From: Paenibacillus taiwanensis DSM 18679
GTDB lineage: Bacteria > Bacillota > Bacilli > Paenibacillales > Paenibacillaceae
Length of the DNA stretch: 64,000 nt
Assembly: GCF_000425125.1 (NCBI RefSeq)
Contig: NZ_AULE01000031.1
Span: 1-64,000, forward strand
Direction: 5' to 3'
Shown: positions 1 through 64,000 of the stretch, piece after piece
Position numbering within the stretch: the stretch's first letter is position 1
How the letters are laid out: each line of letters starts with the position of its first letter
Made by a program: the position numbers and the translations under genes
Notes under the pieces: model-generated
What the model saw: the letters and a program-made list of their open reading frames with translations, nothing else
Database searches by the model: none
What the model was told of the DNA's origin: nothing

Positions 1-96
1 TCAGAGGTGCAAGCACCTCATCAACTCCGCTCGACTTGCATGTATTAGGCACGCCGCCAGCGTTCGTCCTGAGCCAGGATCAAACTCTCCATTAAA
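1..96 (-). rRNA. rrs: 16S ribosomal RNA, 5' end (partial)
   Basis: Read on the minus strand, this is the conserved start of bacterial 16S rRNA: GAGTTTGATCCTGGCTCAGG, then the universal helix ending in CTAATACATGCAAGTCGAGCG, and the beginning of variable region V1. The gene runs off the left edge, so only the first 90 or so bases are present. The mature 5' end is placed by comparison with Bacillus 16S and could be off by a few bases. The V1 stem with GGTGCTTGCACC fits Paenibacillus-like species, but this is too short for classification. Confidence 0.97.
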
Positions 97-253
97 GCGA
101 ATTTCGCTACACAATCAAAAGATTGTGATCAAATTTCACTCAAGTGTTTGACTTGCTCATTTGTATTGCTGACGAGATAAATCTCGTGATTCTTAACATT
201 CCCGTTAAATGCGTTTCATGACCGAAGTCATGTCCTTCATTCAACGTTGCTCG

Positions 254-270
254 TTGTTCAGTTTTCAAGG
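254..270 (-). promoter_or_regulatory. boxA-like antitermination sequence in the rRNA leader
   Basis: On the minus strand the leader reads CCTTGAAAACTGAACAA. This is the leader/spacer motif found just ahead of 16S and 23S genes in Bacillus and Paenibacillus rRNA operons. It lies between promoter P2 and the 16S start, where Nus-factor antitermination signals are expected. Confidence 0.6.
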
Positions 271-323
271 AACAATTGTAAGTTACTTTCTTTTCTTCAC
301 CGCCGTTCAGCGGCGACTTAATT

Positions 324-353
324 AATATACCACATTGCACGCTACAAGGTCAA
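324..353 (-). promoter_or_regulatory. rRNA operon promoter P2 (proximal)
   Basis: On the minus strand TTGACC is followed after 18 bases by TATATT. It lies about 230 bases upstream of the 16S start and is one of two tandem promoter-like elements, the usual arrangement for rRNA operons in Firmicutes. Confidence 0.7.
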
Positions 354-440
354 GCACTTTTTTTAAAAAAAGTAAGTTGTAAGTTGAATCTCATCTCACA
401 TCTTTTTTGCTTGTCCCGCCCATTTCCTCGGCGGAAAATT

Positions 441-470
441 AATATAACATATCTGGCTATACTTTTGCAA
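441..470 (-). promoter_or_regulatory. rRNA operon promoter P1 (distal)
   Basis: On the minus strand TTGCAA is followed after 17-18 bases by TTATAT/TATATT. It lies about 115 bases upstream of P2. From here to the hflX terminator (about 480-720) nothing further was recognised. Confidence 0.55.
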
Positions 471-723
471 GGCTTCTATATAAGTTTATTGACTGGCAAT
501 CTGGCAACTTATTAAACAGGAATAATTTATACCTTAATACCATACCCGCTGCACTATTCCGCCCGCAGCCGTGAATTGGATCTCTTCCCCTCACCAGCAC
601 ATGTTTTTTTGCACTACACGCCATTACACACCATCAGACGCATCAGATCTCATCGACCTATATCAAACCACTATGTAATCCATCTCATCCAGCAAGCTTC
701 AAATCCCACACAAGCTCCACCAT

Positions 724-760
724 AAAAAACCACCATGTGACACGACTTATCACATGGTGG
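724..760 (-). terminator. Rho-independent terminator of hflX
   Basis: A perfect 11-bp stem (730-740 with 750-760) with a 9-base loop is followed on the minus strand by six T residues. It lies 16 bases beyond the hflX stop codon. Confidence 0.9.
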
Positions 761-775
761 CTCACAACTTTTATT

Positions 776-2056
776 CTATTCCTCTACAACCAGATGCTCA
801 AACTTCATGTAATCACTAGTTCTACACTCCAGCTTTAACTTCGTGCCATCCGACTCATAGCTAGTATCAAGCACATGGGCGTTCTCATTTAAATACGATA
901 CCAATTGACCTTGATCATAGGGTATTCGCATTATACATTGCACGTAGTCTTTAAAAATATGCTGACGGATCATGCTGATCAGTTCATCGATCCCCCATTT
1001 CTTCTTCGCAGAGATGTAAACCGTGTCTGTATTTGAAACGTTCTCCGGCGCAGCACCTTCCCTCAAATCGACCTTATTAAAGATATACACCATCGGAATT
1101 TCTTCAATACCAATCGCTTTTAACGTTTCATTTGTAATACGGATGTGCTGCTCGAACTCCGGATTCGAACAATCGACCACATGTAAAAGCAAATCAGCTT
1201 CACTAACTTCCTCCAATGTCGAGCGGAATGCCTTGACAAGATGATGTGGGAGCTTACTAACAAAGCCTACCGTATCCGTCAGCAGGAAACTTTTATTGTC
1301 CTCCAGCTCAATGCTGCGTACAGAAGTTTCAAGTGTGGCAAAAAGCATGTTTTTCTCAAAAACAAGTTTGTCTTTGGTCTCTGTATACAACTCAACTAAC
1401 GCATTCATCACAGTAGATTTGCCTGCGTTCGTGTAACCAACTAACGATACGATCGGCAGCCCCGTCTTCTTGCGCTTTTTACGCTGCGTCTGGCGATGCG
1501 CCACCAGAACTTCAAGCTCTTTGTTCAGCATCGTAATTTTCTCTTCAATTCTACGACGATCCAGTTCGAGCTTTTTCTCCCCGACACCTTTATTCTTGGT
1601 TCCTACGCCACCACTTTGCCGCCCAAGCGATTCACGAAGACCGACGAGACGAGGCAGCATATATTGAAGCTGCGCAACTTCAACTTGAAGTTGCGCTTCC
1701 CTTGTTCTTGCCCGCTCACCAAAAATATCTAAAATGAGAATCGTACGGTCAATAACTTTAACATCCAAGTCTGATTCCAAGTTACGAATCTGTGAAGGTG
1801 AAAGTTCGTCATTAAAAATAACAAGGTTTCCGCCTTGCTCTTCTAGCATCGCCGTGACATCCTGCAACTTGCCTGTTCCAATATAATGCGATGTGTTAAC
1901 ACGGCTTAAATTTTGCGTCACCGTGCCTACAACTTCTACGTTGCACGCTTCCGCTAAATTGGCCAACTCCTCCATTGAATATTCAAAGTCCTTTTGATGA
2001 TTTAAATTAACACCAACAATAACTGCCTTCTGCTGTTGCTCCATGAATTGTTCCAT
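776..2056 (-). CDS. hflX: GTPase HflX
   Basis: Ribosome-associated GTPase of the HflX family, which splits stalled or idle 70S ribosomes under stress. The protein (about 426 aa) has the HflX N-terminal domain, a charged helical linker, the G1 motif GYTNAGKST, the G3 motif DTVGF and the G4 motif NKVD. The reading frame is open further upstream, but ATG 2056 is chosen because it starts the conserved region (MEQFMEQQQKAVIVGV) and has a GGGGG ribosome binding site about 9 bases before it. The upstream extension overlaps a terminator-like hairpin and is probably leader RNA. The gene is monocistronic, with its own terminator at 724-760. Confidence 0.93.
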   Translation of the reverse strand: MEQFMEQQQKAVIVGVNLNHQKDFEYSMEELANLAEACNVEVVGTVTQNLSRVNTSHYIGTGKLQDVTAMLEEQGGNLVIFNDELSPSQIRNLESDLDVKVIDRTILILDIFGERARTREAQLQVEVAQLQYMLPRLVGLRESLGRQSGGVGTKNKGVGEKKLELDRRRIEEKITMLNKELEVLVAHRQTQRKKRKKTGLPIVSLVGYTNAGKSTVMNALVELYTETKDKLVFEKNMLFATLETSVRSIELEDNKSFLLTDTVGFVSKLPHHLVKAFRSTLEEVSEADLLLHVVDCSNPEFEQHIRITNETLKAIGIEEIPMVYIFNKVDLREGAAPENVSNTDTVYISAKKKWGIDELISMIRQHIFKDYVQCIMRIPYDQGQLVSYLNENAHVLDTSYESDGTKLKLECRTSDYMKFEHLVVEE

Positions 2057-2099
2057 AAATGAAATCCCCCGTTCTTGTTCTAGTATGCAAATTATACGC

Positions 2100-2126
2100 A
2101 AAAAAACACAGACCTCTGGCCTGTGC
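2100..2126 (-). terminator. Terminator-like hairpin directly upstream of hflX (possible attenuator)
   Basis: On the minus strand an 8-bp stem with one G-U pair and a 3-base loop (2107-2125) is followed by seven T residues, about 45 bases before the hflX start codon. A TATAAT hexamer lies just after it (2091-2096), without a good -35. The hairpin is either the end of an upstream transcript or an attenuator in the hflX leader. Confidence 0.6.
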
Positions 2127-2523
2127 AGGAAGTAAACGGGAATAAATGATGGCGCGTGACGTTCGCACTCACAATTCACTGCTTCACAAGTCCGTAAAGG
2201 GAACAAACCCTAATTAACGGAAAGAACATCCATCAGATAAATGACAACATCATTCAGGCTATGGCTGAACACTATACGGCGCTATGCAAAGCCCCCACTG
2301 TGAACAGTCATCCGCTGTCAACTCCTATCAGTTGATACCAGCTCTAACCTGTCATTCGTTGCGCTCACACCTCAACACCATACGTCACTGAATCATAAAC
2401 ATAGTGCTGCTTGAACATGCATACTTCTGCTGCAAAGTACCAAGCATCCCAATTACGTTCACTCGTATAGTATTGAAGTTAACTGATTTCGTTCATCCTG
2501 TGAAAATTCCACTATTCTAAGGC

Positions 2524-2559
2524 ACAACAAAAGAGGGCAGGTTCGTCCCTCGCCCTCTT
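2524..2559 (-). terminator. Hairpin with T-rich tail in the ade-hflX intergenic region
   Basis: An 8-bp perfect stem (2531-2538 with 2552-2559) and 13-base loop are followed on the minus strand by TTTTGTTG. It lies between the 21-codon ORF at 2650-2715 and hflX, so it could end a short leader transcript. The rest of 2127-2885 shows only short reading frames and a small palindrome near 2850. Confidence 0.5.
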
Positions 2560-2649
2560 GTCGCACTTGTATGTCATAACAAGGTTTCCTTAAAAATAGG
2601 CAGACCAATCCCGATTACTCTGCACGCAGGCAGAGCCATTGAGCACTAT

Positions 2650-2715
2650 TCAGTTAGTGACAAATGTGTTCAATCGGATTCTTCCTGAAAGGAAGATAGC
2701 TGCCATATTAATCAT
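2650..2715 (-). CDS. Possible 21-aa leader peptide upstream of hflX
   Basis: A short reading frame, MINMAAIFLSGRIRLNTFVT plus Asn, starts with ATG 6 bases after a strong GGAGGG (2722-2727). No homologue is recognised. Its well-placed ribosome binding site and position upstream of a T-tailed hairpin suggest a leader peptide. Two weaker ORFs follow: 9 codons at 2282-2311 and 17 codons at 2176-2229. Translation is not shown by the sequence alone. Confidence 0.4.
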   Translation of the reverse strand: MINMAAIFLSGRIRLNTFVTN

Positions 2716-2885
2716 CGGAAACCCTCCGTTCTTTAAAAGTTATTTTCATGTTAGCATATAGTACCAGTCCAGAGCAAGCCTAATTCTCGTTAAGCAACCT
2801 TTGTACTGGAAACTCCGCTCGAATGCGGCAAGCCAAGTTCCCCAGTGCAAGTACAATTGCACTTGCCTGCAATAACGGACTTTGA

Positions 2886-4604
2886 CTACACAACCAACGG
2901 CACAACTTGGCCGGCATGGACATCAATTAAGCCATAATCCGTCAATTTCAGAGACGGACTCACGGGCAAGGAATGCGTGCTGATCGACATGATCGGGTTA
3001 TAATGCTCATAACCGATCGACTCCATCGCTGCACGCAGCTCCTTTATATCCTGTCCGAACTGTTCAAATGGCACTTCGGACAGGATACCGCCCACGGGCA
3101 GCGGCACATGCTTCAGCACTTCTCCGTCCACCACGACGCAGAAGCCGCCCTGCGTGCCGATTACCGTATTCGCCGCCAGTGCCATATCTGCGGCGTTATG
3201 CCCGACAACCAACAAGTTGTGGTTATCATGTGAATACGTTGTTGCGATCGCGCCGCGCTTGATCGTATTTCCGGTAATTAGACCGTAGCCACGCTGGCCA
3301 TTTTTCCCGTATCGTTCAAATGTCGCCACCAGCCCGCAACCGCTTTTCTCCCATTGCAGCTCGCGGTTGATCACGTTAACCTCGCGATGGAGCTCGTTCG
3401 TATTGGTTGTGCCGTTCACTACTTCCATGACCCGACACATCTGGATTCCATCAGCAGCTTCTACATTGACAATAAAGTCAGCTTCCGTCAGCTTGTGCAG
3501 CTTCACACTCTCATAGAAATGCAGCGGAAATTGCCCCGGCTCCTGTTGCTGCAACGTATGTCGAGCTGCATCATATACAAGTGTACCGCGTTTATATACT
3601 GCATCAATCGTAAATGCATTCAAATCAGATAGCAGCACAAAGTCTGCAATTTTATTTGGACTAATCGCGCCACGGTCATGAAGCTGCATCCGACGGGCCG
3701 ATGTGTATGTCGCAGCATAAATAGCACGCTCAGGACTCATCCCCATTTTAATCGCCTTACGTACAAGATGATTCAAATGACCGTCCGCCACAAAGGAATC
3801 GGCCATTACGTCGTCTGTCACAAAACAGAACAGCTCCGCCACATCCTGCTCAATTAATACCTGCATAATGTCAGGACGCATCGCCTTCTCTTGAATCTCT
3901 ACAAAGCATCCGCTGCGCATCCGATCCAGCATACTCTCTACCTCTTGCTCAGTATGATCCGAATCCACCCCCGCAAACATAAAGCGGGCCAAATCCAGAT
4001 CCACCAGCCTCTTCGGCGTATGCCCTTCAATGACTACATGTGGATAGTGGTCGCGAAAATGCTGTAATATCCGATTCGTCTTGCCATTGGGATCATTTAA
4101 TACGGCATAGGAATCCATAATCTCACCAAGGCAGATCACACGATCTTGCTTCATCAGCTTGTCGATATCTGCCACATCAATTTCCCCGCCTGTCGTCTCT
4201 AACGACGTCGCCGGCACTGAGCTCGGAATCGCGTATAATATGTCAGCTTCGCAGCCTTGGCTAGCATCGATCATCGCCTGGACCCCTTCAAGGCCAAATA
4301 CATTCGCCATCTCATGCGGCTCCGACACTACAGTGGTAACCCCATTTTTTAATATGCCATGAGAAAATGTCCTAGGTGTGATCATAGAGCTTTCGATATG
4401 AAGGTGTATATCAACCAAACCTGGAACCATATGACGCCCACGTCCATCCAAAGTTTCAGCGGCCGTAAATGTTTCTTCGCCACGAGCACCCACATACAGA
4501 AACCGACCATCCAGCACAGCTACGTTACCCTCAATAAATTGTTTCATATATACGTTATAGACTTGAACGTCCTTAATGAGCAGATCAATGTTCACCTCAT
4601 GCAC
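2886..4604 (-). CDS. ade: Adenine deaminase
   Basis: Deaminates adenine to hypoxanthine and ammonia in purine salvage. The 572-aa length fits the family (B. subtilis Ade is similar). Visible are the amidohydrolase metal motif HLH near residue 67 (GLVDIHLHIESS), the SEPHEMANV segment, EGHTP and SDHTEQEV in the core, and the C-terminal cap domain. The start is GTG at 4604, since the only nearby ATG is out of frame; the ribosome binding site (GAAGGGG) is very close to it. It is the last gene of the operon beginning at 9713, 28 bp after the ABC ATPase, and so is tied to nucleoside uptake and hydrolysis. Confidence 0.93.
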   Translation of the reverse strand: MHEVNIDLLIKDVQVYNVYMKQFIEGNVAVLDGRFLYVGARGEETFTAAETLDGRGRHMVPGLVDIHLHIESSMITPRTFSHGILKNGVTTVVSEPHEMANVFGLEGVQAMIDASQGCEADILYAIPSSVPATSLETTGGEIDVADIDKLMKQDRVICLGEIMDSYAVLNDPNGKTNRILQHFRDHYPHVVIEGHTPKRLVDLDLARFMFAGVDSDHTEQEVESMLDRMRSGCFVEIQEKAMRPDIMQVLIEQDVAELFCFVTDDVMADSFVADGHLNHLVRKAIKMGMSPERAIYAATYTSARRMQLHDRGAISPNKIADFVLLSDLNAFTIDAVYKRGTLVYDAARHTLQQQEPGQFPLHFYESVKLHKLTEADFIVNVEAADGIQMCRVMEVVNGTTNTNELHREVNVINRELQWEKSGCGLVATFERYGKNGQRGYGLITGNTIKRGAIATTYSHDNHNLLVVGHNAADMALAANTVIGTQGGFCVVVDGEVLKHVPLPVGGILSEVPFEQFGQDIKELRAAMESIGYEHYNPIMSISTHSLPVSPSLKLTDYGLIDVHAGQVVPLVV

Positions 4605-4632
4605 CCCTTCACAAGTAAAATAAAGTTCATCG

Positions 4633-5742
4633 TTACACCGACGTTCGCACGAGCACTACTTTCTCTTTCGGCAGTACCAGCTTCACTTGTGCACCGTGGT
4701 CAAACGCTGTTTCCATCTCACGGTTCACTGTAAATTCACCAAGCGGGGTCTCTACTTCATATTGATAGCTGCGACCGAGGAAAGTACTGATCTTCACCTT
4801 TCCCGTAATCACGTTATACCCCGCATCCAGCTCATCCATCGTTAATCCGCCAACTCCATCCGCAAGTTCGCTGTCTGTCACGACAAGCAAATCATCAGGA
4901 CGAATCGCCGCTTTCATGCTGTCCGTGATTGGATGCCCCGAACGATGAACGAGCTTAATTTTCGTACCCTGTTCACCCAAGAGCGACACTTGTGCCCCAT
5001 CCTGACTCATCTGTTGAATAGCTATAAAGTTGTTAAACCCGATAAAACGAGCGACGAACTCTGTTGTTGGATATTTATAAATAGTGGCTGGCGCGTCTAA
5101 TTGCTCGATAACACCTTTGTTCATAATCGCCACCTTGTCCGAAATAGAGAAACACTCTTCTTGGTCATGAGAAACGTACACCGTCGTAATACCCAACTGC
5201 TTCTGGATGCGGCGAATCTCCACACGCATATTTACACGCAAGTTCGCGTCCAAGTTGCTGAGCGGCTCGTCGAACAGCAGCAAATCAGGCTGGATCACAA
5301 GCGCACGGGCAATCGCGACACGCTGGCGCTGACCACCTGATAATTCGCCCGGGTAGCGCTTCTCGAACCCTTGCAGGCTGACAACCTCAAGCATGGCGTG
5401 GACTTTTTTGTCTATCTCTTCCTTATTTGCCTTACGCAGACGTAATCCATAAGCAACGTTATCAAATACCGTCATGTGCGGAAACAGGGCATAGCTTTGG
5501 AACACAAACCCGAAATTGCGCTTATTGACCGGCACACGTGTGTAATCCTTCCCTTCAAACATAAACTTGCCGTCCTTGGCTTCCAAAAATCCCGCAATTA
5601 GGCGAAGTGTTGTCGTCTTGCCGCATCCAGAAGGGCCGAGTAAGGAGATAAGCTCTCCCTTCTCGATATTTAAATTGAAGTTTTCCAGAATTAAATTTTT
5701 CTCATAAGCTACCGATATATTTTGAAGTGATAACAGTTCCAC
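4633..5742 (-). CDS. ABC transporter ATP-binding protein, PotA/FbpC-like
   Basis: Energises import with the two permeases upstream. The 369-aa protein has Walker A GPSGCGKTT, Q-loop FVFQSYALFPHMTV, the signature LSGGQRQRVAIARAL, Walker B LLLFDEPLSNLD and the H-loop HDQEE. A C-terminal TOBE-type region follows (residues about 290-369), as in spermidine/putrescine and iron importers. The start is GTG 5742, eight bases after GGAGGG. Sequence class alone would suggest polyamine or another small solute; the gene neighbourhood (nucleoside hydrolase, adenine deaminase) instead suggests nucleosides or nucleobases. The substrate is therefore unproven. Confidence 0.9.
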   Translation of the reverse strand: MELLSLQNISVAYEKNLILENFNLNIEKGELISLLGPSGCGKTTTLRLIAGFLEAKDGKFMFEGKDYTRVPVNKRNFGFVFQSYALFPHMTVFDNVAYGLRLRKANKEEIDKKVHAMLEVVSLQGFEKRYPGELSGGQRQRVAIARALVIQPDLLLFDEPLSNLDANLRVNMRVEIRRIQKQLGITTVYVSHDQEECFSISDKVAIMNKGVIEQLDAPATIYKYPTTEFVARFIGFNNFIAIQQMSQDGAQVSLLGEQGTKIKLVHRSGHPITDSMKAAIRPDDLLVVTDSELADGVGGLTMDELDAGYNVITGKVKISTFLGRSYQYEVETPLGEFTVNREMETAFDHGAQVKLVLPKEKVVLVRTSV

Positions 5743-5821
5743 GTTGTATTCCCTCCGTTTGTCAGCCGTTATGGTGTCATAGAAACTTTGTAGAGACTTT
5801 GTATTCCAGCCGATCTGTCTT

Positions 5822-6610
5822 TTATTTCTTCGTAAAGTAGGACAATCCCATCAAACGTTCGATCAATATCATCAATACGCCTGTCACTACCATTAAGAGC
5901 ACCGAAATGGCCGCAATGGTCGGATCAAAATAATTTTCCACGTAGGTCAGCATTTGAATAGGCAGTGTACTAACCCCTGGACCCGTCATAAATACTGAAA
6001 TATCTACATTGTTAAACGACTCTAAAAACGCAAGCAGCACTCCGGCAATCAGGCCGGAACGAATATTAGGCAGCACAACCGTAAAGAAGGTTTTCAGTCG
6101 CGAAGCGCCCAGACTCATGGAAGCTTCCTCAATTGCGTAGTCAAAGTTCGATAAGCTTGATGCGATCACACGAATAATAAACGGCAGCATTAGCACCACG
6201 TGCCCTATAAGCAGGCTGGAATAGATCGGCAGATCAAATTTCACAACCAAATACTTTAACATCGTAAAGCCAAGTACGACACCTGGAATAAGAATCGGTG
6301 ATATAAAAATGGAATTTAACAGTCCCTTCCCACGGAATTCGCCGCGACTTAGCGCGTATGCGGCTGGCACACCGAGCAGAAGTGCAATTAGATTACCGAT
6401 CAGTGCAACCACAATTGTGACTTTAAATGTTTCCATAAACATATCTACATCAAAAATATTTTGATACCATCGGAGGGAGAACCCTTCCGGCGGGAATTTA
6501 AGTATCGTGCTGTCCCCGAACGACGTAGCCATAATGATAACTAGCGGTCCCAGGAGGAAAATAAACACTAGCGCCGTAAAGACGGCAAGTCCGCGATGCT
6601 TCTCCTTCAT
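5822..6610 (-). CDS. ABC transporter permease, PotC-like
   Basis: Inner subunit of the importer (262 aa) with about six hydrophobic membrane segments. The cytoplasmic EAA loop is visible as EEASMSLGASRLKTFFTVVLP (positions near residues 165-185), which contacts the ATPase. It begins only 5 bp after the other permease gene ends, with an AAGGGG ribosome binding site. It belongs to the family that includes PotC and YdcV. It is part of the operon running from 9713 to 2886. Confidence 0.9.
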   Translation of the reverse strand: MKEKHRGLAVFTALVFIFLLGPLVIIMATSFGDSTILKFPPEGFSLRWYQNIFDVDMFMETFKVTIVVALIGNLIALLLGVPAAYALSRGEFRGKGLLNSIFISPILIPGVVLGFTMLKYLVVKFDLPIYSSLLIGHVVLMLPFIIRVIASSLSNFDYAIEEASMSLGASRLKTFFTVVLPNIRSGLIAGVLLAFLESFNNVDISVFMTGPGVSTLPIQMLTYVENYFDPTIAAISVLLMVVTGVLMILIERLMGLSYFTKK

Positions 6611-6615
6611 GTTCG

Positions 6616-7437
6616 TTACCCCTTCGGATTTAATTTGCGTGCGAGCTTATTCATCAAGCCAATAATGACAAAGGTTACAACGATCATTACCGTGGCAATG
6701 ATGGAAGCCATATACCAGTCATTCAAGGTCATCGCATTTTGATAAAGGAAAGTAGCGACAACACGTTGTTTACCGCCCAGAAGCTGCGGTGTCGTATAAG
6801 CGGTCAAGCTTCCGACAAAGACCAAAATACTGCCAACAATTAAACCAGGAACACATAGCGGCACAATAATGTTCATAAAGCCTTTAAGCCGTGATGCCCC
6901 CAGACTTTCGGAAGCGCGCAGCAAATCTCCATCGATATTTTCCATTACTCCTACCAACGAAATAATCATAAGCGGCAAAAACAGATGAATGAGACCAATA
7001 ACCATCGCGGTTGGCGTATATAAAATTTTGAGAGGTTCATCGATAAGGCCGATGCCCGTCAAGATGTTGTTGACGATACCATTTTTCCCGAGAATAACCA
7101 TCCAGCTAAAGGAGCGTACAATGGCACTAGTCAATAGCGGGAATAGGGCCAGCGCCAGCAGGATGCCTTTTGTTCTGGCCTTGGTCTTCGAGATATAATA
7201 GGCGGTCGGGAATCCGAGCACAATACAGACAATCGTAGTGATCACACTTACTTGGAGTGTCGTTCCTAGTATTTTCAAAATATAAGGGTCACCTAGCAGC
7301 TTCACGTACCCTTGAATCGTAAACCCACCATCCTGAAAAAAAGTCGAACCAATCGTCATAAAAATCGGAACGATCATAAATAAAGTCAGGAACAACAGTC
7401 CCGGAAGCATTAAGAGCCATAAATACACTTTCTTCAT
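6616..7437 (-). CDS. ABC transporter permease, PotB-like
   Basis: Second membrane subunit of the importer (273 aa), with an N-terminal signal-anchor-like helix, about six membrane segments and an EAA loop around residues 175-195 (LRASESLGASRLKGFM). It pairs with the PotC-like subunit encoded 5 bp downstream. The family includes PotB and YdcU. The gap to the nucleoside hydrolase gene upstream is about 110 bp and contains no obvious terminator. Confidence 0.9.
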   Translation of the reverse strand: MKKVYLWLLMLPGLLFLTLFMIVPIFMTIGSTFFQDGGFTIQGYVKLLGDPYILKILGTTLQVSVITTIVCIVLGFPTAYYISKTKARTKGILLALALFPLLTSAIVRSFSWMVILGKNGIVNNILTGIGLIDEPLKILYTPTAMVIGLIHLFLPLMIISLVGVMENIDGDLLRASESLGASRLKGFMNIIVPLCVPGLIVGSILVFVGSLTAYTTPQLLGGKQRVVATFLYQNAMTLNDWYMASIIATVMIVVTFVIIGLMNKLARKLNPKG

Positions 7438-7547
7438 CGTTGACCTTCTCCCGTTGTCAAAATATCTCGTTAATCGGCATTTGCCTTGTTATTGCTCAAA
7501 TACCTCTCTAACTACGAACATAGATAATGCGCAGTCCTCAAATATAC

Positions 7548-8522
7548 TTATTGCTTAATCAAATTAATAAATTGGTGGATGAACCGTTCGCTATCTACGT
7601 CAAGGCACACGTTTACGTTCGGAATATGCCCCAGACGATTTTGGAAGTCGCATACCGTCTGCCCGTCGCACAACTCACTCTTTGTTTCTACATCTACGTA
7701 CAGCTTTTGGGTGACGACAAGTGTTGGATCGATTGCTGCCCCTACCGCTAACGGATCATGCAGCGCACAGGCGTTAATGCCATTTCGCTCCCGATAACGG
7801 TCCATATAATCCTTTGTGCATTGGCGCACGATCGGTCCAAGCTCGGTCCCGTCCATCTCTTGCAGATGCTGCTCGCTCAGCAAGGCTTGGCGTGTCACAT
7901 CAAGCCCAACCATCGTCAGATCAAAACCCGCTTCCAGCACCATACGTGCTGCTTCAGGATCAACATAGATGTTGTACTCCGCCGTCGGCGTCACATTGCC
8001 GAATGAACGAACAACGCCACCCATCATGACTACCCGCTTGATCAGCTGCGGCAGCTCTGGACACATCCGAACGGCTATCGCCAGATTCGTCAGCGGTGCT
8101 GTCATAATAAGCTCCAGCTCGCCCTTGTATGCTTTAGCTTGCTCGATAATAAAAGCAGCAGCATGCGGCAGTTCCTCAGACAATGGAGGAAGTTCTACGT
8201 TAGATAATGCACCGCCAAGTCCATCACGACCATGAACGTGATGTTCAAAAAATAAAGGCCTGAGTAGCGGACGATCTGCACCAGGGATAACGGGTATGTC
8301 TTCATACGCGATTTCACCCCTGTTGAGCCGTTCTTGGTTTAGCGCAAACAGTATTTTGCGTGTATTTAATGTTGCTTGAGACAAGGAGACGTTACCGCTA
8401 ACAGTTGTGATGCCAAGCAGCCTCAGGGCATCACTTTTTACAGCCATCATAATGGCAAGTGCGTCATCAACTCCCGTATCCACATCCATAATAACGGGTC
8501 TTACTCTCTCAAGTTTGTCCAT
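7548..8522 (-). CDS. Inosine/uridine-preferring nucleoside hydrolase
   Basis: Cleaves the N-glycosidic bond of nucleosides to free base and ribose. The 324-aa protein starts with the family hallmark DVDTGVDDALAI (residues about 13-24), whose aspartates bind calcium and ribose, and contains the conserved MMGGVVR and CALHDPLAV segments, the latter supplying the active-site His-Asp. An AAGGAGG lies 12 bases before the ATG, which is a little far. It sits between the solute-binding protein and the permease genes, so the transported molecule is probably a substrate or a close relative. Base preference cannot be told from sequence. Confidence 0.9.
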   Translation of the reverse strand: MDKLERVRPVIMDVDTGVDDALAIMMAVKSDALRLLGITTVSGNVSLSQATLNTRKILFALNQERLNRGEIAYEDIPVIPGADRPLLRPLFFEHHVHGRDGLGGALSNVELPPLSEELPHAAAFIIEQAKAYKGELELIMTAPLTNLAIAVRMCPELPQLIKRVVMMGGVVRSFGNVTPTAEYNIYVDPEAARMVLEAGFDLTMVGLDVTRQALLSEQHLQEMDGTELGPIVRQCTKDYMDRYRERNGINACALHDPLAVGAAIDPTLVVTQKLYVDVETKSELCDGQTVCDFQNRLGHIPNVNVCLDVDSERFIHQFINLIKQ

Positions 8523-8623
8523 CCTATGTTAAGACCTCCTTTTATAAGGAACTTGATCCAATGCTATCGCTTCCCCACGCCGCACATCGTATTATGATTC
8601 ATCTAGTTAGGCCAAGGCCACAG

Positions 8624-8653
8624 AAAAGGGAGGGGTGCTTACGCCGCCCTCCC
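8624..8653 (-). terminator. Partial terminator between the binding-protein gene and the rest of the operon
   Basis: On the minus strand a 7-bp GC-only stem apart from one A-T pair (8628-8634 with 8647-8653) is followed by TTTTC. It lies just after the binding-protein stop codon. Such weak terminators commonly let binding-protein mRNA exceed that of the permease genes. Confidence 0.65.
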
Positions 8654-8666
8654 TCCAAATTGCTAG

Positions 8667-9713
8667 CTACTCCATTTCACGGTTCCAGCGATCGATCCAG
8701 CCGCTCATTTCTTGATTTACTTTACGAAGGTCGAGCAGCTTCAATTTTTCAACAACTTCAGCCCCATACGTCATCCCTTTGGCTTGCTCGTCTGTCAGCT
8801 TAACCAACTTGTTCGTTGGAGAATCAACACGCTGCTCGGCATTAGCCTGTTGGACTTGTTGGCTTAAGTGCCAGTTAATGAACTTTTCTGCCAACTCTTT
8901 ATTTTTTGATCCCTTAACGACATTAACTGTATTCAACAGTGCATACGCGCCCTCTTTTGGCGTGATGTACTTCGCTGAAGGAACTGCCTCCGATACACTT
9001 CCGTAGAACGTATCCTGCATCGGCGCTACAACCACTTCGCCTTGAGCAAACATATTAACCAAATCAGCAGACTTCGAGTAATATTTGACGACACCAGGAT
9101 TAATTTCCTTTAATGCTTTAAATGCTGCATCCGTGTTCATCTCTTGATTACCTGCGTGCTTCGCTGCAATATCCATCAACATTGGCCCAGTCGTAATCGT
9201 GATGTTTGGCAAAGCGAGCTTGTTTTTAAACTCTGCTTTCCACAAATCACTCCATGACTCGACTGGCGTCTTCACTTGATCACCGTTCACAACTAGTCCG
9301 AGCTGCGCTACGGTATGGGCAGGGCCATACTCTTTGCCCAGCGGCGCCTTTGCAATCTCATACAAGTTTTCAATGTTAGGGATGTTTTTGTGGTCAATCT
9401 TCTCAAACAAGCCCTCTTCAATACCTTGCAGCGCATAATAGTCGGACAAGTAGATCAAGTCTACTTTAGAGCTGCCTTGGCGAACTTTATTTAAGCGATC
9501 CGTATTGTTACCGATCTCCGTTACAATCTTTACGTTATATTCTTTCTCAAATGGCTCATACACATTTTTACGCATAGCATCTTCAGCAAATCCCCAAGTT
9601 GAGATGACAAGTTCTGTCGGCTTGCTGCTGCCTTCTTCCTTGCCGCTCCCGCAAGCAGCGAGAAGCGTACCAAATGTCAGAACGACGGTGAGTAGTAAAG
9701 CCAGCTTTTTCAT
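8667..9713 (-). CDS. ABC transporter substrate-binding lipoprotein, PotD-like
   Basis: Captures the substrate outside the membrane. The 348-aa precursor has a lipoprotein signal peptide with lipobox LLAAC, so Cys21 is the predicted lipidated residue, followed by a Gly/Ser/Glu linker. The mature part is a type II periplasmic-binding fold of the spermidine/putrescine and iron class (for example LVISTWGFAEDAMRKNVYEP near the start of the domain). It is the first gene of the operon and is separated from nucleoside hydrolase by a weak terminator. Ligand unknown; nucleoside, nucleobase or polyamine are all possible. Confidence 0.88.
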   Translation of the reverse strand: MKKLALLLTVVLTFGTLLAACGSGKEEGSSKPTELVISTWGFAEDAMRKNVYEPFEKEYNVKIVTEIGNNTDRLNKVRQGSSKVDLIYLSDYYALQGIEEGLFEKIDHKNIPNIENLYEIAKAPLGKEYGPAHTVAQLGLVVNGDQVKTPVESWSDLWKAEFKNKLALPNITITTGPMLMDIAAKHAGNQEMNTDAAFKALKEINPGVVKYYSKSADLVNMFAQGEVVVAPMQDTFYGSVSEAVPSAKYITPKEGAYALLNTVNVVKGSKNKELAEKFINWHLSQQVQQANAEQRVDSPTNKLVKLTDEQAKGMTYGAEVVEKLKLLDLRKVNQEMSGWIDRWNREME

Positions 9714-9776
9714 TAACGTATGTCCCCCTAGATGCTTAACTTTGTATAAGAAGAGTGGTTCTTTTCAACATGGACA

Positions 9777-9805
9777 AGAATAGCACAGTTCCATGCACAC
9801 TTCAA
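9777..9805 (-). promoter_or_regulatory. Probable promoter of the nucleoside/ABC operon
   Basis: On the minus strand TTGAAG is followed after 17 bases by TATTCT, about 65 bases before the start of the binding-protein gene. The remaining 9806-10070 is AT-rich and shows no riboswitch or other recognisable element. Confidence 0.5.
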
Positions 9806-10070
9806 GGTTTTTTACGAACAATTTTACAATTATATTGCATCATCGTTCGCCTTTAACATAATTTAACCCTATATTCAACCGCCTAAAAGTGTAAAAATTA
9901 AATAAAATACGGTTTTACCTTCTAAATTCCGTCCACTGCACCTGGATGATCAACCAAATCCTGTTCTGATGCAGCCGGATCATTTTTTATAAATTGGTTA
10001 TCGATAACAATTAGTCCCTATCTCATACGTTACTGCTCAACTTCTCACCTTCTCAACTGCTGCCGCCCAG

Positions 10071-10106
10071 AAAAAAGCGCCCCAGCCATTGCTGACTGTT
10101 GCGCTT
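10071..10106 (-). terminator. Terminator of the NCS2 permease gene
   Basis: On the minus strand a stem AAGCGC/GCGCTT (10075-10080 with 10101-10106), with further pairing inside, is followed by a run of T. It separates the purine permease from the ABC operon. Confidence 0.7.
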
Positions 10107-10142
10107 CAACTTCCTTACTAGCCTAATAATTCTGCATTGGTA

Positions 10143-11552
10143 TCAATGTCCGCCGCCCATCATGATGTAACGTGCTAGTACAAGGACAAACAGAATCCAC
10201 ATCATCCAATGAATCTTATACTTTTCCGTTGCCTTACCAGATACATTCGCCACAAAAGCAAGTAATACGTAAGACAAAATTCCGAATGAAATACCGTTAG
10301 CAATGCTGTACGTAAATGGCATAAAGGCTACTGTTAAAAATGCCGGAATACCAATGACAAGGTCATTGAAGTTAATGTCTCGCACGGACTGCATCATCAA
10401 CACACCTACGACGATTAACGCTGCTGCTGTTGCAGATCCTGGGATCAACGCAATGATTGGAGCGATAAACAAGGACAACAAGAAACATACACCTGTCGTT
10501 ACAGCTGTTAACCCTGTGCGACCGCCTGCTGCAACACCTGCGGAGCTTTCAACAAAGGCAGTTACCGTAGAAGTACCCAGTACAGCGCCACCGCCTACAG
10601 CGATCGAATCTACGAACATCGCTTTACCGACACGCTTCTTGCCTTCTTCCGGGTTCTTCATGTAGCCTGCACGGTTCGCTGTGCCTATCAAGGTACCAAA
10701 TGTGTCAAACAACTCCACAAACGTAAACGTTAGTATAATCGATACAATTCCGACACCTAGTAAGCCTGAAAAATCAAACTCGAACACATTTAGTTGTCCC
10801 AAGTCAGGAATCCACGGTGTCTTGGACACGTCATTTAGACTGTCAAAGGAAACAACCCCCATAAAGATGCCGATAACGGTAGTTCCCAAAATACCAAACA
10901 AAATCGCTCCCGGCACATTCATGACCATTAGAACGGAAATTAAAGCGAGACCGATAATAGTCAGGAGCACTTGAGGATCTGTGAAGCTACCGATACCAAA
11001 TACCGTCTCAAAGCCCTTCAGCGGTGTAAATACACCCTTGCCAATATCGTTAACAGATTCAACCGATACAGAAAGCAATCCACTATTTTTGAGGCCTACG
11101 ATAGTAATAAAGAGACCGATACCTACTGTTATCGCATGCTTCAAGCCGTCTGGCACTGCTTCAATCAGCTGCTGTCGAATATTCGTAATCGTTAAAAGGA
11201 AGAAAATAATACCTGACACAAATACTGCGGTTAAAGCAATCTGCCAGGTCACCGGATGATCTGTTGCTGCTGTAGATACGATGACCGATGCAAAGTATGC
11301 ATTCAGCCCCATCCCAGGAGCAAGTGCTACAGGGAAATTAACGAAAATACCCATCGCAATCGTAAAAATACCACCAGCAATTGCAGTTGCTAGAAATACG
11401 GGATACCACTCCATGCCCGTCTTGCCGAAACCTGTCAAAATGTCAGGGTTAATAGCCAAGATGTAGGCCATCGTCATAAACGTTGTTATACCCGCCATAA
11501 TTTCCGTTCTGATCGTTGACCCATGCTCCTTAATTTTGAAGAAGCGTTCCAT
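10143..11552 (-). CDS. NCS2 family purine permease (PbuG/AzgA-like)
   Basis: Proton-driven uptake of hypoxanthine, guanine or adenine. About 469 aa with 12 or more hydrophobic segments and the AzgA-subfamily features ITTFMTMAYILAINPDIL near the N-terminus, MGLNAYFA, and GTSTVTAFVESSAGVAAGGR. The frame is open to 11603, but ATG 11552 (MERFFKIKEHGS) matches the family's start and has GGGGAGG before it. It is preceded by a guanine-class riboswitch and its terminator, which supports a guanine/hypoxanthine substrate. It has its own terminator at 10071-10106. Confidence 0.92.
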   Translation of the reverse strand: MERFFKIKEHGSTIRTEIMAGITTFMTMAYILAINPDILTGFGKTGMEWYPVFLATAIAGGIFTIAMGIFVNFPVALAPGMGLNAYFASVIVSTAATDHPVTWQIALTAVFVSGIIFFLLTITNIRQQLIEAVPDGLKHAITVGIGLFITIVGLKNSGLLSVSVESVNDIGKGVFTPLKGFETVFGIGSFTDPQVLLTIIGLALISVLMVMNVPGAILFGILGTTVIGIFMGVVSFDSLNDVSKTPWIPDLGQLNVFEFDFSGLLGVGIVSIILTFTFVELFDTFGTLIGTANRAGYMKNPEEGKKRVGKAMFVDSIAVGGGAVLGTSTVTAFVESSAGVAAGGRTGLTAVTTGVCFLLSLFIAPIIALIPGSATAAALIVVGVLMMQSVRDINFNDLVIGIPAFLTVAFMPFTYSIANGISFGILSYVLLAFVANVSGKATEKYKIHWMMWILFVLVLARYIMMGGGH

Positions 11553-11649
11553 AAGTGTTACATCCTCCCCATGAGAAATCTCATATTGTGTGTACCCGAA
11601 CATGCACCGAATTAGTCATTTGCTATATATCGGGCATTCGCCTGACAAC

Positions 11650-11683
11650 AAAAAATAGCCCAAGGAATTAGATTCCAGGGCTA
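11650..11683 (-). terminator. Riboswitch expression-platform terminator
   Basis: On the minus strand TAGCCC pairs with GGGCTA (11678-11683 with 11656-11661), with GGAA/TTCC pairing inside, and is followed by TTTTTT. It lies between the purine aptamer and the NCS2 permease gene, as expected for ligand-induced termination. Confidence 0.85.
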
Positions 11684-11777
11684 CTGAACAAGATGATGGA
11701 CGCTAAGCCAGCCAAATGGCAAACCTAGCACCCCCTCAATCGATAACGTATCGTAAAGGTGGCCGTGTCCGTTCATC

Positions 11778-11847
11778 TTCTCGTAGCCAAGTCATTTACG
11801 GTGACCTTGTAGAGACTCTCGGGCCAATTCCCGAGATTATACGAAAA
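11778..11847 (-). promoter_or_regulatory. Purine riboswitch aptamer (guanine class)
   Basis: The minus strand shows all parts of the purine aptamer: P1 (11840-11847 with 11778-11785), J1/2 TATAAT, P2 with loop GAATTGG, J2/3 GTCTCTAC, P3 with loop CCGTAAA, and J3/1 GGCTACG. The specificity base before TA is C, which marks guanine/hypoxanthine binding rather than adenine. Some core positions differ from the usual sequence (see findings). It controls the NCS2 permease through the terminator at 11650-11683. Confidence 0.88.
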
Positions 11848-11948
11848 GGAGTTTCTGTTTTTGTTGTACATGTTTATTTTAGTGATAGGCTCGAATTTTG
11901 TCAACAAAAATCACGAATGATAAATAGATCACACATTGCGAATGTTCG

Positions 11949-12458
11949 TTATTTGCTCAAACCCTCCAAAATTTCATTCATTTGTTTAATATGTCGTTGT
12001 TCATGTATGTACAGCGATCTGACCCACTCCATTAATGTCATCTCTTTAAAGACCGGATGTGTAAAATGTCTTCTATTCAATAGTGTCGGATCTTCTACTG
12101 CGCTTAATATCTCATATAACTTCTCTCTTGACTGGTTTAATCCGTTACTAATTTCTTGACAGCCTATAATGATGTCGGCGGGTTTTGCAATGTCAGGAGC
12201 ATCGATTTTGTTGCTCCTATCCAGTAGAAATTGTAATGGTTTATTTTCTATAAATGAATCTTCGTCGCTCTTTAATCCTCTCTTTATGGCAACACTATAT
12301 AATTCTTCTGTCTTCATTAAATGCTGACAAATTTGGCTTATGCTCCAACTGCTTGTGTCTTTGCGTGCGCTTAATTGTTCTTTATTTAATCCGCTCACAA
12401 TAGCTAATAACTCTTCTCTTGTTTCTTCTAAATGTAGTTTGATTTCTTGAAGCTCCAT
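11949..12458 (-). CDS. DinB-like domain protein
   Basis: A 169-aa protein of the DinB/YfiT-like four-helix-bundle superfamily, many of which bind a metal and act as thiol-dependent transferases. Visible family features are the N-terminal EETREELLAIVSGL helix, the segment WSISQICQHLMKTEE with its histidine, and the C-terminal LYIHEQRHIKQM histidine motif, which together provide the usual metal ligands. ATG 12458 is chosen because GGAAG lies six bases before it; an in-frame ATG at 12482 has no ribosome binding site. The gene is AT-rich and stands alone. Its substrate is unknown. Confidence 0.75.
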   Translation of the reverse strand: MELQEIKLHLEETREELLAIVSGLNKEQLSARKDTSSWSISQICQHLMKTEELYSVAIKRGLKSDEDSFIENKPLQFLLDRSNKIDAPDIAKPADIIIGCQEISNGLNQSREKLYEILSAVEDPTLLNRRHFTHPVFKEMTLMEWVRSLYIHEQRHIKQMNEILEGLSK

Positions 12459-12589
12459 AACCATCTTCCTTTCTAATATCATTTGTGGATCGTTCCCATA
12501 ATAGTATTGTGTCTAATAAGCGGAGAGTCTCACATTACGATACATGATTATGTTGGACTATAACTTTCTTCTCTTGAATGGGGCTTTTT

Positions 12590-13026
12590 TTAACATCTAA
12601 AATCGTAATTATCCATGTTTTGATAAATTATTTCTTTAACAGCTGGAATTTCCCACTCATTTACTTGCAGTAATGCCGTTTTTAGTGCAGCTTCAGCAGG
12701 CAAACGAGCAGTATCGGGTGATTCCATTTGTAGCACTTTTAGTTGCTTAGCTGTTCCTTGCCCAGGAAAGGAGGTATGAATTTCCTCTTCTAAAGTTACC
12801 TCTGCCTTCTTGCCTATATCTATCTTTTCCTTTGTAGTTAACCACAATGCTTCATATTGCTTATTATGCGAAGGTGCAATCGAAACAATTAAAATTGAAG
12901 TTGTTGTATTTTTTACAACATATCCCACCATAGTATATTCATTTTCCTCTACGTTTTTCATATCACCCTCCTGACATCCAACGAAAATAAGAAAAAAATG
13001 ACAATTAATATGAACCTTACAGGCAT
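12590..13026 (-). pseudogene. DUF3221-type lipoprotein, apparently frameshifted in its signal peptide
   Basis: The intact downstream frame (12590-12961, 123 aa from MKNVEENEY) resembles DUF3221 proteins such as YobA: GYVVKN, EALWLTT and the TSFPGQGTAK segment. Upstream, ATG 13026 with a GGGAG site begins MPVRFILIVIFFLFS, a signal-peptide start in another frame. The two frames would join at a run of seven T (12992-12998). One more T gives MPVRFILIVIFFLIFVGCQE, a complete signal peptide and lipobox (FVGC). So either the gene is frameshifted, the read has an error, or translation starts at the internal ATG, which by chance has CAGGAGGGTGAT before it. Function unknown. Confidence 0.65.
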
Positions 13027-13984
13027 CCTCACACTCTCCCTTTATTTCAAACCAAGAAGATTGTAAAATTCATGGATGTATTATCACCAGATAGGAGTAT
13101 CTGTAGATCTGCTATTACCAGAGTAAATAGAATGATTGCTCATGCCTCGCTAGTCTCAAATTTGAAGTCGTTCTAATAAAATTTGCTTTTATTCTTAAAT
13201 GTATGCCTCATCTCATTCAACAGATGTCCCAACATACCTACATTTATCATGAATAGCTAATTCAGAATATATATCAAAATGGAAAAAATAAACATGATAA
13301 TTTTTACATTTTAAAATCTTACAATCTGATTCTTAGCTATATTGGATAAGTAATAGTCGTAAAATAGTTGCATGAAATTTAGCTTGTGTGCAACTTTCAC
13401 ATACTCATACCACTTTATTATTATTCTTGCTTGGTAGTAGTAACCGGAATTCATGACAGCGAAGAAGCTAAAAACTTATATTTCTTGATATTTGTGTTGT
13501 TCTTCATTCCCCCTACTCTTTCTCCTTTCATATTCGTACGGTGCTACCGAAATTCAAACCAAACTGTTTCCACCGTAATTTATCCCCAAAAGCTACTGAC
13601 ATACTCAATGTATTGAAAATATGTCCTATTCTATTCTTTCTGGCGTTACAATATTATGTTTTTGTTCGTATGGGCCACAAAATAGTGGCATCATACTGCC
13701 ATAAGGATATAAACTCCAATATTTTCCTTCATTATACCTCCAGTATCATAAAGGTCTTCCCAAAAAAGCTAACTTAGTAATGTTTGGCACTTCTAGACTT
13801 TCGCAGACTTTGTTGCGGTTACAACTTCATGGATATGAAGGTATGAAGCGAACATACACAGCCCCACCTGTGAGGAAGCCGTAACTCGATAAGTGATATT
13901 TCTTGCATTCATCGGGACATTTAAATGGCGTAAACACATGTTGATCCCGATTTATAGGGGAGAGCACATTTTTCCAAAAAAACG
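13027..13984. other. AT-rich stretch without a convincing gene
   Basis: About 960 bases of lower GC than the surroundings. Open frames of 76-78 codons on the plus strand (13386-13616, 13541-13777) lack ribosome binding sites and family features. A 40-codon fragment on the minus strand around 13640-13760 reads like part of a protein but has a stop before any start. No repeat or RNA gene was recognised. Confidence 0.5.
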
Positions 13985-14013
13985 AACCCCTCATACACCC
14001 CATTCATAGCGTA
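13985..14013 (+). promoter_or_regulatory. SigmaK-like promoter of the collagen-like gene
   Basis: CATAGCGTA (14005-14013) matches the sigmaK -10 pattern CATANNNTA. An AACC lies 16 bases upstream, in the range for the AC-type -35. The position, about 40 bases before the start codon of a spore-surface-type gene, fits late mother-cell expression. No experimental support. Confidence 0.45.
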
Positions 14014-14055
14014 TACGGGTAGTGACACAATTAAAAAACGGAAGGATTGATCCGA

Positions 14056-15096
14056 TTGTCTCAAGCGAATATTCCGAATATTACCCCGAGCATTACCATT
14101 TCAAGAGATGACGCATTAAATTTGCTGTTATCATCGATTGCAATCGAAGAGTTAGGATTGGGTCATGTCATTAATGCCGAGGCGGAAAAGATTCAATACG
14201 CTGTCGGTACGTTACCAGGACTCACGGTTCCAGCAACAATTAGCGATCTACTTGCTGTTGATGCAAGTGTAAAAAGCACTTTGCAGGAATTAATCAAGAA
14301 AGAAATGCTGCTCCAATCCAAACTGGAAAACATACTAGCTGCTCCTTCTTTAACAGGTCCTACAGGCGCCACGGGCGCTACTGGGCCGTCTGGAGGACCA
14401 GTAGGACCAACGGGACCGACTGGTGCTGGAGTCACTGGGGCTACTGGACCTGCTGGTGCAACTGGGGCTACAGGAGCCATTGGCCCTACAGGGCCGAGCG
14501 GCGCTACAGGGCCGAGCGGCGCTACGGGTGCTACTGGCGCTGACGGTGCCGCTGGTGCTACTGGTGCGACAGGTGTCGGGGCTACTGGGCCGACTGGCGC
14601 TACGGGTATAGGTATTACAGGTCCAACAGGCACACTCGCAGGAGTTCACGGTAGCTTTGGTAACATCACGAATGCAGGCCCATTTGTACCAGGTATTCCC
14701 ACTAATGGAACTGTTATCCCAGTGACTTTTGCCAGCCCGGCCCCTATCAATACGCCTGGTGCTTTTACCCTCAATCCAGATGGTTCTGTTACTGTTAATG
14801 TGGCAGGGATATATCAAATATCAGCGATGGTTAACCTTGCACCGGGAGAATCAGGAGATTTCGGAATACAGCTCAATGGGGGTGGAATACTAACTCCATA
14901 TATGAATTCATTTGGAAATCTAGGGAATACTACTGGAACAACTCAACTGAATCTGACTAATATTCTTAGTGTTGCTGCAGGTGATATTGTTTCGATAGGT
15001 TTAGTTGGTAGCGCCACTTCGCCAGTCTCACTTTCATTTGCACCTAATATCATTGGCACTAATGCGTCTACACTGACGTTTGTACAAATCGGTTAG
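14056..15096 (+). CDS. Collagen-like exosporium/spore-surface protein (BclA-like)
   Basis: A 346-aa protein in three parts. An N-terminal domain of about 105 residues ([20 protein letters not shown]) resembles that of other Paenibacillus/Brevibacillus collagen-like proteins. Then come about 30 Gly-X-Thr/Ala triplets, including GPTGATG blocks. The C-terminal domain of about 145 residues resembles the BclA trimerisation domain ([11 protein letters not shown]). The Thr-rich triplets are typical O-glycosylation sites of exosporium filaments. Start: TTG 14056 is preferred over TTG 14047 because GGAAGG then lies about 10 bases upstream. The frame is GC-rich against an AT-rich flank. It has a sigmaK-like promoter and its own terminator. 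Confidence 0.88.
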
Positions 15097-15157
15097 TTCT
15101 TATCTTATCTGAGAAGAGATTGACTCAAAACGGCTTAGTATGAAATGTTGGATACTG

Positions 15158-15192
15158 AAGTGCTCCCCTATTCTGGGGGGCACTTTGTCTTT
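15158..15192 (+). terminator. Terminator of the collagen-like gene
   Basis: AAGTGCTCCCC pairs with GGGGGGCACTT (15158-15168 with 15175-15185) around a 6-base loop, followed by TGTCTTT. Confidence 0.75.
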
Positions 15193-15243
15193 CCGAGACG
15201 AGCAACATCAAGTAATCCCTATTGTAACAGCATCTTTTTAATC

Positions 15244-15293
15244 AAAAAAATACTCCCTTCCGTTTGCAAAACATTGCAAATAGAAGAGAGTAT
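15244..15293 (-). terminator. Terminator of guaA
   Basis: On the minus strand a long hairpin (ATACTC...GAGTAT ends at 15250-15255 and 15288-15293, with an inner TTTGCAA/TTGCAAA stem) is followed by seven T residues. It lies about 125 bases after the guaA stop. The region between the stop and the hairpin shows nothing else. Confidence 0.8.
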
Positions 15294-15419
15294 GTTTATA
15301 AATTGTATAGCTTTATTGTTGCAGCTTTGCGTAGAACTTCATTGCTCTCTATACTATAACCCCTTATTCATTAAGGATGTATGGATGATGTATAGGGAAT
15401 TACAGCATGATTCGTCCAT

Positions 15420-16958
15420 CTATTCCCACTCAATCGTTGCTGGTGGCTTTGATGTTACGTCGTACACGATACGGTTAACATTGTCCACTTCGTTAACGAT
15501 ACGAACAGAGATTTTCTCAAGCACGTCCCAAGGGATACGCGCCCAGTCTGCTGTCATGCCGTCGATAGACGTAACAGCACGGATACCTACAGTGTAGGAA
15601 TACGTACGTGCATCACCCATAACGCCAACACTCTTCATGTCAGGCAGCGCTGTGAAATACTGCCAGATCTCTTGATCCAATCCGGCCTTAGCAATCTCTT
15701 CGCGCAAAATCGCATCAGACTCGCGCACGATCGTAAGCTTGTCCTCTGTTACTTCGCCCAATACACGAATCGCAAGTCCTGGACCTGGGAATGGCTGACG
15801 CCATACAATCGCATGCGGCATACCAAGCTCTTCGCCCACTTTACGTACTTCGTCCTTGAACAATGCATTCAAAGGCTCGATTAGCTTAAACTTCATATCT
15901 TCCGGCAAACCGCCAACGTTGTGGTGCGACTTGATCGTTTGTGCGGTAGCTGTTCCGCTCTCTACGATGTCTGTATACAACGTACCTTGCGCCAAGAAGT
16001 CAAATTCGCCCAGTTTGGCGGACTCTTCATCGAAGCAATAAATAAATTCGTTGCCGATAATTTTGCGCTTCTGCTCTGGGTCAGATACACCAGCCAGCTT
16101 GCCCATAAAGCGTGCACGCGCATCGATCTTGATGACGTTAAGGCCGAATTTCCCGCTAAACGTCTCCATTACACCTTCCGCTTCGTCTTTGCGGAGCAGA
16201 CCGTGATCAATAAACATACAAGTTAATTGATCGCCAATGGCACGGTGGATCAGCATTGCTACAACAGAAGAATCAACGCCGCCGCTTAATGCACACAACA
16301 CTTTGCGGTCGCCCACCGTTGTACGGATTTCTTCAATTTTATCTTCAATAAAGGATTCCATCGTCCAGTCGCCGTGGCACTTACAGACGTCAAACAGGAA
16401 ATTGTGAATCATCTCGTTCCCTTTGACAGAGTGACGCACTTCAGGATGGAATTGAACTGCATAGAAGTTTTTCTCGGGATGGCTCATCGCTGCAATTGGT
16501 GCATGCTCTGTGCTGGCATCAATCTGGAAGCCTTTTGGAAGTTCCACCACCAGGTCGCCGTGGCTCATCCATACGGTCTGGCTTGCTTCCAAACCTTTGA
16601 TCAGACTGCTGTTCTCTTTAAATACAACGTCGGATTTCCCGTACTCTCGCTTACCCGCACGTTGTACTTTGCCTTCCATCTGATGGGACATCAATTGCAT
16701 ACCGTAACAAATGCCAAAGATCGGAAGTCCAAGGTCATAAATAGCTGGATCTACATGCGGTGCATTTTCCTCATACACGCTCGAAGGTCCGCCAGAGAAT
16801 ACGATCCCTTTCGGATTCATTTCCTTAATCTTATCAACTGGTGTGTTATACGGAATCAATTCACTGTATACACCCAAGTCGCGAATACGACGTGCAATTA
16901 ACTGATTGTATTGTCCACCGAAGTCAAGCACAACAATCATTTCATGATGCTTACTCAT
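15420..16958 (-). CDS. guaA: GMP synthase (glutamine-hydrolysing)
   Basis: Converts XMP to GMP using glutamine and ATP, the last step of guanine nucleotide synthesis. The 512-aa protein has the class I amidotransferase domain first ([13 protein letters not shown] with the catalytic Cys, and AVQFHPEV with the His-Glu pair). The ATP pyrophosphatase domain follows with its PP-loop LSGGVDSSV, then the C-terminal dimerisation domain ending [11 protein letters not shown] 16958 follows AGGAGG by 10 bases. The frame is open upstream to 17009 but that stretch is not conserved. The 16959-17255 intergenic region shows no riboswitch; the promoter was not clearly identified. Confidence 0.97.
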
Positions 16959-17254
16959 TAACGACGTGCCTCCTTGAAATATAATGAAAATGACAAGCTT
17001 TATTACCAACGCTCACACAAGCATCAAGCCCATGCAGCGATAGTTATCTCATTTGTTGAAAGTAAAGCTGCGTGCAACTGCACATTATGATATCTTAATC
17101 AAATGAAGGCTCGACGTCAATGAACCGACGACGCTCTATGCCTAACTTTTGTTACTATACCACATCCTGCTGCATTGCATACCCTGCATGTAAATGTTAC
17201 TCGCTAATTTTCATTTCGTCAAAAATCGACATATACACCACTACATACGCATAA

Positions 17255-17289
17255 CAACAGGCCCGGTTCCACAGCGGATACCGAGCCTG
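17255..17289 (-). terminator. Terminator of the iron alcohol dehydrogenase gene
   Basis: CAGGC-CGGT pairs with ACCG-GCCTG (17259-17289, one mismatch) and is followed on the minus strand by TTGTTATG. It lies about 60 bases after the stop codon. Confidence 0.6.
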
Positions 17290-17347
17290 CCTTATAACCG
17301 TTTACATGAAGCTTCTTGTCTACATGGATGAGATTATACGGATACGA

Positions 17348-18508
17348 TTACAGTGATGCACGGTAAATGGCAAGCACATCTTCACGATCCAACTTCTTAA
17401 AGTTGCCGAACGGACCAAATAGCATCGCTTTATCGGCCATCTCCTCAAGCTTCGTACCATCAATATCGTAATCGGCCAACCGGCTCGGAGCTCCGATCGA
17501 CGTCCAGAAGCTGCGCAGCGCTTCAATGCCTGCAAGCGCAACCTCTTCGTCAGAACGACCAGCCGCGTCGATGTTAAACACATTTACAGCAAGCTGTTTA
17601 TAACGGCCCACATTTTCGGATAACGTATGCTTCATCCAGTTCGGAAATAAAATGGCCAACCCGCCGCCATGTGGAATATCGTACACCGCAGATACCGCAT
17701 GCTCGATATTATGTGTCGCCCAATCACCGCTCACGCCCATACTAGGCATGCCATTTAACGCTAGCGTACCCGACAGCAGTATCGTCTCGCGCAGCTCCAC
17801 ATCGTCTAAGTTCTTAATAAGCTCAGGAGCTGTCTGAATCACACTCTTTAACAGTGTCTCGGACCAACCGTCCTGGACAAGTGTATTGGTTCCGTGATGG
17901 AAGTAGTTCTCGAAAACATGGGACATAATGTCCACCATACCATAGACCGTCTGATTCTCAGGTAACGTTGTCGTAAATACAGGGTCAAGGATCGAAAACT
18001 TCGGATAGGCGTGCGTGCTCCACCAGCCTAGCTTCTCGTTCGTTTCCCAATTCGTAATGACTGAAGCCCCGTTCATTTCCGAGCCTGTAGCCGCAATCGT
18101 CAACACGGTACCAAGCGGAAGGCCCGCTTGTGGAACTGCTTTACGCAAGCAGAAATCCCACATATCCCCCTCGTACTTCGCCCCGACAGCAATTGCCTTG
18201 GCACAATCGATGACACTGCCGCCTCCGACAGCCAGTATAAAATCAACCTGCTCGGCACGGCATAATTCCACACCTTTATGTACAGTCGTCAGTCGTGGGT
18301 TAGGCTCCACACCTGCCAATTCCGTTACACGCAATTCCATCTCTTTGAGAATTTCCGTCACTTGTGTGTACAATCCATTACGCTTGATGCTGCCCCCACC
18401 ATAAACAAGCAGTACGCTGCTGTATGCAGATAGCTCCTGCTTCAAATGAGACAATTGTCCCTGTCCAAATATAAGCTTTGTCGGATTGTGAAATTGAAAT
18501 GACTGCAT
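17348..18508 (-). CDS. Iron-containing alcohol dehydrogenase (BdhA/YugJ-like)
   Basis: Probable NAD(P)H-dependent alcohol/butanol dehydrogenase reducing aldehydes. The 386-aa protein begins [16 protein letters not shown], has the nucleotide-binding [13 protein letters not shown], and metal-binding histidines in the segments [12 protein letters not shown] and [22 protein letters not shown] 18508 is preceded by AGGAGG at nine bases; the open frame upstream is not conserved. It follows the PTS gene by 94 bp on the same strand and may be co-transcribed. This pairing could link sugar uptake with disposal of reducing equivalents, which is an inference. Confidence 0.9.
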
Positions 18509-18601
18509 TCCCGCACTCCTCCTCTGAATGACCATTAATACCCTCATTATAAAGGAAGTCCGGCACAATTGCTTCCATCAAACCAAGAGGGAAGAGCGCT
18601 T

Positions 18602-20173
18602 CTACTTTGTCTCCTCCTTGGTCTCTTTTGCATCGGGTTCAGCCTGGAGTTCCATATCTTCACGTTTAATGAGCTCATGAATCTGATGCTTAATCGTCTC
18701 AGAACGTGTGCCAAATATAGCTTGGATGCTGTTTCCAACTTCTAACACACCAGAGGCTCCGAGCTCTTTCAGCTTTGTTTTGTCTACCTGCCCTGCTTCA
18801 TTCACCTGCACCCTTAGACGAGTAATACATGCATCTAATGAGCCTATATTCGCTTTGCCGCCAAGTGCATTCAGAATGCCTCGCGGCAATTCGTCTGCTG
18901 ATGATGCCTGAACGACAGTACCGCCTTGAACTGCGATCTCCCGCCCGGGTGTTCGCAGGTTAAAATTCCGAATCGCAAGCCGAAAACCAAAATAATAGAT
19001 CAAAGCCAGCACTAATCCTGCCGGAATGACGAGCCAATAAGGGGTCCGATTTTGAAGCACCCCAAACAGCAAATAGTCGATCACCCCACCTGAAAAAGTC
19101 ATTCCGATCTTGACCCCTAGCAGATGCATCGTTAAGAACGACAGGCCGGCAAAAAGTACATGCACCGCAAACAACACCGGCGCCACAAACAGAAACGAAA
19201 ATTCTAATGGCTCCGTTATCCCCGTCAGAAATGAGGTCAATGCAGCAGAGCCAAGCAAGCCTGCAACCAGCTTTTTATTTTCGGGGCGCGCTTCATGGTA
19301 CATAGCTAATGCTGCGGCAGGCAAGCCAAACATCATAAACGGATATTTCCCTGTCATAAAGGTTCCTGCTGTCAGCTCGACTCCGTCTTTTAGCTGTGCA
19401 AAAAATATTTTCTGATCGCCACGAACCAACTCTCCCGCTTTGTTAATATACTGTCCAAACTCAAACCAGAACGGTGCATAAAAAATATGGTGCAGCCCAA
19501 AAGGGATTAGCGCTCGCTCACAAGTTCCAAAGATCAATGCCGCCATCGATCGGTTCGAATCAATAAGCGAGTGCGAGAACGCGTTTAAGCCATTTTGCAC
19601 AGGAGGCCATAGAAACGTTAGCAGCACCCCGATCAGCAAGGCGGTAACCGCCGTAATAATGGGCACAAATCGTTTGCCCGCAAAAAATCCGAGATACGAC
19701 GGCAGTTCAATAGTAAAAAATCGCTTGTACAGCGTTGCTGCTGTAATCCCGATAATAATGCCACCAAACACACCTGTCTGCAAAGTCGGAATACCTTGCA
19801 AAGATGCGTACGAGAAGTCCTGTGCAACCAACTCGGGTGTCACCTTCATAATAACCTTCATTGTAACGTTCATAACAAAATATCCTACAATGGCAGCCAA
19901 TCCCGCTACCCCATCGCCGCCTGCCAAACCAATAGCAACTCCTACAGCAAATAACAACGATAGATTGTCAAATACGATCCCGCCTGACTGCTCCATGACA
20001 CTGGCAATCGTACTCCATGCTGTCCCGCCTAGCGCTGGTATTCGTTCAATTAAGTCAGGATTGCCAAGGGCGTTGCCGACACCAAGCAAAATTCCCGCAG
20101 CTGGCAAAATCGCAACCGGCAGCATAAGCGCTTTTCCGACTTTTTGCAAAACTCCAAACAATGATTTAAACAT
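18602..20173 (-). CDS. PTS sugar transporter IICB component, glucose family (PtsG-like)
   Basis: Takes up and phosphorylates a sugar. The 523-aa protein has the EIIC domain of the glucose/GlcNAc superfamily (residues about 1-380, start [20 protein letters not shown], with [12 protein letters not shown]) and an EIIB domain (about 410-500) with phosphorylated Cys in DACITRLR. A charged tail rich in Glu and Lys ends the protein. It lacks a fused IIA domain, so it would rely on the Crr-like IIA encoded at 54488-54970. Unlike the IICB gene at 49245, no RAT sequence lies upstream. Glucose, maltose or another glucoside are possible substrates. Confidence 0.88.
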
Positions 20174-20328
20174 ATCGTTTCAACCCCTGACTGTACACAT
20201 GTTCATGACATACGAAATCTGCTGTTAACATGTCCTGCAATGGCGCTTACTATGCAGATCAAAGTACGTGGATTGTCTGCGAAACAATACTTGCCAGCTC
20301 AGGTTTATCCTATTTTTTCATATTTATG

Positions 20329-20366
20329 TTGCGAAACAAACTATAGGTTACTATAATAGTAGTAAC
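20329..20366 (+). promoter_or_regulatory. Promoter with overlapping palindromic operator for the PbuE-like pump
   Basis: TTGCGA (20329-20334) and TATAAT (20352-20357) are 17 bases apart. An inverted repeat GTTACTA-6-TAGTAAC (20347-20366) covers the -10 element, so a repressor bound there would block transcription. The cognate regulator is not evident in the window. Confidence 0.7.
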
Positions 20367-20395
20367 TTTTTATGATTAAGGAAGGGTGTGTCTGT

Positions 20396-21607
20396 TTGAA
20401 TTTACGTGTTTATTTATTGGCCGTTTCCGCCTTTGTCGTCGGCACGGTAGAGCTGATCGTCGGAGGTATACTCGACCTGATTGCAGCGGATTTACACATT
20501 TCCGTTAGCGCTGCAGGCCAATTTATAACCATATTTTCCGTCGCGTTTGCTCTTTCAGCCCCAATATTGATGAATCTTACAGCGAAAATGGAACGCAAAA
20601 AGCTGTATTTATACGCGCTTGCCGTCTTTGTACTCGCCAATTTGATTGTTGCCTTCAGCTCAAGCTATGCGCTTACGCTGTCTGCCCGCGCCTTATCAGC
20701 GATGAGCGGCTCTGTCATCATCGTGTTGTCCATTACGATGGCGTCCCAACTTGTTCCTGAATCCCATCGCGGAAGAGCAATTGGCGTCATTTATATGGGG
20801 ATTAGCGGCTCACTTGTGCTAGGCGTGCCTATCGGAATGGTTATCGGCAACGCATATGGATGGAGAGCGCCATTCCTTCTCATCGTGGCGTTAAGCCTAG
20901 TGGCTATGATCTGCATCGCCTTGTTCCTACAGCGAACCGAGCCAAGTCCAGCGGTACCGCTTCGCAAACAGTTGGCTACGCTGCGCAGCAGCAAGCTCGT
21001 AAGCGGTCAGCTCATTTCCTTTATTATGCTGACGGGCCATTTGACGCTATATGCTTATCTTGCACCATTTGTACAATCCAACTTTGATATTAGTCCTACG
21101 ATGATGAGTGTGGTTTATTTCATGTTTGGGATCGCAGCCGTATCCGGTGGTGGGCTTGGAGGCTTACTGTCAGATAAATGGGGTGTGAATAAAACGATTT
21201 TGCTGATCGTTACTTGTTTCTCCGGTGCGATGTTTATGATGCTGCTTGCTGCCCAAGCGTCGATCTACGTATTTATGGCAGCTATGATGATCTGGGGCGG
21301 CCTCAGTTGGGCGTTGTCGCCTGCGCAGCAATCCTATCTCATTAAGCATGCGCCAGATACCGTTGAAATTCAGTTGAGCCTGAATAACTCGGTTATGCAT
21401 CTAGGTATTGCTACTGGCTCCTTTATTGGCGGCATGGTGATCGAGAATAGCTCTGTCGCTAACAACCCTTGGGTAGGCGGTCTGATCGCCCTGCTCGCAT
21501 TAGGCTGCGCAGCCTTCTCGATCAGCCGCAAGCCAGTCGCGGCCAACTTGGCGGCCGCAAAGCGCCCGGCCGCTTCGGCTGTTGGTTCGATTGCGGAGCA
21601 AGTGTAA
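20396..21607 (+). CDS. MFS efflux transporter, PbuE-like (purine efflux)
   Basis: A 403-aa major facilitator with 12 hydrophobic segments. It closely resembles B. subtilis PbuE, the hypoxanthine/adenine efflux pump: LLAVSAFVVGTVELIVGGIL at the N-terminus, GHLTLYAYLAPF in the middle and LSWALSPAQQSYLI near the C-terminus. Related drug/arabinose exporters cannot be excluded. TTG 20396 is preferred because GGAAGGG lies about nine bases upstream and the protein then starts like PbuE; ATG 20372 would start within the expected transcript leader. No adenine riboswitch is present, unlike B. subtilis pbuE; a palindrome over the -10 suggests repressor control. Confidence 0.82.
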   Translation: MNLRVYLLAVSAFVVGTVELIVGGILDLIAADLHISVSAAGQFITIFSVAFALSAPILMNLTAKMERKKLYLYALAVFVLANLIVAFSSSYALTLSARALSAMSGSVIIVLSITMASQLVPESHRGRAIGVIYMGISGSLVLGVPIGMVIGNAYGWRAPFLLIVALSLVAMICIALFLQRTEPSPAVPLRKQLATLRSSKLVSGQLISFIMLTGHLTLYAYLAPFVQSNFDISPTMMSVVYFMFGIAAVSGGGLGGLLSDKWGVNKTILLIVTCFSGAMFMMLLAAQASIYVFMAAMMIWGGLSWALSPAQQSYLIKHAPDTVEIQLSLNNSVMHLGIATGSFIGGMVIENSSVANNPWVGGLIALLALGCAAFSISRKPVAANLAAAKRPAASAVGSIAEQV

Positions 21608-21683
21608 TTTGATGTATTGTGCCCGCTAGAGAAGGGCTGTCCTCAACGTGGTCACACGACCAAGACAGCTGAAATAAGTACCA

Positions 21684-21731
21684 AAATGACCTCGAATTCC
21701 ACGTCAAGGTGGGATGCGAGGTCATTTTTTT
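21684..21731 (+). terminator. Terminator of the PbuE-like gene
   Basis: AAATGACCTCG (21684-21694) pairs with CGAGGTCATTT (21717-21727), followed by a run of T. The remaining 21732-21907 shows only the lipL ribosome binding site. Confidence 0.88.
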
Positions 21732-21907
21732 GCGCCAATGGGTGTGCTCGACAGGACAGAACCGACGATTCGTGTCTTTTATCTTTGCTTCTTTAAAATT
21801 GCGATAGGTAGAACAATCACTTTCATGCTACGATAAAAGTACAGGTTCACAAGCTAGCGAGTCATTGAATCCATGACAGGAATGATTAGATACAGGAGGA
21901 AGCAAAG

Positions 21908-22771
21908 ATGACAGCATGTGCCATTTCATTAACGGGGGAAGACGGGCTCAACAATTTGCTGTTGTTGGATCGCACACAGCAAGATGAGGCGCAGGACATT
22001 CTATATCCGTTTGCGCTAGATGAATTGCTATGCAAACATACAGGCAGCGGCGGTCCAGCAGTGTGCCACTTGTGGCGCCATCCGCGCGGCTTTGTGATGG
22101 GACTGCGCGACAGCCGACTTCCACAAGCTGCCGCAGCACAAGATTGGCTGGAATCGCTTGGCTATTCGACTGCTGTGCGCAGTACAGGCGGAGCGGCCGT
22201 CCCCCTCGACTTGGGCGTCGTTAACATTTCGTTGATAATGCCGAAGGAAGGCTTAGGGGACAAATGCTTCCGTTCAGATTATGAACGGATGTACCGATTG
22301 ATTCAGCTTGCTTTACAAAGCACAGGCTGCACCGTTGATAAAGGTGAAATTGATGGCGCCTACTGCCCGGGCGATTTCGATCTGAGTATAGGTGGCATCA
22401 AGTTTTGCGGAATCGCACAGCGACGTCAGGCGCAAGCTTTTGTCGTGCAGGCCTTCGTTATATGCCAAGGCTCAGGCAAAGCAAGCGCCGAGTTGGTCCG
22501 ATCTTTCTATGATCGCGCAGCAGCGGGTGCAACGCAAGCCGATCATCCTATCGTGACAGACAACAAGACAGGCAGTCTGGAACAATTGACTTCGCTTGGG
22601 AGCAACGCGACGCAAGCTTTTGTTGAAGCCGTGAAGCAAGTTATACGCGAACGGCAATCCAGCCCTGGCATTGCCGAAGCAGCCACCAAGCTATGGCTGC
22701 CAGAGCGAGAGCAAGTATACGCAGTCATCGATACCCTTCGTCAGCGTTACGGGATAGAGCGACAGAAGTAA
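21908..22771 (+). CDS. lipL: Octanoyl-[GcvH]:protein N-octanoyltransferase (lipoate synthesis)
   Basis: Moves the octanoyl group from GcvH to E2 subunits of oxo-acid dehydrogenases, an amidotransfer step of lipoate assembly in Bacillus-type organisms. The 287-aa protein matches B. subtilis LipL in layout. WRHPRGFVMGLRDSRLP lies near residue 56, RSTGGAAVPLDLGVVNISL near 91, and GAYCPGDFDLSIGGIKF holds the acyl-accepting Cys (residue 153) in the position of the LipL catalytic Cys. AGGAGG precedes the ATG. It differs from LplA and LipM, whose catalytic context is different. Monocistronic. Confidence 0.9.
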   Translation: MTACAISLTGEDGLNNLLLLDRTQQDEAQDILYPFALDELLCKHTGSGGPAVCHLWRHPRGFVMGLRDSRLPQAAAAQDWLESLGYSTAVRSTGGAAVPLDLGVVNISLIMPKEGLGDKCFRSDYERMYRLIQLALQSTGCTVDKGEIDGAYCPGDFDLSIGGIKFCGIAQRRQAQAFVVQAFVICQGSGKASAELVRSFYDRAAAGATQADHPIVTDNKTGSLEQLTSLGSNATQAFVEAVKQVIRERQSSPGIAEAATKLWLPEREQVYAVIDTLRQRYGIERQK

Positions 22772-22772
22772 A

Positions 22773-22820
22773 CAAGGCTCACCACTTTACATTCGTGTAA
22801 AGCAGCGAGCCTTGCTTTGG
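22773..22820. terminator. Bidirectional terminator between lipL and the TrmB gene
   Basis: CAAGGCTC (22773-22780) pairs with GAGCCTTG (22807-22814), with an inner CTTTACA/TGTAAAG stem. It lies between convergent genes. T content after the stem is modest (CTTTGG on plus, TTTACTTC on minus). Confidence 0.7.
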
Positions 22821-22839
22821 CTTGCGTTACGGGCCTAAC

Positions 22840-23607
22840 TTAGTACCTTAATCTCATAAGCAGTGCTTTCATTTCTGCATCCTGCATCAATTCTGTCGCA
22901 TACTTCCGCGATATGATGGCCAGCGCCACATCATGGTGGAAGAACTCTGTAAAGAACTTTACGAACGGCTGCGCCATCGTACGCATGGCCTGCCAATTGC
23001 CATCTTCCATACCAGCAAACAGCACCTGATTGCCATCTGCAATAATGAGCTTAAACTGCTCCAATATCATCTCATGTCCATCCGTTGGCTCAAGTACGTT
23101 CATCTTTGTCAGTTTGACAGCCCCCGGGTTGCCGCCTGTAACTAACACTTCAACGTCTACGCCTTGCAGCTCCTTTTGCTCCAGCAGCGGAGCAAACTCC
23201 TTAAACTCGTCCACCCACATCGATAACACAATAGATCGCTCCGCCTGATCAATCAACTGTCGGCAGTAAGCTTGAATGGAACTGTTTGTCTTCAGGCTCC
23301 ATACCTGATCGTCTGCATAGGTTCGTCGCGCCCCCGCTCTTCTCAGCTCTGCGATGTCACGTTCAAATTCATGAGTGAGCTTATCTATAACAATCTGCAT
23401 CGGTATTGCCGCATAAGTACGCTTCTTGCCCGATACAGCATCTGATACGATCCCCTTCTCAACGAGCTTGGCAATCACCTCATAAATTTTGGCCTTAGGC
23501 ACGCCCGAATGCTTAACAATTGTTGTAGCATCCATCGGTTCCGCATGAGTGACCAGCGCTTCATATACTTTACTTTCATATTGGGAAAATCCGAACTTCT
23601 GCAGCAT
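22840..23607 (-). CDS. TrmB family transcriptional regulator
   Basis: A 255-aa regulator. The N-terminal winged-helix domain (residues about 1-70: YESKVYEALVTH, then VPKAKIYEVIAKLVEKGIV as the recognition region) is of TrmB type. A coiled segment follows. The C-terminal part (about 100-255) resembles the TrmB/PLD-like effector region (ERSIVLSMWVDEF). TrmB proteins usually respond to sugars. ATG 23607 has GGAGG six bases upstream; the frame open to 23640 lacks one. No target is obvious: its neighbours are lipL (convergent) and an HAD phosphatase upstream on the same strand. Confidence 0.85.
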   Translation of the reverse strand: MLQKFGFSQYESKVYEALVTHAEPMDATTIVKHSGVPKAKIYEVIAKLVEKGIVSDAVSGKKRTYAAIPMQIVIDKLTHEFERDIAELRRAGARRTYADDQVWSLKTNSSIQAYCRQLIDQAERSIVLSMWVDEFKEFAPLLEQKELQGVDVEVLVTGGNPGAVKLTKMNVLEPTDGHEMILEQFKLIIADGNQVLFAGMEDGNWQAMRTMAQPFVKFFTEFFHHDVALAIISRKYATELMQDAEMKALLMRLRY

Positions 23608-23735
23608 ATCGTTCCTCCATGTCGATTCATCCGATTCCACAGAACAGCTATCTGTCTACGACTAGTTTACTTGAAGACTTCATGCACAGACAAGCGTACA
23701 TAGATATCTCCTCATACACTTCATCTGCATAAAAT

Positions 23736-23781
23736 AAAAAAAGGAACTTCGCCTCCTTAAATAAAGAGTGCAGAAAGTTCC
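23736..23781 (-). terminator. Terminator of the HAD phosphatase gene
   Basis: On the minus strand GGAACTT pairs with AAGTTCC (23775-23781 with 23743-23749), followed by seven T residues. The loop is long (about 25 bases). Confidence 0.65.
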
Positions 23782-23868
23782 AGAATTTAGTTAATGATTA
23801 GTTAATGATATGATCTTTTAATGTGTTTAATGTAACAATTGCTTTACGATCTCTTGTTCTTTCCCCTG

Positions 23869-24660
23869 TTAGTTCCATGCCCCTTGCGGGGCGTATAATC
23901 CTAGTTCCTGAAGCGCCGCTGCTATGCCGCCATCTGAGGCGGATAATGTGACGCGATGAGCCACACGCTTCACTTCTTCTTTGGCATTGCCCATAGCTAC
24001 GCCAACGCCTACATATTGCAGCATCTCCAAGTCATTTAATCCGTCACCAAATGCAACGCTATGCGCTGCCTCAAGCTTGGCATCCTCTAAATAATGCTGA
24101 ATACCAATAGCTTTGGAAATGCCTTGCAGTTGTACATCAAGTGCATTGTCGTGCCATCGAATAAATTGCAGCTCTGGCAGTTGTTCCACATAACTGGCCA
24201 GCTCCGCCTCCTTACAGAACAACAATCCTTGATAAATATCACAGTTCTTGTACAAGTCCGGTTGAACGGGAGGCGCCTCGATATCATGCACGCCTAGACA
24301 AGCGTCCACTAGCGGGTGCTCCCGGGTGATCGACATTTCCTCCGTACCGATCCAGCCGAGAGCGTGCCCGTTCGGCTCAGCTACTGCTTGAAGCCGATCC
24401 AGTAAATCTATCGGCATTGGGGTATGGGCGACAACACGATCATTACGCACCACATATCCTCCATTTAAACTCACATAGGAATGGATATTTAACGTCTCTC
24501 TTATATGTGCAAACGTTGCAGGTGTTCGACCAGTAGCGATTGCGGTCTCAATTCCTTGCTCCTGCAAATGCTTAATTGCATCACGTGTAGACGCTGGAAT
24601 CTGCTTCTGGTCATCCAACAACGTCCCATCAATATCAAAAAATACAATACGGTAACTCAT
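23869..24660 (-). CDS. Cof-type HAD-IIB family phosphatase
   Basis: Probable sugar-phosphate or cofactor-phosphate phosphatase of the haloacid dehalogenase superfamily. The 263-aa length fits the Cof subfamily. Motif I is FFDIDGTLLDD (nucleophile Asp9), motif II is ATGRTP, and motifs III/IV are the Lys in GISKAIGIQHYL and FGDGLNDLEML, with a IIB-type cap between residues about 85 and 185. It has its own terminator and is divergent from the LacI-type gene. The natural substrate cannot be inferred. Confidence 0.9.
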   Translation of the reverse strand: MSYRIVFFDIDGTLLDDQKQIPASTRDAIKHLQEQGIETAIATGRTPATFAHIRETLNIHSYVSLNGGYVVRNDRVVAHTPMPIDLLDRLQAVAEPNGHALGWIGTEEMSITREHPLVDACLGVHDIEAPPVQPDLYKNCDIYQGLLFCKEAELASYVEQLPELQFIRWHDNALDVQLQGISKAIGIQHYLEDAKLEAAHSVAFGDGLNDLEMLQYVGVGVAMGNAKEEVKRVAHRVTLSASDGGIAAALQELGLYAPQGAWN

Positions 24661-24830
24661 ATTATCCCCCTCCTGCGTTCTATCTGTTACAAGGTCGTCT
24701 GCTCCTAATCTGCCAGCAGCACCTTGCTGGCCGTGTAACGTGACGCCCTCAGCATGTACATCCGATTCTCTGCTTTCGGTAACGCCGATAACACGGCCTG
24801 TCGATCATGGTGCTCCTTCAGCTTACCTTA

Positions 24831-24844
24831 TGAAACGCATTTCA
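24831..24844 (+). promoter_or_regulatory. Palindromic operator-like site upstream of the LacI gene
   Basis: TGAAACGCATTTCA is an inverted repeat of five bases with a 4-base centre, about 70 bases before the LacI-family start codon. It resembles LacI-family operators in size and may serve autoregulation. Confidence 0.4.
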
Positions 24845-24913
24845 GGTCAACCTTTTTATTTCTTCTTAAAGAAGCGTAAAATACAAAGTAGTGGGAACTC
24901 AGGAGGTATGATG

Positions 24914-25948
24914 ATGGCTAACATCAAACAGATCGCCCTTGCAGCAGGCGTCTCGATTACAACGGTATCGCGAGTATTAAATGGACATCCTTATGTCTCT
25001 GAAGACAAACGCAGCGCTGTATGGAAAGCCATTGAGCAGTTGCAATACAAGCCTAACCGCAATGCGGTCAATTTGGCTAAAGGTGAGACCCGTATGGTGG
25101 CGGTTTTGTTGCCATTTGCCAATCATCCTTACTTCGCGGGCATGCTCGAGGGAATTTCCTATTTTGCACTACAACATCATTATCATATCGTGTTATGCCA
25201 GACGGATTACAAACCAGAGGAGGAAATCCGCGCTCTTGAGCTGCTGCGAGACAAACAAGTAGACGGTGTTATCATTTGTTCGAAGCAAACGAATTGGTCA
25301 ACCATTGAACCTTACGCTGCATACGGCCCAATTGTAGTCTGTGAGTATACAGAATCCTCTGTTCTTTCTTCTATATACGTAGATTATTACGAAATTACCC
25401 GTTATATCATGAACATGTTGATCGATAAAGGACATCGTCACATTGGATATACGATCGGAAGACCAGACAGCTTTAACAGTTTAAATCGCATACGAGCCTA
25501 TGAGGAAGCACTACAGGAAATTCAAGTACCTCTAGTTCCAGAATGGACCTTCTCGAACTGCTACCAATACGATCATGGGGAAGAAGTGATTCGTGCTATT
25601 AGCAATATGCACACACGCCCTACAGCGCTTGTTGTTGCTGGCGACCAATCTGCCGCGGGCATTCTGCTCGGAGCAGCAAAACTAGGCATTAAGGTGCCTG
25701 AACAGCTTTCTGTCATCGGTTTTGATAATATTCCGATTGCGCGTGTGCTTGAATTGTCAACATTTGACCATTCCAGCTACGATATCGGTTGTCTCGCTTT
25801 TACGATTTTTTACCGCCAACTGCACGCAGACGTGCCCCGGACAGAGAAGCATAAGCTCCCCTATCATTTTATCGAGCGTATGACCGTGGGACAGGCGCCT
25901 GCTTCCTTTACTGCGCTATCCAATACAAAGACGCCAGCTCAGAAATAA
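24914..25948 (+). CDS. LacI family transcriptional regulator
   Basis: A 344-aa repressor. The N-terminal helix-turn-helix (NIKQIALAAGVSITTVSRVL) and hinge helix (YKPNRNAVNLAKGE) are typical. The ribose-binding-type effector domain follows (RMVAVLLPFANHPYFAGMLE to VIGFDNIP). Three consecutive ATG codons follow AGGAGG; the third (24914) has the best spacing, seven bases. The gene is convergent with the transglutaminase operon and divergent from the HAD phosphatase, so no sugar operon lies adjacent and its ligand is unknown. Confidence 0.9.
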   Translation: MANIKQIALAAGVSITTVSRVLNGHPYVSEDKRSAVWKAIEQLQYKPNRNAVNLAKGETRMVAVLLPFANHPYFAGMLEGISYFALQHHYHIVLCQTDYKPEEEIRALELLRDKQVDGVIICSKQTNWSTIEPYAAYGPIVVCEYTESSVLSSIYVDYYEITRYIMNMLIDKGHRHIGYTIGRPDSFNSLNRIRAYEEALQEIQVPLVPEWTFSNCYQYDHGEEVIRAISNMHTRPTALVVAGDQSAAGILLGAAKLGIKVPEQLSVIGFDNIPIARVLELSTFDHSSYDIGCLAFTIFYRQLHADVPRTEKHKLPYHFIERMTVGQAPASFTALSNTKTPAQK

Positions 25949-25975
25949 AACTGTTTCTAAGCATGACGTCATCTA

Positions 25976-28795
25976 CTACTGGCTGCGGCTCTGTCTTTTG
26001 TCCGCGCGCAGCCATTCCAATACCTCTGCACAGCCATCGACAAACCGTGTGCGGTGAATGCGTTCCCCTTGATGCTTAGCATATAACATCGCGTTGCAGT
26101 CTTTGGCAAACAATTGCAGTAATTGTACCGTGTCTTTATGCAGTGACAATTGTGACAACCCTTTCAAATACTCGTCAAGCGTCATACCATGAGGACGCTG
26201 GCCACAGCGGCGCTCAATCAGTTGCCAAGCAAGCTTGCCCATTAACGGCACCCGCTTCGCATCATAATATTGCTGTTGGGCCGAAACAAGCCTTTTTAGC
26301 TTTCGCAGCGGGGCATTATGCCTCAATCCTCTGACGAAATAACGAATACTAATGAGCAAGGCCAGTAGTGTAACAAGGAGCAGAAGGCTGCCAATCATCG
26401 GAATATCGTCCCACAATTGACTTGCAATTGTACCTTTTTTAATCGCCCCGTCCTGTCCTACTTGTTCATCCATTAATAGGTCTCGCCAATAAACTCCGCT
26501 TGTTATACGTGCCCATTCAGTCACAGCCTGCTGGGACATCGTGTCCACACTCCAAACTGCTGCTTGCCCCCATTGCTGGAGCTGCTGCCACGTGTCTTCC
26601 CAAAAACGGGACCATACGTGCATCCATACATGCTCGGATGAGGAAGAAAGTCTGGAATCGGATAGCTCTTTTAGCGTTAACACCCGTTGTTCCGCTGCAA
26701 GCCGCGCCCATGCTCCGTCAATAGACGCCTGTACGACATCGTTATCCATTCCCGTGCTTTCATGCAGGGTGGTTGCTGTATCGGCAGCTTGAGCACTAGT
26801 CGGCGGTGTCGCTTCAAATGCGACCCAACCGATCTGCGGGAAATATACTTCTACCCATGAGTGTGCGGCTGACGCTCGCACCACATATTGCCCCGATGCT
26901 TCGACTTGTCCTGGAGCAAACCCTTTTACCCATCGTGCAGGAATCCCTTCTGCACGCAGCAGGACAGCCATAGCCGTAGAAAAGTGATTGCAGTAGCCTT
27001 GACGCTGCTCGAACAAAAATTGGTCCACAAAATCAGCACCATCTGGGGGGACGGCAGTCTCCGCTTTGGTGTACGGGTAATGGCTTAACAAGTAATGCTG
27101 AACTTTTTTGACCTGCTCGTACCGTGACACTGCTGGTGACATCAGCTCTTTAGCCAGCTTGCGAACTCTGTCAGGTAGTGACTGCGGTAGACTCGTGTAT
27201 GTCGCGATAATCTCATGGGGATCAGCGACATCTTCCAGTTGACTCCACTTCTTCCCTTCCATTTGAAATATCCGGGTCTCGTATGAATATGTCAACGGTC
27301 CGGCTGAGGAAAACTCGCCCGTTTGGTCACGATCGGCTACACGATATCGCTCCCACGCCCGCTCATATATTAGCTTGGGCAGATGATTACCAACTTCGAA
27401 GGCTTGTGCTGACGTGTCAGCACTAGTTTCGACACCTGTTTCGACACTTGTGTTAGCACTTGCTGCACCATTTGTGTATTCACTCGTATCATCACTGCCC
27501 CAGCCTTGGAGCCGTTCAGGACGTCCACCAAATACAAGTGGCATCCGCAGCGCCTCGCCTGCTTCAAGCTGGATAGATTGTACAACCGGTGTTGACCACC
27601 CAAGCTTTGTCGCTTGCTTATCCGCTGCCTCGGAAGACTCGTTGCTGATAGATCCCGATGGATCGAGTATCTCTCGGCTTAATGAAGCTGCTTCATCCGG
27701 CACTTCCCAGCCGCGACCGGTATAGATACTCTTGGACTCCACCCGCCAATACGTAGATGCCGGCGTGTGCGCTCGAAATACAATCTTGCCATCATCGGAT
27801 ACGGGGGCACCTAGTTCAGAATCATCTGTGCCATACCCTGTTCTAGCTGCTCCACCTGCCAAGCCTGCGTTTCCCGCTTGGGGTCTGCCAGCAGTCTCAC
27901 GGATCGCTTGTGCAGCGGTATCTGTTGCTTCTTGCACCCAACTCGTTAGCGCTGGCCATGATTGGGGCTTATTCCACTGTGCTGCTTGCGCCCATATCGC
28001 AAATGTGGCAACCAGTACCGTACTAAACAGTACCGTAGCCATCCACCACCGAACTGGCCACGCCCTGCTCGCATACGTCTGATCCCGTCTCGCCTGTCGT
28101 TGTAATTGCAAACAGGAAACGAGCGCCGCACTCCACGCTAACGTACGGACGAATCCATAACCATTGTCGGCGCCTAATGTCATTTGAAGAATAACTAAAT
28201 AAGCGAATGTAGCCCCACTAAACAACAAAATGGATTGCTGGGTTAACAGCAAGGATTGGATAAGCGCGCACAGAATAGAAATCCCCGCTATAAGCAGAAG
28301 CGTTCGCATTTCTGCTCCGATTGGCGCCCATTTCCACTGGGTCAAGCCCGCCACAAGCTGCTGCATGTCAACGGCTATCCCTGTATACAGCCTCACAATC
28401 CCGTTGCTGACTGCATGTACATGATTTATAAAATTCAAGCTCACATCGGTTACATCTGTTTGCACTCCATCTACCGCTGCACCGAGTACCCATGCGCTGG
28501 ATAACACCACAATACCGGCTCGGACGAGCACAAGCAGCATTGTTGAGGCAAGAAATACACCTGCCATAAGACTGCCCACAATCGTGCAAGCAATTGGCAA
28601 AATATGAAGCAAGCTCTCCTCCCCCCCGTCAGATTGGAGCGGAATGAGCCATTCCATAAACAAGCCGCACAGGAGCACTGTACATGTCACCTGCTGCCAC
28701 AATTGCACCCGATTGTGTTCTATCGCCTCTTTTTCATAGGACTCGACATGCAGCTTTGATAAGGCATAGCCCCGTTTAATGTGAAGAGGCTGCAT
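25976..28795 (-). CDS. Membrane transglutaminase-like protein (TgpA family, DUF3488/DUF4129)
   Basis: A 939-aa membrane protein with several N-terminal hydrophobic helices (residues about 35-260). A large extracytoplasmic part contains a transglutaminase-like core: QGYCNHFSTAMAVLLRAEGI with the catalytic Cys, AHSWVEVYFP with His, and a following Asp/Glu region VAFEATPP. Another helix comes before the C-terminal cytoplasmic DUF4129-like domain. Related to Pseudomonas TgpA. ATG 28795 overlaps the DUF58 gene by 20 bp. An insert near residues 450-475 is rich in Thr, Ser and Ala and coded by 12-bp tandem repeats. Acts presumably with MoxR and DUF58 proteins at the envelope; substrate unknown. Confidence 0.87.
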   Translation of the reverse strand: MQPLHIKRGYALSKLHVESYEKEAIEHNRVQLWQQVTCTVLLCGLFMEWLIPLQSDGGEESLLHILPIACTIVGSLMAGVFLASTMLLVLVRAGIVVLSSAWVLGAAVDGVQTDVTDVSLNFINHVHAVSNGIVRLYTGIAVDMQQLVAGLTQWKWAPIGAEMRTLLLIAGISILCALIQSLLLTQQSILLFSGATFAYLVILQMTLGADNGYGFVRTLAWSAALVSCLQLQRQARRDQTYASRAWPVRWWMATVLFSTVLVATFAIWAQAAQWNKPQSWPALTSWVQEATDTAAQAIRETAGRPQAGNAGLAGGAARTGYGTDDSELGAPVSDDGKIVFRAHTPASTYWRVESKSIYTGRGWEVPDEAASLSREILDPSGSISNESSEAADKQATKLGWSTPVVQSIQLEAGEALRMPLVFGGRPERLQGWGSDDTSEYTNGAASANTSVETGVETSADTSAQAFEVGNHLPKLIYERAWERYRVADRDQTGEFSSAGPLTYSYETRIFQMEGKKWSQLEDVADPHEIIATYTSLPQSLPDRVRKLAKELMSPAVSRYEQVKKVQHYLLSHYPYTKAETAVPPDGADFVDQFLFEQRQGYCNHFSTAMAVLLRAEGIPARWVKGFAPGQVEASGQYVVRASAAHSWVEVYFPQIGWVAFEATPPTSAQAADTATTLHESTGMDNDVVQASIDGAWARLAAEQRVLTLKELSDSRLSSSSEHVWMHVWSRFWEDTWQQLQQWGQAAVWSVDTMSQQAVTEWARITSGVYWRDLLMDEQVGQDGAIKKGTIASQLWDDIPMIGSLLLLVTLLALLISIRYFVRGLRHNAPLRKLKRLVSAQQQYYDAKRVPLMGKLAWQLIERRCGQRPHGMTLDEYLKGLSQLSLHKDTVQLLQLFAKDCNAMLYAKHQGERIHRTRFVDGCAEVLEWLRADKRQSRSQ
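27414..27461. repeat. Four 12-bp tandem repeats inside the transglutaminase-like gene
   Basis: Four consecutive 12-base units, two of them nearly identical (GTTTCGACACCT, GTTTCGACACTT) and the outer ones related. They keep frame and encode the Thr/Ser/Val/Glu-rich segment of the protein. Confidence 0.75.
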
Positions 28796-30233
28796 AATCC
28801 GATTTCTCCTTTCGCAGCGGGAGCGAAGATAACTCATCAGCAGCCATTGAACTTGACTGCTTGCCATCCGCATAATCGGTTAAGGTCACCCATACCGCAA
28901 TTCGGCATCCACGTAATTGTGTTAGCACTCGTGGTGCTCCGTCCGCCACCTCTAAATGGCTGATGACCACAACGTCGTTGCCTTGGAACTGATGGTGTAG
29001 TGCCTTTTTGTCGTTTGACCTGCCAATAGTATTCACAAATAAGGTTGAACATTGCTGATCGCTGTCTGTATGTATGTCATTCGTAGACAATACAGCCGAG
29101 CTTGCTGAAGCAAGTGCGCGGCTTATTGCCTCCATTCCCACCTGCACTTCGCCCTGACTAAGCCACACTAATTTGACCAAAACAGCTTCCTTCCACCCTA
29201 ACGAGCACCATTCCGCCGCCGCATCCAGCGCTTCCTCCAATAATTGCTGCTGCTCCACCCCATCATAAGCAGCTACCTCCTGCCAACTCTCATCCAGTAC
29301 GATGGTGAGCTGCCTCTGGACTTCATCACACGGAACGATAACATTCAACTGTCTATGCTTCGCATATGACCGCCAATGAATAGAACGCCAAGGATCGCCT
29401 GACTGATAGGAACGAAGCTCCGGTGTCGGGACACCTTCCCGACTATACGATGATGCTGTATTCTTTTCTATGCGGCTGTGATGAGATGGTATAAAGGATA
29501 CGGGGAGAGGCTTATTCCATTCTTGCCACTTTCCTGCACCCGGCATAATAAAAATGTCACTAGCCGGCAATCGGACATTATGGCTGCTGATCTTCTTCGT
29601 AAACCAACCCCATATATCACCCGTGTATAACTCTGTACGTACATATCGATATATCCCTCTAGGCAACTGCGACAGTGATTGTGAGTAGGTAAAGCTTTTG
29701 CGCCCATTTGGATGGATCAGCTTCGTACTGCGCCAATACCTTTTAGTTGTTAAATGTGTATTCGTTGGGCAAGCCGTCGCAGGAGTCTTGACGACTGCTT
29801 GTTCATCATACGTTCGTTCATGCATTCGTAAAGGATCGTATATCTTCCTTGTCGCTTGCGTAAACCTCATGAACCGATTGGGATATCCCTCCGTTAGTCT
29901 CCCCTCATCGCTTACCAACTCCCAGACCTCTTCCACACGAACATAAAGCCAAGGGAGTCTTCTGGTAGACGACAACGTGGTGCACCATGCCAATTGACGG
30001 TGAACCATTCCGTTACCCTCTTCATTCATCTTTATCGTGATGTGCACAGGGTCTGCATAAAGAAACCACTTAAACCAAAAACCATAAAGCGTATATACCG
30101 TCACCATTACACCAATAAATGCCGCCGCTGCGTGCAGCTGCGACCAGCCATAGCTGAGTAGAACTATGCCCACCGCTGCTGTCAACACAATACGTACTGC
30201 CCACGACTGCGTTTGACTGCATGGGCTTCTCAT
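28776..30233 (-). CDS. DUF58 domain-containing protein
   Basis: A 485-aa protein of the DUF58 family that accompanies MoxR ATPases. Two hydrophobic segments lie near the N-terminus (residues about 15-60). A beta-rich region follows, then the DUF58 hallmark REGVPTPELRSYQSGDPWRSIHWRSYAK (described by position: residues about 270-297), and a vWA-like fold after it. Its ATG (30233) overlaps the moxR stop codon as ATGA, showing translational coupling, and its end overlaps the TgpA-like gene. The role is thought to be in envelope protein assembly or stress, but is not established. Confidence 0.87.
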   Translation of the reverse strand: MRSPCSQTQSWAVRIVLTAAVGIVLLSYGWSQLHAAAAFIGVMVTVYTLYGFWFKWFLYADPVHITIKMNEEGNGMVHRQLAWCTTLSSTRRLPWLYVRVEEVWELVSDEGRLTEGYPNRFMRFTQATRKIYDPLRMHERTYDEQAVVKTPATACPTNTHLTTKRYWRSTKLIHPNGRKSFTYSQSLSQLPRGIYRYVRTELYTGDIWGWFTKKISSHNVRLPASDIFIMPGAGKWQEWNKPLPVSFIPSHHSRIEKNTASSYSREGVPTPELRSYQSGDPWRSIHWRSYAKHRQLNVIVPCDEVQRQLTIVLDESWQEVAAYDGVEQQQLLEEALDAAAEWCSLGWKEAVLVKLVWLSQGEVQVGMEAISRALASASSAVLSTNDIHTDSDQQCSTLFVNTIGRSNDKKALHHQFQGNDVVVISHLEVADGAPRVLTQLRGCRIAVWVTLTDYADGKQSSSMAADELSSLPLRKEKSDYAASSH

Positions 30234-31531
30234 CGGAACAAGCCCCCGAGCCAACTGGAGCCGTTTCCTCGTGTCTTAGCGTGACTTGTAACGGTCTGGC
30301 GAGCCGTTTCCTGCATAAACGAACGCCCGCCGCTGCGATGACGGTTTGAGGTTATCCTTATTTGTGCGTCACATTCCGTGCTGAAGTCATCGCCTGTACT
30401 TTGGATCGTGTCAACGGTTGAACTGCTACTTGCTCCTACAGTTGTACCTGGATTAGAATCCATCCGAATTGCTACTCGTGAACTCCGGCGTATCCCTCTT
30501 GTCGTGCCCCCTCGCTTGCGGGCTGCTCCATCTCGATTCCCTTCGATCGTAAAGCTTGGAATGGGAATGCTGGAAATCGTATCCCTTATGACGTGAGCTG
30601 CGTGATCTGAAGAAGCGGCGTGCTTTAACACCAGCCGATGCGCCAGAACAGGCGCTGCAATTATTTTTACGTCGTCCGGTATAACATAAGTTCTACCCGA
30701 CAAAAAGGCCTGCGCCTGAGCGGCCTGCATCAGGGCTACTGTACCGCGTGGACTAACCCCGAGCACAATCTGATCATGTGTCCGTGTAGCTTGCGCGATG
30801 TCCGCCATATAACGACACAACGTATCATCCACGTGAATGCAACGAATGCGTCTAATCAACAGCGCCCATTCTTCCGGCGTAAATACAGGCTGTATCCGTG
30901 GACGTGCCACACGCTCCATCCGGTTCTGTTCGCGCACAAGCATGTCAGCCTCGCCCTGCACGTCTGGATAACCCAAAGATAAACGAGTCATAAAACGATC
31001 TAGTTCCGCCTCCGGCAAACGATAGGTGCCTTCAAAGGCGAGCGGATTTTGCGTCGCCACAATCATAAACGGTTCCGGCAGCGGTCGAGTCACGCCGTCT
31101 ACTGTAACCGCCCGTTCTTCCATCGCCTCCAGCAAAGCCGCTTGCGTGCGTGCCGGCGCCCGATTCAATTCGTCTGCCAATACAACGTTAGCAGCAAGCG
31201 GCCCTTCGCTATAGCGGAGCACTCCCGTCGCAGGGTCCAATACCATGCTGCCCGTAATGTCTGCTGGCATCATATCGGGCGTCATCTGTATGCGGCGAAA
31301 CGTGCCGTCAGCGAGCTGAGCCAGCGCTCGCGCCAGCAGCGTCTTGCCTACGCCTGGCACATCTTCCAGCAGGAGATGGCCGCCTGCGAGCATCGTCAGG
31401 CAAGCCAATCTGACAGGTTCCGGCTTGCCGATTATGACTTCGTTTAGACGCTGCTGCATTTGTTCCCAACCATATTGTACAAAGGTAGAAGTCCATACTT
31501 CTTTGGAATAAGTAGATTCATGGTTATACAT
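30230..31531 (-). CDS. MoxR family AAA+ ATPase
   Basis: A 433-aa AAA+ ATPase. Walker A EDVPGVGKTLLA, Walker B VVLADELNRAP, sensor 1 IVATQNPL and the C-terminal lid are clear within residues about 20-330. MoxR proteins act as chaperone-like ATPases for partner vWA/DUF58 proteins. The last 100 or so residues form an extra Ser/Thr/Arg-rich tail not usual in MoxR (typically about 320 aa). ATG 31531 follows GGAGGG by ten bases. It is the first gene of a three-gene operon with overlapping reading frames. Confidence 0.9.
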   Translation of the reverse strand: MYNHESTYSKEVWTSTFVQYGWEQMQQRLNEVIIGKPEPVRLACLTMLAGGHLLLEDVPGVGKTLLARALAQLADGTFRRIQMTPDMMPADITGSMVLDPATGVLRYSEGPLAANVVLADELNRAPARTQAALLEAMEERAVTVDGVTRPLPEPFMIVATQNPLAFEGTYRLPEAELDRFMTRLSLGYPDVQGEADMLVREQNRMERVARPRIQPVFTPEEWALLIRRIRCIHVDDTLCRYMADIAQATRTHDQIVLGVSPRGTVALMQAAQAQAFLSGRTYVIPDDVKIIAAPVLAHRLVLKHAASSDHAAHVIRDTISSIPIPSFTIEGNRDGAARKRGGTTRGIRRSSRVAIRMDSNPGTTVGASSSSTVDTIQSTGDDFSTECDAQIRITSNRHRSGGRSFMQETARQTVTSHAKTRGNGSSWLGGLFR

Positions 31532-31717
31532 ACTATTAGGTCCCTCCATTCTTATCCGACCACAATCACGATACAACAAAGACCCAGGACGATATTCACG
31601 TACGCATCACACGTCACCTGAACCGATCCCGGGTCGCCCTATCAAATAGTGTCGCCCAATAGAATAGATTTCAAACCTACAAACCTATTACGATAAAATG
31701 AATACCTCCCTTGCTTG

Positions 31718-33232
31718 TTAAGGCTTGCCTCTTTCTGCTGTTTGGATTACGTCTTCTTCGGTATTTTCATCTGTTTGCGAGCTAGACTTGTTTGGCTCCA
31801 CCACTTTTAGCTCATACGACAAAAACTGCAAATGAGAGACTTCCAAGGCTTGCCGTAATGGCACCCATAACAAGTTATCTTTCATTTGAGTCTCCCAAGA
31901 CAGCATCGTACGCGTGCCGTCTACTTCGAGCTGCATCGGCTTACCCGTCTTCCAGTCAATGGCCCACTCCAAACCGTTCACGTTCATCAGCAGCACTTCT
32001 TTCGTTTCATCAAAAGTAACTGTACCTCCCAACTTCTCGATCAGTAAACGTACAGGAACATAAGTGATGTCCTTATAAGATCGGAACTGGTCTGATGCAA
32101 GCTCCACCTCGCCGTTGTCGGTCGTTACCTTTAATTGCATGATCAGCGGGTCAGCCTTCTGAACAGGAGGCTTCGTTGTCTTTCCTGCTGTGGATGGCTG
32201 CGGCTGATTCGCAGGCTCATTCACCGACTTACCTGCGGCTACCTGCACTGGATCAATATTCGCATGAATCCAAGTTTGGGATACTGGCTTTCGCTCCCAT
32301 CGTTCACGATCGGAAATGCGGAATTGTACCGGCTTCATTTCCGGAGTCATCACCTCAAAGCTATAGCCTTTCGCTTTATAATATCGAATAATTTCTGGCA
32401 AAGCCTTTACTGTTTCGCCGTGTCCTGTTCCATCGTGCATGAGCACAACCGTATTGGCACTTAACGTTCCTTTCTTAACGTCCGCTACGATCTCTTTGGC
32501 GGGCACACCTACCCGTTTGGAATCCCCGCTATCAACCGTCCAGTCCATCATGACATAACCTGCTCGTCCCATCAGATCAAAATATTGCTTGTTAAAGTTC
32601 AAAAATGTTCCGCCCGGTGCGCGTACTAACGGTGGCTCATAACCGACTACCTCTTGAATCACTTGTCCTGTCTTCCGAATCTGGCTCCAAAATCCACGGA
32701 AATCTGAATATAATTCACGATAGTTATGATTATAAGAATGATTGCCGATAGCATGTCCTTCATCTGCGATTCGCTTTAGCACTTTTGGATATTGCTTCAC
32801 TTGCTGCCCTAGCAAATAGAACGTTCCTTTTACGTTCTCTCTTTTCAAAATGTCTAGCACTTCAGGTGTATGCACGCTAGGCCCATCATCAAACGTCAAA
32901 TACACGTGTTTGCTCTGCTTGCTTACAGGTAAAAAAGCTGAAGCCACTCCCGCCGCCTTTGCTTCGTGCTGCATCGTTAGTGACGAATGGTCAGCCTCAG
33001 GTATAGGCGTTGCACGGTCTTTGAGGATGAGCGAAGCAATGTCGGATTTATGATGTGGGACTTGATTTGCCGCTGATGCAACATACACTTTTCCTTGCGG
33101 CTGTGCAGCCGCATACGCGATTTCTTCACCCGCTGTACGTATTCCTAAAATAATTTCGCCCCCTATTAAAAGGGCAATCATACCTATGATCGCTAACAAT
33201 CGTGTGTTCATTCGCCGCTTTTTCCCGCTCAT
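31718..33232 (-). CDS. Polysaccharide deacetylase with C-terminal stalk domain
   Basis: Cell-surface deacetylase of the NodB/PgdA family, probably removing acetyl groups from peptidoglycan or another glycan. The 504-aa precursor has an N-terminal membrane anchor or signal segment (residues about 9-30). The NodB domain (about 105-300) carries TFDDGPSVHTPEV, the metal-binding HSYNHN, RAPGGTF and VVLMHDG. The C-terminal region (about 365-480) resembles the copper amine oxidase N-terminal (stalk) domain common in Paenibacillus exoproteins, with ITYVPVRLLIEKLGG. GAGGAGG precedes the ATG by nine bases. Monocistronic by spacing. Confidence 0.9.
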   Translation of the reverse strand: MSGKKRRMNTRLLAIIGMIALLIGGEIILGIRTAGEEIAYAAAQPQGKVYVASAANQVPHHKSDIASLILKDRATPIPEADHSSLTMQHEAKAAGVASAFLPVSKQSKHVYLTFDDGPSVHTPEVLDILKRENVKGTFYLLGQQVKQYPKVLKRIADEGHAIGNHSYNHNYRELYSDFRGFWSQIRKTGQVIQEVVGYEPPLVRAPGGTFLNFNKQYFDLMGRAGYVMMDWTVDSGDSKRVGVPAKEIVADVKKGTLSANTVVLMHDGTGHGETVKALPEIIRYYKAKGYSFEVMTPEMKPVQFRISDRERWERKPVSQTWIHANIDPVQVAAGKSVNEPANQPQPSTAGKTTKPPVQKADPLIMQLKVTTDNGEVELASDQFRSYKDITYVPVRLLIEKLGGTVTFDETKEVLLMNVNGLEWAIDWKTGKPMQLEVDGTRTMLSWETQMKDNLLWVPLRQALEVSHLQFLSYELKVVEPNKSSSQTDENTEEDVIQTAERGKP

Positions 33233-33412
33233 TTTATATGTCCTCCTCTATGTTATCTGGCTTCAGACTTTGCTTATATGCAATGTTGCCGTAATATAAA
33301 GCAATTACTAGATTATATGGACATGCCGTGGAAAACATGACTGGTATCCTGCTATTTACATTCATTATCCTCTTTTGTTCGCATCCTTTATAATATAGTA
33401 TGTAGATTACAA

Positions 33413-33461
33413 GTTATGTTTGATATATACATTTATGTTTATATTACCATACCAACATAAC
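33413..33461 (+). promoter_or_regulatory. Widely spaced inverted repeat upstream of modA
   Basis: GTTATGTT (33413-33420) and AACATAAC (33454-33461) are perfect inverted repeats with 33 AT-rich bases between. The half-sites recall ModE-type GTTAT/ATAAC boxes but the spacing is larger than in E. coli. It lies just before the modA ribosome binding site and could equally be an mRNA structure. Confidence 0.35.
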
Positions 33462-33486
33462 AGTCATGAGGAAGGAGATTTACAAG

Positions 33487-34314
33487 ATGTTCATTTGTAA
33501 AAAACGGAAGCTGCAAACGACTACAATACTCATCATAAACTTGATGATTGCCTGCGTTTTGCTGCTTACAGGCTGTGGAGTTGATAAGACAAGTGTACAG
33601 GCCACAGAGCCAACTAAGCTTATCGTGTCGGCGGCGGCCAGCTTGCAGGATGTGATGGCTGAGGTCAAACTTGCTTTTCAGAGCAAGCATAAGGATATTG
33701 ATGTGCAAATCAATTATGGCTCCTCCGGTGCGCTGCAAAAGCAAATCGAGCAGGGCTCACCAGTTGATGTATTTATATCCGCAGGTACTAAGCCCATGAA
33801 TGCGCTTGTGAAAGCAGGTCTCGTGGAAGAAAAGATGAAGAAAGCATTGCTCTACAACGATTTGGTGGTGATCGTGCCTAGCAGCAGCACTGCCGCTTGG
33901 TCTAGCTTGGACATGTTGAAGCAGCCTGAAATTAGCCGTATTGCGATTGGGGCACCGGAAAGTGTTCCTGCTGGCATGTATGCCGAACAGACGTTAAAGA
34001 GCGCAGGTCTCTGGGATGTGTTAAATAACAAATATGTGTATACGAAGGATGTACGACAAGTTCTCTCTTATGTGAGCACAGGGAACGCTGAAGCTGGTTT
34101 TGTCTATCGAACGGATGCACTAACAACAAATAAGGCGGTTATTGCATATCCCGTAAAATCGGATCAGCATGAACCTATCATCTACCCGATTGCAATTATT
34201 AAAAACAGCAAAAATGCCACCGCAGCTCAAAAATGGTTCGACTATATGAATGGAGCTGAAACCCAGCATCTATTTAAAAGCCAAGGGTTCCGAACCGCAA
34301 CTTCATCGCAATAG
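33487..34314 (+). CDS. modA: Molybdate ABC transporter substrate-binding lipoprotein
   Basis: Binds molybdate (or tungstate) outside the cell for import. The 275-aa precursor has a lipoprotein signal with lipobox LLTGC (Cys30). The ModA start SAAASLQDVMAEV supplies oxyanion-binding serines, and the following YGSSGALQKQIEQG and IGAPESVPAGMYAEQTL are family signatures. ATG 33487 has AAGGAG nine bases upstream; the ATG at 33466 overlaps the ribosome binding site. It is followed by modB after 30 bases. Confidence 0.93.
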   Translation: MFICKKRKLQTTTILIINLMIACVLLLTGCGVDKTSVQATEPTKLIVSAAASLQDVMAEVKLAFQSKHKDIDVQINYGSSGALQKQIEQGSPVDVFISAGTKPMNALVKAGLVEEKMKKALLYNDLVVIVPSSSTAAWSSLDMLKQPEISRIAIGAPESVPAGMYAEQTLKSAGLWDVLNNKYVYTKDVRQVLSYVSTGNAEAGFVYRTDALTTNKAVIAYPVKSDQHEPIIYPIAIIKNSKNATAAQKWFDYMNGAETQHLFKSQGFRTATSSQ

Positions 34315-34344
34315 CCTCTGCTCTTCTCGAAAGGATTAGACCGC

Positions 34345-34998
34345 ATGGAATTTTGGAATCCCGTCTTATTATCACTTCGAATTACGTTAGTTGCAAGCTT
34401 GATCGTTATGCTGCTAGGTATTGCCGCTGCTTGGCTCCTGAGTGCACGCCAGTTTCGGGGCAAGACGCTGTTGGAGACGTTTTTTATGCTGCCGCTTGTG
34501 CTCCCGCCTACCGTAGTTGGCTTTATACTGTTAATGCTGTTTGGCCGTACCAGTTCCGTAGGACGCCTTATTGAAGCGGTGCTTGGGCATCCACTCGTGT
34601 TTCATTGGACTGGTGCCGTATTAACCGCAGTCATTGTCTCTTTCCCGCTTGTCTATCAGACGTTAAAGTCTGGCTTCAACGATGTAGATCCTTTGATCGA
34701 GCAAGCCGCACGTGCCGAAGGCGCCAATGAATGGCAGGTGCTTCGTTTCATAACTATGCCGCTCGCAGCACGATCGCTGGTTACTGCATACGTGCTTGGC
34801 TTTACACGAAGTATCGGTGAGTTCGGCGCAACGTTAATGGTGGCAGGCAACATCCCGAACGTTTCGCAAACGGTCCCCACCGCGATCTACTTCGCTGTTG
34901 ACGCAGGCCACACTGGAAAGGCTTGGGCCTGGTCAGGTTGTATGATCGCGTTTTCGTTTCTGCTGCTGTTTGCCGCCAATCGAAAAGCTGAGCGCTAA
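34345..34998 (+). CDS. modB: Molybdate ABC transporter permease
   Basis: Membrane subunit of the molybdate importer, 217 aa with five or six hydrophobic segments. It has the ModB features LLSLRITLVAS at the start, LPLVLPPTVVGFILL and the EAA loop IEQAARAEGANEWQVLRFI. AAGGA precedes the ATG by nine bases. No modC ATPase gene follows within the window; the next plus-strand gene is far downstream and unrelated, so the ATPase must be shared or encoded elsewhere. Confidence 0.93.
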   Translation: MEFWNPVLLSLRITLVASLIVMLLGIAAAWLLSARQFRGKTLLETFFMLPLVLPPTVVGFILLMLFGRTSSVGRLIEAVLGHPLVFHWTGAVLTAVIVSFPLVYQTLKSGFNDVDPLIEQAARAEGANEWQVLRFITMPLAARSLVTAYVLGFTRSIGEFGATLMVAGNIPNVSQTVPTAIYFAVDAGHTGKAWAWSGCMIAFSFLLLFAANRKAER

Positions 34999-35009
34999 TG
35001 AGACCTTGC

Positions 35010-35186
35010 TTACTTGTATGAGGGTGTCACCTTACCTTTACTAATAGCGCGAATACAATCTAACAGCCTGGAAGGGCTTGAAAGTCCTACTGCCATTTCA
35101 GGCTGCTCGTGTTCTATTGGCGCTGCTCGATTGATATGTACTGGGGTGGAACAGCATCGGCTAACCATTAGTTTCATGTAATCCAT
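35010..35186 (-). CDS. Small hypothetical protein (58 aa)
   Basis: A reading frame starting MDYMKLMVSRCCSTPVHINR with GAGGG seven bases before its ATG, ending KGKVTPSYK. It is not recognised. It contains two adjacent Cys, a middle SSPSRLLDCIRAISKGKV segment that could form a helix, and no signal peptide. It is convergent with modB, ending 12 bases beyond it. The good ribosome binding site and protein-like composition favour a real gene; nothing else was found in 35187-35423. Confidence 0.4.
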   Translation of the reverse strand: MDYMKLMVSRCCSTPVHINRAAPIEHEQPEMAVGLSSPSRLLDCIRAISKGKVTPSYK

Positions 35187-35423
35187 GCGCTTACCCTCTT
35201 TCCATTTCTGTCGTATTTATTAATTTGACTTGGGTCAGAACAATTGTCTGCTTGCGGTATACTGACTCCATTTTACTAGATTTAGGTTATTTATGTTAAA
35301 CAACTTATTCTCGTCTCAAGAGGCCCTCTATGAAAAAAGAAACCTTGGAACAGGCTCAAAGCCAACCAAGATTTCTAATAGAGTGAATAGGTTCTCCCTC
35401 TTCGTATTGATACTTTTTGTCTG

Positions 35424-36287
35424 TTATCGCATGACTTTAATTAGAGCACCTAGTTCCTCATGCCCGTAGCCAGCATCTAAAGCCTTCTTAAAAAGCCCTT
35501 GCGCAAAAACCGGAAATGCATCGTTAATGCCAGCTTCACGGGCTTGCTCCATAAGAAGCCCCACTGTTGTCATACACATATTTATGGAACTGTTTGGCTG
35601 ATCATAAGTTTCAGTTTGAATCACTTCGCTCTCGTATTTGATAACATCACCGACAACTTGCGAGACATGAGCAATCATGGACCCAAAAGCATCTACGCGA
35701 AGTCCATCTGATTCAAGGATACGTGCCGCATGGAAAAAGCCGAGGTACGAACCAAATAAGTAAGAGAGAAACGCTAATTCTGTGGAAGACGCTGCGCTAA
35801 CTTGCTCACCAAAATAAGGCACATTCCCAGCCAGACATTTAAGAACAGACTCACTCTGTTGAAAAGCGGTAGTGGAGCCTGATGTGAAGATTGTAGCGTC
35901 CACCTTGCCCATCTGGGGTGGTGAAGCCGCTATCGCTCCATCGAGATAATCCGCATCTTGCTCTTTAGCCCACGTTTCATTGTCACGTGCTTGCTGAGGA
36001 CTGCCTGTGCTCAACTGGACAAGTATGCGACCTGCGAGAGCCGATTTGGCCTCCTCTGTATCTAAAATACTGTATGAAGTGTTGTAGTCAGAAACACAGA
36101 TGATCGACACAGGGCTTGCGCTTATAGCAGATGCAGCACTGTGTGCCAGAACAGCACCTTCCTTGATGAGCGGGTCCGCCTTTGCACTCGTCCGATTCCA
36201 TACCGTTACGTGATGACTATTTTGAAGCAGCACTCGTGCAATGGATGTGCCCATTGCTCCTAAACCAATGACAGATACATGACTCAT
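35424..36287 (-). CDS. NAD(P)-dependent oxidoreductase, imine reductase/beta-hydroxyacid dehydrogenase type
   Basis: A 287-aa dehydrogenase. The N-terminal Rossmann fold (VSVIGLGAMGTSIARVL, then VWNRTSAKAD consistent with NADPH binding through Arg/Ser) leads to a helical C-terminal domain. LDGAIAASPPQMG lies in the substrate region. The usual catalytic Lys of hydroxyisobutyrate-type enzymes is not evident, so it fits the imine-reductase-like branch. GGAGG lies seven bases before the ATG. It probably follows the monooxygenase-like gene upstream in one transcript, controlled by the divergent WYL regulator. Confidence 0.78.
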   Translation of the reverse strand: MSHVSVIGLGAMGTSIARVLLQNSHHVTVWNRTSAKADPLIKEGAVLAHSAASAISASPVSIICVSDYNTSYSILDTEEAKSALAGRILVQLSTGSPQQARDNETWAKEQDADYLDGAIAASPPQMGKVDATIFTSGSTTAFQQSESVLKCLAGNVPYFGEQVSAASSTELAFLSYLFGSYLGFFHAARILESDGLRVDAFGSMIAHVSQVVGDVIKYESEVIQTETYDQPNSSINMCMTTVGLLMEQAREAGINDAFPVFAQGLFKKALDAGYGHEELGALIKVMR

Positions 36288-36431
36288 ATTAATGCCTCCA
36301 TATCAAATAAGTATTAATTTACACACCCCAAGAGCCTTTTCCCTATTAACATTCGTACGCAAGTGGGCTGCCACAGCCGTTATGTAGCAATCCGTCTGAT
36401 GTAAACTGGTCAACTTCCCTAGGTCTTTTCC

Positions 36432-36755
36432 TTACATACTCAAATTAGTCGGAATTAAATGCCGTTGTATGATTTCAAGCCCATCAATCATGGACACAAA
36501 ATGGTGAAAAGCTGGTTCAGACTTGAGCTGCCCCATTGCAGCTAATGCCTTATCCATATCGGTCCAATAAATAATGTCCGTCCACTGGATTTCATCTGAC
36601 GTATGCAGCAATGTTCTCCCTTTAAACCCCGCTACTCTAGTTTCCAACACCTCACTTAGTGCCGTAGCTGCCTCGCAAAAACGGAGTTTATCCGTCCCTT
36701 CCTTCAACTCGAATAACACCAATTCCATTACGTACTGCTGATTTCTCTGCTCCAT
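36432..36755 (-). CDS. Small dimeric alpha-beta barrel protein (antibiotic biosynthesis monooxygenase-like)
   Basis: A 107-aa protein with the ferredoxin-like pattern of ABM/EthD-type proteins: strand VMELVLFELKEG, helix RFCEAATALSEVLE, strands FKGRTLLHTSDEIQWTDIIYW, helix MDKALAAMGQLKSEPAFHHFVSMI. Such proteins act as small cofactor-free oxygenases or binding proteins. GGAGAGGG precedes the ATG. Divergent from the WYL regulator, with a likely promoter at 36795-36823. The exact subfamily is uncertain. Confidence 0.65.
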   Translation of the reverse strand: MEQRNQQYVMELVLFELKEGTDKLRFCEAATALSEVLETRVAGFKGRTLLHTSDEIQWTDIIYWTDMDKALAAMGQLKSEPAFHHFVSMIDGLEIIQRHLIPTNLSM

Positions 36756-36794
36756 TTATGATCCCTCTCCATCCTTTTGTTTGAATTGACTTCG

Positions 36795-36837
36795 AAATTA
36801 AGCATACGAGATAATAGTGACAAGTAATGGCACTATT
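36795..36837 (-). promoter_or_regulatory. Promoter and palindromic operator between the monooxygenase-like and WYL genes
   Basis: On the minus strand TTGTCA (36818-36823) and TAATTT (36795-36800) are 17 bases apart. A perfect 7-bp inverted repeat, AATAGTG-11-CACTATT (36813-36837), covers the -35. It is a likely site for the adjacent WYL regulator. Confidence 0.55.
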
Positions 36838-36868
36838 TATTTTTTTATGAATAAGGAGCACACGACCT

Positions 36869-37813
36869 ATGCACAAAGCGCAGCGACTCATTCAACTTAT
36901 AATGCTAGTCAATGAGCGAAAGCAATTTACAATACAAGAAATGGCAGATGAATGCGGCGTTTCACGGCGGACGATGATGCGCGATTTGATGGAACTGGGT
37001 GAACTGGGTGTACCTTTTTATTCCCAGGCAGGCCCTGGAGGGGGATATCGTGTGCTGCGGGAGAAAGTGCTGCCGCCCATCAGTTTCACAGAGCATGAGG
37101 CAATTGCATTGTTTTTTGCCTGTCAATCATTACACAATTACAAGTCTCTCCCCTTCAAAAATGAAGTGGCGACCGCATTGCACAAGTTTTATCACTACCT
37201 GTCGAGTGACCTAAAGCAAAAAATCGAACGTATGCAACAACGGCTCGTATTCTGGATACCGCCACATGAGATGGATGTTCCGTTCTTGAAGGAGCTGCTT
37301 GAGGCTGCATTGGATCAGCGCGTCGTCACGATCATATACGAAGCGGCTTCTCGTCGGGAAAGAATGATTCACCCCCTCGGCTTATACACGATGAACGGGT
37401 TATGGTACTGCCAAGCTTACTGCTTTTTGGCAGAGGATTATCGAGTGTTTCGCGTGGATCGCGTGAAAGATTTCTCTGATGAGGCTGATCAAAGTAAAAG
37501 GTTAAATACAGATGAGGAGCACATTCAGACCTGGATCATGCGAATGGATGAAAGTGATACGCTGGAGCTTGAAGTGGATTTGACCCCAGAGGGGGTGCGA
37601 CGATGCCGATCAGATTTATGGCTGACGCAAGGTGTGGAGATACATGAGGACGGCTCAGGAAAGATTCGCACAAAGATGAGTACATCGTATATATCATGGG
37701 CAGTGCATTTTTTTCTTGGCTTAGGCTTGGAAGCGAATGTGAAGCGCCCCCAAGTCGTGCGCGAACAAATACAACATAAGCTCAAGGAACTAACCATACA
37801 ATACGAACATTAA
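36869..37813 (+). CDS. HTH and WYL domain transcriptional regulator (YafY type)
   Basis: A 314-aa regulator. The N-terminal HTH (residues about 5-60: FTIQEMADECGVSRRTMMRDL) is followed by the WYL domain (about 135-220), in which the segment LYTMNGLWYCQAYCFLAEDY and FRVDRVKDF are visible, and a C-terminal WCX-like region. WYL domains bind nucleic acid or small ligands. Divergently transcribed from the monooxygenase/oxidoreductase pair with a palindrome between, so it probably controls that pair and itself. AAGGAG lies ten bases before the ATG. Confidence 0.88.
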   Translation: MHKAQRLIQLIMLVNERKQFTIQEMADECGVSRRTMMRDLMELGELGVPFYSQAGPGGGYRVLREKVLPPISFTEHEAIALFFACQSLHNYKSLPFKNEVATALHKFYHYLSSDLKQKIERMQQRLVFWIPPHEMDVPFLKELLEAALDQRVVTIIYEAASRRERMIHPLGLYTMNGLWYCQAYCFLAEDYRVFRVDRVKDFSDEADQSKRLNTDEEHIQTWIMRMDESDTLELEVDLTPEGVRRCRSDLWLTQGVEIHEDGSGKIRTKMSTSYISWAVHFFLGLGLEANVKRPQVVREQIQHKLKELTIQYEH

Positions 37814-37814
37814 A

Positions 37815-37854
37815 GGAGTACTGCCAACAAAACAAGAATTGTTGGCAGTACTCC
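37815..37854. repeat. Perfect 15-bp inverted repeat after the WYL regulator gene
   Basis: GGAGTACTGCCAACA (37815-37829) pairs perfectly with TGTTGGCAGTACTCC (37840-37854) around a 10-base loop. There is no T run on the plus side and only TTTAATG on the minus side. It lies between convergent genes and probably acts as a terminator. Confidence 0.75.
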
Positions 37855-37943
37855 CGATGACATGCCTTCGCTACATAACAAAATAGAATCCAGCAAGAAA
37901 GTTGTGTCTGCTACATGCAACTATAGCTACTCACTTCCGCCCC

Positions 37944-38720
37944 TTACCTTCCACTCTGCTTCTTATACTCCAGCGGACACATGCCAATTCGATTTTTAAA
38001 CAAGCGGCTAAAATAATACTGATTTGTGTACCCTACCTTAATTGCGAGGTCACCGATCTTAATATTGTGCATCGTATGATCCAGCAGTTCCTTGGCCTTC
38101 GATAGCCGTAGTTCTGTGACGTATTCGAGAAACGAAGCTCCCAGCTCTTGCTTCATTCGTTTGCTCAAGTAGGTATGATTCATATGAAACAAGGCTGCTA
38201 CTTTCGAGACCGTCAGCTCGGGGTCCTGATAATGGCCGTTAATATAATCCGTCACTTTCACCATAAGTACAGAGCCATCCTCTCTATGTGAAGCGGTCTC
38301 CTGATAGGCAGCACGTGCTGGTGGCTCTGACAAATTAGGATATAAACCGCTCAAATGCTGGTCCAGCCTAACAAGCAGCCGCTTTAAATCGCTCTTCGGC
38401 ACCGGCTTGAGCACATAGTCATAAGCATGCAGTTGCAAAGCCTGCCGTGCATATTCAAACGTATCGTAGCCGCTCACGATGACAGCCACCACCTCGCCGT
38501 AGCGGCAGCGAATTAAACGCAGCAAATCCAGTCCGTTTACTTCAGGCAAATTAATATCAACAAACAGCACATGCGGTGCGATAGATTCCATCAGTGCTAA
38601 CGCATCCTCGGCATTTCGGGCTTCGGCTGAAACCTGAAAGGGCAGATGACTTTCCTGCACATACTGCTTTAACCCTTTACGAATAATCGATTCGTCGTCA
38701 ATGATCATAACGTTCCACAT
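37944..38720 (-). CDS. Response regulator, YesN type (AraC DNA-binding domain)
   Basis: A 258-aa regulator. The receiver domain (residues about 1-120) starts MWNVMIIDDES and has the phospho-acceptor Asp in VLFVDINLPEVNG, then VSGYDTFEYA and the LKPV Lys. The C-terminal AraC-type pair of helix-turn-helices (about 160-255) ends NQYYFSRLFKNRIGMCPLEYKK. ATG 38720 has GGAGGG eight bases upstream; the longer open frame overlaps the kinase gene and is spurious. It overlaps the kinase by 23 bp, so the two are co-translated. The probable target is the divergent flavoprotein gene. Confidence 0.92.
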   Translation of the reverse strand: MWNVMIIDDESIIRKGLKQYVQESHLPFQVSAEARNAEDALALMESIAPHVLFVDINLPEVNGLDLLRLIRCRYGEVVAVIVSGYDTFEYARQALQLHAYDYVLKPVPKSDLKRLLVRLDQHLSGLYPNLSEPPARAAYQETASHREDGSVLMVKVTDYINGHYQDPELTVSKVAALFHMNHTYLSKRMKQELGASFLEYVTELRLSKAKELLDHTMHNIKIGDLAIKVGYTNQYYFSRLFKNRIGMCPLEYKKQSGR

Positions 38721-40317
38721 GGTGTCTTCCCTCCAATGGCAGCGTGAGCAGCATCTGCGTACTCCCTTTGCCGCTTTGAATGTGCAAGCCGTAAGGCTCA
38801 CCGTATGCCAGTCGTAGTCGATGATCCACACTATACAAGCCGAAACCGAGAACCCCCTTCTGCGGCACGCCCGCCAACAGCGCCTCTTGAATGCTGGCAA
38901 GCGATGCTTCTGGAATGTCGATTCCGTTGTTAGCTACCTCCAACAGAAGACACTGTTCTTTCTTATACGCTCGAATTGAGATTTTACTCTTCCGATTAAC
39001 TAACGGCTTGATGCCGTGGTATATCGCATTCTCGACTAGCGGCTGCAACAGAAAACGAATAATGGGGTAGTGACCAATGCACTCGTCATAGAACAGTTCA
39101 TACTCCAATATTTCTTCATAGCGCACACATTGAATATGCAAATAACTTTCCACATGATGAAATTCCTGTTCCAACGTAACGTACTGGCTCCCATTGCCCA
39201 GCCCTAGACGAAAATAGGTGCTGAGCGCCTCTACCATCTCCACAACGTCATCTGCACCATGATCGGCTGCCATCCATTGAATCGTATCCAGTGTGTTGTA
39301 CAGGAAATGAGGCTTAATCTGCTCTTGGATCAGCCTTAACTCCATTTCCTTTTTTTCATGCTCATACTGGTACAACTTCACAAGCATCTGATTAAAGCTC
39401 CTGCCTAATTCACCAATCTCGTCCTTACGCTGTTCATTAGATCTCACCTCTTGGTCCCCATCCTCGACTTGCTTCATTACACGCTGCAAAGCTCTAATTG
39501 GCTTCACGATGGAAGCGGCAAGCAGCACTAACAACACGAGTAAAAAGATACCGATCACACTACCCGTCAGCAGTGCCGAGCGTTGTGTTTGCTTCATTCC
39601 TTGTGACAACTGTGACTTTGGCAATTGAAATGTCAGCGTCCAGCCTGGAACGTTTCTGATCGCAGCAGTGAACAGCGCCATCTGCTCGGCTCCCTTTGGT
39701 GCTTCGTTTCGCTTGGCACCTAGCTGATCTCCAACCAACAGCTTGCCCATCCCATCATATACATAAATGTCCTGTGCGATTTCTTGCATCTTTCCGATAG
39801 GAACAGCCGCCGCAATATAAGCCACCTCATCATCAGCGAGCGGTTTGACACGGTGCAAAATGACCACAATGTCCGCTTGATTGGCATGTGACTGGATCAC
39901 ATCACTAATCACATACGATTGCTCTGAATAGAGCAGTTTCTGGTAATAAGGTCTTCCTACAATAGAAAAGGGTTTATCGTTCAACGAGCAAGAATTGCCT
40001 GAGCGATCTACAACTCGAATAGACTCATACGCCTCCCGCTTCGTCTCCACTAGCTGCCCGATTTCGTGCAGCAGTTCCTCCTTCCCCCATTTATGCTCAG
40101 ACGCAAGCGAAGCGAGCAACTCTACCTCCCCGACCCGCTGCTCAAACCAATAAGCGATCTGATCGCTGCGTGCGTTAACGATTTGTTGGGTCAAGCTCTT
40201 ATTAAGCGGAATCACAGTGCTTTCCATCTCCAAATGAATCGTTACAAGTAAAGCTATAAACAACAAAACAAAGCATCCGCCGACATAATACGTTATTTTT
40301 CGTTGTAAGGATCTCAT
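38698..40317 (-). CDS. Sensor histidine kinase, YesM type
   Basis: A 539-aa membrane sensor. TM1 is near residues 8-28, an extracellular dCACHE-like sensing domain spans about 30-245, TM2 about 250-275 (IFLLVLLVLLAAS), then HAMP. The His_kinase domain has phospho-acceptor His in QEQIKPHFLYNTLDTIQWM, and the HATPase has PLVENAIYHGIKP and GFGLYSVDHRL. It signals to the overlapping response regulator. The Cache-type outer domain suggests a small external ligand such as an organic acid. Divergent from the exported flavin reductase gene. Confidence 0.92.
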   Translation of the reverse strand: MRSLQRKITYYVGGCFVLLFIALLVTIHLEMESTVIPLNKSLTQQIVNARSDQIAYWFEQRVGEVELLASLASEHKWGKEELLHEIGQLVETKREAYESIRVVDRSGNSCSLNDKPFSIVGRPYYQKLLYSEQSYVISDVIQSHANQADIVVILHRVKPLADDEVAYIAAAVPIGKMQEIAQDIYVYDGMGKLLVGDQLGAKRNEAPKGAEQMALFTAAIRNVPGWTLTFQLPKSQLSQGMKQTQRSALLTGSVIGIFLLVLLVLLAASIVKPIRALQRVMKQVEDGDQEVRSNEQRKDEIGELGRSFNQMLVKLYQYEHEKKEMELRLIQEQIKPHFLYNTLDTIQWMAADHGADDVVEMVEALSTYFRLGLGNGSQYVTLEQEFHHVESYLHIQCVRYEEILEYELFYDECIGHYPIIRFLLQPLVENAIYHGIKPLVNRKSKISIRAYKKEQCLLLEVANNGIDIPEASLASIQEALLAGVPQKGVLGFGLYSVDHRLRLAYGEPYGLHIQSGKGSTQMLLTLPLEGRHHVERYDH

Positions 40318-40525
40318 AGTTGTATTACAACACGTTCGTCGTTTAGATCAAATGAGGTGAATCACTAGCCCGAAAAGGATAAAAAAAGGACAGTCTGTGC
40401 AAATACTTTTGCCGCCATCTCTTCTATACTTAACTTTGTAATACTTTTCACAAGTTAATCAACTAGGAACAGCCTGTGAAGCACTCCTGCTTTACATTTT
40501 ATAGATAGAGTGCACGCGGTCTATT

Positions 40526-42380
<1,855 letters not shown>

Positions 42381-42420
42381 GGAATAGGCTCTACCTATAC
42401 AGCCAGCCTATTCATAAAGA

Positions 42421-42468
42421 ACAGCCCCTCTTCCTCTATTAAGGGATGAAGGGGCTGTTCCTTTTTTC
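42421..42468 (+). terminator. Terminator of the flavoprotein gene
   Basis: AACAGCCCCT (42421-42430) pairs with AGGGGCTGTT (42451-42460), extended by inner CTTC/GAAG-type pairing, and is followed by CCTTTTTT. Confidence 0.9.
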
Positions 42469-42537
42469 AGCGCTCACACGCTTACAATTGTTGCTTTAAG
42501 CAAGCTTTGAGCAACAAGCCGGCTCATGGAACTGTTC

Positions 42538-43005
42538 TTATTCTTGAACAGCCTCCAACACCGCCTCGATATGTCCCTTCACTTTTACATTGCGCCATGC
42601 TTGTTTCAACTTGCCTTCTTCGTCAATGAGAAAGGTGGAGCGTACTATCCCGAAGTATTCCTTACCGTACAGCTTCTTTAATTGCCACACACCAAATTGT
42701 TCAGCTACCTGATGTTCCTCGTCAGACAGCAATAGAAACGGCAGTTCATACTTGCCTGCAAATTTGGCATGCGACTTTAACGGATCAGGGCTAATTCCGA
42801 TAACAGTCGTATTCCATTTTTCAAAGTCGCCATGAAAGTCACGAAAATCACAGGACTCCTGCGTACAGGCCGGCGTATTATTTTTCGGATAAAAATACAA
42901 GACGACCTTCCGTCCTCGATAGTTGCTTAAACTGACATTTTGGTCGGATGAGCCTGGCAAGGTAAAGTCTGGAACAAGTTGTCCTATTTGCAAAGTCTCT
43001 GACAT
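42538..43005 (-). CDS. bcp: Thioredoxin-dependent thiol peroxidase (Bcp)
   Basis: Reduces hydrogen and organic peroxides with thioredoxin as electron donor. The 155-aa protein shows the peroxiredoxin core VPDFTLPG, then FYPKNNTPACTQESCDFRD: the first Cys is peroxidatic and the second, five residues on, is the resolving Cys of the Bcp subfamily. RSTFLIDEEGKL lies in the C-terminal half. ATG 43005 is chosen (MSETLQIG) with GAGAGGTG upstream. Monocistronic. Confidence 0.95.
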   Translation of the reverse strand: MSETLQIGQLVPDFTLPGSSDQNVSLSNYRGRKVVLYFYPKNNTPACTQESCDFRDFHGDFEKWNTTVIGISPDPLKSHAKFAGKYELPFLLLSDEEHQVAEQFGVWQLKKLYGKEYFGIVRSTFLIDEEGKLKQAWRNVKVKGHIEAVLEAVQE

Positions 43006-43123
43006 GGTCAGCACCTCTCATTTCCTTTTTCATTTCGCATTTTATTCCTATGTATAACGGATGAAGTCCTTTTAGCTTAACATATGTATATCTTGCCGAC
43101 CAACAAATGAGGCTAAAGCAACA

Positions 43124-43169
43124 TAAAAGAGGATGCCCCCTGCCCCTACGACATGTCAGACACCCTCTT
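43124..43169 (-). terminator. Terminator of the ABC-2 exporter operon
   Basis: On the minus strand AAGAGGGTG pairs with CATCCTCTT (43161-43169 with 43127-43135, one G-U pair) and is followed by TTATG. The loop is long and the T run short. Confidence 0.55.
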
Positions 43170-43190
43170 CTCCTATATAATTTTTACGAA

Positions 43191-43976
43191 TTAAGAGCCT
43201 GCACCACGATATTTTTTGATGCCAATATTCCATAACGTTAATCCAATTGCAAATGCGACGATGCCAACAAGCGGTGTATAAAGCGCCAACTGCTTCATTC
43301 CTTTACCTGTTATAAAATAAGAAGCGGGGATAATACCAACAAAAGCAAAGGGTAGTATCCAAGTTAGCAGCACCTGAATGAAGCGGTTATAAATAGTCAT
43401 CGGATATCGGCCATAGCTCTGAATATTGTATACAAGCGGCAAAATGCCTGTTGGTGCATCTGAGTAGAAAGAGATAGACGTAAGCGCAATGTATATACCA
43501 AAATAAATCATAACTGAGCCGACAATCATAACAAGCAGAACCCCTACCTCAAGCAGCCCGAATGGCAATCCAAGCCGCACCCAACAAATGCCCATCATCA
43601 CCGTTCCGATAAAGGAGCCGATAACTGCGGGCGGGTCAACATTTTCGAGCAAAATCTGAAACAGGTTATAGGCAGGCCGCGTCAGGATGCGATCCATCTC
43701 GCCTTTAACAATGTAACGCTCACTGAACCCCCACAAATTAAAGAAGCAAATAAACAAACCGTAGGGAATCATAAAGTATCCATATACAAATACCATCTCA
43801 TCTCTTGTCCAGCCTGCTAGCGTCGGCGTGTGCATAAAAACGACAAAAATAAAGATCAGGTTAGTCGCCTGAAAAAGTAAATCCGACAAGACCTCAATCC
43901 AGAAGTCTGCCCGATAGGTCAGACGCGTTTTGGCGTAATTTTTCAAATATTCTCCTACAAGTCCCATATAATACAT
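43191..43976 (-). CDS. ABC-2 family exporter permease (second subunit)
   Basis: A 261-aa membrane protein with about six hydrophobic segments and the pattern of ABC-2 transporters with a DUF990-like fold: YRADFWIEVLSDLLFQATNL near the start, VKGEMDRILTRPAYN in the loop and YPMTIYNRFIQ. It pairs with the other permease encoded 6 bp upstream and with the ATPase. Similar systems export drugs, viologens or unidentified lipophilic compounds. Substrate unknown. Confidence 0.85.
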   Translation of the reverse strand: MYYMGLVGEYLKNYAKTRLTYRADFWIEVLSDLLFQATNLIFIFVVFMHTPTLAGWTRDEMVFVYGYFMIPYGLFICFFNLWGFSERYIVKGEMDRILTRPAYNLFQILLENVDPPAVIGSFIGTVMMGICWVRLGLPFGLLEVGVLLVMIVGSVMIYFGIYIALTSISFYSDAPTGILPLVYNIQSYGRYPMTIYNRFIQVLLTWILPFAFVGIIPASYFITGKGMKQLALYTPLVGIVAFAIGLTLWNIGIKKYRGAGS

Positions 43977-43982
43977 CGTCGT

Positions 43983-44777
43983 CTACCCCCCTTGCACGAA
44001 CAAACGATGGCGGGCCGAGCGCCATAACACAATAATCGGTAACGTAAGAATGACCAGCCAGACGACTTGTACCGCCATAACACCTAATATGTCTCCATTT
44101 GGGACACGTCCCGTAAATACGGAGCTTGGCAGATACGTTATAGCTTGAAAAGGCAGCCATTCATTTAATCCTTTCAGCCAGCCTGGGAAAAATGAAATCG
44201 GAACGATAACACCTGAAAACAGGTCCACTACAACCCGCTTCATACGCATCATTCCTTCATTATTTTCAATAAAGAACGCGGAAAGTCCCGTAATAATATT
44301 AATCTGTGAATTAATCAAGAAGCTCATAAACAGCATCCATGCAAATGTAGCCCATAGCTTCGGATCATGAGGCAGCTTGACCGGAAACAACAAACAAGCA
44401 ATAACTAAGCCAGGAGTCATAAACAACAGCAGCCGGAAGCATCCCTCTCCAAGACCTTGCATCATTTTGACAACAATGTAGTTGTACGGTCTTATAAATT
44501 GAATCGCCACGCTGCCGTCACGAATTTCACCTGCAATTTCACGATCCAAATTGTTAAAGTAAAACGCCCGTGCCATCCAGGAAACGGCAATATAAGTCGT
44601 CATCTGATCAGCGGTGAAGCCTGCTAACGTTCCTTGTCCTCCGTATATTGCCTGCCACGTAAAATAATACACTCCAATGTTAAGCGTATAAATTAAAATA
44701 CCGGAATAATAGTTAACCCTGTAAGCGAGCATAGTTAGGAAACGCATCCGGATTAGTTCCACATAAGTGCTCATCAT
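43983..44777 (-). CDS. ABC-2 family exporter permease (first subunit)
   Basis: A 264-aa membrane protein with about six hydrophobic segments: LAYRVNYYSGILIYTLNIGV, the loop EIRDGSVAIQFIRPYNY and SFFPGWLKGLNEWLPFQAI. The start overlaps the stop of the ATPase gene as ATGATGA, so the genes are translationally coupled. Together with the next gene it would form a heterodimeric membrane channel. Confidence 0.85.
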   Translation of the reverse strand: MMSTYVELIRMRFLTMLAYRVNYYSGILIYTLNIGVYYFTWQAIYGGQGTLAGFTADQMTTYIAVSWMARAFYFNNLDREIAGEIRDGSVAIQFIRPYNYIVVKMMQGLGEGCFRLLLFMTPGLVIACLLFPVKLPHDPKLWATFAWMLFMSFLINSQINIITGLSAFFIENNEGMMRMKRVVVDLFSGVIVPISFFPGWLKGLNEWLPFQAITYLPSSVFTGRVPNGDILGVMAVQVVWLVILTLPIIVLWRSARHRLFVQGG

Positions 44778-45976
44778 GACTCAGCCCCCGCTTTGGCATT
44801 TGCAGTGGCGGCTTCATTCTTGGCTTGCTTTTGCTCCGATTGTGCTGGCGTATGGCTTGATTCGTGCGGTTGAGATGCTGCTGTGAGCGACTGTGGCGAC
44901 TGTGAAATGTCCGAAGACACCTCTGCCGCCTGTGCAGCGGCTGTGGCCGACTGCTGCAACATTTCAATGGCAGGTGCGCTGGCAGAGCCTGTCTTGTAAA
45001 TCTCACGCACAATATCATCTGTATTCGTCTCATGAATACTTAGATCGCTAATCGCCGTCTGACTAACGATTCGTGCGATCACATCCGATACGTTGCTGTC
45101 TGTAGGCACAAATACGCTAGCTTGCATGCTTGAGGTCTGCTCCCAATTTACCGCCATGCCAGAAGTGAGCGCCGTCAACATTTCGGCTGTCATCGGCTTC
45201 GCAAACTCCAGTCTTACTTCCCTGCCTTTGCCCCACGTCGCTCGTAACGTATCCAATCCGCCGTCATAGATGATATTGCCATCATCCAACATTATAACCC
45301 GCGAGCATAAGGCTTCAATATCTTGCAGATCATGTGTCGTCAATAAAATCGTCGTGCCGTATTCCTTGTTCAAATGTAGTAAAAATTCCCGAATTTCGGT
45401 CTTCACGACAATATCAAGACCGATCGTAGGCTCATCCAAAAACAATACTTCCGGTTGGTGCAGCAATGCCGCTACCAGCTCACAGCGCATTCGCTGTCCA
45501 AGACTAAGCTTGCGGACAGGTCGATGCAGCAGATCCTGCAATTGCAGCCGCTCAATTAATTCATCCAATCTGCGCTTAAAGTCTTCTTCTGATACGCGAT
45601 ACACTTTGCGCAGCAGCCGGAATGACTCGATCACACCGATGTCCCACCATAATTGGCTGCGTTGTCCGAACACAACGCCAATGTGCTTCACAAAAGCCTC
45701 CCTCTCCTTATGAGGCACGTATCCCTGCACATGAATTGATCCTGACGTAGGTACCAGTATGCCCGTAAGCATCTTGATCGTCGTTGATTTGCCTGCCCCA
45801 TTCTCTCCGATATACCCACAAATTTCTCCTTGAGGAATCGAAAACGAGATATCCTTTACGGCAGCCACTTCGTTATATTCACGCTTAAATAGATCCTTAA
45901 AAGCACCCTTTAAGCCCTCACGGTTCCGCTGTACCTGAAACGTCTTGCGCAGCAGTTCCACTTCGATTGCATTCAT
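44774..45976 (-). CDS. ABC exporter ATP-binding protein
   Basis: The 400-aa ATPase drives the ABC-2 permeases encoded directly downstream. The nucleotide-binding domain (residues about 1-245) has Walker A GENGAGKST, signature LSLGQRMRCELVAALL, Walker B VLFLDEPTIGLD and H-loop TTHD. A C-terminal accessory domain (about 255-330) follows. The last 70 residues are an Ala/Gln/Ser-rich low-complexity tail (SATAAAQAAEVSSDISQ), which is unusual for this family. The family is that of uncharacterised or viologen-type exporters. Confidence 0.9.
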   Translation of the reverse strand: MNAIEVELLRKTFQVQRNREGLKGAFKDLFKREYNEVAAVKDISFSIPQGEICGYIGENGAGKSTTIKMLTGILVPTSGSIHVQGYVPHKEREAFVKHIGVVFGQRSQLWWDIGVIESFRLLRKVYRVSEEDFKRRLDELIERLQLQDLLHRPVRKLSLGQRMRCELVAALLHQPEVLFLDEPTIGLDIVVKTEIREFLLHLNKEYGTTILLTTHDLQDIEALCSRVIMLDDGNIIYDGGLDTLRATWGKGREVRLEFAKPMTAEMLTALTSGMAVNWEQTSSMQASVFVPTDSNVSDVIARIVSQTAISDLSIHETNTDDIVREIYKTGSASAPAIEMLQQSATAAAQAAEVSSDISQSPQSLTAASQPHESSHTPAQSEQKQAKNEAATANAKAGAES

Positions 45977-46043
45977 TTAAGTTGTGTCCACCTTTCTCCC
46001 CTTAATGTCTTGCCAATTCTCTTCCGTCAGTATACCCATTTCA

Positions 46044-46073
46044 TTGATAATCACGGTTCAAAACTCGTATAAT
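46044..46073 (+). promoter_or_regulatory. Probable promoter of the LCP protein gene
   Basis: TTGATA (46044-46049) and TATAAT (46068-46073) are 18 bases apart, about 135 bases before the start codon. A 9-codon frame with AGGAGAG (MVMGLTHNV) follows in the leader and may be fortuitous. Confidence 0.6.
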
Positions 46074-46206
46074 AGGAGAGATATGGTTATGGGGTTAACC
46101 CACAATGTCTAATATATCATGATATCGACCTGGTATGAATGCATCGGAACCGACATCTGGTACCCGCTTCCTTATTTCCGACTGCGGAAAGGACGGAGAC
46201 TATAAC

Positions 46207-47199
46207 ATGAAATGGATCTACAGGAAATGGAAACCTCTTTTACTCACCTTTACCTTGATACTTATAGCGGGTACAGGTTCGTATGTATGGTGGCTTTATG
46301 ACAGCTTGAACAGCTTGAGCAAGGATCAACAGCACACTCGGTTCCCGACCTCAAGCGTTGCCACAATGGGCACGAAGCCTGCTCCTGAACCACCAAAGTG
46401 GGAAGGCGAAGAGCGTGTTAACATTTTGTTATTGGGTGCCGATACACGCGGTCTTCAGAAGACGGACAGCCCGCGCACCGATTCCATGATTATAGCTTCC
46501 ATTGATCCGTTAACGAAGAAAGCTCACCTGATGTCTGTCATGCGAGATACTGTCGTGGATATTCCGAACATAGGGCAAGATCGCGCCAACACTGTGCTTC
46601 AGGCGGGTGGTCCCCAGCTTGTGATGCAGACGATCGGCAGATGGACAGGTCTCGATATTCAATATTATGTCTATACCGACTTTGAGGGCTTTATTGCGCT
46701 TATCGATGCTCTGGGAGGCATTGAGATGGACGTCGAGAAAGATATGGACTACACAAGCAAAGCTGACAAACACCAGTACGATATTCATCTTAAAAAAGGC
46801 AGGCAGCTGCTTGACGGCAGCAGCGCGCTCCAATACGTTCGCTTCCGGCACGATGCATTGTCCGATTACTCGCGTACGAAGCGTCAGCGTGAAATGCTCT
46901 CCGCAGTCGCCCAGAAGATGAAATCCGCTTGGTCAATTTTGACATTTCCGAGCTTGATTCACAAAATGTCACCCTACGTGGAGACTAACTTAACAGCTGA
47001 TGACATGATCAAGCTTGGGGTGCTTGGAATGCAAATCGATGTGGGGCCCAGTCAGCAGCTTCCGCCGACAGATTTAATAGTGGAAAAACGTATTCATAAC
47101 GCCGCAGTGCTCGGGGTAAAGAGTGAAGAGGAGCTGCGGATGTACATTAGGCAATTGCTTGAAGAGAATGGTGCTGCAACCTCTGTCGCCCCCCACTAA
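46207..47199 (+). CDS. LytR-CpsA-Psr (LCP) family cell-wall glycopolymer transferase
   Basis: Attaches teichoic acids or other glycopolymers to peptidoglycan at the outer membrane face. The 330-aa protein has a short cytoplasmic start, one membrane helix (residues about 10-30) and the extracellular LCP domain. In it, NILLLGADTRGLQKTDSPRTDSMIIASID holds the conserved Asp/Arg residues (positions about 75-103), VMRDTVVDIP follows, and ALQYVRFRHDALSDYSRTKRQR near residue 220 holds the Arg that contact polyprenyl phosphate. ATG 46207 has GGAG eight bases upstream; the frame open to 46135 has no conserved content. Confidence 0.92.
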   Translation: MKWIYRKWKPLLLTFTLILIAGTGSYVWWLYDSLNSLSKDQQHTRFPTSSVATMGTKPAPEPPKWEGEERVNILLLGADTRGLQKTDSPRTDSMIIASIDPLTKKAHLMSVMRDTVVDIPNIGQDRANTVLQAGGPQLVMQTIGRWTGLDIQYYVYTDFEGFIALIDALGGIEMDVEKDMDYTSKADKHQYDIHLKKGRQLLDGSSALQYVRFRHDALSDYSRTKRQREMLSAVAQKMKSAWSILTFPSLIHKMSPYVETNLTADDMIKLGVLGMQIDVGPSQQLPPTDLIVEKRIHNAAVLGVKSEEELRMYIRQLLEENGAATSVAPH

Positions 47200-47352
47200 T
47201 AGCAGCGAATACTCGAAAGTGGGAATACCTCTGACATAACCTATAACAATTTAACTCGTTGACGTTACTTGTAGGATTCAGGTTTGCAGCCATCTGGCTC
47301 AGACCAGCAAGTTAATCATTCAACGACCACCATAAGGAGATGGAGAAACTTG

Positions 47353-48672
47353 ATGATGCAACCTCGCGAACGCTCCGCACAATTATACGAAGAAGCACTT
47401 GAACATATCGTAGGCGGGGTAAACAGCCCTTCCCGCTCGTTTAAAGCAGTAGGCGGTGGTGCGCCTGTCTTTATGAAACGCGCGCAAGGCGCCCATTTCT
47501 GGGATGTGGACGGCAATACATATATTGATTATCTCGCGGCCTACGGCCCGATTATTACTGGGCATGCCCATCCGCACATTACACAGGCGATTACACGAGC
47601 GGCTGAAAATGGTACGCTGTACGGCACGCCTACGGAACTGGAAATTCAACTGGCGCGGATGCTCAAATCCGCTATCCCTTCAATGGACAAAGTACGCTTC
47701 GTCAATTCTGGAACTGAAGCGGTCATGACAACGATTCGTGTTGCCCGTGCCTATACGAAGCGCAACAAGATTATTAAGTTTGCCGGCTGTTACCACGGCC
47801 ATTCGGATTTAGTACTTGTGGCGGCTGGCTCCGGCCCTTCGACACTTGGTATACCAGATAGTGCCGGCATTCCTGCCAGCATCGCCCAAGAAGTCATCAC
47901 GGTGCCATTTAACGATCTCCCTAGCCTCAAGGCTGCGCTCGAACATTGGGGAGAGGATGTTGCCGCCGTAATGGTTGAGCCTATTGTTGGCAACTTTGGT
48001 ATGGTAATGCCCCATGAAGGATATTTGGAAGGACTATGCAAGCTAACACGTGAATATGGCGCATTGGTCATCTACGATGAAGTTATTAGCGCCTTCCGCT
48101 TCCATTATGGATCGACACAGACATACAGTGTCTTTTCGGATCATGCTGCTATTGAGCCTGACTTGACTGCACTTGGCAAAATTATTGGTGGAGGACTGCC
48201 AATTGGTGCCTACGGTGGACGCAAGCACGTTATGGAGCAAGTCGCGCCGCTCGGGCCTGCTTATCAGGCAGGCACAATGGCAGGCAATCCAGCCTCCATT
48301 GCGGCAGGTATTGCTTGTTTGGAAGTGCTGCAAGGCGAAGGCGTATATGAACGTATGGAAGAGCTTGCTATCCGCTTGACTGCTGGCATCCAAGAAGGGG
48401 CTGCTCGTTACGGCATTCCGCTGACGATTAACCGGATTCGCGGCTCCTTTTCAACACACTTCTGTAACCATCCGGTTACCAATTATGAGCATGCTCAGGA
48501 CACGGATACAGAAGCGTTTGCCGCTTACTTCCGACACATGCTGAATCAGGGTATTAATTTGGCTCCGTCCAAATACGAAGCCTGGTTCCTCACCACTGCG
48601 CATACCGATGAGGATATCGCCAAGACGATTGAAGCTTCACATGAGAGCTTCCGTCGAATGGCCCAAAGCTAG
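47353..48672 (+). CDS. Glutamate-1-semialdehyde 2,1-aminomutase (second-copy type)
   Basis: PLP enzyme that converts glutamate-1-semialdehyde to 5-aminolevulinate for tetrapyrrole synthesis. About 439 aa. Features: [16 protein letters not shown] near the start, [28 protein letters not shown], and [18 protein letters not shown] with the PLP Lys. GGAG lies seven bases before ATG 47353. No other hem genes are adjacent, so this is probably the extra GsaB/HemL2-type copy found in many Bacillales, while the main hemL would lie in the hemAXCDBL operon elsewhere. This assignment is an inference. Confidence 0.88.
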
Positions 48673-48705
48673 CTCATCTTCGTGATCACGTAGGAGCTTA
48701 ACAAC

Positions 48706-48748
48706 AATACCCCCGTATTCGCAATTAGCGAATACGGGGGTATTTAAG
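48706..48748 (+). terminator. Terminator after the aminomutase gene
   Basis: A perfect 17-bp stem (48706-48722 with 48728-48744) with a 5-base loop, followed by a short TTTAAGTT tail. It could act in both directions. Confidence 0.85.
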
Positions 48749-48807
48749 TTCGGGATAACGCTAACAGTTAGCTGCAATCGCTTACCTGTAATCCTGTGAA
48801 TCATCAA

Positions 48808-48984
48808 CTATCCTTGTTCATTCATCTTGTCTGTATAATACACAGCGACACTAATACAAGCGGCTCCCATCAGCCAGCTTACGATCACCTGCCACACCTG
48901 CTTCAGGTCTATAAGTAAGCTGCACGCAATAAACAGTAAAGCCCCTATACAATTACACCATACAATCAGGCGGTACTTCAGCAT
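48808..48984 (-). CDS. Small membrane protein (58 aa), unknown function
   Basis: A short reading frame beginning MLKYRLIVWCNCIGALLFIA and ending TDKMNEQG. It has two hydrophobic helices (residues about 5-25 and 30-50) separated by the charged DLK turn, so a hairpin in the membrane is likely. GGGGGA and GGAAGC lie upstream of the ATG as possible ribosome binding sites. No homologue is recognised. It is flanked by the aminomutase terminator and the PTS terminator and has no other gene in its transcript. The remaining 48985-49138 holds no gene. Confidence 0.55.
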   Translation of the reverse strand: MLKYRLIVWCNCIGALLFIACSLLIDLKQVWQVIVSWLMGAACISVAVYYTDKMNEQG

Positions 48985-49133
48985 GCTTCCGATTCCCCCG
49001 TCCGCACATGAATGTCCTTGATTATGTCTTCTTTTGAAAATGGAAATAGGAATACTGTACCATTCTAATTATAACGATATGAGTCATTAGACTCAATAAT
49101 GTTTTGTTTTTTACAGGTGAACATTAGGATCTA

Positions 49134-49197
49134 TAACAAAACACCCCGCAACGGATGTGCGTTATTCAACGGAATAACGAACCCATTGCGGGGTGTT
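49134..49197 (-). terminator. Terminator of the GlcT-controlled IICB gene
   Basis: A 12-bp stem AACACCCCGCAA/TTGCGGGGTGTT (49140-49151 with 49186-49197), with an inner GTTATTC/GAATAAC hairpin, is followed on the minus strand by TTGTTAT. Confidence 0.8.
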
Positions 49198-49244
49198 CTA
49201 TTCATGAAGCTTTGTCACACTTCTCACGTTAGACACGTTTAAAG

Positions 49245-50690
49245 TTAGAGCTTCTTAATTTCTTCTTTAAGCAGCTCAGACTGGGTACCGAATACCACTT
49301 GTACGTTACCTTTGCCTAATCGCATAATACCTGCTGCTCCCAACGCCTTCAATCCAGACTCGTTAACCAAGCTGTCATCTTTCAGCGTCAGACGAAGACG
49401 AGTAATACAAGCTTCGTTTGTAATGATGTTATCTTTGCCGCCGATATTTTCCAATACTTTAACAGCTTTTTCTTTAAGTGTGCTATTAGCTGCACTAGCT
49501 GTTGCCGCACTGGACTCTTCTGTTTCGACTTCGCGTCCAGGTGTCTTCAGGTTCAGCTTCACGATAAGGAAGCGGAATAAGAAGTAGTAAACTACGAAAT
49601 ATACAAGTCCGATTGGGATCAGCAGCAATGGCTTAGTCGCAAGCGGGAAGTTAAGCGCATAGTCAATGAATCCGGCCGAGAAGCCAAAGCCGTGCTTGAT
49701 TCCCCACAAAGCAGTAATTACACCAGAGAGGCCGGACAATACAGCATGCACTACGAACAATACAGGAGCCGCAAACATAAACGCAAACTCGATTGGTTCT
49801 GTTACACCTGTCAGGAATGAAGCAAATGCAACCCCCATAAAGATCGATGCTACAGCTTTACGTTTTTCAGGACGCGCAGTGTGAATAATGGCAAGCGCTG
49901 CACCTGGCAAAGCAAACATCATAATCGGGAAGAAGCCTGTCATAAACATACCTGCTGATTTGTCTCCTGCGAAGAAGCGAGTAATATCGCCTTTCACAAC
50001 TTCACCTGCAGCATCTGTAAATGTACCCAATTGGAACCACGCAATGTTGTTCAAGATATGATGCAAGCCCGTTGGAATTAACAAACGGTTAGCTACCATA
50101 AAGCCACCAGAACCAATTGCACCTAAACCAACAACCCAGTTACCGAATGAATCAATCGCTTGTTGTACAGGACCCCAAACAATCGCAAAAGCAAGACCGA
50201 TAATAATAATGGAAACGGATGTAACCATCGGAACAAATCGTTTTCCGCCAAAGAATCCTAACCAATCAGGCAACTTGATATTATGATACCTATTGTACAT
50301 AAAGGCAGCCAAGCACCCTGCTAATATACCACCTAATACACCCATATCCAATTTCAAGTCATCCGGAATGAAGCTGAAAATACCAGGAGTGATCTCCAAT
50401 ATTTTCATAAGAATAATATGAGCAAGCACTGCCGCTAGTGCAGCAACTGCATCTCCCGCTAATCCTATTGCAATAGCTACTGCAAATATGAGCGGTAATT
50501 GTTTAAAGATGGTATCCCCACCTGCAAGTAAAAATGGAGCTACATAATGGTTCAAAAACTCGCCTGCAGCGCCCATGTGAAAATCTTTCACGTAGTCAAT
50601 AGCGCCGAATCGAAGTAAAATTGCCGCCGCCGGAAGAGTTGCTACCGGAAGCATCAATGCTCGACCAATTTTTTGCAAAAAGGCTAGCAT
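49245..50690 (-). CDS. PTS transporter IICB component, N-acetylglucosamine/glucose type
   Basis: Imports and phosphorylates a sugar; the sequence resembles NagE/NagP-type IICB. The 481-aa protein has the EIIC domain (residues about 1-370: KIGRALMLPVATLPAAAILL, GFFGGKRFVPMVTS, GVTEPIEFAFMFAAPVLF) and an EIIB domain (about 405-480) with phosphorylated Cys in NEACITRLRLTL. No IIA domain is fused. AAGGAGG lies eight bases before ATG 50690. It is transcribed after glcT and preceded by a RAT/terminator pair, so it needs GlcT for expression. The presence of a ptsG-type RAT favours glucose, the sequence GlcNAc; the substrate is open. Confidence 0.88.
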   Translation of the reverse strand: MLAFLQKIGRALMLPVATLPAAAILLRFGAIDYVKDFHMGAAGEFLNHYVAPFLLAGGDTIFKQLPLIFAVAIAIGLAGDAVAALAAVLAHIILMKILEITPGIFSFIPDDLKLDMGVLGGILAGCLAAFMYNRYHNIKLPDWLGFFGGKRFVPMVTSVSIIIIGLAFAIVWGPVQQAIDSFGNWVVGLGAIGSGGFMVANRLLIPTGLHHILNNIAWFQLGTFTDAAGEVVKGDITRFFAGDKSAGMFMTGFFPIMMFALPGAALAIIHTARPEKRKAVASIFMGVAFASFLTGVTEPIEFAFMFAAPVLFVVHAVLSGLSGVITALWGIKHGFGFSAGFIDYALNFPLATKPLLLIPIGLVYFVVYYFLFRFLIVKLNLKTPGREVETEESSAATASAANSTLKEKAVKVLENIGGKDNIITNEACITRLRLTLKDDSLVNESGLKALGAAGIMRLGKGNVQVVFGTQSELLKEEIKKL

Positions 50691-50863
50691 GACATGTTCC
50701 TCCTTCATGTGAATAAGTAAAGTATGGATAAAAGGTTAAAGAATTATTCGATAACCTGTCATCACCGTTAGGGATGATAATTAAAGCGTTAACACTTTCT
50801 AAAGATGGGACCGTCGAGGTCTAAGAACAGGTCCTTGATGAAGCGGTTACTTCTTGTATCAGA

Positions 50864-50947
50864 ACAAAAAAAGCATGAGCCTGCAGCATGTGTGTAATTA
50901 CCTATACCCGTTATGGATATAGGTCACACATTCCCGCAAGCTCATGC
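50864..50947 (-). terminator. Terminator overlapping RAT 1 (GlcT-controlled)
   Basis: On the minus strand GCATGAGCTTGC (50936-50947) pairs with the GC-rich GCAGGCTCATGC (50873-50884) and is followed by seven T. Its 5' arm shares bases with the RAT, so the two structures exclude each other. An inner hairpin fills the loop. Confidence 0.88.
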
Positions 50948-50969
50948 CTAGTCGTACTAGTAACACGCT
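50939..50969 (-). promoter_or_regulatory. RAT 1: antiterminator target upstream of the IICB gene
   Basis: On the minus strand this reads GTGTTACTAGTACGACTAGG plus CATGAGC, close to the B. subtilis ptsG RAT bound by GlcT. It is identical over 31 bases to RAT 2 at 55112-55142. GlcT bound here would prevent the overlapping terminator. Confidence 0.88.
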
Positions 50970-50981
50970 TGTAACGTGGAA

Positions 50982-51842
50982 TTATTCAAAATCCTTCTGA
51001 AACAATCGGTACAGGTGCATCGCAATGTATGCAACCTCATCATCTGATACATTCATATTCAACGTCTTCGCCATTAATGCCCCGCATTCCTTCGCTACTC
51101 CAAATTCATACGGCACCATATCCATCAGCTTATCCCGAAATGGATTACGTGAATGTTCACCTTGGCGAATCCGTTCAATCGCAAATCGTAAATGGGTTAT
51201 TAATCGCAAGTAATCAATACTATCCTTAGGGATCTGGCTGCCTCGTCGCTCTTCAATGAGAACGACCAGTTCTTTCAGCAAGTGATTGTACTGCACCACA
51301 TTACCTACGGGAACATGAGCCACAGCAGATTGAATATGAATGGTCAGGAAGCCAATCTCGTCTTCCGGAATGACAATTCCAAATGCAGAACCGATTAACT
51401 CAGCTGCTTGGGTTGCTACTTCATACTCCTTAGGATTCAACGTGCGTATTTCCCAAAGAAACGGATTCTCTATCGAAATATCATGTCGGATTCGGTATAA
51501 GGCATATTCAATGTGGCTTGGAAGAGCCAAATGAATGTGCTCATTCAGATCAGGTGTCAGTTGTTCGGATACCAAGGAAATAATTCGCTCGGACACCATA
51601 ATAACTTCGGCGTCAATCTGCTCCAGAATCATCTGATACTGTGATAAATGCTGCTCACTAGCCAGCGAGAACTTCTTCTCAATGCGAGCATCGGAATGCT
51701 CTATGGAAGCGCTTGGCTTCGCACCAAACCCGATTCCCTTGCCCATGAGAATAGTTTCTTTGTTCGACCACACATCGTTTGCCAATACGACATTGTTGCT
51801 TAATGCACGTATAATCTCAAAGCGACGCTCGTCCGACAACAT
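50982..51842 (-). CDS. glcT: BglG family transcription antiterminator, GlcT-like
   Basis: RNA-binding antiterminator that lets PTS genes be transcribed when sugar is present. The 286-aa protein has the CAT RNA-binding domain (residues about 1-60: IIRALSNNVVLAND, ILMGKGIGFGAKP) and two PTS regulation domains: PRD1 (about 65-170, with LPSHIEYALYRI and the phosphorylatable His) and PRD2 (about 175-286, with RLITHLRFAIERI and MHLYRLF). AAGGAG lies four bases before the ATG. Two identical RAT targets are in the window, before the IICB gene and before crr. A cre-like site lies in its own leader. Confidence 0.92.
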   Translation of the reverse strand: MLSDERRFEIIRALSNNVVLANDVWSNKETILMGKGIGFGAKPSASIEHSDARIEKKFSLASEQHLSQYQMILEQIDAEVIMVSERIISLVSEQLTPDLNEHIHLALPSHIEYALYRIRHDISIENPFLWEIRTLNPKEYEVATQAAELIGSAFGIVIPEDEIGFLTIHIQSAVAHVPVGNVVQYNHLLKELVVLIEERRGSQIPKDSIDYLRLITHLRFAIERIRQGEHSRNPFRDKLMDMVPYEFGVAKECGALMAKTLNMNVSDDEVAYIAMHLYRLFQKDFE

Positions 51843-51883
51843 AAAGCTCCTTCCTCATGAGTAATGCAAAGAGAAGTTGGTTG

Positions 51884-51897
51884 TGGAAACGTTTTCG
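51884..51897 (-). promoter_or_regulatory. cre-like site in the glcT leader
   Basis: On the minus strand CGAAAACGTTTCCA matches the catabolite-responsive element TGWAANCGNTNWCA at all but two defined positions. It lies downstream of the promoter, where CcpA would act as a roadblock. Confidence 0.5.
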
Positions 51898-51927
51898 CTT
51901 CTTGGCGTTCAGCCGAAACGTAACCCC

Positions 51928-51956
51928 ATTTTAAGTCAAGCATTTTCGAAAGTCAA
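51928..51956 (-). promoter_or_regulatory. glcT promoter
   Basis: On the minus strand TTGACT is followed after 17 bases by TAAAAT, about 85 bases before the glcT start codon. Confidence 0.7.
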
Positions 51957-52060
51957 CTCATAATATGATTATATTCTGTTTCCTGTCCAAATATAGCTTC
52001 TTCTCTAAAATAACCATTTTTGAACTACCCAATTTTAAAATAACTTGCGTCAAAAACGTG

Positions 52061-52095
52061 ATAGAGGAAGGGCTTATAGGCGCCCTTCCTTCTAT
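52061..52095 (-). terminator. Terminator after ptsI
   Basis: On the minus strand a stem of about 14 bp with one mismatch (52081-52095 with 52061-52074) starts six bases after the ptsI stop. The T run (TTTTT) follows only after CACG. Confidence 0.65.
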
Positions 52096-52100
52096 ATGTG

Positions 52101-53840
52101 CTACAGCATCAGTTCTTGAACCGCAGGTACACGCTCGTGAACGAGTCGTTGAATATCCTCTTCATGCTCCATCATCAATGCCTCTTCAGCCAACTGCTTC
52201 AGTTCATCGCGATTCAGACGATTGATCAACACACGCGCAGGCAAAACAGAGCTTGCACTCATGCTGAACTCATCGAGGCCAAGACCAAGCAAGACTGGAA
52301 TAGCCGTCAAGTTGCCGGCCATCTCGCCACACATACCAGCCCATTTGCCTTCCTTATGCGCTGCATCAATGACCATACGAATCAAACGAAGCACAGCTGG
52401 GTTAAATGGCTGTGTAAGATGGGATACCTTCTCATTCATGCGATCCGCAGCCATCGTATATTGAACAAGGTCGTTTGTGCCAATCGAGAAGAAATCAACT
52501 TCCTTAGCCAGCTGATCCGCAATGATAGCGGCAGCCGGTACCTCGATCATCATGCCGACCTCCATGTTTTTGTTGTAAGCAATGCCTTCGGCATCCAGTT
52601 CTGCTTGTGTTTCCTTCAAAATTTCATTAGCCGCACGCAGTTCAGCAAGCGTAGAAATCATCGGATACATCAGCTTAATGTTGCCGTGTGCACTTGCACG
52701 TAGAATAGCCCGTAGTTGTGTCTTAAACAGATCTTTACGATCCAAGCAGATCCGAATGGCACGGTAGCCCAGGAATGGATTCATTTCCTTCGGCAGCTCC
52801 AAATACGGCAGCTCTTTGTCACCACCGATATCCAGCGTGCGAATGACGACTGGCTTATCCGCTCCTAACGTTTCCACTACTGTCGAGTAGCTATGGTACT
52901 GTTCTTCCTCGGTTGGGAAGCTGTCGCGCCCCATATAAAGGAATTCTGTACGGAACAAGCCTACACCCTCAGCACCGTTGTTGCGGGCGCCAAGCGCGTC
53001 TTGTGGATTGCCAATATTAGCAACAAGCTCTACTTCATGGCCATCAGCCGTGATTGAAGGCTTTTCTTTGTACAGCTTCATTTCTTCTTGACGTTTCTCA
53101 AACTTGGCTTTCATCTGTTCATACGTCGATAACGTTTCAGCATCTGGATTGACCAGGATTATCCCTTTTGCCCCATCCAAAATAATCATATCTCCGTCTT
53201 TCACCGTTTCGGTAGCGGATTGAAGACCGACAACAGCTGGGATCTCCATGGAACGCGCCATAATGGCAGAGTGCGAGGTGCGCCCACCGATATTGGTAGC
53301 AAAACCAGCCACTTTGCTGCGATCAAGTGTAGCGGTATCGGACGGCGTCAAATCGTGCGCAAACAACACAACTGCTTCATGAAAATCGCTAAGCGATGCG
53401 TTTCTCTTGCCGGTCAACACACTGAGAACTCGCTGGCTCACATCACGGAAATCGGATGCACGCTCGCGCATATATTCATTGTCCATACTTGTAAATATAT
53501 CGATCAATTGTTGGGTCACTTCCTGCAATGCAAATTCCGCATTTACAGCCTCTGAACGTACCTTTTCAATTGCTTGCCCGATAAATTCCTCATCTTGAAG
53601 CACCAGAATATGCGTCGCAAAGATCTCCGCATGGTGCTCGCCAAGCTTCGCTGCGGTATCTTCCTTGATCTGCTCTAATTCCGCCATTGCTTGATTTACA
53701 GCCTGTTGCAAGCGTGTTGCTTCCGCATCCACGTCTGCTGCTGCAATCTGTTTGCGTTCAACTACAGTTGTTTGCTCTTGCATAATAAATGCCGGTCCAA
53801 TTGCATAGCCAGATGCCGCTGCGATCCCTTTAAGTTGCAT
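52101..53840 (-). CDS. ptsI: Phosphoenolpyruvate-protein phosphotransferase (PTS enzyme I)
   Basis: Transfers phosphate from PEP to HPr, the first step of all PTS sugar uptake. The 579-aa length is usual. Features: HPr-binding helical region in the first 150 residues, phosphorylated His in GGRTSHSAIMARSMEIPAVVG near residue 190, PEP-binding domain with RTEFLYMGRDSFP, the IRTLDIGGDKELPY segment, and the C-terminal CGEMAGNL containing the active-site Cys. The start ATG has GGAGTGGAG upstream. It follows ptsH after a 142-bp gap, wider than in B. subtilis where ptsH and ptsI adjoin. Confidence 0.97.
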   Translation of the reverse strand: MQLKGIAAASGYAIGPAFIMQEQTTVVERKQIAAADVDAEATRLQQAVNQAMAELEQIKEDTAAKLGEHHAEIFATHILVLQDEEFIGQAIEKVRSEAVNAEFALQEVTQQLIDIFTSMDNEYMRERASDFRDVSQRVLSVLTGKRNASLSDFHEAVVLFAHDLTPSDTATLDRSKVAGFATNIGGRTSHSAIMARSMEIPAVVGLQSATETVKDGDMIILDGAKGIILVNPDAETLSTYEQMKAKFEKRQEEMKLYKEKPSITADGHEVELVANIGNPQDALGARNNGAEGVGLFRTEFLYMGRDSFPTEEEQYHSYSTVVETLGADKPVVIRTLDIGGDKELPYLELPKEMNPFLGYRAIRICLDRKDLFKTQLRAILRASAHGNIKLMYPMISTLAELRAANEILKETQAELDAEGIAYNKNMEVGMMIEVPAAAIIADQLAKEVDFFSIGTNDLVQYTMAADRMNEKVSHLTQPFNPAVLRLIRMVIDAAHKEGKWAGMCGEMAGNLTAIPVLLGLGLDEFSMSASSVLPARVLINRLNRDELKQLAEEALMMEHEEDIQRLVHERVPAVQELML

Positions 53841-53982
53841 GTCGGTTTCTCCACTCCTTTAGAAGATATAATACATAACGCGTATATAGTAAGGTTTTTA
53901 TCTCTATAGTCTAAAATTCCATGTAAAGCCTGATATCGACGAAAGGACGCAAGTCCCCCGTCTATTTGAATCACATCATAAA

Positions 53983-54243
53983 TTAGTCAAGTACAGACTC
54001 AATGATGCTTCCTACAGCTTCAAGTGCTTCTGCCGCTTGCTCGCCTTCGGTAATAACGGTAACGGAATCGCCTGCTTTCATACCTAGTGTCAATACGCCA
54101 GTAATACTTTTGGCGCTAACTTTGCGTCCGTTAAATTCCAAGGAAATTTGTGCATTAGCAAATTCGCTTGCTTTTTTCATGATAGCGCCAGCCGGGCGTG
54201 CGTGAATACCTTGTGGGTTTTTAATTGTAAATTGTTTTTCCAT
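53983..54243 (-). CDS. ptsH: Phosphocarrier protein HPr
   Basis: Passes phosphate from enzyme I to the IIA proteins and serves as CcpA corepressor when phosphorylated on Ser. The 86-aa protein has the catalytic His14 in GIHARPAG and the regulatory Ser46 in SAKSITGVLTLG, the site of HPr kinase, so full carbon catabolite control is expected. AGGAG lies nine bases before the ATG. It is preceded by an unusual repeat-filled spacer of about 244 bp after crr. Confidence 0.97.
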   Translation of the reverse strand: MEKQFTIKNPQGIHARPAGAIMKKASEFANAQISLEFNGRKVSAKSITGVLTLGMKAGDSVTVITEGEQAAEALEAVGSIIESVLD

Positions 54244-54273
54244 GATCGTTTGCTCCTATTCTTTAGTAAGGTG

Positions 54274-54328
54274 TGAAACCGCATGTCTTTTGTTAACTTT
54301 TGAAGTTTTAATGATTGCTGCGGTTTCA
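54274..54328 (-). repeat. 10-bp inverted repeat in the crr-ptsH spacer
   Basis: TGAAACCGCA (54274-54283) and TGCGGTTTCA (54319-54328) are perfect inverted repeats separated by 35 bases that include AACTTTTGAAGTT. There is no T run, so it is more likely an mRNA hairpin (processing or stability) than a terminator. Confidence 0.6.
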
Positions 54329-54493
54329 TTCATTTGTACAGCTTCGCTTCATTTATGTGTGAACTCATTTGTTTGTGTAGTTTCATGCATTTGGTCAGTT
54401 CATTTGTTTGGTCAGTTCAATCATTTACTTACTTCATTCATTGCTCAATTCATTCATTTGCTTAGTTCATCATTTGTGAGGCATCATTTATTT
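54325..54493. repeat. Degenerate 16-19 bp tandem repeats between crr and ptsH
   Basis: About nine tandem units on the plus strand, such as TTCATTTGTTTGGTCAG, TTCATTCATTTGCTTAG and TTTCATGCATTTGGTCAG, sharing TTCATTCATTTG followed by a variable 5-base part. They fill the spacer up to the crr stop codon. In the mRNA they read as repeated AAATGAATGAA. No known element matches. Confidence 0.75.
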
Positions 54494-54970
54494 CAAAGTA
54501 ATTTCCATCAATTCAGATGAGTTGGCCGTTGCTTGGCCTTGGTTCACTTTCAGCTCAGCTACAATGTCACCGTTTGCTACGATGATCGGTGTAATGACAG
54601 GCAATCCTGCTTCTTTAATTTGAGCGATATCAAAATCAATCAGCTTGTCGCCTTTTTTCACTTTGTCACCTGATTTCACATAGGTTGTGAACGGTTTACC
54701 TTGCAGTGAAACTGTGTTTACTCCAATATGAACCAGCAGCTCCAAGCCAGACTCATGTCCAAGCACCAAGGAGTGATGTGTGTCGATCAAATGAATGACG
54801 TGGCCATCAAAAGGTGCAACCAAGCTGCCTTGCTCAGGCTCGATCGCAATGCCGTCACCGATAATTTTTTGAGCAAAAGCCGGGTCTGGAACTTGCTCCA
54901 ATGGTACTACTTTACCTGTAATAGGTGCTGTAATTGAAATCGATTTTTTCTTTTTCCCAAATCCAAACAT
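54488..54970 (-). CDS. crr: PTS glucose-type IIA component
   Basis: Stand-alone IIA of the glucose family that carries phosphate from HPr to IICB proteins. The 160-aa protein has DGIAIEPEQGSLVAPFDGHV and the active-site pair of His66 in DTHHSLVLG and phosphorylated His81 in LLVHIGVNTVSLQGK. ATG 54970 follows GAGGAGG by seven bases. It can serve both IICB proteins in this window, since neither has its own IIA. It is the first gene after RAT 2, so crr-ptsH-ptsI are controlled by GlcT-type antitermination. Confidence 0.93.
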   Translation of the reverse strand: MFGFGKKKKSISITAPITGKVVPLEQVPDPAFAQKIIGDGIAIEPEQGSLVAPFDGHVIHLIDTHHSLVLGHESGLELLVHIGVNTVSLQGKPFTTYVKSGDKVKKGDKLIDFDIAQIKEAGLPVITPIIVANGDIVAELKVNQGQATANSSELMEITLK

Positions 54971-55062
54971 GAGAATTCCTCCTCGATTAGTCCATATTAT
55001 TGTCCGCAACGCTGTATCTAATGTTGGCCATAAGCTCTCTTCTGCGGCTACACAACAAAACC

Positions 55063-55121
55063 AAAAAAGGCATGCGCTGAAGCATGCCGTCCACCCCGTG
55101 AACAGCCGCTTAGCTCATGCC
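55063..55121 (-). terminator. Terminator overlapping RAT 2 (before crr)
   Basis: On the minus strand GGCATGAGC (55113-55121) can pair with GCGCATGCC (55069-55077, one mismatch), followed by TTTTTT. The 5' arm lies within the RAT, so antitermination by a GlcT-type protein is expected. A local hairpin GGCATGC/GCATGCC may also form. Confidence 0.78.
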
Positions 55122-55142
55122 TAGTCGTACTAGTAACACGCT
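55112..55142 (-). promoter_or_regulatory. RAT 2: antiterminator target upstream of crr-ptsH-ptsI
   Basis: Identical over 31 bases to RAT 1 (50939-50969), including the GTGTTACTAGTACGACTAGG core. It lies about 145 bases before the crr start codon. Confidence 0.86.
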
Positions 55143-55445
55143 ATCTTGCAGTGTAAAATTCATCACTCATTCTAACATGCTGAATCGGCGGATGCAAGCG
55201 AGCAAGGCGGCTACAGAAGTATTGCCAGTATGTGCTAAGTTACACAACAGCAGTGCGGACTTTACTTACTCCTAAGATGCTCCTGTTGCGTGCAATTCAT
55301 ACGATTCATTACCCTGTATTACGCACTTGAAGCGAAATGGGATTCAGTTGTCGATTATATTTATCGACTTTCCGTCACTCACTGTTGCAATTTAGACACA
55401 TTAAGCTTAGATACGGTTCGAAATTACCGCTTAGATTACCGCATA

Positions 55446-55505
55446 GGTTTATAACTTTTCGAACGAGTTTATAATTTACCTAACCGGTTTATAACTTACC
55501 GGATT
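55446..55505. repeat. Three imperfect 20-bp direct repeats
   Basis: GGTTTATAACTT, AGTTTATAATTT and GGTTTATAACTT begin at 55446, 55466 and 55486, exactly 20 bases apart, i.e. about two helical turns. They lie about 300-360 bases upstream of RAT 2. Confidence 0.6.
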
Positions 55506-55730
55506 TATCATAACTTAAGGCCGAAATTCGAGCTTATTGCTCGCAATTGCCGTGGGTGTCAGTTGGTTAAGCTCATTTTTCCGCCTTATGTTCTTCATTT
55601 GCACCCATGCACACGTTATGATTGTGACATCAGCTACCTTTAAGACTGGAATGCTCGCTTAACCCCCGCAGTTTTTCCTCACAGATAGAAAATAAGATCG
55701 CTTTCCCGCCTTATCCCAGCATTCTCTCTC

Positions 55731-55790
55731 ATGTCCATCATTGTCCATCGTTGTCCATCGTTATCCAACGATATTGATAGTTATTCATCG
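55731..55790. repeat. 10-bp tandem repeats (TTGTCCATCG)
   Basis: Two exact copies at 55741-55750 and 55751-55760, with related units ATGTCCATCA before and TTATCCAACG and TTATTCATCG after. Function unknown. Confidence 0.6.
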
Positions 55791-56213
55791 TTTTCACTAG
55801 GTATCTACTGGTGTCATCGGTTCCCTAAGTATCACACGTAACCCTCATTATTCATCCTGCCCGCACTACGCTTCCCACAGCGTACACATTCAAGTAACCG
55901 CGCGCTCATCTAATCACTGCACTAGATGGGCTGCACTTCTTCACCGACGATTATTTAACCAAATTAACCATATTAATTACTCACACTCGAATGTCACAAC
56001 TATAATACTTGCTGCTACTCGTTAATGATGCACATACTGTAGCTTCGTATTGAAAACTACGTATTCAACATTACTTACTAGAGTGGCTAAAATGGTGCCT
56101 ATTAAATGTTTAACGCTGCTCATTCAAATCTACTCATTTATGACAGCACATAATGACCTAATCCATCTCGCCTTCATCCAGTAATGTATTTAGTCTAGTA
56201 TGGCATTCTGTAA

Positions 56214-56999
56214 TCACATAACTGCGTAAGCTAACTGCACGCCATCCGCCACCAGCTTTGTGTTCATTTCTGCCGGCAAACTACGATCCGTAACTATTCC
56301 CGTTAACTCCCCCACACCTGCAACTGAAAACAAAGAGGTGCGTCCAACCTTCGTATGGTCAAACACCGCATAAGTAGCTTCAGCCTGTCTCATCAACATA
56401 CGTGCGGTCTGTGCTTCCAACTCCGAGTAAGTGGTTATCCCTTTCGTTATGGAGAATCCATCTATCCCCATAAACAACTTCTCGATGTTCAAATGCTCGA
56501 TTGTCCGCTCAGCAAGTGGTCCACACAGCTCAAACGAATTGTTGCGCATTACACCACCAATCACAACAACTTGTAGTCCCTCACTGTCAGAAAGCTCCAT
56601 CGCAATATTAACCGCGTTAGTTACAACCGTAATCCCTCGCCGCTGCTTTAATAGCTTGGCAATTAAATACGTCGTAGTGCCGCCTGTTAAACAAATACTG
56701 TCGCCTTCTTCAATATAATCTACAGCACGTTTGGCAATAGCTTCTTTCTCCAGCCAAAGCATGTTCTTTTTCTCCTGAAATGTCACTTCCCGAACAGAGC
56801 TGCCACTTTCATATAATGCACCGCCAATCGTGCGAATAAGCTCACCGTTTCGCTCTAGCAGGTCCAAGTCTCTTCTTGCCGTCGCCTCAGAGCAATCAAA
56901 TTGCGTAATGATTTCTGCAATTGAAATGCGGCCGTGCTGTTTCAATTCCTGCATGATCTGATGACGGCGGAGTTCGCCCTTAGACATAGAGTCATTCAT
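56214..56999 (-). CDS. DeoR/GlpR family transcriptional regulator
   Basis: A 261-aa repressor. The N-terminal DeoR HTH (residues about 8-60: RRHQIMQELKQHGRISIAEI, then CSEATARRDLDLLERNGEL) is followed by the DeoR C-terminal sugar-phosphate sensor domain (about 80-240: ICLTGGTTTYLIAKLL, VVTNAVNIAMEL, VIGGVMRNNSFELCGPLAE). AGGAGAG and AGGAAGA lie before ATG 56999. It is 43 bp after the SIS-domain gene and likely in its operon. By position it represses the aminosugar/tagatose genes, sensing a phosphorylated intermediate. Confidence 0.9.
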   Translation of the reverse strand: MNDSMSKGELRRHQIMQELKQHGRISIAEIITQFDCSEATARRDLDLLERNGELIRTIGGALYESGSSVREVTFQEKKNMLWLEKEAIAKRAVDYIEEGDSICLTGGTTTYLIAKLLKQRRGITVVTNAVNIAMELSDSEGLQVVVIGGVMRNNSFELCGPLAERTIEHLNIEKLFMGIDGFSITKGITTYSELEAQTARMLMRQAEATYAVFDHTKVGRTSLFSVAGVGELTGIVTDRSLPAEMNTKLVADGVQLAYAVM

Positions 57000-57042
57000 T
57001 CTTCCTGTTCTCTCCTATTCTGGTCTTGCTTCGATTTATGAT

Positions 57043-58098
57043 CTAAAGTGATACAAATTGCGTCAAGTTGCGAGGATCATCTGGGTTTAATCCGCGTGCA
57101 ACCGCTGTATAATACCCATTGTACTGCACAAATGGCAAATACAAAACGGATCTTGCCTCATCCATCAGTTCGGCATGACCGATATTTATTACGTAGTCTG
57201 CAAATTGTGTATCTTCGCTTTCCTGTGCTGCAACGAGAACTATAGTAGCTCCGTACTGCTTCATTTCTTTGGCAACTTTTAGTTCATAATGACGAGCCTG
57301 TTCCGATAAAAGCAAGATGACTTGCGTATCTGCATCCACTATCGATTTGGGACCATGACGAAATTCAAGTGTGCCATAAGCTTCCGTCCATGTATATGTC
57401 ATTTCTTTTAGCTTCAAACAAGCCTCCAGCGCCAAACCATACATAGAACCCATTCCTAAATAGATTGTCTTCGTAAAAGAATTGGATTCTACCCATTTGC
57501 GTGCCGCATTGTCTGCCAGTGTAACGATGGCTGCATTAGACTGTAAAACTGTCTCTAGCTGCTGCAAGGCTTGATGATGACCATAGGCCTGTGCAATAGC
57601 AGCCAGCATCATAAAAGTCATGCTGCTGAGCGATTTCGTCATTACTGTACTTTTCTCCTGCCCAAGCGGTGACACCAAGCACTCCGTCATCCTTGCCAGC
57701 TTACTGTCCGCGTAACACGTAATACCACAAGTCGCCCAGTTTGTAAGGTCTTGTACCGATTCCAACGCCAAAATGACTTCATGAGACTCACCGGATCTTG
57801 ATACCCCAACCAATAAAGTGTTAAGCGCTGTTGTCACCGTCTGATTGCGGAACAAAAACAGGTCCGATGAAGGGTGGGCAGTTGCAGGGCGCCCCGTCCA
57901 AGCACGATAAACTGCGGCCATCGTCATCGCCTGATACCACGATGATCCCGAGCCTATAAATAGCACCTGCTCAAATTCGGTATTTCCTATATATTGTTTC
58001 AACCAATCTTGTTGGTTATTAAGCTGTTCCCATGCTGCTTGCAACGCCTCACTTTGCGCACAAATCTCGTTGTACGTATGCGTATTCACGTTTGACAT
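57043..58098 (-). CDS. SIS domain sugar isomerase/deaminase, AgaS-like
   Basis: A 351-aa protein with two SIS domains, as in GlmS, FrlB and AgaS. Domain 1 (residues about 35-165) has VLFIGSGSSWYQAMTMAAVY and VGVSRSGESHEVI; domain 2 (about 200-340) has IYLGMGSMYGLALEACLKLKEMT, in which YGTLEFRHGPKS places the catalytic Glu/His. The neighbours (DeoR regulator, class II aldolase, PfkB kinase) fit galactosamine-6-phosphate deaminase/isomerase (AgaS) feeding the tagatose pathway. A FrlB-like deglycase is an alternative. Its promoter is at 58134-58162. Confidence 0.82.
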   Translation of the reverse strand: MSNVNTHTYNEICAQSEALQAAWEQLNNQQDWLKQYIGNTEFEQVLFIGSGSSWYQAMTMAAVYRAWTGRPATAHPSSDLFLFRNQTVTTALNTLLVGVSRSGESHEVILALESVQDLTNWATCGITCYADSKLARMTECLVSPLGQEKSTVMTKSLSSMTFMMLAAIAQAYGHHQALQQLETVLQSNAAIVTLADNAARKWVESNSFTKTIYLGMGSMYGLALEACLKLKEMTYTWTEAYGTLEFRHGPKSIVDADTQVILLLSEQARHYELKVAKEMKQYGATIVLVAAQESEDTQFADYVINIGHAELMDEARSVLYLPFVQYNGYYTAVARGLNPDDPRNLTQFVSL

Positions 58099-58114
58099 CG
58101 ATAAAGACCCTCCC

Positions 58115-58165
58115 TTATAATCATGTTAATGAAATTATAAGTCATTATTTTGATTGTTTCAATCA
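58115..58165. promoter_or_regulatory. Divergent control region of the aminosugar locus: promoter and two palindromes
   Basis: On the minus strand TTGAAA (58157-58162) and TATAAT (58134-58139) are 17 bases apart, a strong promoter for the SIS gene. TGATTG-3-CAATCA (58151-58165) covers its -35, and TTATAAT-12-ATTATAA (58115-58140) covers its -10. These are likely DeoR-type operators, shared with the divergent aldolase gene. Confidence 0.65.
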
Positions 58166-58190
58166 TTATATTGTAGGAGGATATGTCATT

Positions 58191-59075
58191 ATGGGCCATC
58201 TCATCAGTTCTACCATTATGCTCCAAGCCGCCAGGGAACAACGTTTTGCGATTACCGCTTTTAACGTTCACACATTGGAGATGCTGCAAGCTGTCGTAGA
58301 TGCCGCTGTAGAAATGAGCGCCCCGCTCATTTTGCAAACTACTGTTGGAACCGTCAACCATCTTGGACCCGAATATATTGTCGCCGCAGCCCAAACAGCC
58401 GCAAAGATGGCCAACATCCCGATTGCCCTTCACCTTGATCACTGCACGGACTATGCCCTCATTGTGAAATGTATACGCGCTGGATATACATCCGTGATGA
58501 TTGATGCATCTATGCATACCTATGAAGACAATGTGCGCCGCACGTTGGAAGTGGTCAAAGTCGCACAAGCTGCTGGTGTTAATATAGAGGCCGAGTTGGG
58601 TAAAGTCGGTGGTGTTGAGGACGACCTTGTAGTAGAAGATGAGGACGCTCGTCTAGCGGTACCAGAAGAGTGTCAGCGGTTTGTGGAAGAGACAGGCGTT
58701 TCTACTCTTGCCCCTGCAATCGGAACCGCACATGGCATTTATAAAGGGGAGCCGCATATCGCGTTTGGACGGTTGGAGGAGATCCAGCGTCTTGTCAGTA
58801 TTCCGCTTGTGCTGCACGGAGGATCGGGTATTCCTGAAGAACAGGTGAAACGCTGCGTAAAGCTAGGCATGTCGAAGATGAATGTCGCAACAGAACTCAA
58901 AATTGCGTTTTCCAATGCGATTAGAACTGTATTTGACACCAATCCTGACGAAAATGACCCACGCAAATATATGGTCCCCGCCAAAGCAGCTGTTAAAGCA
59001 CTAACGAAAGAGAAGATCGCAATGGCCGGCTGCGGTGGTAAAGCCGAGCTTATGTTGGCAGCTACGTCATCTTAA
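58191..59075 (+). CDS. Class II ketose-bisphosphate aldolase (tagatose-bisphosphate aldolase-like)
   Basis: Splits tagatose- or fructose-1,6-bisphosphate into two triose phosphates using zinc. The 294-aa protein starts MGHLISSTIMLQAAREQRFA. Zinc ligands appear in ALHLDHCTDYALI, the segment EAELGKVGGVEDDL precedes the conserved TLAPAIGTAHGIYKGEPHI, and PLVLHGGSGIPEEQVK carries another ligand. It resembles GatY/KbaY more than FbaA. AGGAGG lies ten bases before ATG 58191; the upstream open frame overlaps the divergent SIS gene. Together with the kinase downstream it completes tagatose-6-phosphate breakdown. Confidence 0.88.
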   Translation: MGHLISSTIMLQAAREQRFAITAFNVHTLEMLQAVVDAAVEMSAPLILQTTVGTVNHLGPEYIVAAAQTAAKMANIPIALHLDHCTDYALIVKCIRAGYTSVMIDASMHTYEDNVRRTLEVVKVAQAAGVNIEAELGKVGGVEDDLVVEDEDARLAVPEECQRFVEETGVSTLAPAIGTAHGIYKGEPHIAFGRLEEIQRLVSIPLVLHGGSGIPEEQVKRCVKLGMSKMNVATELKIAFSNAIRTVFDTNPDENDPRKYMVPAKAAVKALTKEKIAMAGCGGKAELMLAATSS

Positions 59076-59120
59076 AACTTTTACTTGATTCGACGATATA
59101 ATAAATAGATGATGGAGATA

Positions 59121-59162
59121 GGCTTTCCAGCTTCGGCATTTGTCGTTGGAAAGTCTTTCTTC
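59121..59162 (+). terminator. Hairpin terminator between aldolase and kinase genes
   Basis: GGCTTTCCA (59121-59129) pairs with TGGAAAGTC (59147-59155, one G-U pair), followed by TTTCTTC. It may be partial, lowering kinase expression relative to aldolase. Confidence 0.6.
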
Positions 59163-59251
59163 ACTTATTATGAGAGCACTTCGATGATGGTGGCGACTCG
59201 CTCGCTCCTTCTCTTACTGTGCTGGATAGAGAAAGTTGGGGGAGTATACGG

Positions 59252-60187
59252 ATGATTACGACCGTAACGATGAATGCGGCAATCGACAAAACTTATGTGA
59301 CCTCTCAGTTTCAACCTAACCAGCTTTACCGTATTCAAAATATGCACGCTTGTGCAGGCGGCAAAGGGATTAATGTCGCACGTGTAATCCGAACGCTGAA
59401 AGAAGACGTGACAGCAAGCGGAATTATCGCTGGATACAATGGAATGTATATTCAAGAGCAGCTATTCCAAGAAGGAATCAATCACGACTTTATCGCTGTA
59501 GACGGAGAATCTCGAATTTGCCTTACTATTATTGATCCGTTGTCCGGCACACAGACAGAATTGCTGGAACAAGGTCCTGTACTAAATGAGGCCACACAGG
59601 AAGCGATGAAGACCAAGATTGGCATGCTGGCCCGTCGTTCCAGCCATGTTATTTTGTCAGGGAGCTTGCCACAAGGCTGCCATCCAACCTTCTATGCGGA
59701 TTGTATCAAGCTCATTCAGGATGCTGGTGCGATCCCCGTACTCGACGCAAGCGGAGATGCACTTCTTGCCGGAGTCGAGGCGAAACCACTCCTGATTAAG
59801 CCCAATGAGCACGAAGTGCTTCATCTGAGCGGTGGAACAACGGCAGATGAATCTTCCGTAATCGAAGCAATCGGTCGGTTAATGGAGAAAGGGGTCTTAA
59901 ATGTAGTCGTCTCACTAGGCGGACAAGGCGCGATTGCAGGTCTTCATCATCGTATTTATCGCGTCACTATACCGAAGGTTGATGTCGTGAATACGGTGGG
60001 CTGCGGCGATTCAATGCTGGCAGGTATTGTTGTTGCCGATAAGCGCGGCCTGCCGCCGATTGACCAGCTTCGTATGGGAGCTGCATGCGGAACTGCCAAT
60101 GCACTCATGCCAGCAGCAGGTCTAGTACGTCTGGAAGATGTCGGCTCGCTAATGAAACAGATTGAAGTTACACAGATAAAGGTCTAA
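59252..60187 (+). CDS. PfkB family sugar kinase (tagatose-6-phosphate/1-phosphofructokinase type)
   Basis: Phosphorylates a sugar phosphate, probably tagatose-6-phosphate, to the bisphosphate cut by the aldolase encoded upstream. The 311-aa protein begins MITTVTMNAAIDKTYVTSQF, has the substrate motif CAGGKGINVARVIRTL, the LSGSLPQG segment, and the PfkB ATP signature VNTVGCGDSMLAGIV with the catalytic Asp. ATG 59252 has GGGGGAG seven bases upstream. LacC and FruK both fit by sequence; the neighbourhood favours LacC-type. Confidence 0.88.
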   Translation: MITTVTMNAAIDKTYVTSQFQPNQLYRIQNMHACAGGKGINVARVIRTLKEDVTASGIIAGYNGMYIQEQLFQEGINHDFIAVDGESRICLTIIDPLSGTQTELLEQGPVLNEATQEAMKTKIGMLARRSSHVILSGSLPQGCHPTFYADCIKLIQDAGAIPVLDASGDALLAGVEAKPLLIKPNEHEVLHLSGGTTADESSVIEAIGRLMEKGVLNVVVSLGGQGAIAGLHHRIYRVTIPKVDVVNTVGCGDSMLAGIVVADKRGLPPIDQLRMGAACGTANALMPAAGLVRLEDVGSLMKQIEVTQIKV

Positions 60188-60197
60188 ATAACAAAAA

Positions 60198-60305
60198 GCC
60201 GTCATGCACCTTAAAGTGGTAAGCACCCATCAAAGTAGCGTCAGAAACAATAAACATTGCTACTCTGACAATGTTACGACACTAGGTGCAGACGGTTCAT
60301 TTTTT
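60198..60305 (+). terminator. Large stem-loop terminator after the kinase gene
   Basis: GCCGTC-GCACCT (60198-60211) pairs with AGGTGC-GACGGT (60284-60296) across a structured loop that contains GTCAGA/TCTGAC. TTCATTTTTT follows. Confidence 0.7.
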
Positions 60306-60531
60306 ATGGGGATAAATACTCACTTATGGAGCGTGATGTTACATGCACTTCAATAACAGCACTATCCAGCTCTAAATCCCAAATTACAAATGGCAATCCA
60401 TTAGGAATGCATTTTCTAACCGCGTACTGTCTTGCCCAATCCAATGTCTTGGATCGATACGTGTCTCCAGCGCAACGAACTTCATATCGCTCTGTGTGCA
60501 CACGAGTAACATTACTAGTTGACTTTCCCAT
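60304..60531 (-). CDS. Hypothetical protein (75 aa)
   Basis: Starts MGKSTSNVTRVHTERYEVRC with GAGG seven bases before ATG 60531; the frame is open to 60567 without a better start. It is hydrophilic, with no signal or membrane segment, and a middle part (YRSKTLDWARQYAVRKCIPN) that could form a helix. Not recognised. Its stop codon overlaps the T run of the facing kinase terminator. Conserved in unknown breadth; a real small gene is likely from the start signals. Confidence 0.55.
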   Translation of the reverse strand: MGKSTSNVTRVHTERYEVRCAGDTYRSKTLDWARQYAVRKCIPNGLPFVIWDLELDSAVIEVHVTSRSISEYLSP

Positions 60532-60691
60532 ATCATCACCTCGGTATGCCATGCTTCCCGTTATCATTCATCTCCTTACAGTAACCAGATCGCCCACATT
60601 TTAAACTTAAGATTAATGAAGGCTAACTAGCTTATTACATGTGAACGACTCATCAAAAGCTTCCCAACAACTAACTAAGATTACTTGAAAA

Positions 60692-61684
60692 TTATTTAAA
60701 AGATGTACTTAAGTCGAGAACACATCCAACCGCAACCCGGTAAGTCGCCTGAATCCCTTCCCCCTCGCCGCAACGATATCGTTTCAAATATTCATGTTTT
60801 AAAGCATTAAGCCACCGCTTGCTCACCGGCATGTTTGGTGTCGCTAGTGCATTACCCGCTCCGACTCGCCTCACATGCTGCAATAACGCCTCAACGTTAG
60901 GATATTGATAGGTAAGCTCGTGTTCAGACCACCAGTATCGATTCCGAGGCAGCTGCGTTTTCGTCTCCTTCGTTAGGCGGAAACCTTCTGGTGAAGACGC
61001 TGGTTCATTGGCACATGCTTCTTCCAGCCAACGTGTCCATTCGCCGTCATTCGGGTAATCTTGTCCACGAGCGGAATGCTTAGAATGACAATGCTGATCA
61101 GCAGCTGCGCAACAATCGTGTAATTCTCGCAGCGTCCCAGGCAAAAATGTCGTAAACGCCAACAGTCCTCCCGGGCGCAAGCGTTTAATGGCTGCTAACA
61201 ACGTGGAATGCGGAGTATTAAACCATTGAAATGCAGCACTGGATATTATGAAATCATACTGCGAAGCACCATGCTCCAACAACCAGTGCTCTGCATCAGC
61301 TGTAATCGTCTCTTTTATACAAGCAGCGCTTGCACGCCCCGTGATCTTGGCAACAGCCTGCTGCAACATATTAGGAGACAAGTCCAGCAACGAAATAGTG
61401 GCCTGTGGCAGCACTTCAAGTATAGCCAAGGCCAATGAGCCCGTGCCGCAGCCAACATCCAACATGGTGACGGGTGCTTGCAATTGCTTGTAATTTCTGT
61501 GATGCAGTGCCGTTCTCTGATGCAGCTCCAAATAGGATTGTATGACAGGATGCTCAAGCAGAAACCGAATCATATCACGCTGAATGTCCGTGTACTTGTC
61601 GTATTCGTGAGCGTGCCGGTCGAAACGTCGCTTTACGAGCCGCTTATCAATGACAGTCTTAGGCTGAACTGCACCTCCACGCAA
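60692..61684 (-). CDS. bioC: Malonyl-[acyl-carrier protein] O-methyltransferase (BioC)
   Basis: Methylates malonyl-ACP to start pimeloyl synthesis for biotin. About 330 aa, longer than E. coli BioC. The N-terminal KRRFDRHAHEYDKYTDIQRDM, the SAM-binding VTMLDVGCGTGSLALAILEV, ISLLDLSPNML and FIISSAAFQWF are BioC signatures. The start is uncertain: TTG 61684 opens the frame, with GGAGG just inside it and no ATG before the conserved region. It is 28 bp after bioH in the same direction. The last 60 residues are less conserved. Confidence 0.87.
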   Translation of the reverse strand: MRGGAVQPKTVIDKRLVKRRFDRHAHEYDKYTDIQRDMIRFLLEHPVIQSYLELHQRTALHHRNYKQLQAPVTMLDVGCGTGSLALAILEVLPQATISLLDLSPNMLQQAVAKITGRASAACIKETITADAEHWLLEHGASQYDFIISSAAFQWFNTPHSTLLAAIKRLRPGGLLAFTTFLPGTLRELHDCCAAADQHCHSKHSARGQDYPNDGEWTRWLEEACANEPASSPEGFRLTKETKTQLPRNRYWWSEHELTYQYPNVEALLQHVRRVGAGNALATPNMPVSKRWLNALKHEYLKRYRCGEGEGIQATYRVAVGCVLDLSTSFK

Positions 61685-61712
61685 GTGGTCAATAGCGGAA
61701 GGACACTGCTCG

Positions 61713-62753
61713 TTATGGGATGGAAAACGCCGATGTTGATTCAGGCTGTTCGCCCTCCTTACGCACGTTTAGATCTTGAAACCATGCATACAATTCCTCA
61801 TTCCAACAGTCCCGTGCTGTCAGGAACGGCGCGTGGCCTGCTGAAACAAGGACACGACTAGTCAAATTGCCGCGCCCCTGGTAGGCTGCGGCATGCGCCT
61901 GTGCACCCAGTGGACATAACGGGTCTTCTGCCCCGTGCAGCCATAACACGGGGATGTTTGTATTCCGCAGTCGCATCCAAGCTCTATGTAAATCTGCTTG
62001 CAGCAAATAAGCAAGCCCTGCATCTAAGCCTGCCAGCGAAAAGTCTGTCGCCGCCAGCAAATGGTGCTGGCAAAGCCCCGAAATTGGCTGTAGGCCGGAG
62101 TCCCCAAGTTCGGACGCTGACCAGAACTTGGCCTTAAAATCATGCAGCACAGAATCAGGCGCTTGCAGCAAACGTGAACGCATCCGTTTCACGATCCGTT
62201 TAGGCCAGCCTGCTGCACCCGTATCGTCTATAAAGCTCAACGTAGAGCCTACCAGAATTACACTAATGAGTTCTAGCTCCAGGTTGACCATGTTACCAAC
62301 TGATTCGCTTGTTATTGTCCTGCTGCTATCTGGAGTCACAGCATCTTCCATATAAGAACAACCGCTTAACATCCCAACGTCAGTATCTGTTCTATCAGTA
62401 GTTGTTCTGTCAGTAGTTGTTCTGTTCTGTTGCGCATCATTCCCTTTGCTATCCTGATTTAGAGCCCAAGCTGACAGCCACCTTTCGGCAGCATCAATGG
62501 TAAGCATGCCCCCTAGGGACCAGCCAATCACATGAAAGCGCCGCCTGTTCCTGCCTGCTGCTGCAATCTGTGGCAGGAGTTGGACTGTATTGATCAACTG
62601 TTCGGCAGATTGACAATGACGAAACGAGACATAATGATGTTCAAATTGAGGAAATGACTCGGCAGCAGTACGCCAAATGTCAGCGGATACTCCCCATCCA
62701 TGAATCCACAGACAAAGATCCTGTTCACCCTCATCACTAAAACGTGGTTTCAT
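61713..62753 (-). CDS. BioH-like pimeloyl-ACP methyl ester carboxylesterase (with large insertion)
   Basis: Alpha/beta hydrolase placed between bioF and bioC, so it probably removes the methyl group from pimeloyl-ACP methyl ester. The 346-aa protein has the oxyanion HGWG segment, nucleophile Ser in VIGWSLGGM, Asp in WLHGAEDPLCP and His in SAGHAPF, a full triad. It is about 90 residues longer than BioH. The extra part lies after the nucleophile (residues about 105-160), is Thr/Asp/Arg-rich and is partly coded by 15-bp tandem repeats. ATG 62753 follows GGAGG by nine bases and overlaps bioF by 17 bp. Confidence 0.8.
   Translation of the reverse strand: MKPRFSDEGEQDLCLWIHGWGVSADIWRTAAESFPQFEHHYVSFRHCQSAEQLINTVQLLPQIAAAGRNRRRFHVIGWSLGGMLTIDAAERWLSAWALNQDSKGNDAQQNRTTTDRTTTDRTDTDVGMLSGCSYMEDAVTPDSSRTITSESVGNMVNLELELISVILVGSTLSFIDDTGAAGWPKRIVKRMRSRLLQAPDSVLHDFKAKFWSASELGDSGLQPISGLCQHHLLAATDFSLAGLDAGLAYLLQADLHRAWMRLRNTNIPVLWLHGAEDPLCPLGAQAHAAAYQGRGNLTSRVLVSAGHAPFLTARDCWNEELYAWFQDLNVRKEGEQPESTSAFSIP
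62379..62423. repeat. Three 15-bp tandem repeats inside the bioH-like gene
   Basis: Units GTCAGTATCTGTTCT, ATCAGTAGTTGTTCT and GTCAGTAGTTGTTCT in tandem; being 15 bp they keep frame and encode the repeated RTTTD-type segment in the enzyme's insertion. Confidence 0.85.
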
Positions 62754-63999
62754 CAGTCGCACCCTCCTTCAAGCTGCCAATCACCTGTATAATCTGATCA
62801 GCGGCCCAAATTAAATCCGCCTCCTGATGCGATGCCATCGGCGCAAAACGAATACGCGCCGACCCTTCGGGTACCGTCGGCGGCCGAATGGCAATACCGG
62901 CGACGCCCGCTTCCGCCAGCGCTTGCCCCGCAGCGACAGCTCGCTTGTCGCTGCCAAGCAGCACCGGCACAATGTGGCTATCGCCCGCGCCGATGTTAAG
63001 GCCGCCCGCCCGCAGCCGCGCTCGAAATAGTGCCGCATGGCGTACTAACCGGTCGCGCGCCTCGTCAGCGGCTTGCACCTCGCGCAGCCGCCTGTGTACA
63101 ATGGCCGCCATAAGCGGCGGCAGCCCTGTGCTGTACACCAGTGTGCGCGCACGGTTAATCAGATAGCGGATTAAGACCTCATCCGCTGCAACATAAGCAC
63201 CAACGGCACCAAAAGCTTTGCCGAACGTGCCCATAACAACATCGATGCGCTGATGTACACGAGCAGCGTGACATAGCCCTCGCCCGCCAATGCCGTACAC
63301 ACCGCCGCTGTGCGCCTCGTCAACCATAAGCATCGTACCGTATCGCTCAGCCAAACTAACCAAATCTTCAAGCGGAGCAACCGTTCCATCCATACTAAAT
63401 ACCCCATCTGTCACAATAAGCCCTTTACGCCGTGTTGAACGCGCTCCGCTCCATTTGCGCAGACTATGCTCCAAACGATTCATGTCACGATGTGGATAAC
63501 GAATATGCTCCGCTCGACTCAATATCACTCCGTCGTTAAGGCTTGCATGATTTAATCGATCGCTAAATACAGTGTCATGCCTGCCAACCAGAGCACTAAT
63601 AACCCCGACATTTGCCATATATCCACTTGAAAAAACGAGACATCGATCTCTCTGCTTAAAATTAGCCATATCCCGTTCCAGTGCTGCATGCAGAGGGTCA
63701 TGTCCGGCAACAAGTCGCGATGCGCCTGAACCTATACGCACACCGTCTTCACCCGCAGCAAAACATTCCGCTTTCACATCCATCAACGCTGCTTCGTCCA
63801 GCCAAGGACAAAGTCCGAGATAATGATTTGATGCCAAATTAAAAAGCGGCTTCCCCTCGCGTTCCATCCAACCCTGTTCTAACCAACGGGTCACTTCGAG
63901 AACCCGCATCCGACTCCCTTTATCCCAATGATCCAGTTCCTCGTGCATCCAACCATAGCGTGCCTGTCGTGCTGCATAAAAACGATCTACAGCGCACAT
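62737..63999 (-). CDS. bioF: 8-amino-7-oxononanoate synthase (BioF)
   Basis: PLP enzyme that condenses pimeloyl thioester with alanine in biotin synthesis. The 420-aa frame shows NLASNHYLGLCPW, GSGASRLVAGHDPLHAALE, FSSGYMANVGVISAL, DRLNHASLNDG, the TDGVFSMDGTVAPLEDL segment, VDEAHSGGVYG and GTFGKAFGAVGAY with the PLP Lys. The last base of the window lies one base before this ATG, so the true start, its ribosome binding site and any longer N-terminus cannot be seen; ATG codons further in are also possible. It is locally GC-richer than its neighbours. Confidence 0.9.
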   Translation of the reverse strand: MCAVDRFYAARQARYGWMHEELDHWDKGSRMRVLEVTRWLEQGWMEREGKPLFNLASNHYLGLCPWLDEAALMDVKAECFAAGEDGVRIGSGASRLVAGHDPLHAALERDMANFKQRDRCLVFSSGYMANVGVISALVGRHDTVFSDRLNHASLNDGVILSRAEHIRYPHRDMNRLEHSLRKWSGARSTRRKGLIVTDGVFSMDGTVAPLEDLVSLAERYGTMLMVDEAHSGGVYGIGGRGLCHAARVHQRIDVVMGTFGKAFGAVGAYVAADEVLIRYLINRARTLVYSTGLPPLMAAIVHRRLREVQAADEARDRLVRHAALFRARLRAGGLNIGAGDSHIVPVLLGSDKRAVAAGQALAEAGVAGIAIRPPTVPEGSARIRFAPMASHQEADLIWAADQIIQVIGSLKEGATDETTF

Positions 64000-64000
64000 C

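Follow-up and report, generated by a model that had tools for sequence, protein, structure and literature searches.

The crr-ptsH-ptsI operon and its leader

The locus lies in a 64-kb stretch of DNA that was analyzed as a whole (hereafter, the window) and comprises three PTS genes on the minus strand. The genes and the elements between them are, in the order of transcription:

54488..54970, minus strand: crr, glucose PTS EIIA component (TIGR00830, 147 bits, over cut-off)
54325..54493, minus strand: degenerate tandem array of ten units with the core AAATGAATGAA (TRF, shuffles, hand-cut units)
54273..54328, minus strand: predicted stem-loop with a 10-bp perfect stem, TGAAACCGCA/TGCGGTTTCA (inverted-repeat and fold shuffles)
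54244..54272, minus strand: ribosome-binding region of ptsH, with AGGAG, plus a short leader (conserved in ACRRX, the nearest relative)
53983..54243, minus strand: ptsH, phosphocarrier HPr (TIGR01003, 84.5 bits, over cut-off)
52101..53840, minus strand: ptsI, PTS enzyme I (TIGR01417, 747 bits, over cut-off)

The crr start codon is an ATG at position 54970, and the open reading frame reaches 55009 with a TTG start. Between the crr stop (54488-54490) and the ptsH start (54243) lies a spacer of 244 nt. The neighborhood also holds a PTS IIBC gene, with an N-acetylglucosamine-specific family as its best match, and a GlcT-like antiterminator gene at 50982-51842 (313 bits, just below the cut-off of 320 bits).

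The leader of crr (window 55060-55250, minus strand) displays a promoter-like sequence (TTGCAT/TTAGAAT), followed in the list of its elements by the segment GTGTTACTAGTACGACTAGGCATGAGC and by an intrinsic terminator that is strong (fold z -3.69). It is 93.5% identical over 432 nt in ACRRX and 81-89% identical over approximately 120-150 nt in 17 more distant congeners, with no match to any Rfam model. The segment GTGTTACTAGTACGACTAGGCATGAGC presumably corresponds in kind to the GlcT-binding RAT element of B. subtilis ptsG, which it resembles, and the leader is thus probably a GlcT antitermination element ahead of crr-ptsHI. Given this conserved, RAT-like leader, crr, ptsH and ptsI probably form one antitermination-controlled operon, with the array inside its transcript.

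A degenerate tandem array in the crr-ptsH spacer

The first-pass annotation had reported a degenerate repeat array between crr and ptsH, comprising about nine units of 16-19 bp. TRF and shuffled controls establish this array as real and place it where it had been reported, inside the operon, although the count and unit length require correction: positions 54325-54493, the crr-proximal two thirds of the spacer, hold ten imperfect units in tandem, each 16-21 nt long. The last crr codon and its TAA stop are shared with the first unit; the last unit ends near 54323. Each unit consists of an imperfect core of about 11 nt, AAATGAATGAA in mRNA sense, followed by a variable tail of 6-12 nt. Read as mRNA, the units have the majority consensus AAATGAATGAAnTnAC, in which the core is favored by the units having been cut by hand; ATGA is invariant in 10/10 units. 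Spacing is roughly regular (16-19 bp for most units), unit-to-unit likeness amounts to 67-75% matches (TRF), and the A content is 48%.

The array is far above chance and confined to a single locus. At default settings its TRF score of 100 is the highest in the window, and looser settings yield a score of 144 over exactly 54325-54493. Applied to the 244-nt spacer alone, TRF returns 106, a value reached by 0/2000 dinucleotide shuffles (mean 18, maximum 71). The motif ATGA occurs 14 times in the spacer against 6 expected, and AATGA 11 times against 3 expected; again, 0/2000 shuffles reach either count. With head-to-tail units in the range of 10-60 bp that stand well above chance, the array qualifies as a minisatellite. 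Its core is better kept than its tails by comparison with a simulation of uniform mutation (0/480), a simple simulation whose alignment is anchored on the core.

Background samples of 464 kb from this genome and 490 kb from ACRRX were used for ranking. Among the intergenic arrays sampled in this genome, the array ranks second, and the sole higher scorer is a CRISPR array. A search of the genome for the unit, as proposed in the annotation, finds the clustered motif at one locus only: a loose whole-genome pattern search gives 24 matches, 8 of them in the array and 16 scattered. Outside this locus, array and unit find only chance-level matches of about 17-31 nt, both in this genome and in 18 congeners, the tail of the ACRRX spacer excepted. 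The annotation had also set the array apart from CRISPR, terminators and known intergenic elements. This assessment stands: the array is unlike CRISPR, Rfam models give zero matches up to E = 1 across 53700-56200, and scans of the spacer for promoters and terminators return counts about equal to those in shuffles, with nothing beyond chance.

Between the array and ptsH, just upstream of the ptsH AGGAG, lies a predicted hairpin with arms at 54319-54328 and 54274-54283 and a small inner stem; its 5' arm falls within the last repeat unit. A perfect inverted repeat of 10 bp is reached in 2/300 shuffles. The hairpin occurs in none of the relatives. The 96-nt hairpin segment, noticed after the fact, is predicted to fold at -17 kcal/mol (z -2.76), and 3/200 shuffles fold as well. 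Only this part folds better than shuffles; the fold of the whole spacer does not (z +0.5). The array RNA itself has a mean unpaired probability of 0.59, compared with 0.39 in 104 background stretches of equal length (maximum 0.50), and contains 18 UGA, where mononucleotide shuffles average 2.8 and dinucleotide shuffles 13.8.

The spacer in related genomes

Following a further proposal of the annotation, the crr-ptsH spacer was compared across Paenibacillus. In 18 other genomes of the genus it measures 26-246 bp, and the array is present in 0/18. That close relatives would lack the spacer or have an unrelated one had been named in advance as the sequence half of what would speak against a role in ptsH expression, and this is the situation in 18/18 relatives. 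When the longer spacers of relatives are folded, no common structure emerges.

The nearest relative, Paenibacillus sp. ACRRX (G014), has HPr and EIIA proteins about 99% identical to those encoded here. Its spacer is 67 bp long, and both of its ends align with the spacer of this genome, leaving approximately 177 bp extra in the latter. Spacers of other species measure 67, 67, 58, 57, 58 and 65 bp. With lengths of 57-67 bp in several species besides ACRRX, a short ancestral spacer is the simpler assumption, and by parsimony the extra sequence was probably gained in this lineage; loss in ACRRX is the less simple alternative. Fourfold-site divergence from ACRRX is 0.15-0.60 for seven genes of the region (0.24-0.50 for crr, ptsH and ptsI), a distance that leaves room for the array to have grown after the split and for its units to have decayed to their present likeness. 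Sequences of the ancestral spacer type, in direct or inverted orientation, give no significant indication of having been the origin of the array (best case 50/500 shuffles). Three collinear spacers of the region differ by >100 bp between this genome and ACRRX, and on this comparison spacer lengths evidently shift often between the two. Open-access papers yielded nothing, for Paenibacillus, on the spacer between crr and ptsH or on intergenic arrays of degenerate repeats.

Other arrays are found in the vicinity of crr. ACRRX carries a degenerate intergenic array of 36/72 bp about 720 bp upstream of crr (L132:7148-7359; G014:C25, about 77148-77359), upstream of the crr promoter region and outside the operon. 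It is the strongest non-CRISPR intergenic array in the 490 kb of ACRRX, and its sequence is unrelated to that of the array described here. In the window, three weak degenerate arrays with units of 20-32 bp occupy positions 55436-56041, in a long non-coding region upstream of crr. The crr-ptsH spacer of another congener (G017, L009) contains a 12-bp unit, GTTCTAAACTAA, in triplicate and able to form a hairpin. Arrays recur near crr but differ in sequence and position, which fits local expansions that happened repeatedly and not an element under conservation.

Possible origin and roles of the array

We consider the array to be a lineage-specific, largely neutral degenerate minisatellite that is tolerated in an operon spacer, a reading to which we assign a probability of roughly two in three. 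Starting from an ancestral spacer of about 57-67 bp in the crr-ptsH-ptsI operon, repeated local tandem duplication, by slippage or misalignment around the AATG-rich core, would have added approximately 177 bp, and mutation would then have partly scrambled the units. An expansion that left the ribosome-binding region of ptsH intact may have been tolerated for that reason. Within the mRNA, the array would form an A-rich, unstructured linker, in our judgement with little or no selected function and without coupling the translation of crr and ptsH. Its absence from all congeners, the short spacers elsewhere and the alignment of both spacer ends with ACRRX speak for this interpretation, as do the different arrays in ACRRX, upstream of crr in this genome and in G017, and the lack of Rfam, promoter and terminator signals in the regions scanned. 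Against neutrality, every one of the ten units retains the core and the tails differ, beyond what the (simple) uniform-mutation simulation produces; at the end of the array stands a hairpin equaled by few shuffles; and the predicted unpairedness of the array exceeds that of every background stretch. An A-rich AATG repeat could bring about these features incidentally, or they could be what selection would leave. A recent gain alone does not exclude function.

Functional readings have to be weighed against this background. The annotation had drawn attention to many overlapping AUGA in the mRNA and to a possible effect on translation coupling. AUGA is indeed abundant, simply because it forms the core of the repeat. 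Termination-reinitiation is a matter of overlapping genes or very short intergenic distances. In reporters of E. coli and Haloferax, about 20 nt almost abolishes such coupling (PMC10666635), whereas the spacer measures 244 nt here and 67 nt in ACRRX. Given this distance and mini-ORFs without a clear ribosome-binding site, we reject translational coupling of crr and ptsH as the likely role. One might still envisage a relay, in which ribosomes leaving crr hop via overlapping AUGA mini-ORFs across the 244 nt to ptsH, as several mini-ORF stops do overlap the next AUG and form a chain over much of the array. However, a chain of this kind follows automatically from a repeated ATGA core, and its AUGs come without clear Shine-Dalgarno sequences. 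The last mini-ORF either stops 12 nt before ptsH or enters it out of frame, ptsH has its own AGGAG site, and the distance again is far beyond that at which coupling is almost lost in the systems tested (PMC10666635). We regard such a relay as exceedingly improbable. A cluster of binding sites for a DNA- or RNA-binding protein, that is, an operator array controlling ptsHI, would account for the conserved core and the roughly regular spacing of most units. This appears very unlikely for an array that is restricted to one locus in the genome, is missing from relatives that retain the operon, and shows neither a recognized operator nor a promoter beyond chance. A cre-like match with 2 mismatches is located at the array edge, but cre-like sites are not clearly above chance in the window (100 matches against 82.5 expected; 7/100 shuffles reach 100).

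Effects on mRNA stability, also suggested in the annotation, find circumstantial support in the predicted low structure, the many UG/A steps, the downstream hairpin and the RNase Y gene of this genome (810 bits, cut-off 454). The preferred RNase Y site in B. subtilis is a G/A step with a preceding U, in AU-rich RNA that has low structure there and structure further downstream (PMC11780869), and the array supplies low-structure, AU-rich RNA with such steps. The spacer may accordingly be imagined as a processing zone, in which RNase Y would cut the unstructured array and the hairpin would protect the new 5' end of ptsHI, leaving HPr and enzyme I in excess over EIIA-Glc. This possibility, the main rival to the neutral minisatellite, is a tentative one and, on balance, rather unlikely. 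The 18 UGA, the exceptional unpairedness and the predicted 10-bp hairpin ahead of ptsH speak in its favor, but the array is found in no relative, not even in ACRRX with its nearly identical flanking proteins, and congeners with short spacers evidently manage without it. Moreover, ACRRX has its array of similar size ahead of the crr promoter region and not in the operon, the low structure follows from repeat composition, and the RNase Y motif is weak, with GA absent at 63% of mapped sites (PMC11780869). Tandem duplication of an AUGA-rich unit might have generated a long, unstructured cleavage zone for RNase Y that, together with a new hairpin, sets the ratio of HPr/EI to EIIA in this species; we think this quite doubtful. 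If processing did occur, repeat expansion would be tied to PTS operon stoichiometry, with a minisatellite evolving into a stoichiometry control. If the array is neutral, it would add one to the cases of minisatellites that turn over fast in the operon spacers of bacteria, in this instance within an operon of core metabolism.

Three known systems lend themselves to comparison. CRISPR arrays share with this array the alternation of repeats and variable stretches. They consist of near-identical repeats of 23-50 bp with spacers of similar length, as opposed to the short, imperfect core and short tails seen here, and we reject this assignment. True CRISPR arrays exist elsewhere in this genome; arrays with the repeat GTCGCACTCTATACGAGTGCGTGGATAGAAAC were recorded at L139 (G000:C1, about 608.8-609.2 kb and 618.1-618.4 kb), and the repeat also occurs in ACRRX (L164). 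In the cggR-gapA and glnRA operons of B. subtilis, RNase Y cleaves beyond the first gene, and the downstream product is stabilized by a hairpin (PMC11780869). The layout of the present spacer would be alike, with AU-rich RNA of low predicted structure and UG/A steps after the first gene and a predicted hairpin before the next one, yet the low-structure part is a non-conserved repeat array, and cleavage here would be putative.

The closest likeness to the minisatellite that we favor is offered by bacterial intergenic minisatellites and VNTR loci, in which short units likewise stand head to tail at one intergenic site that one lineage has and the next lacks; in our comparison this species is represented by one genome, and the nearest species has zero copies. 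The units of the present array are much more diverged than those in typical VNTR typing loci.
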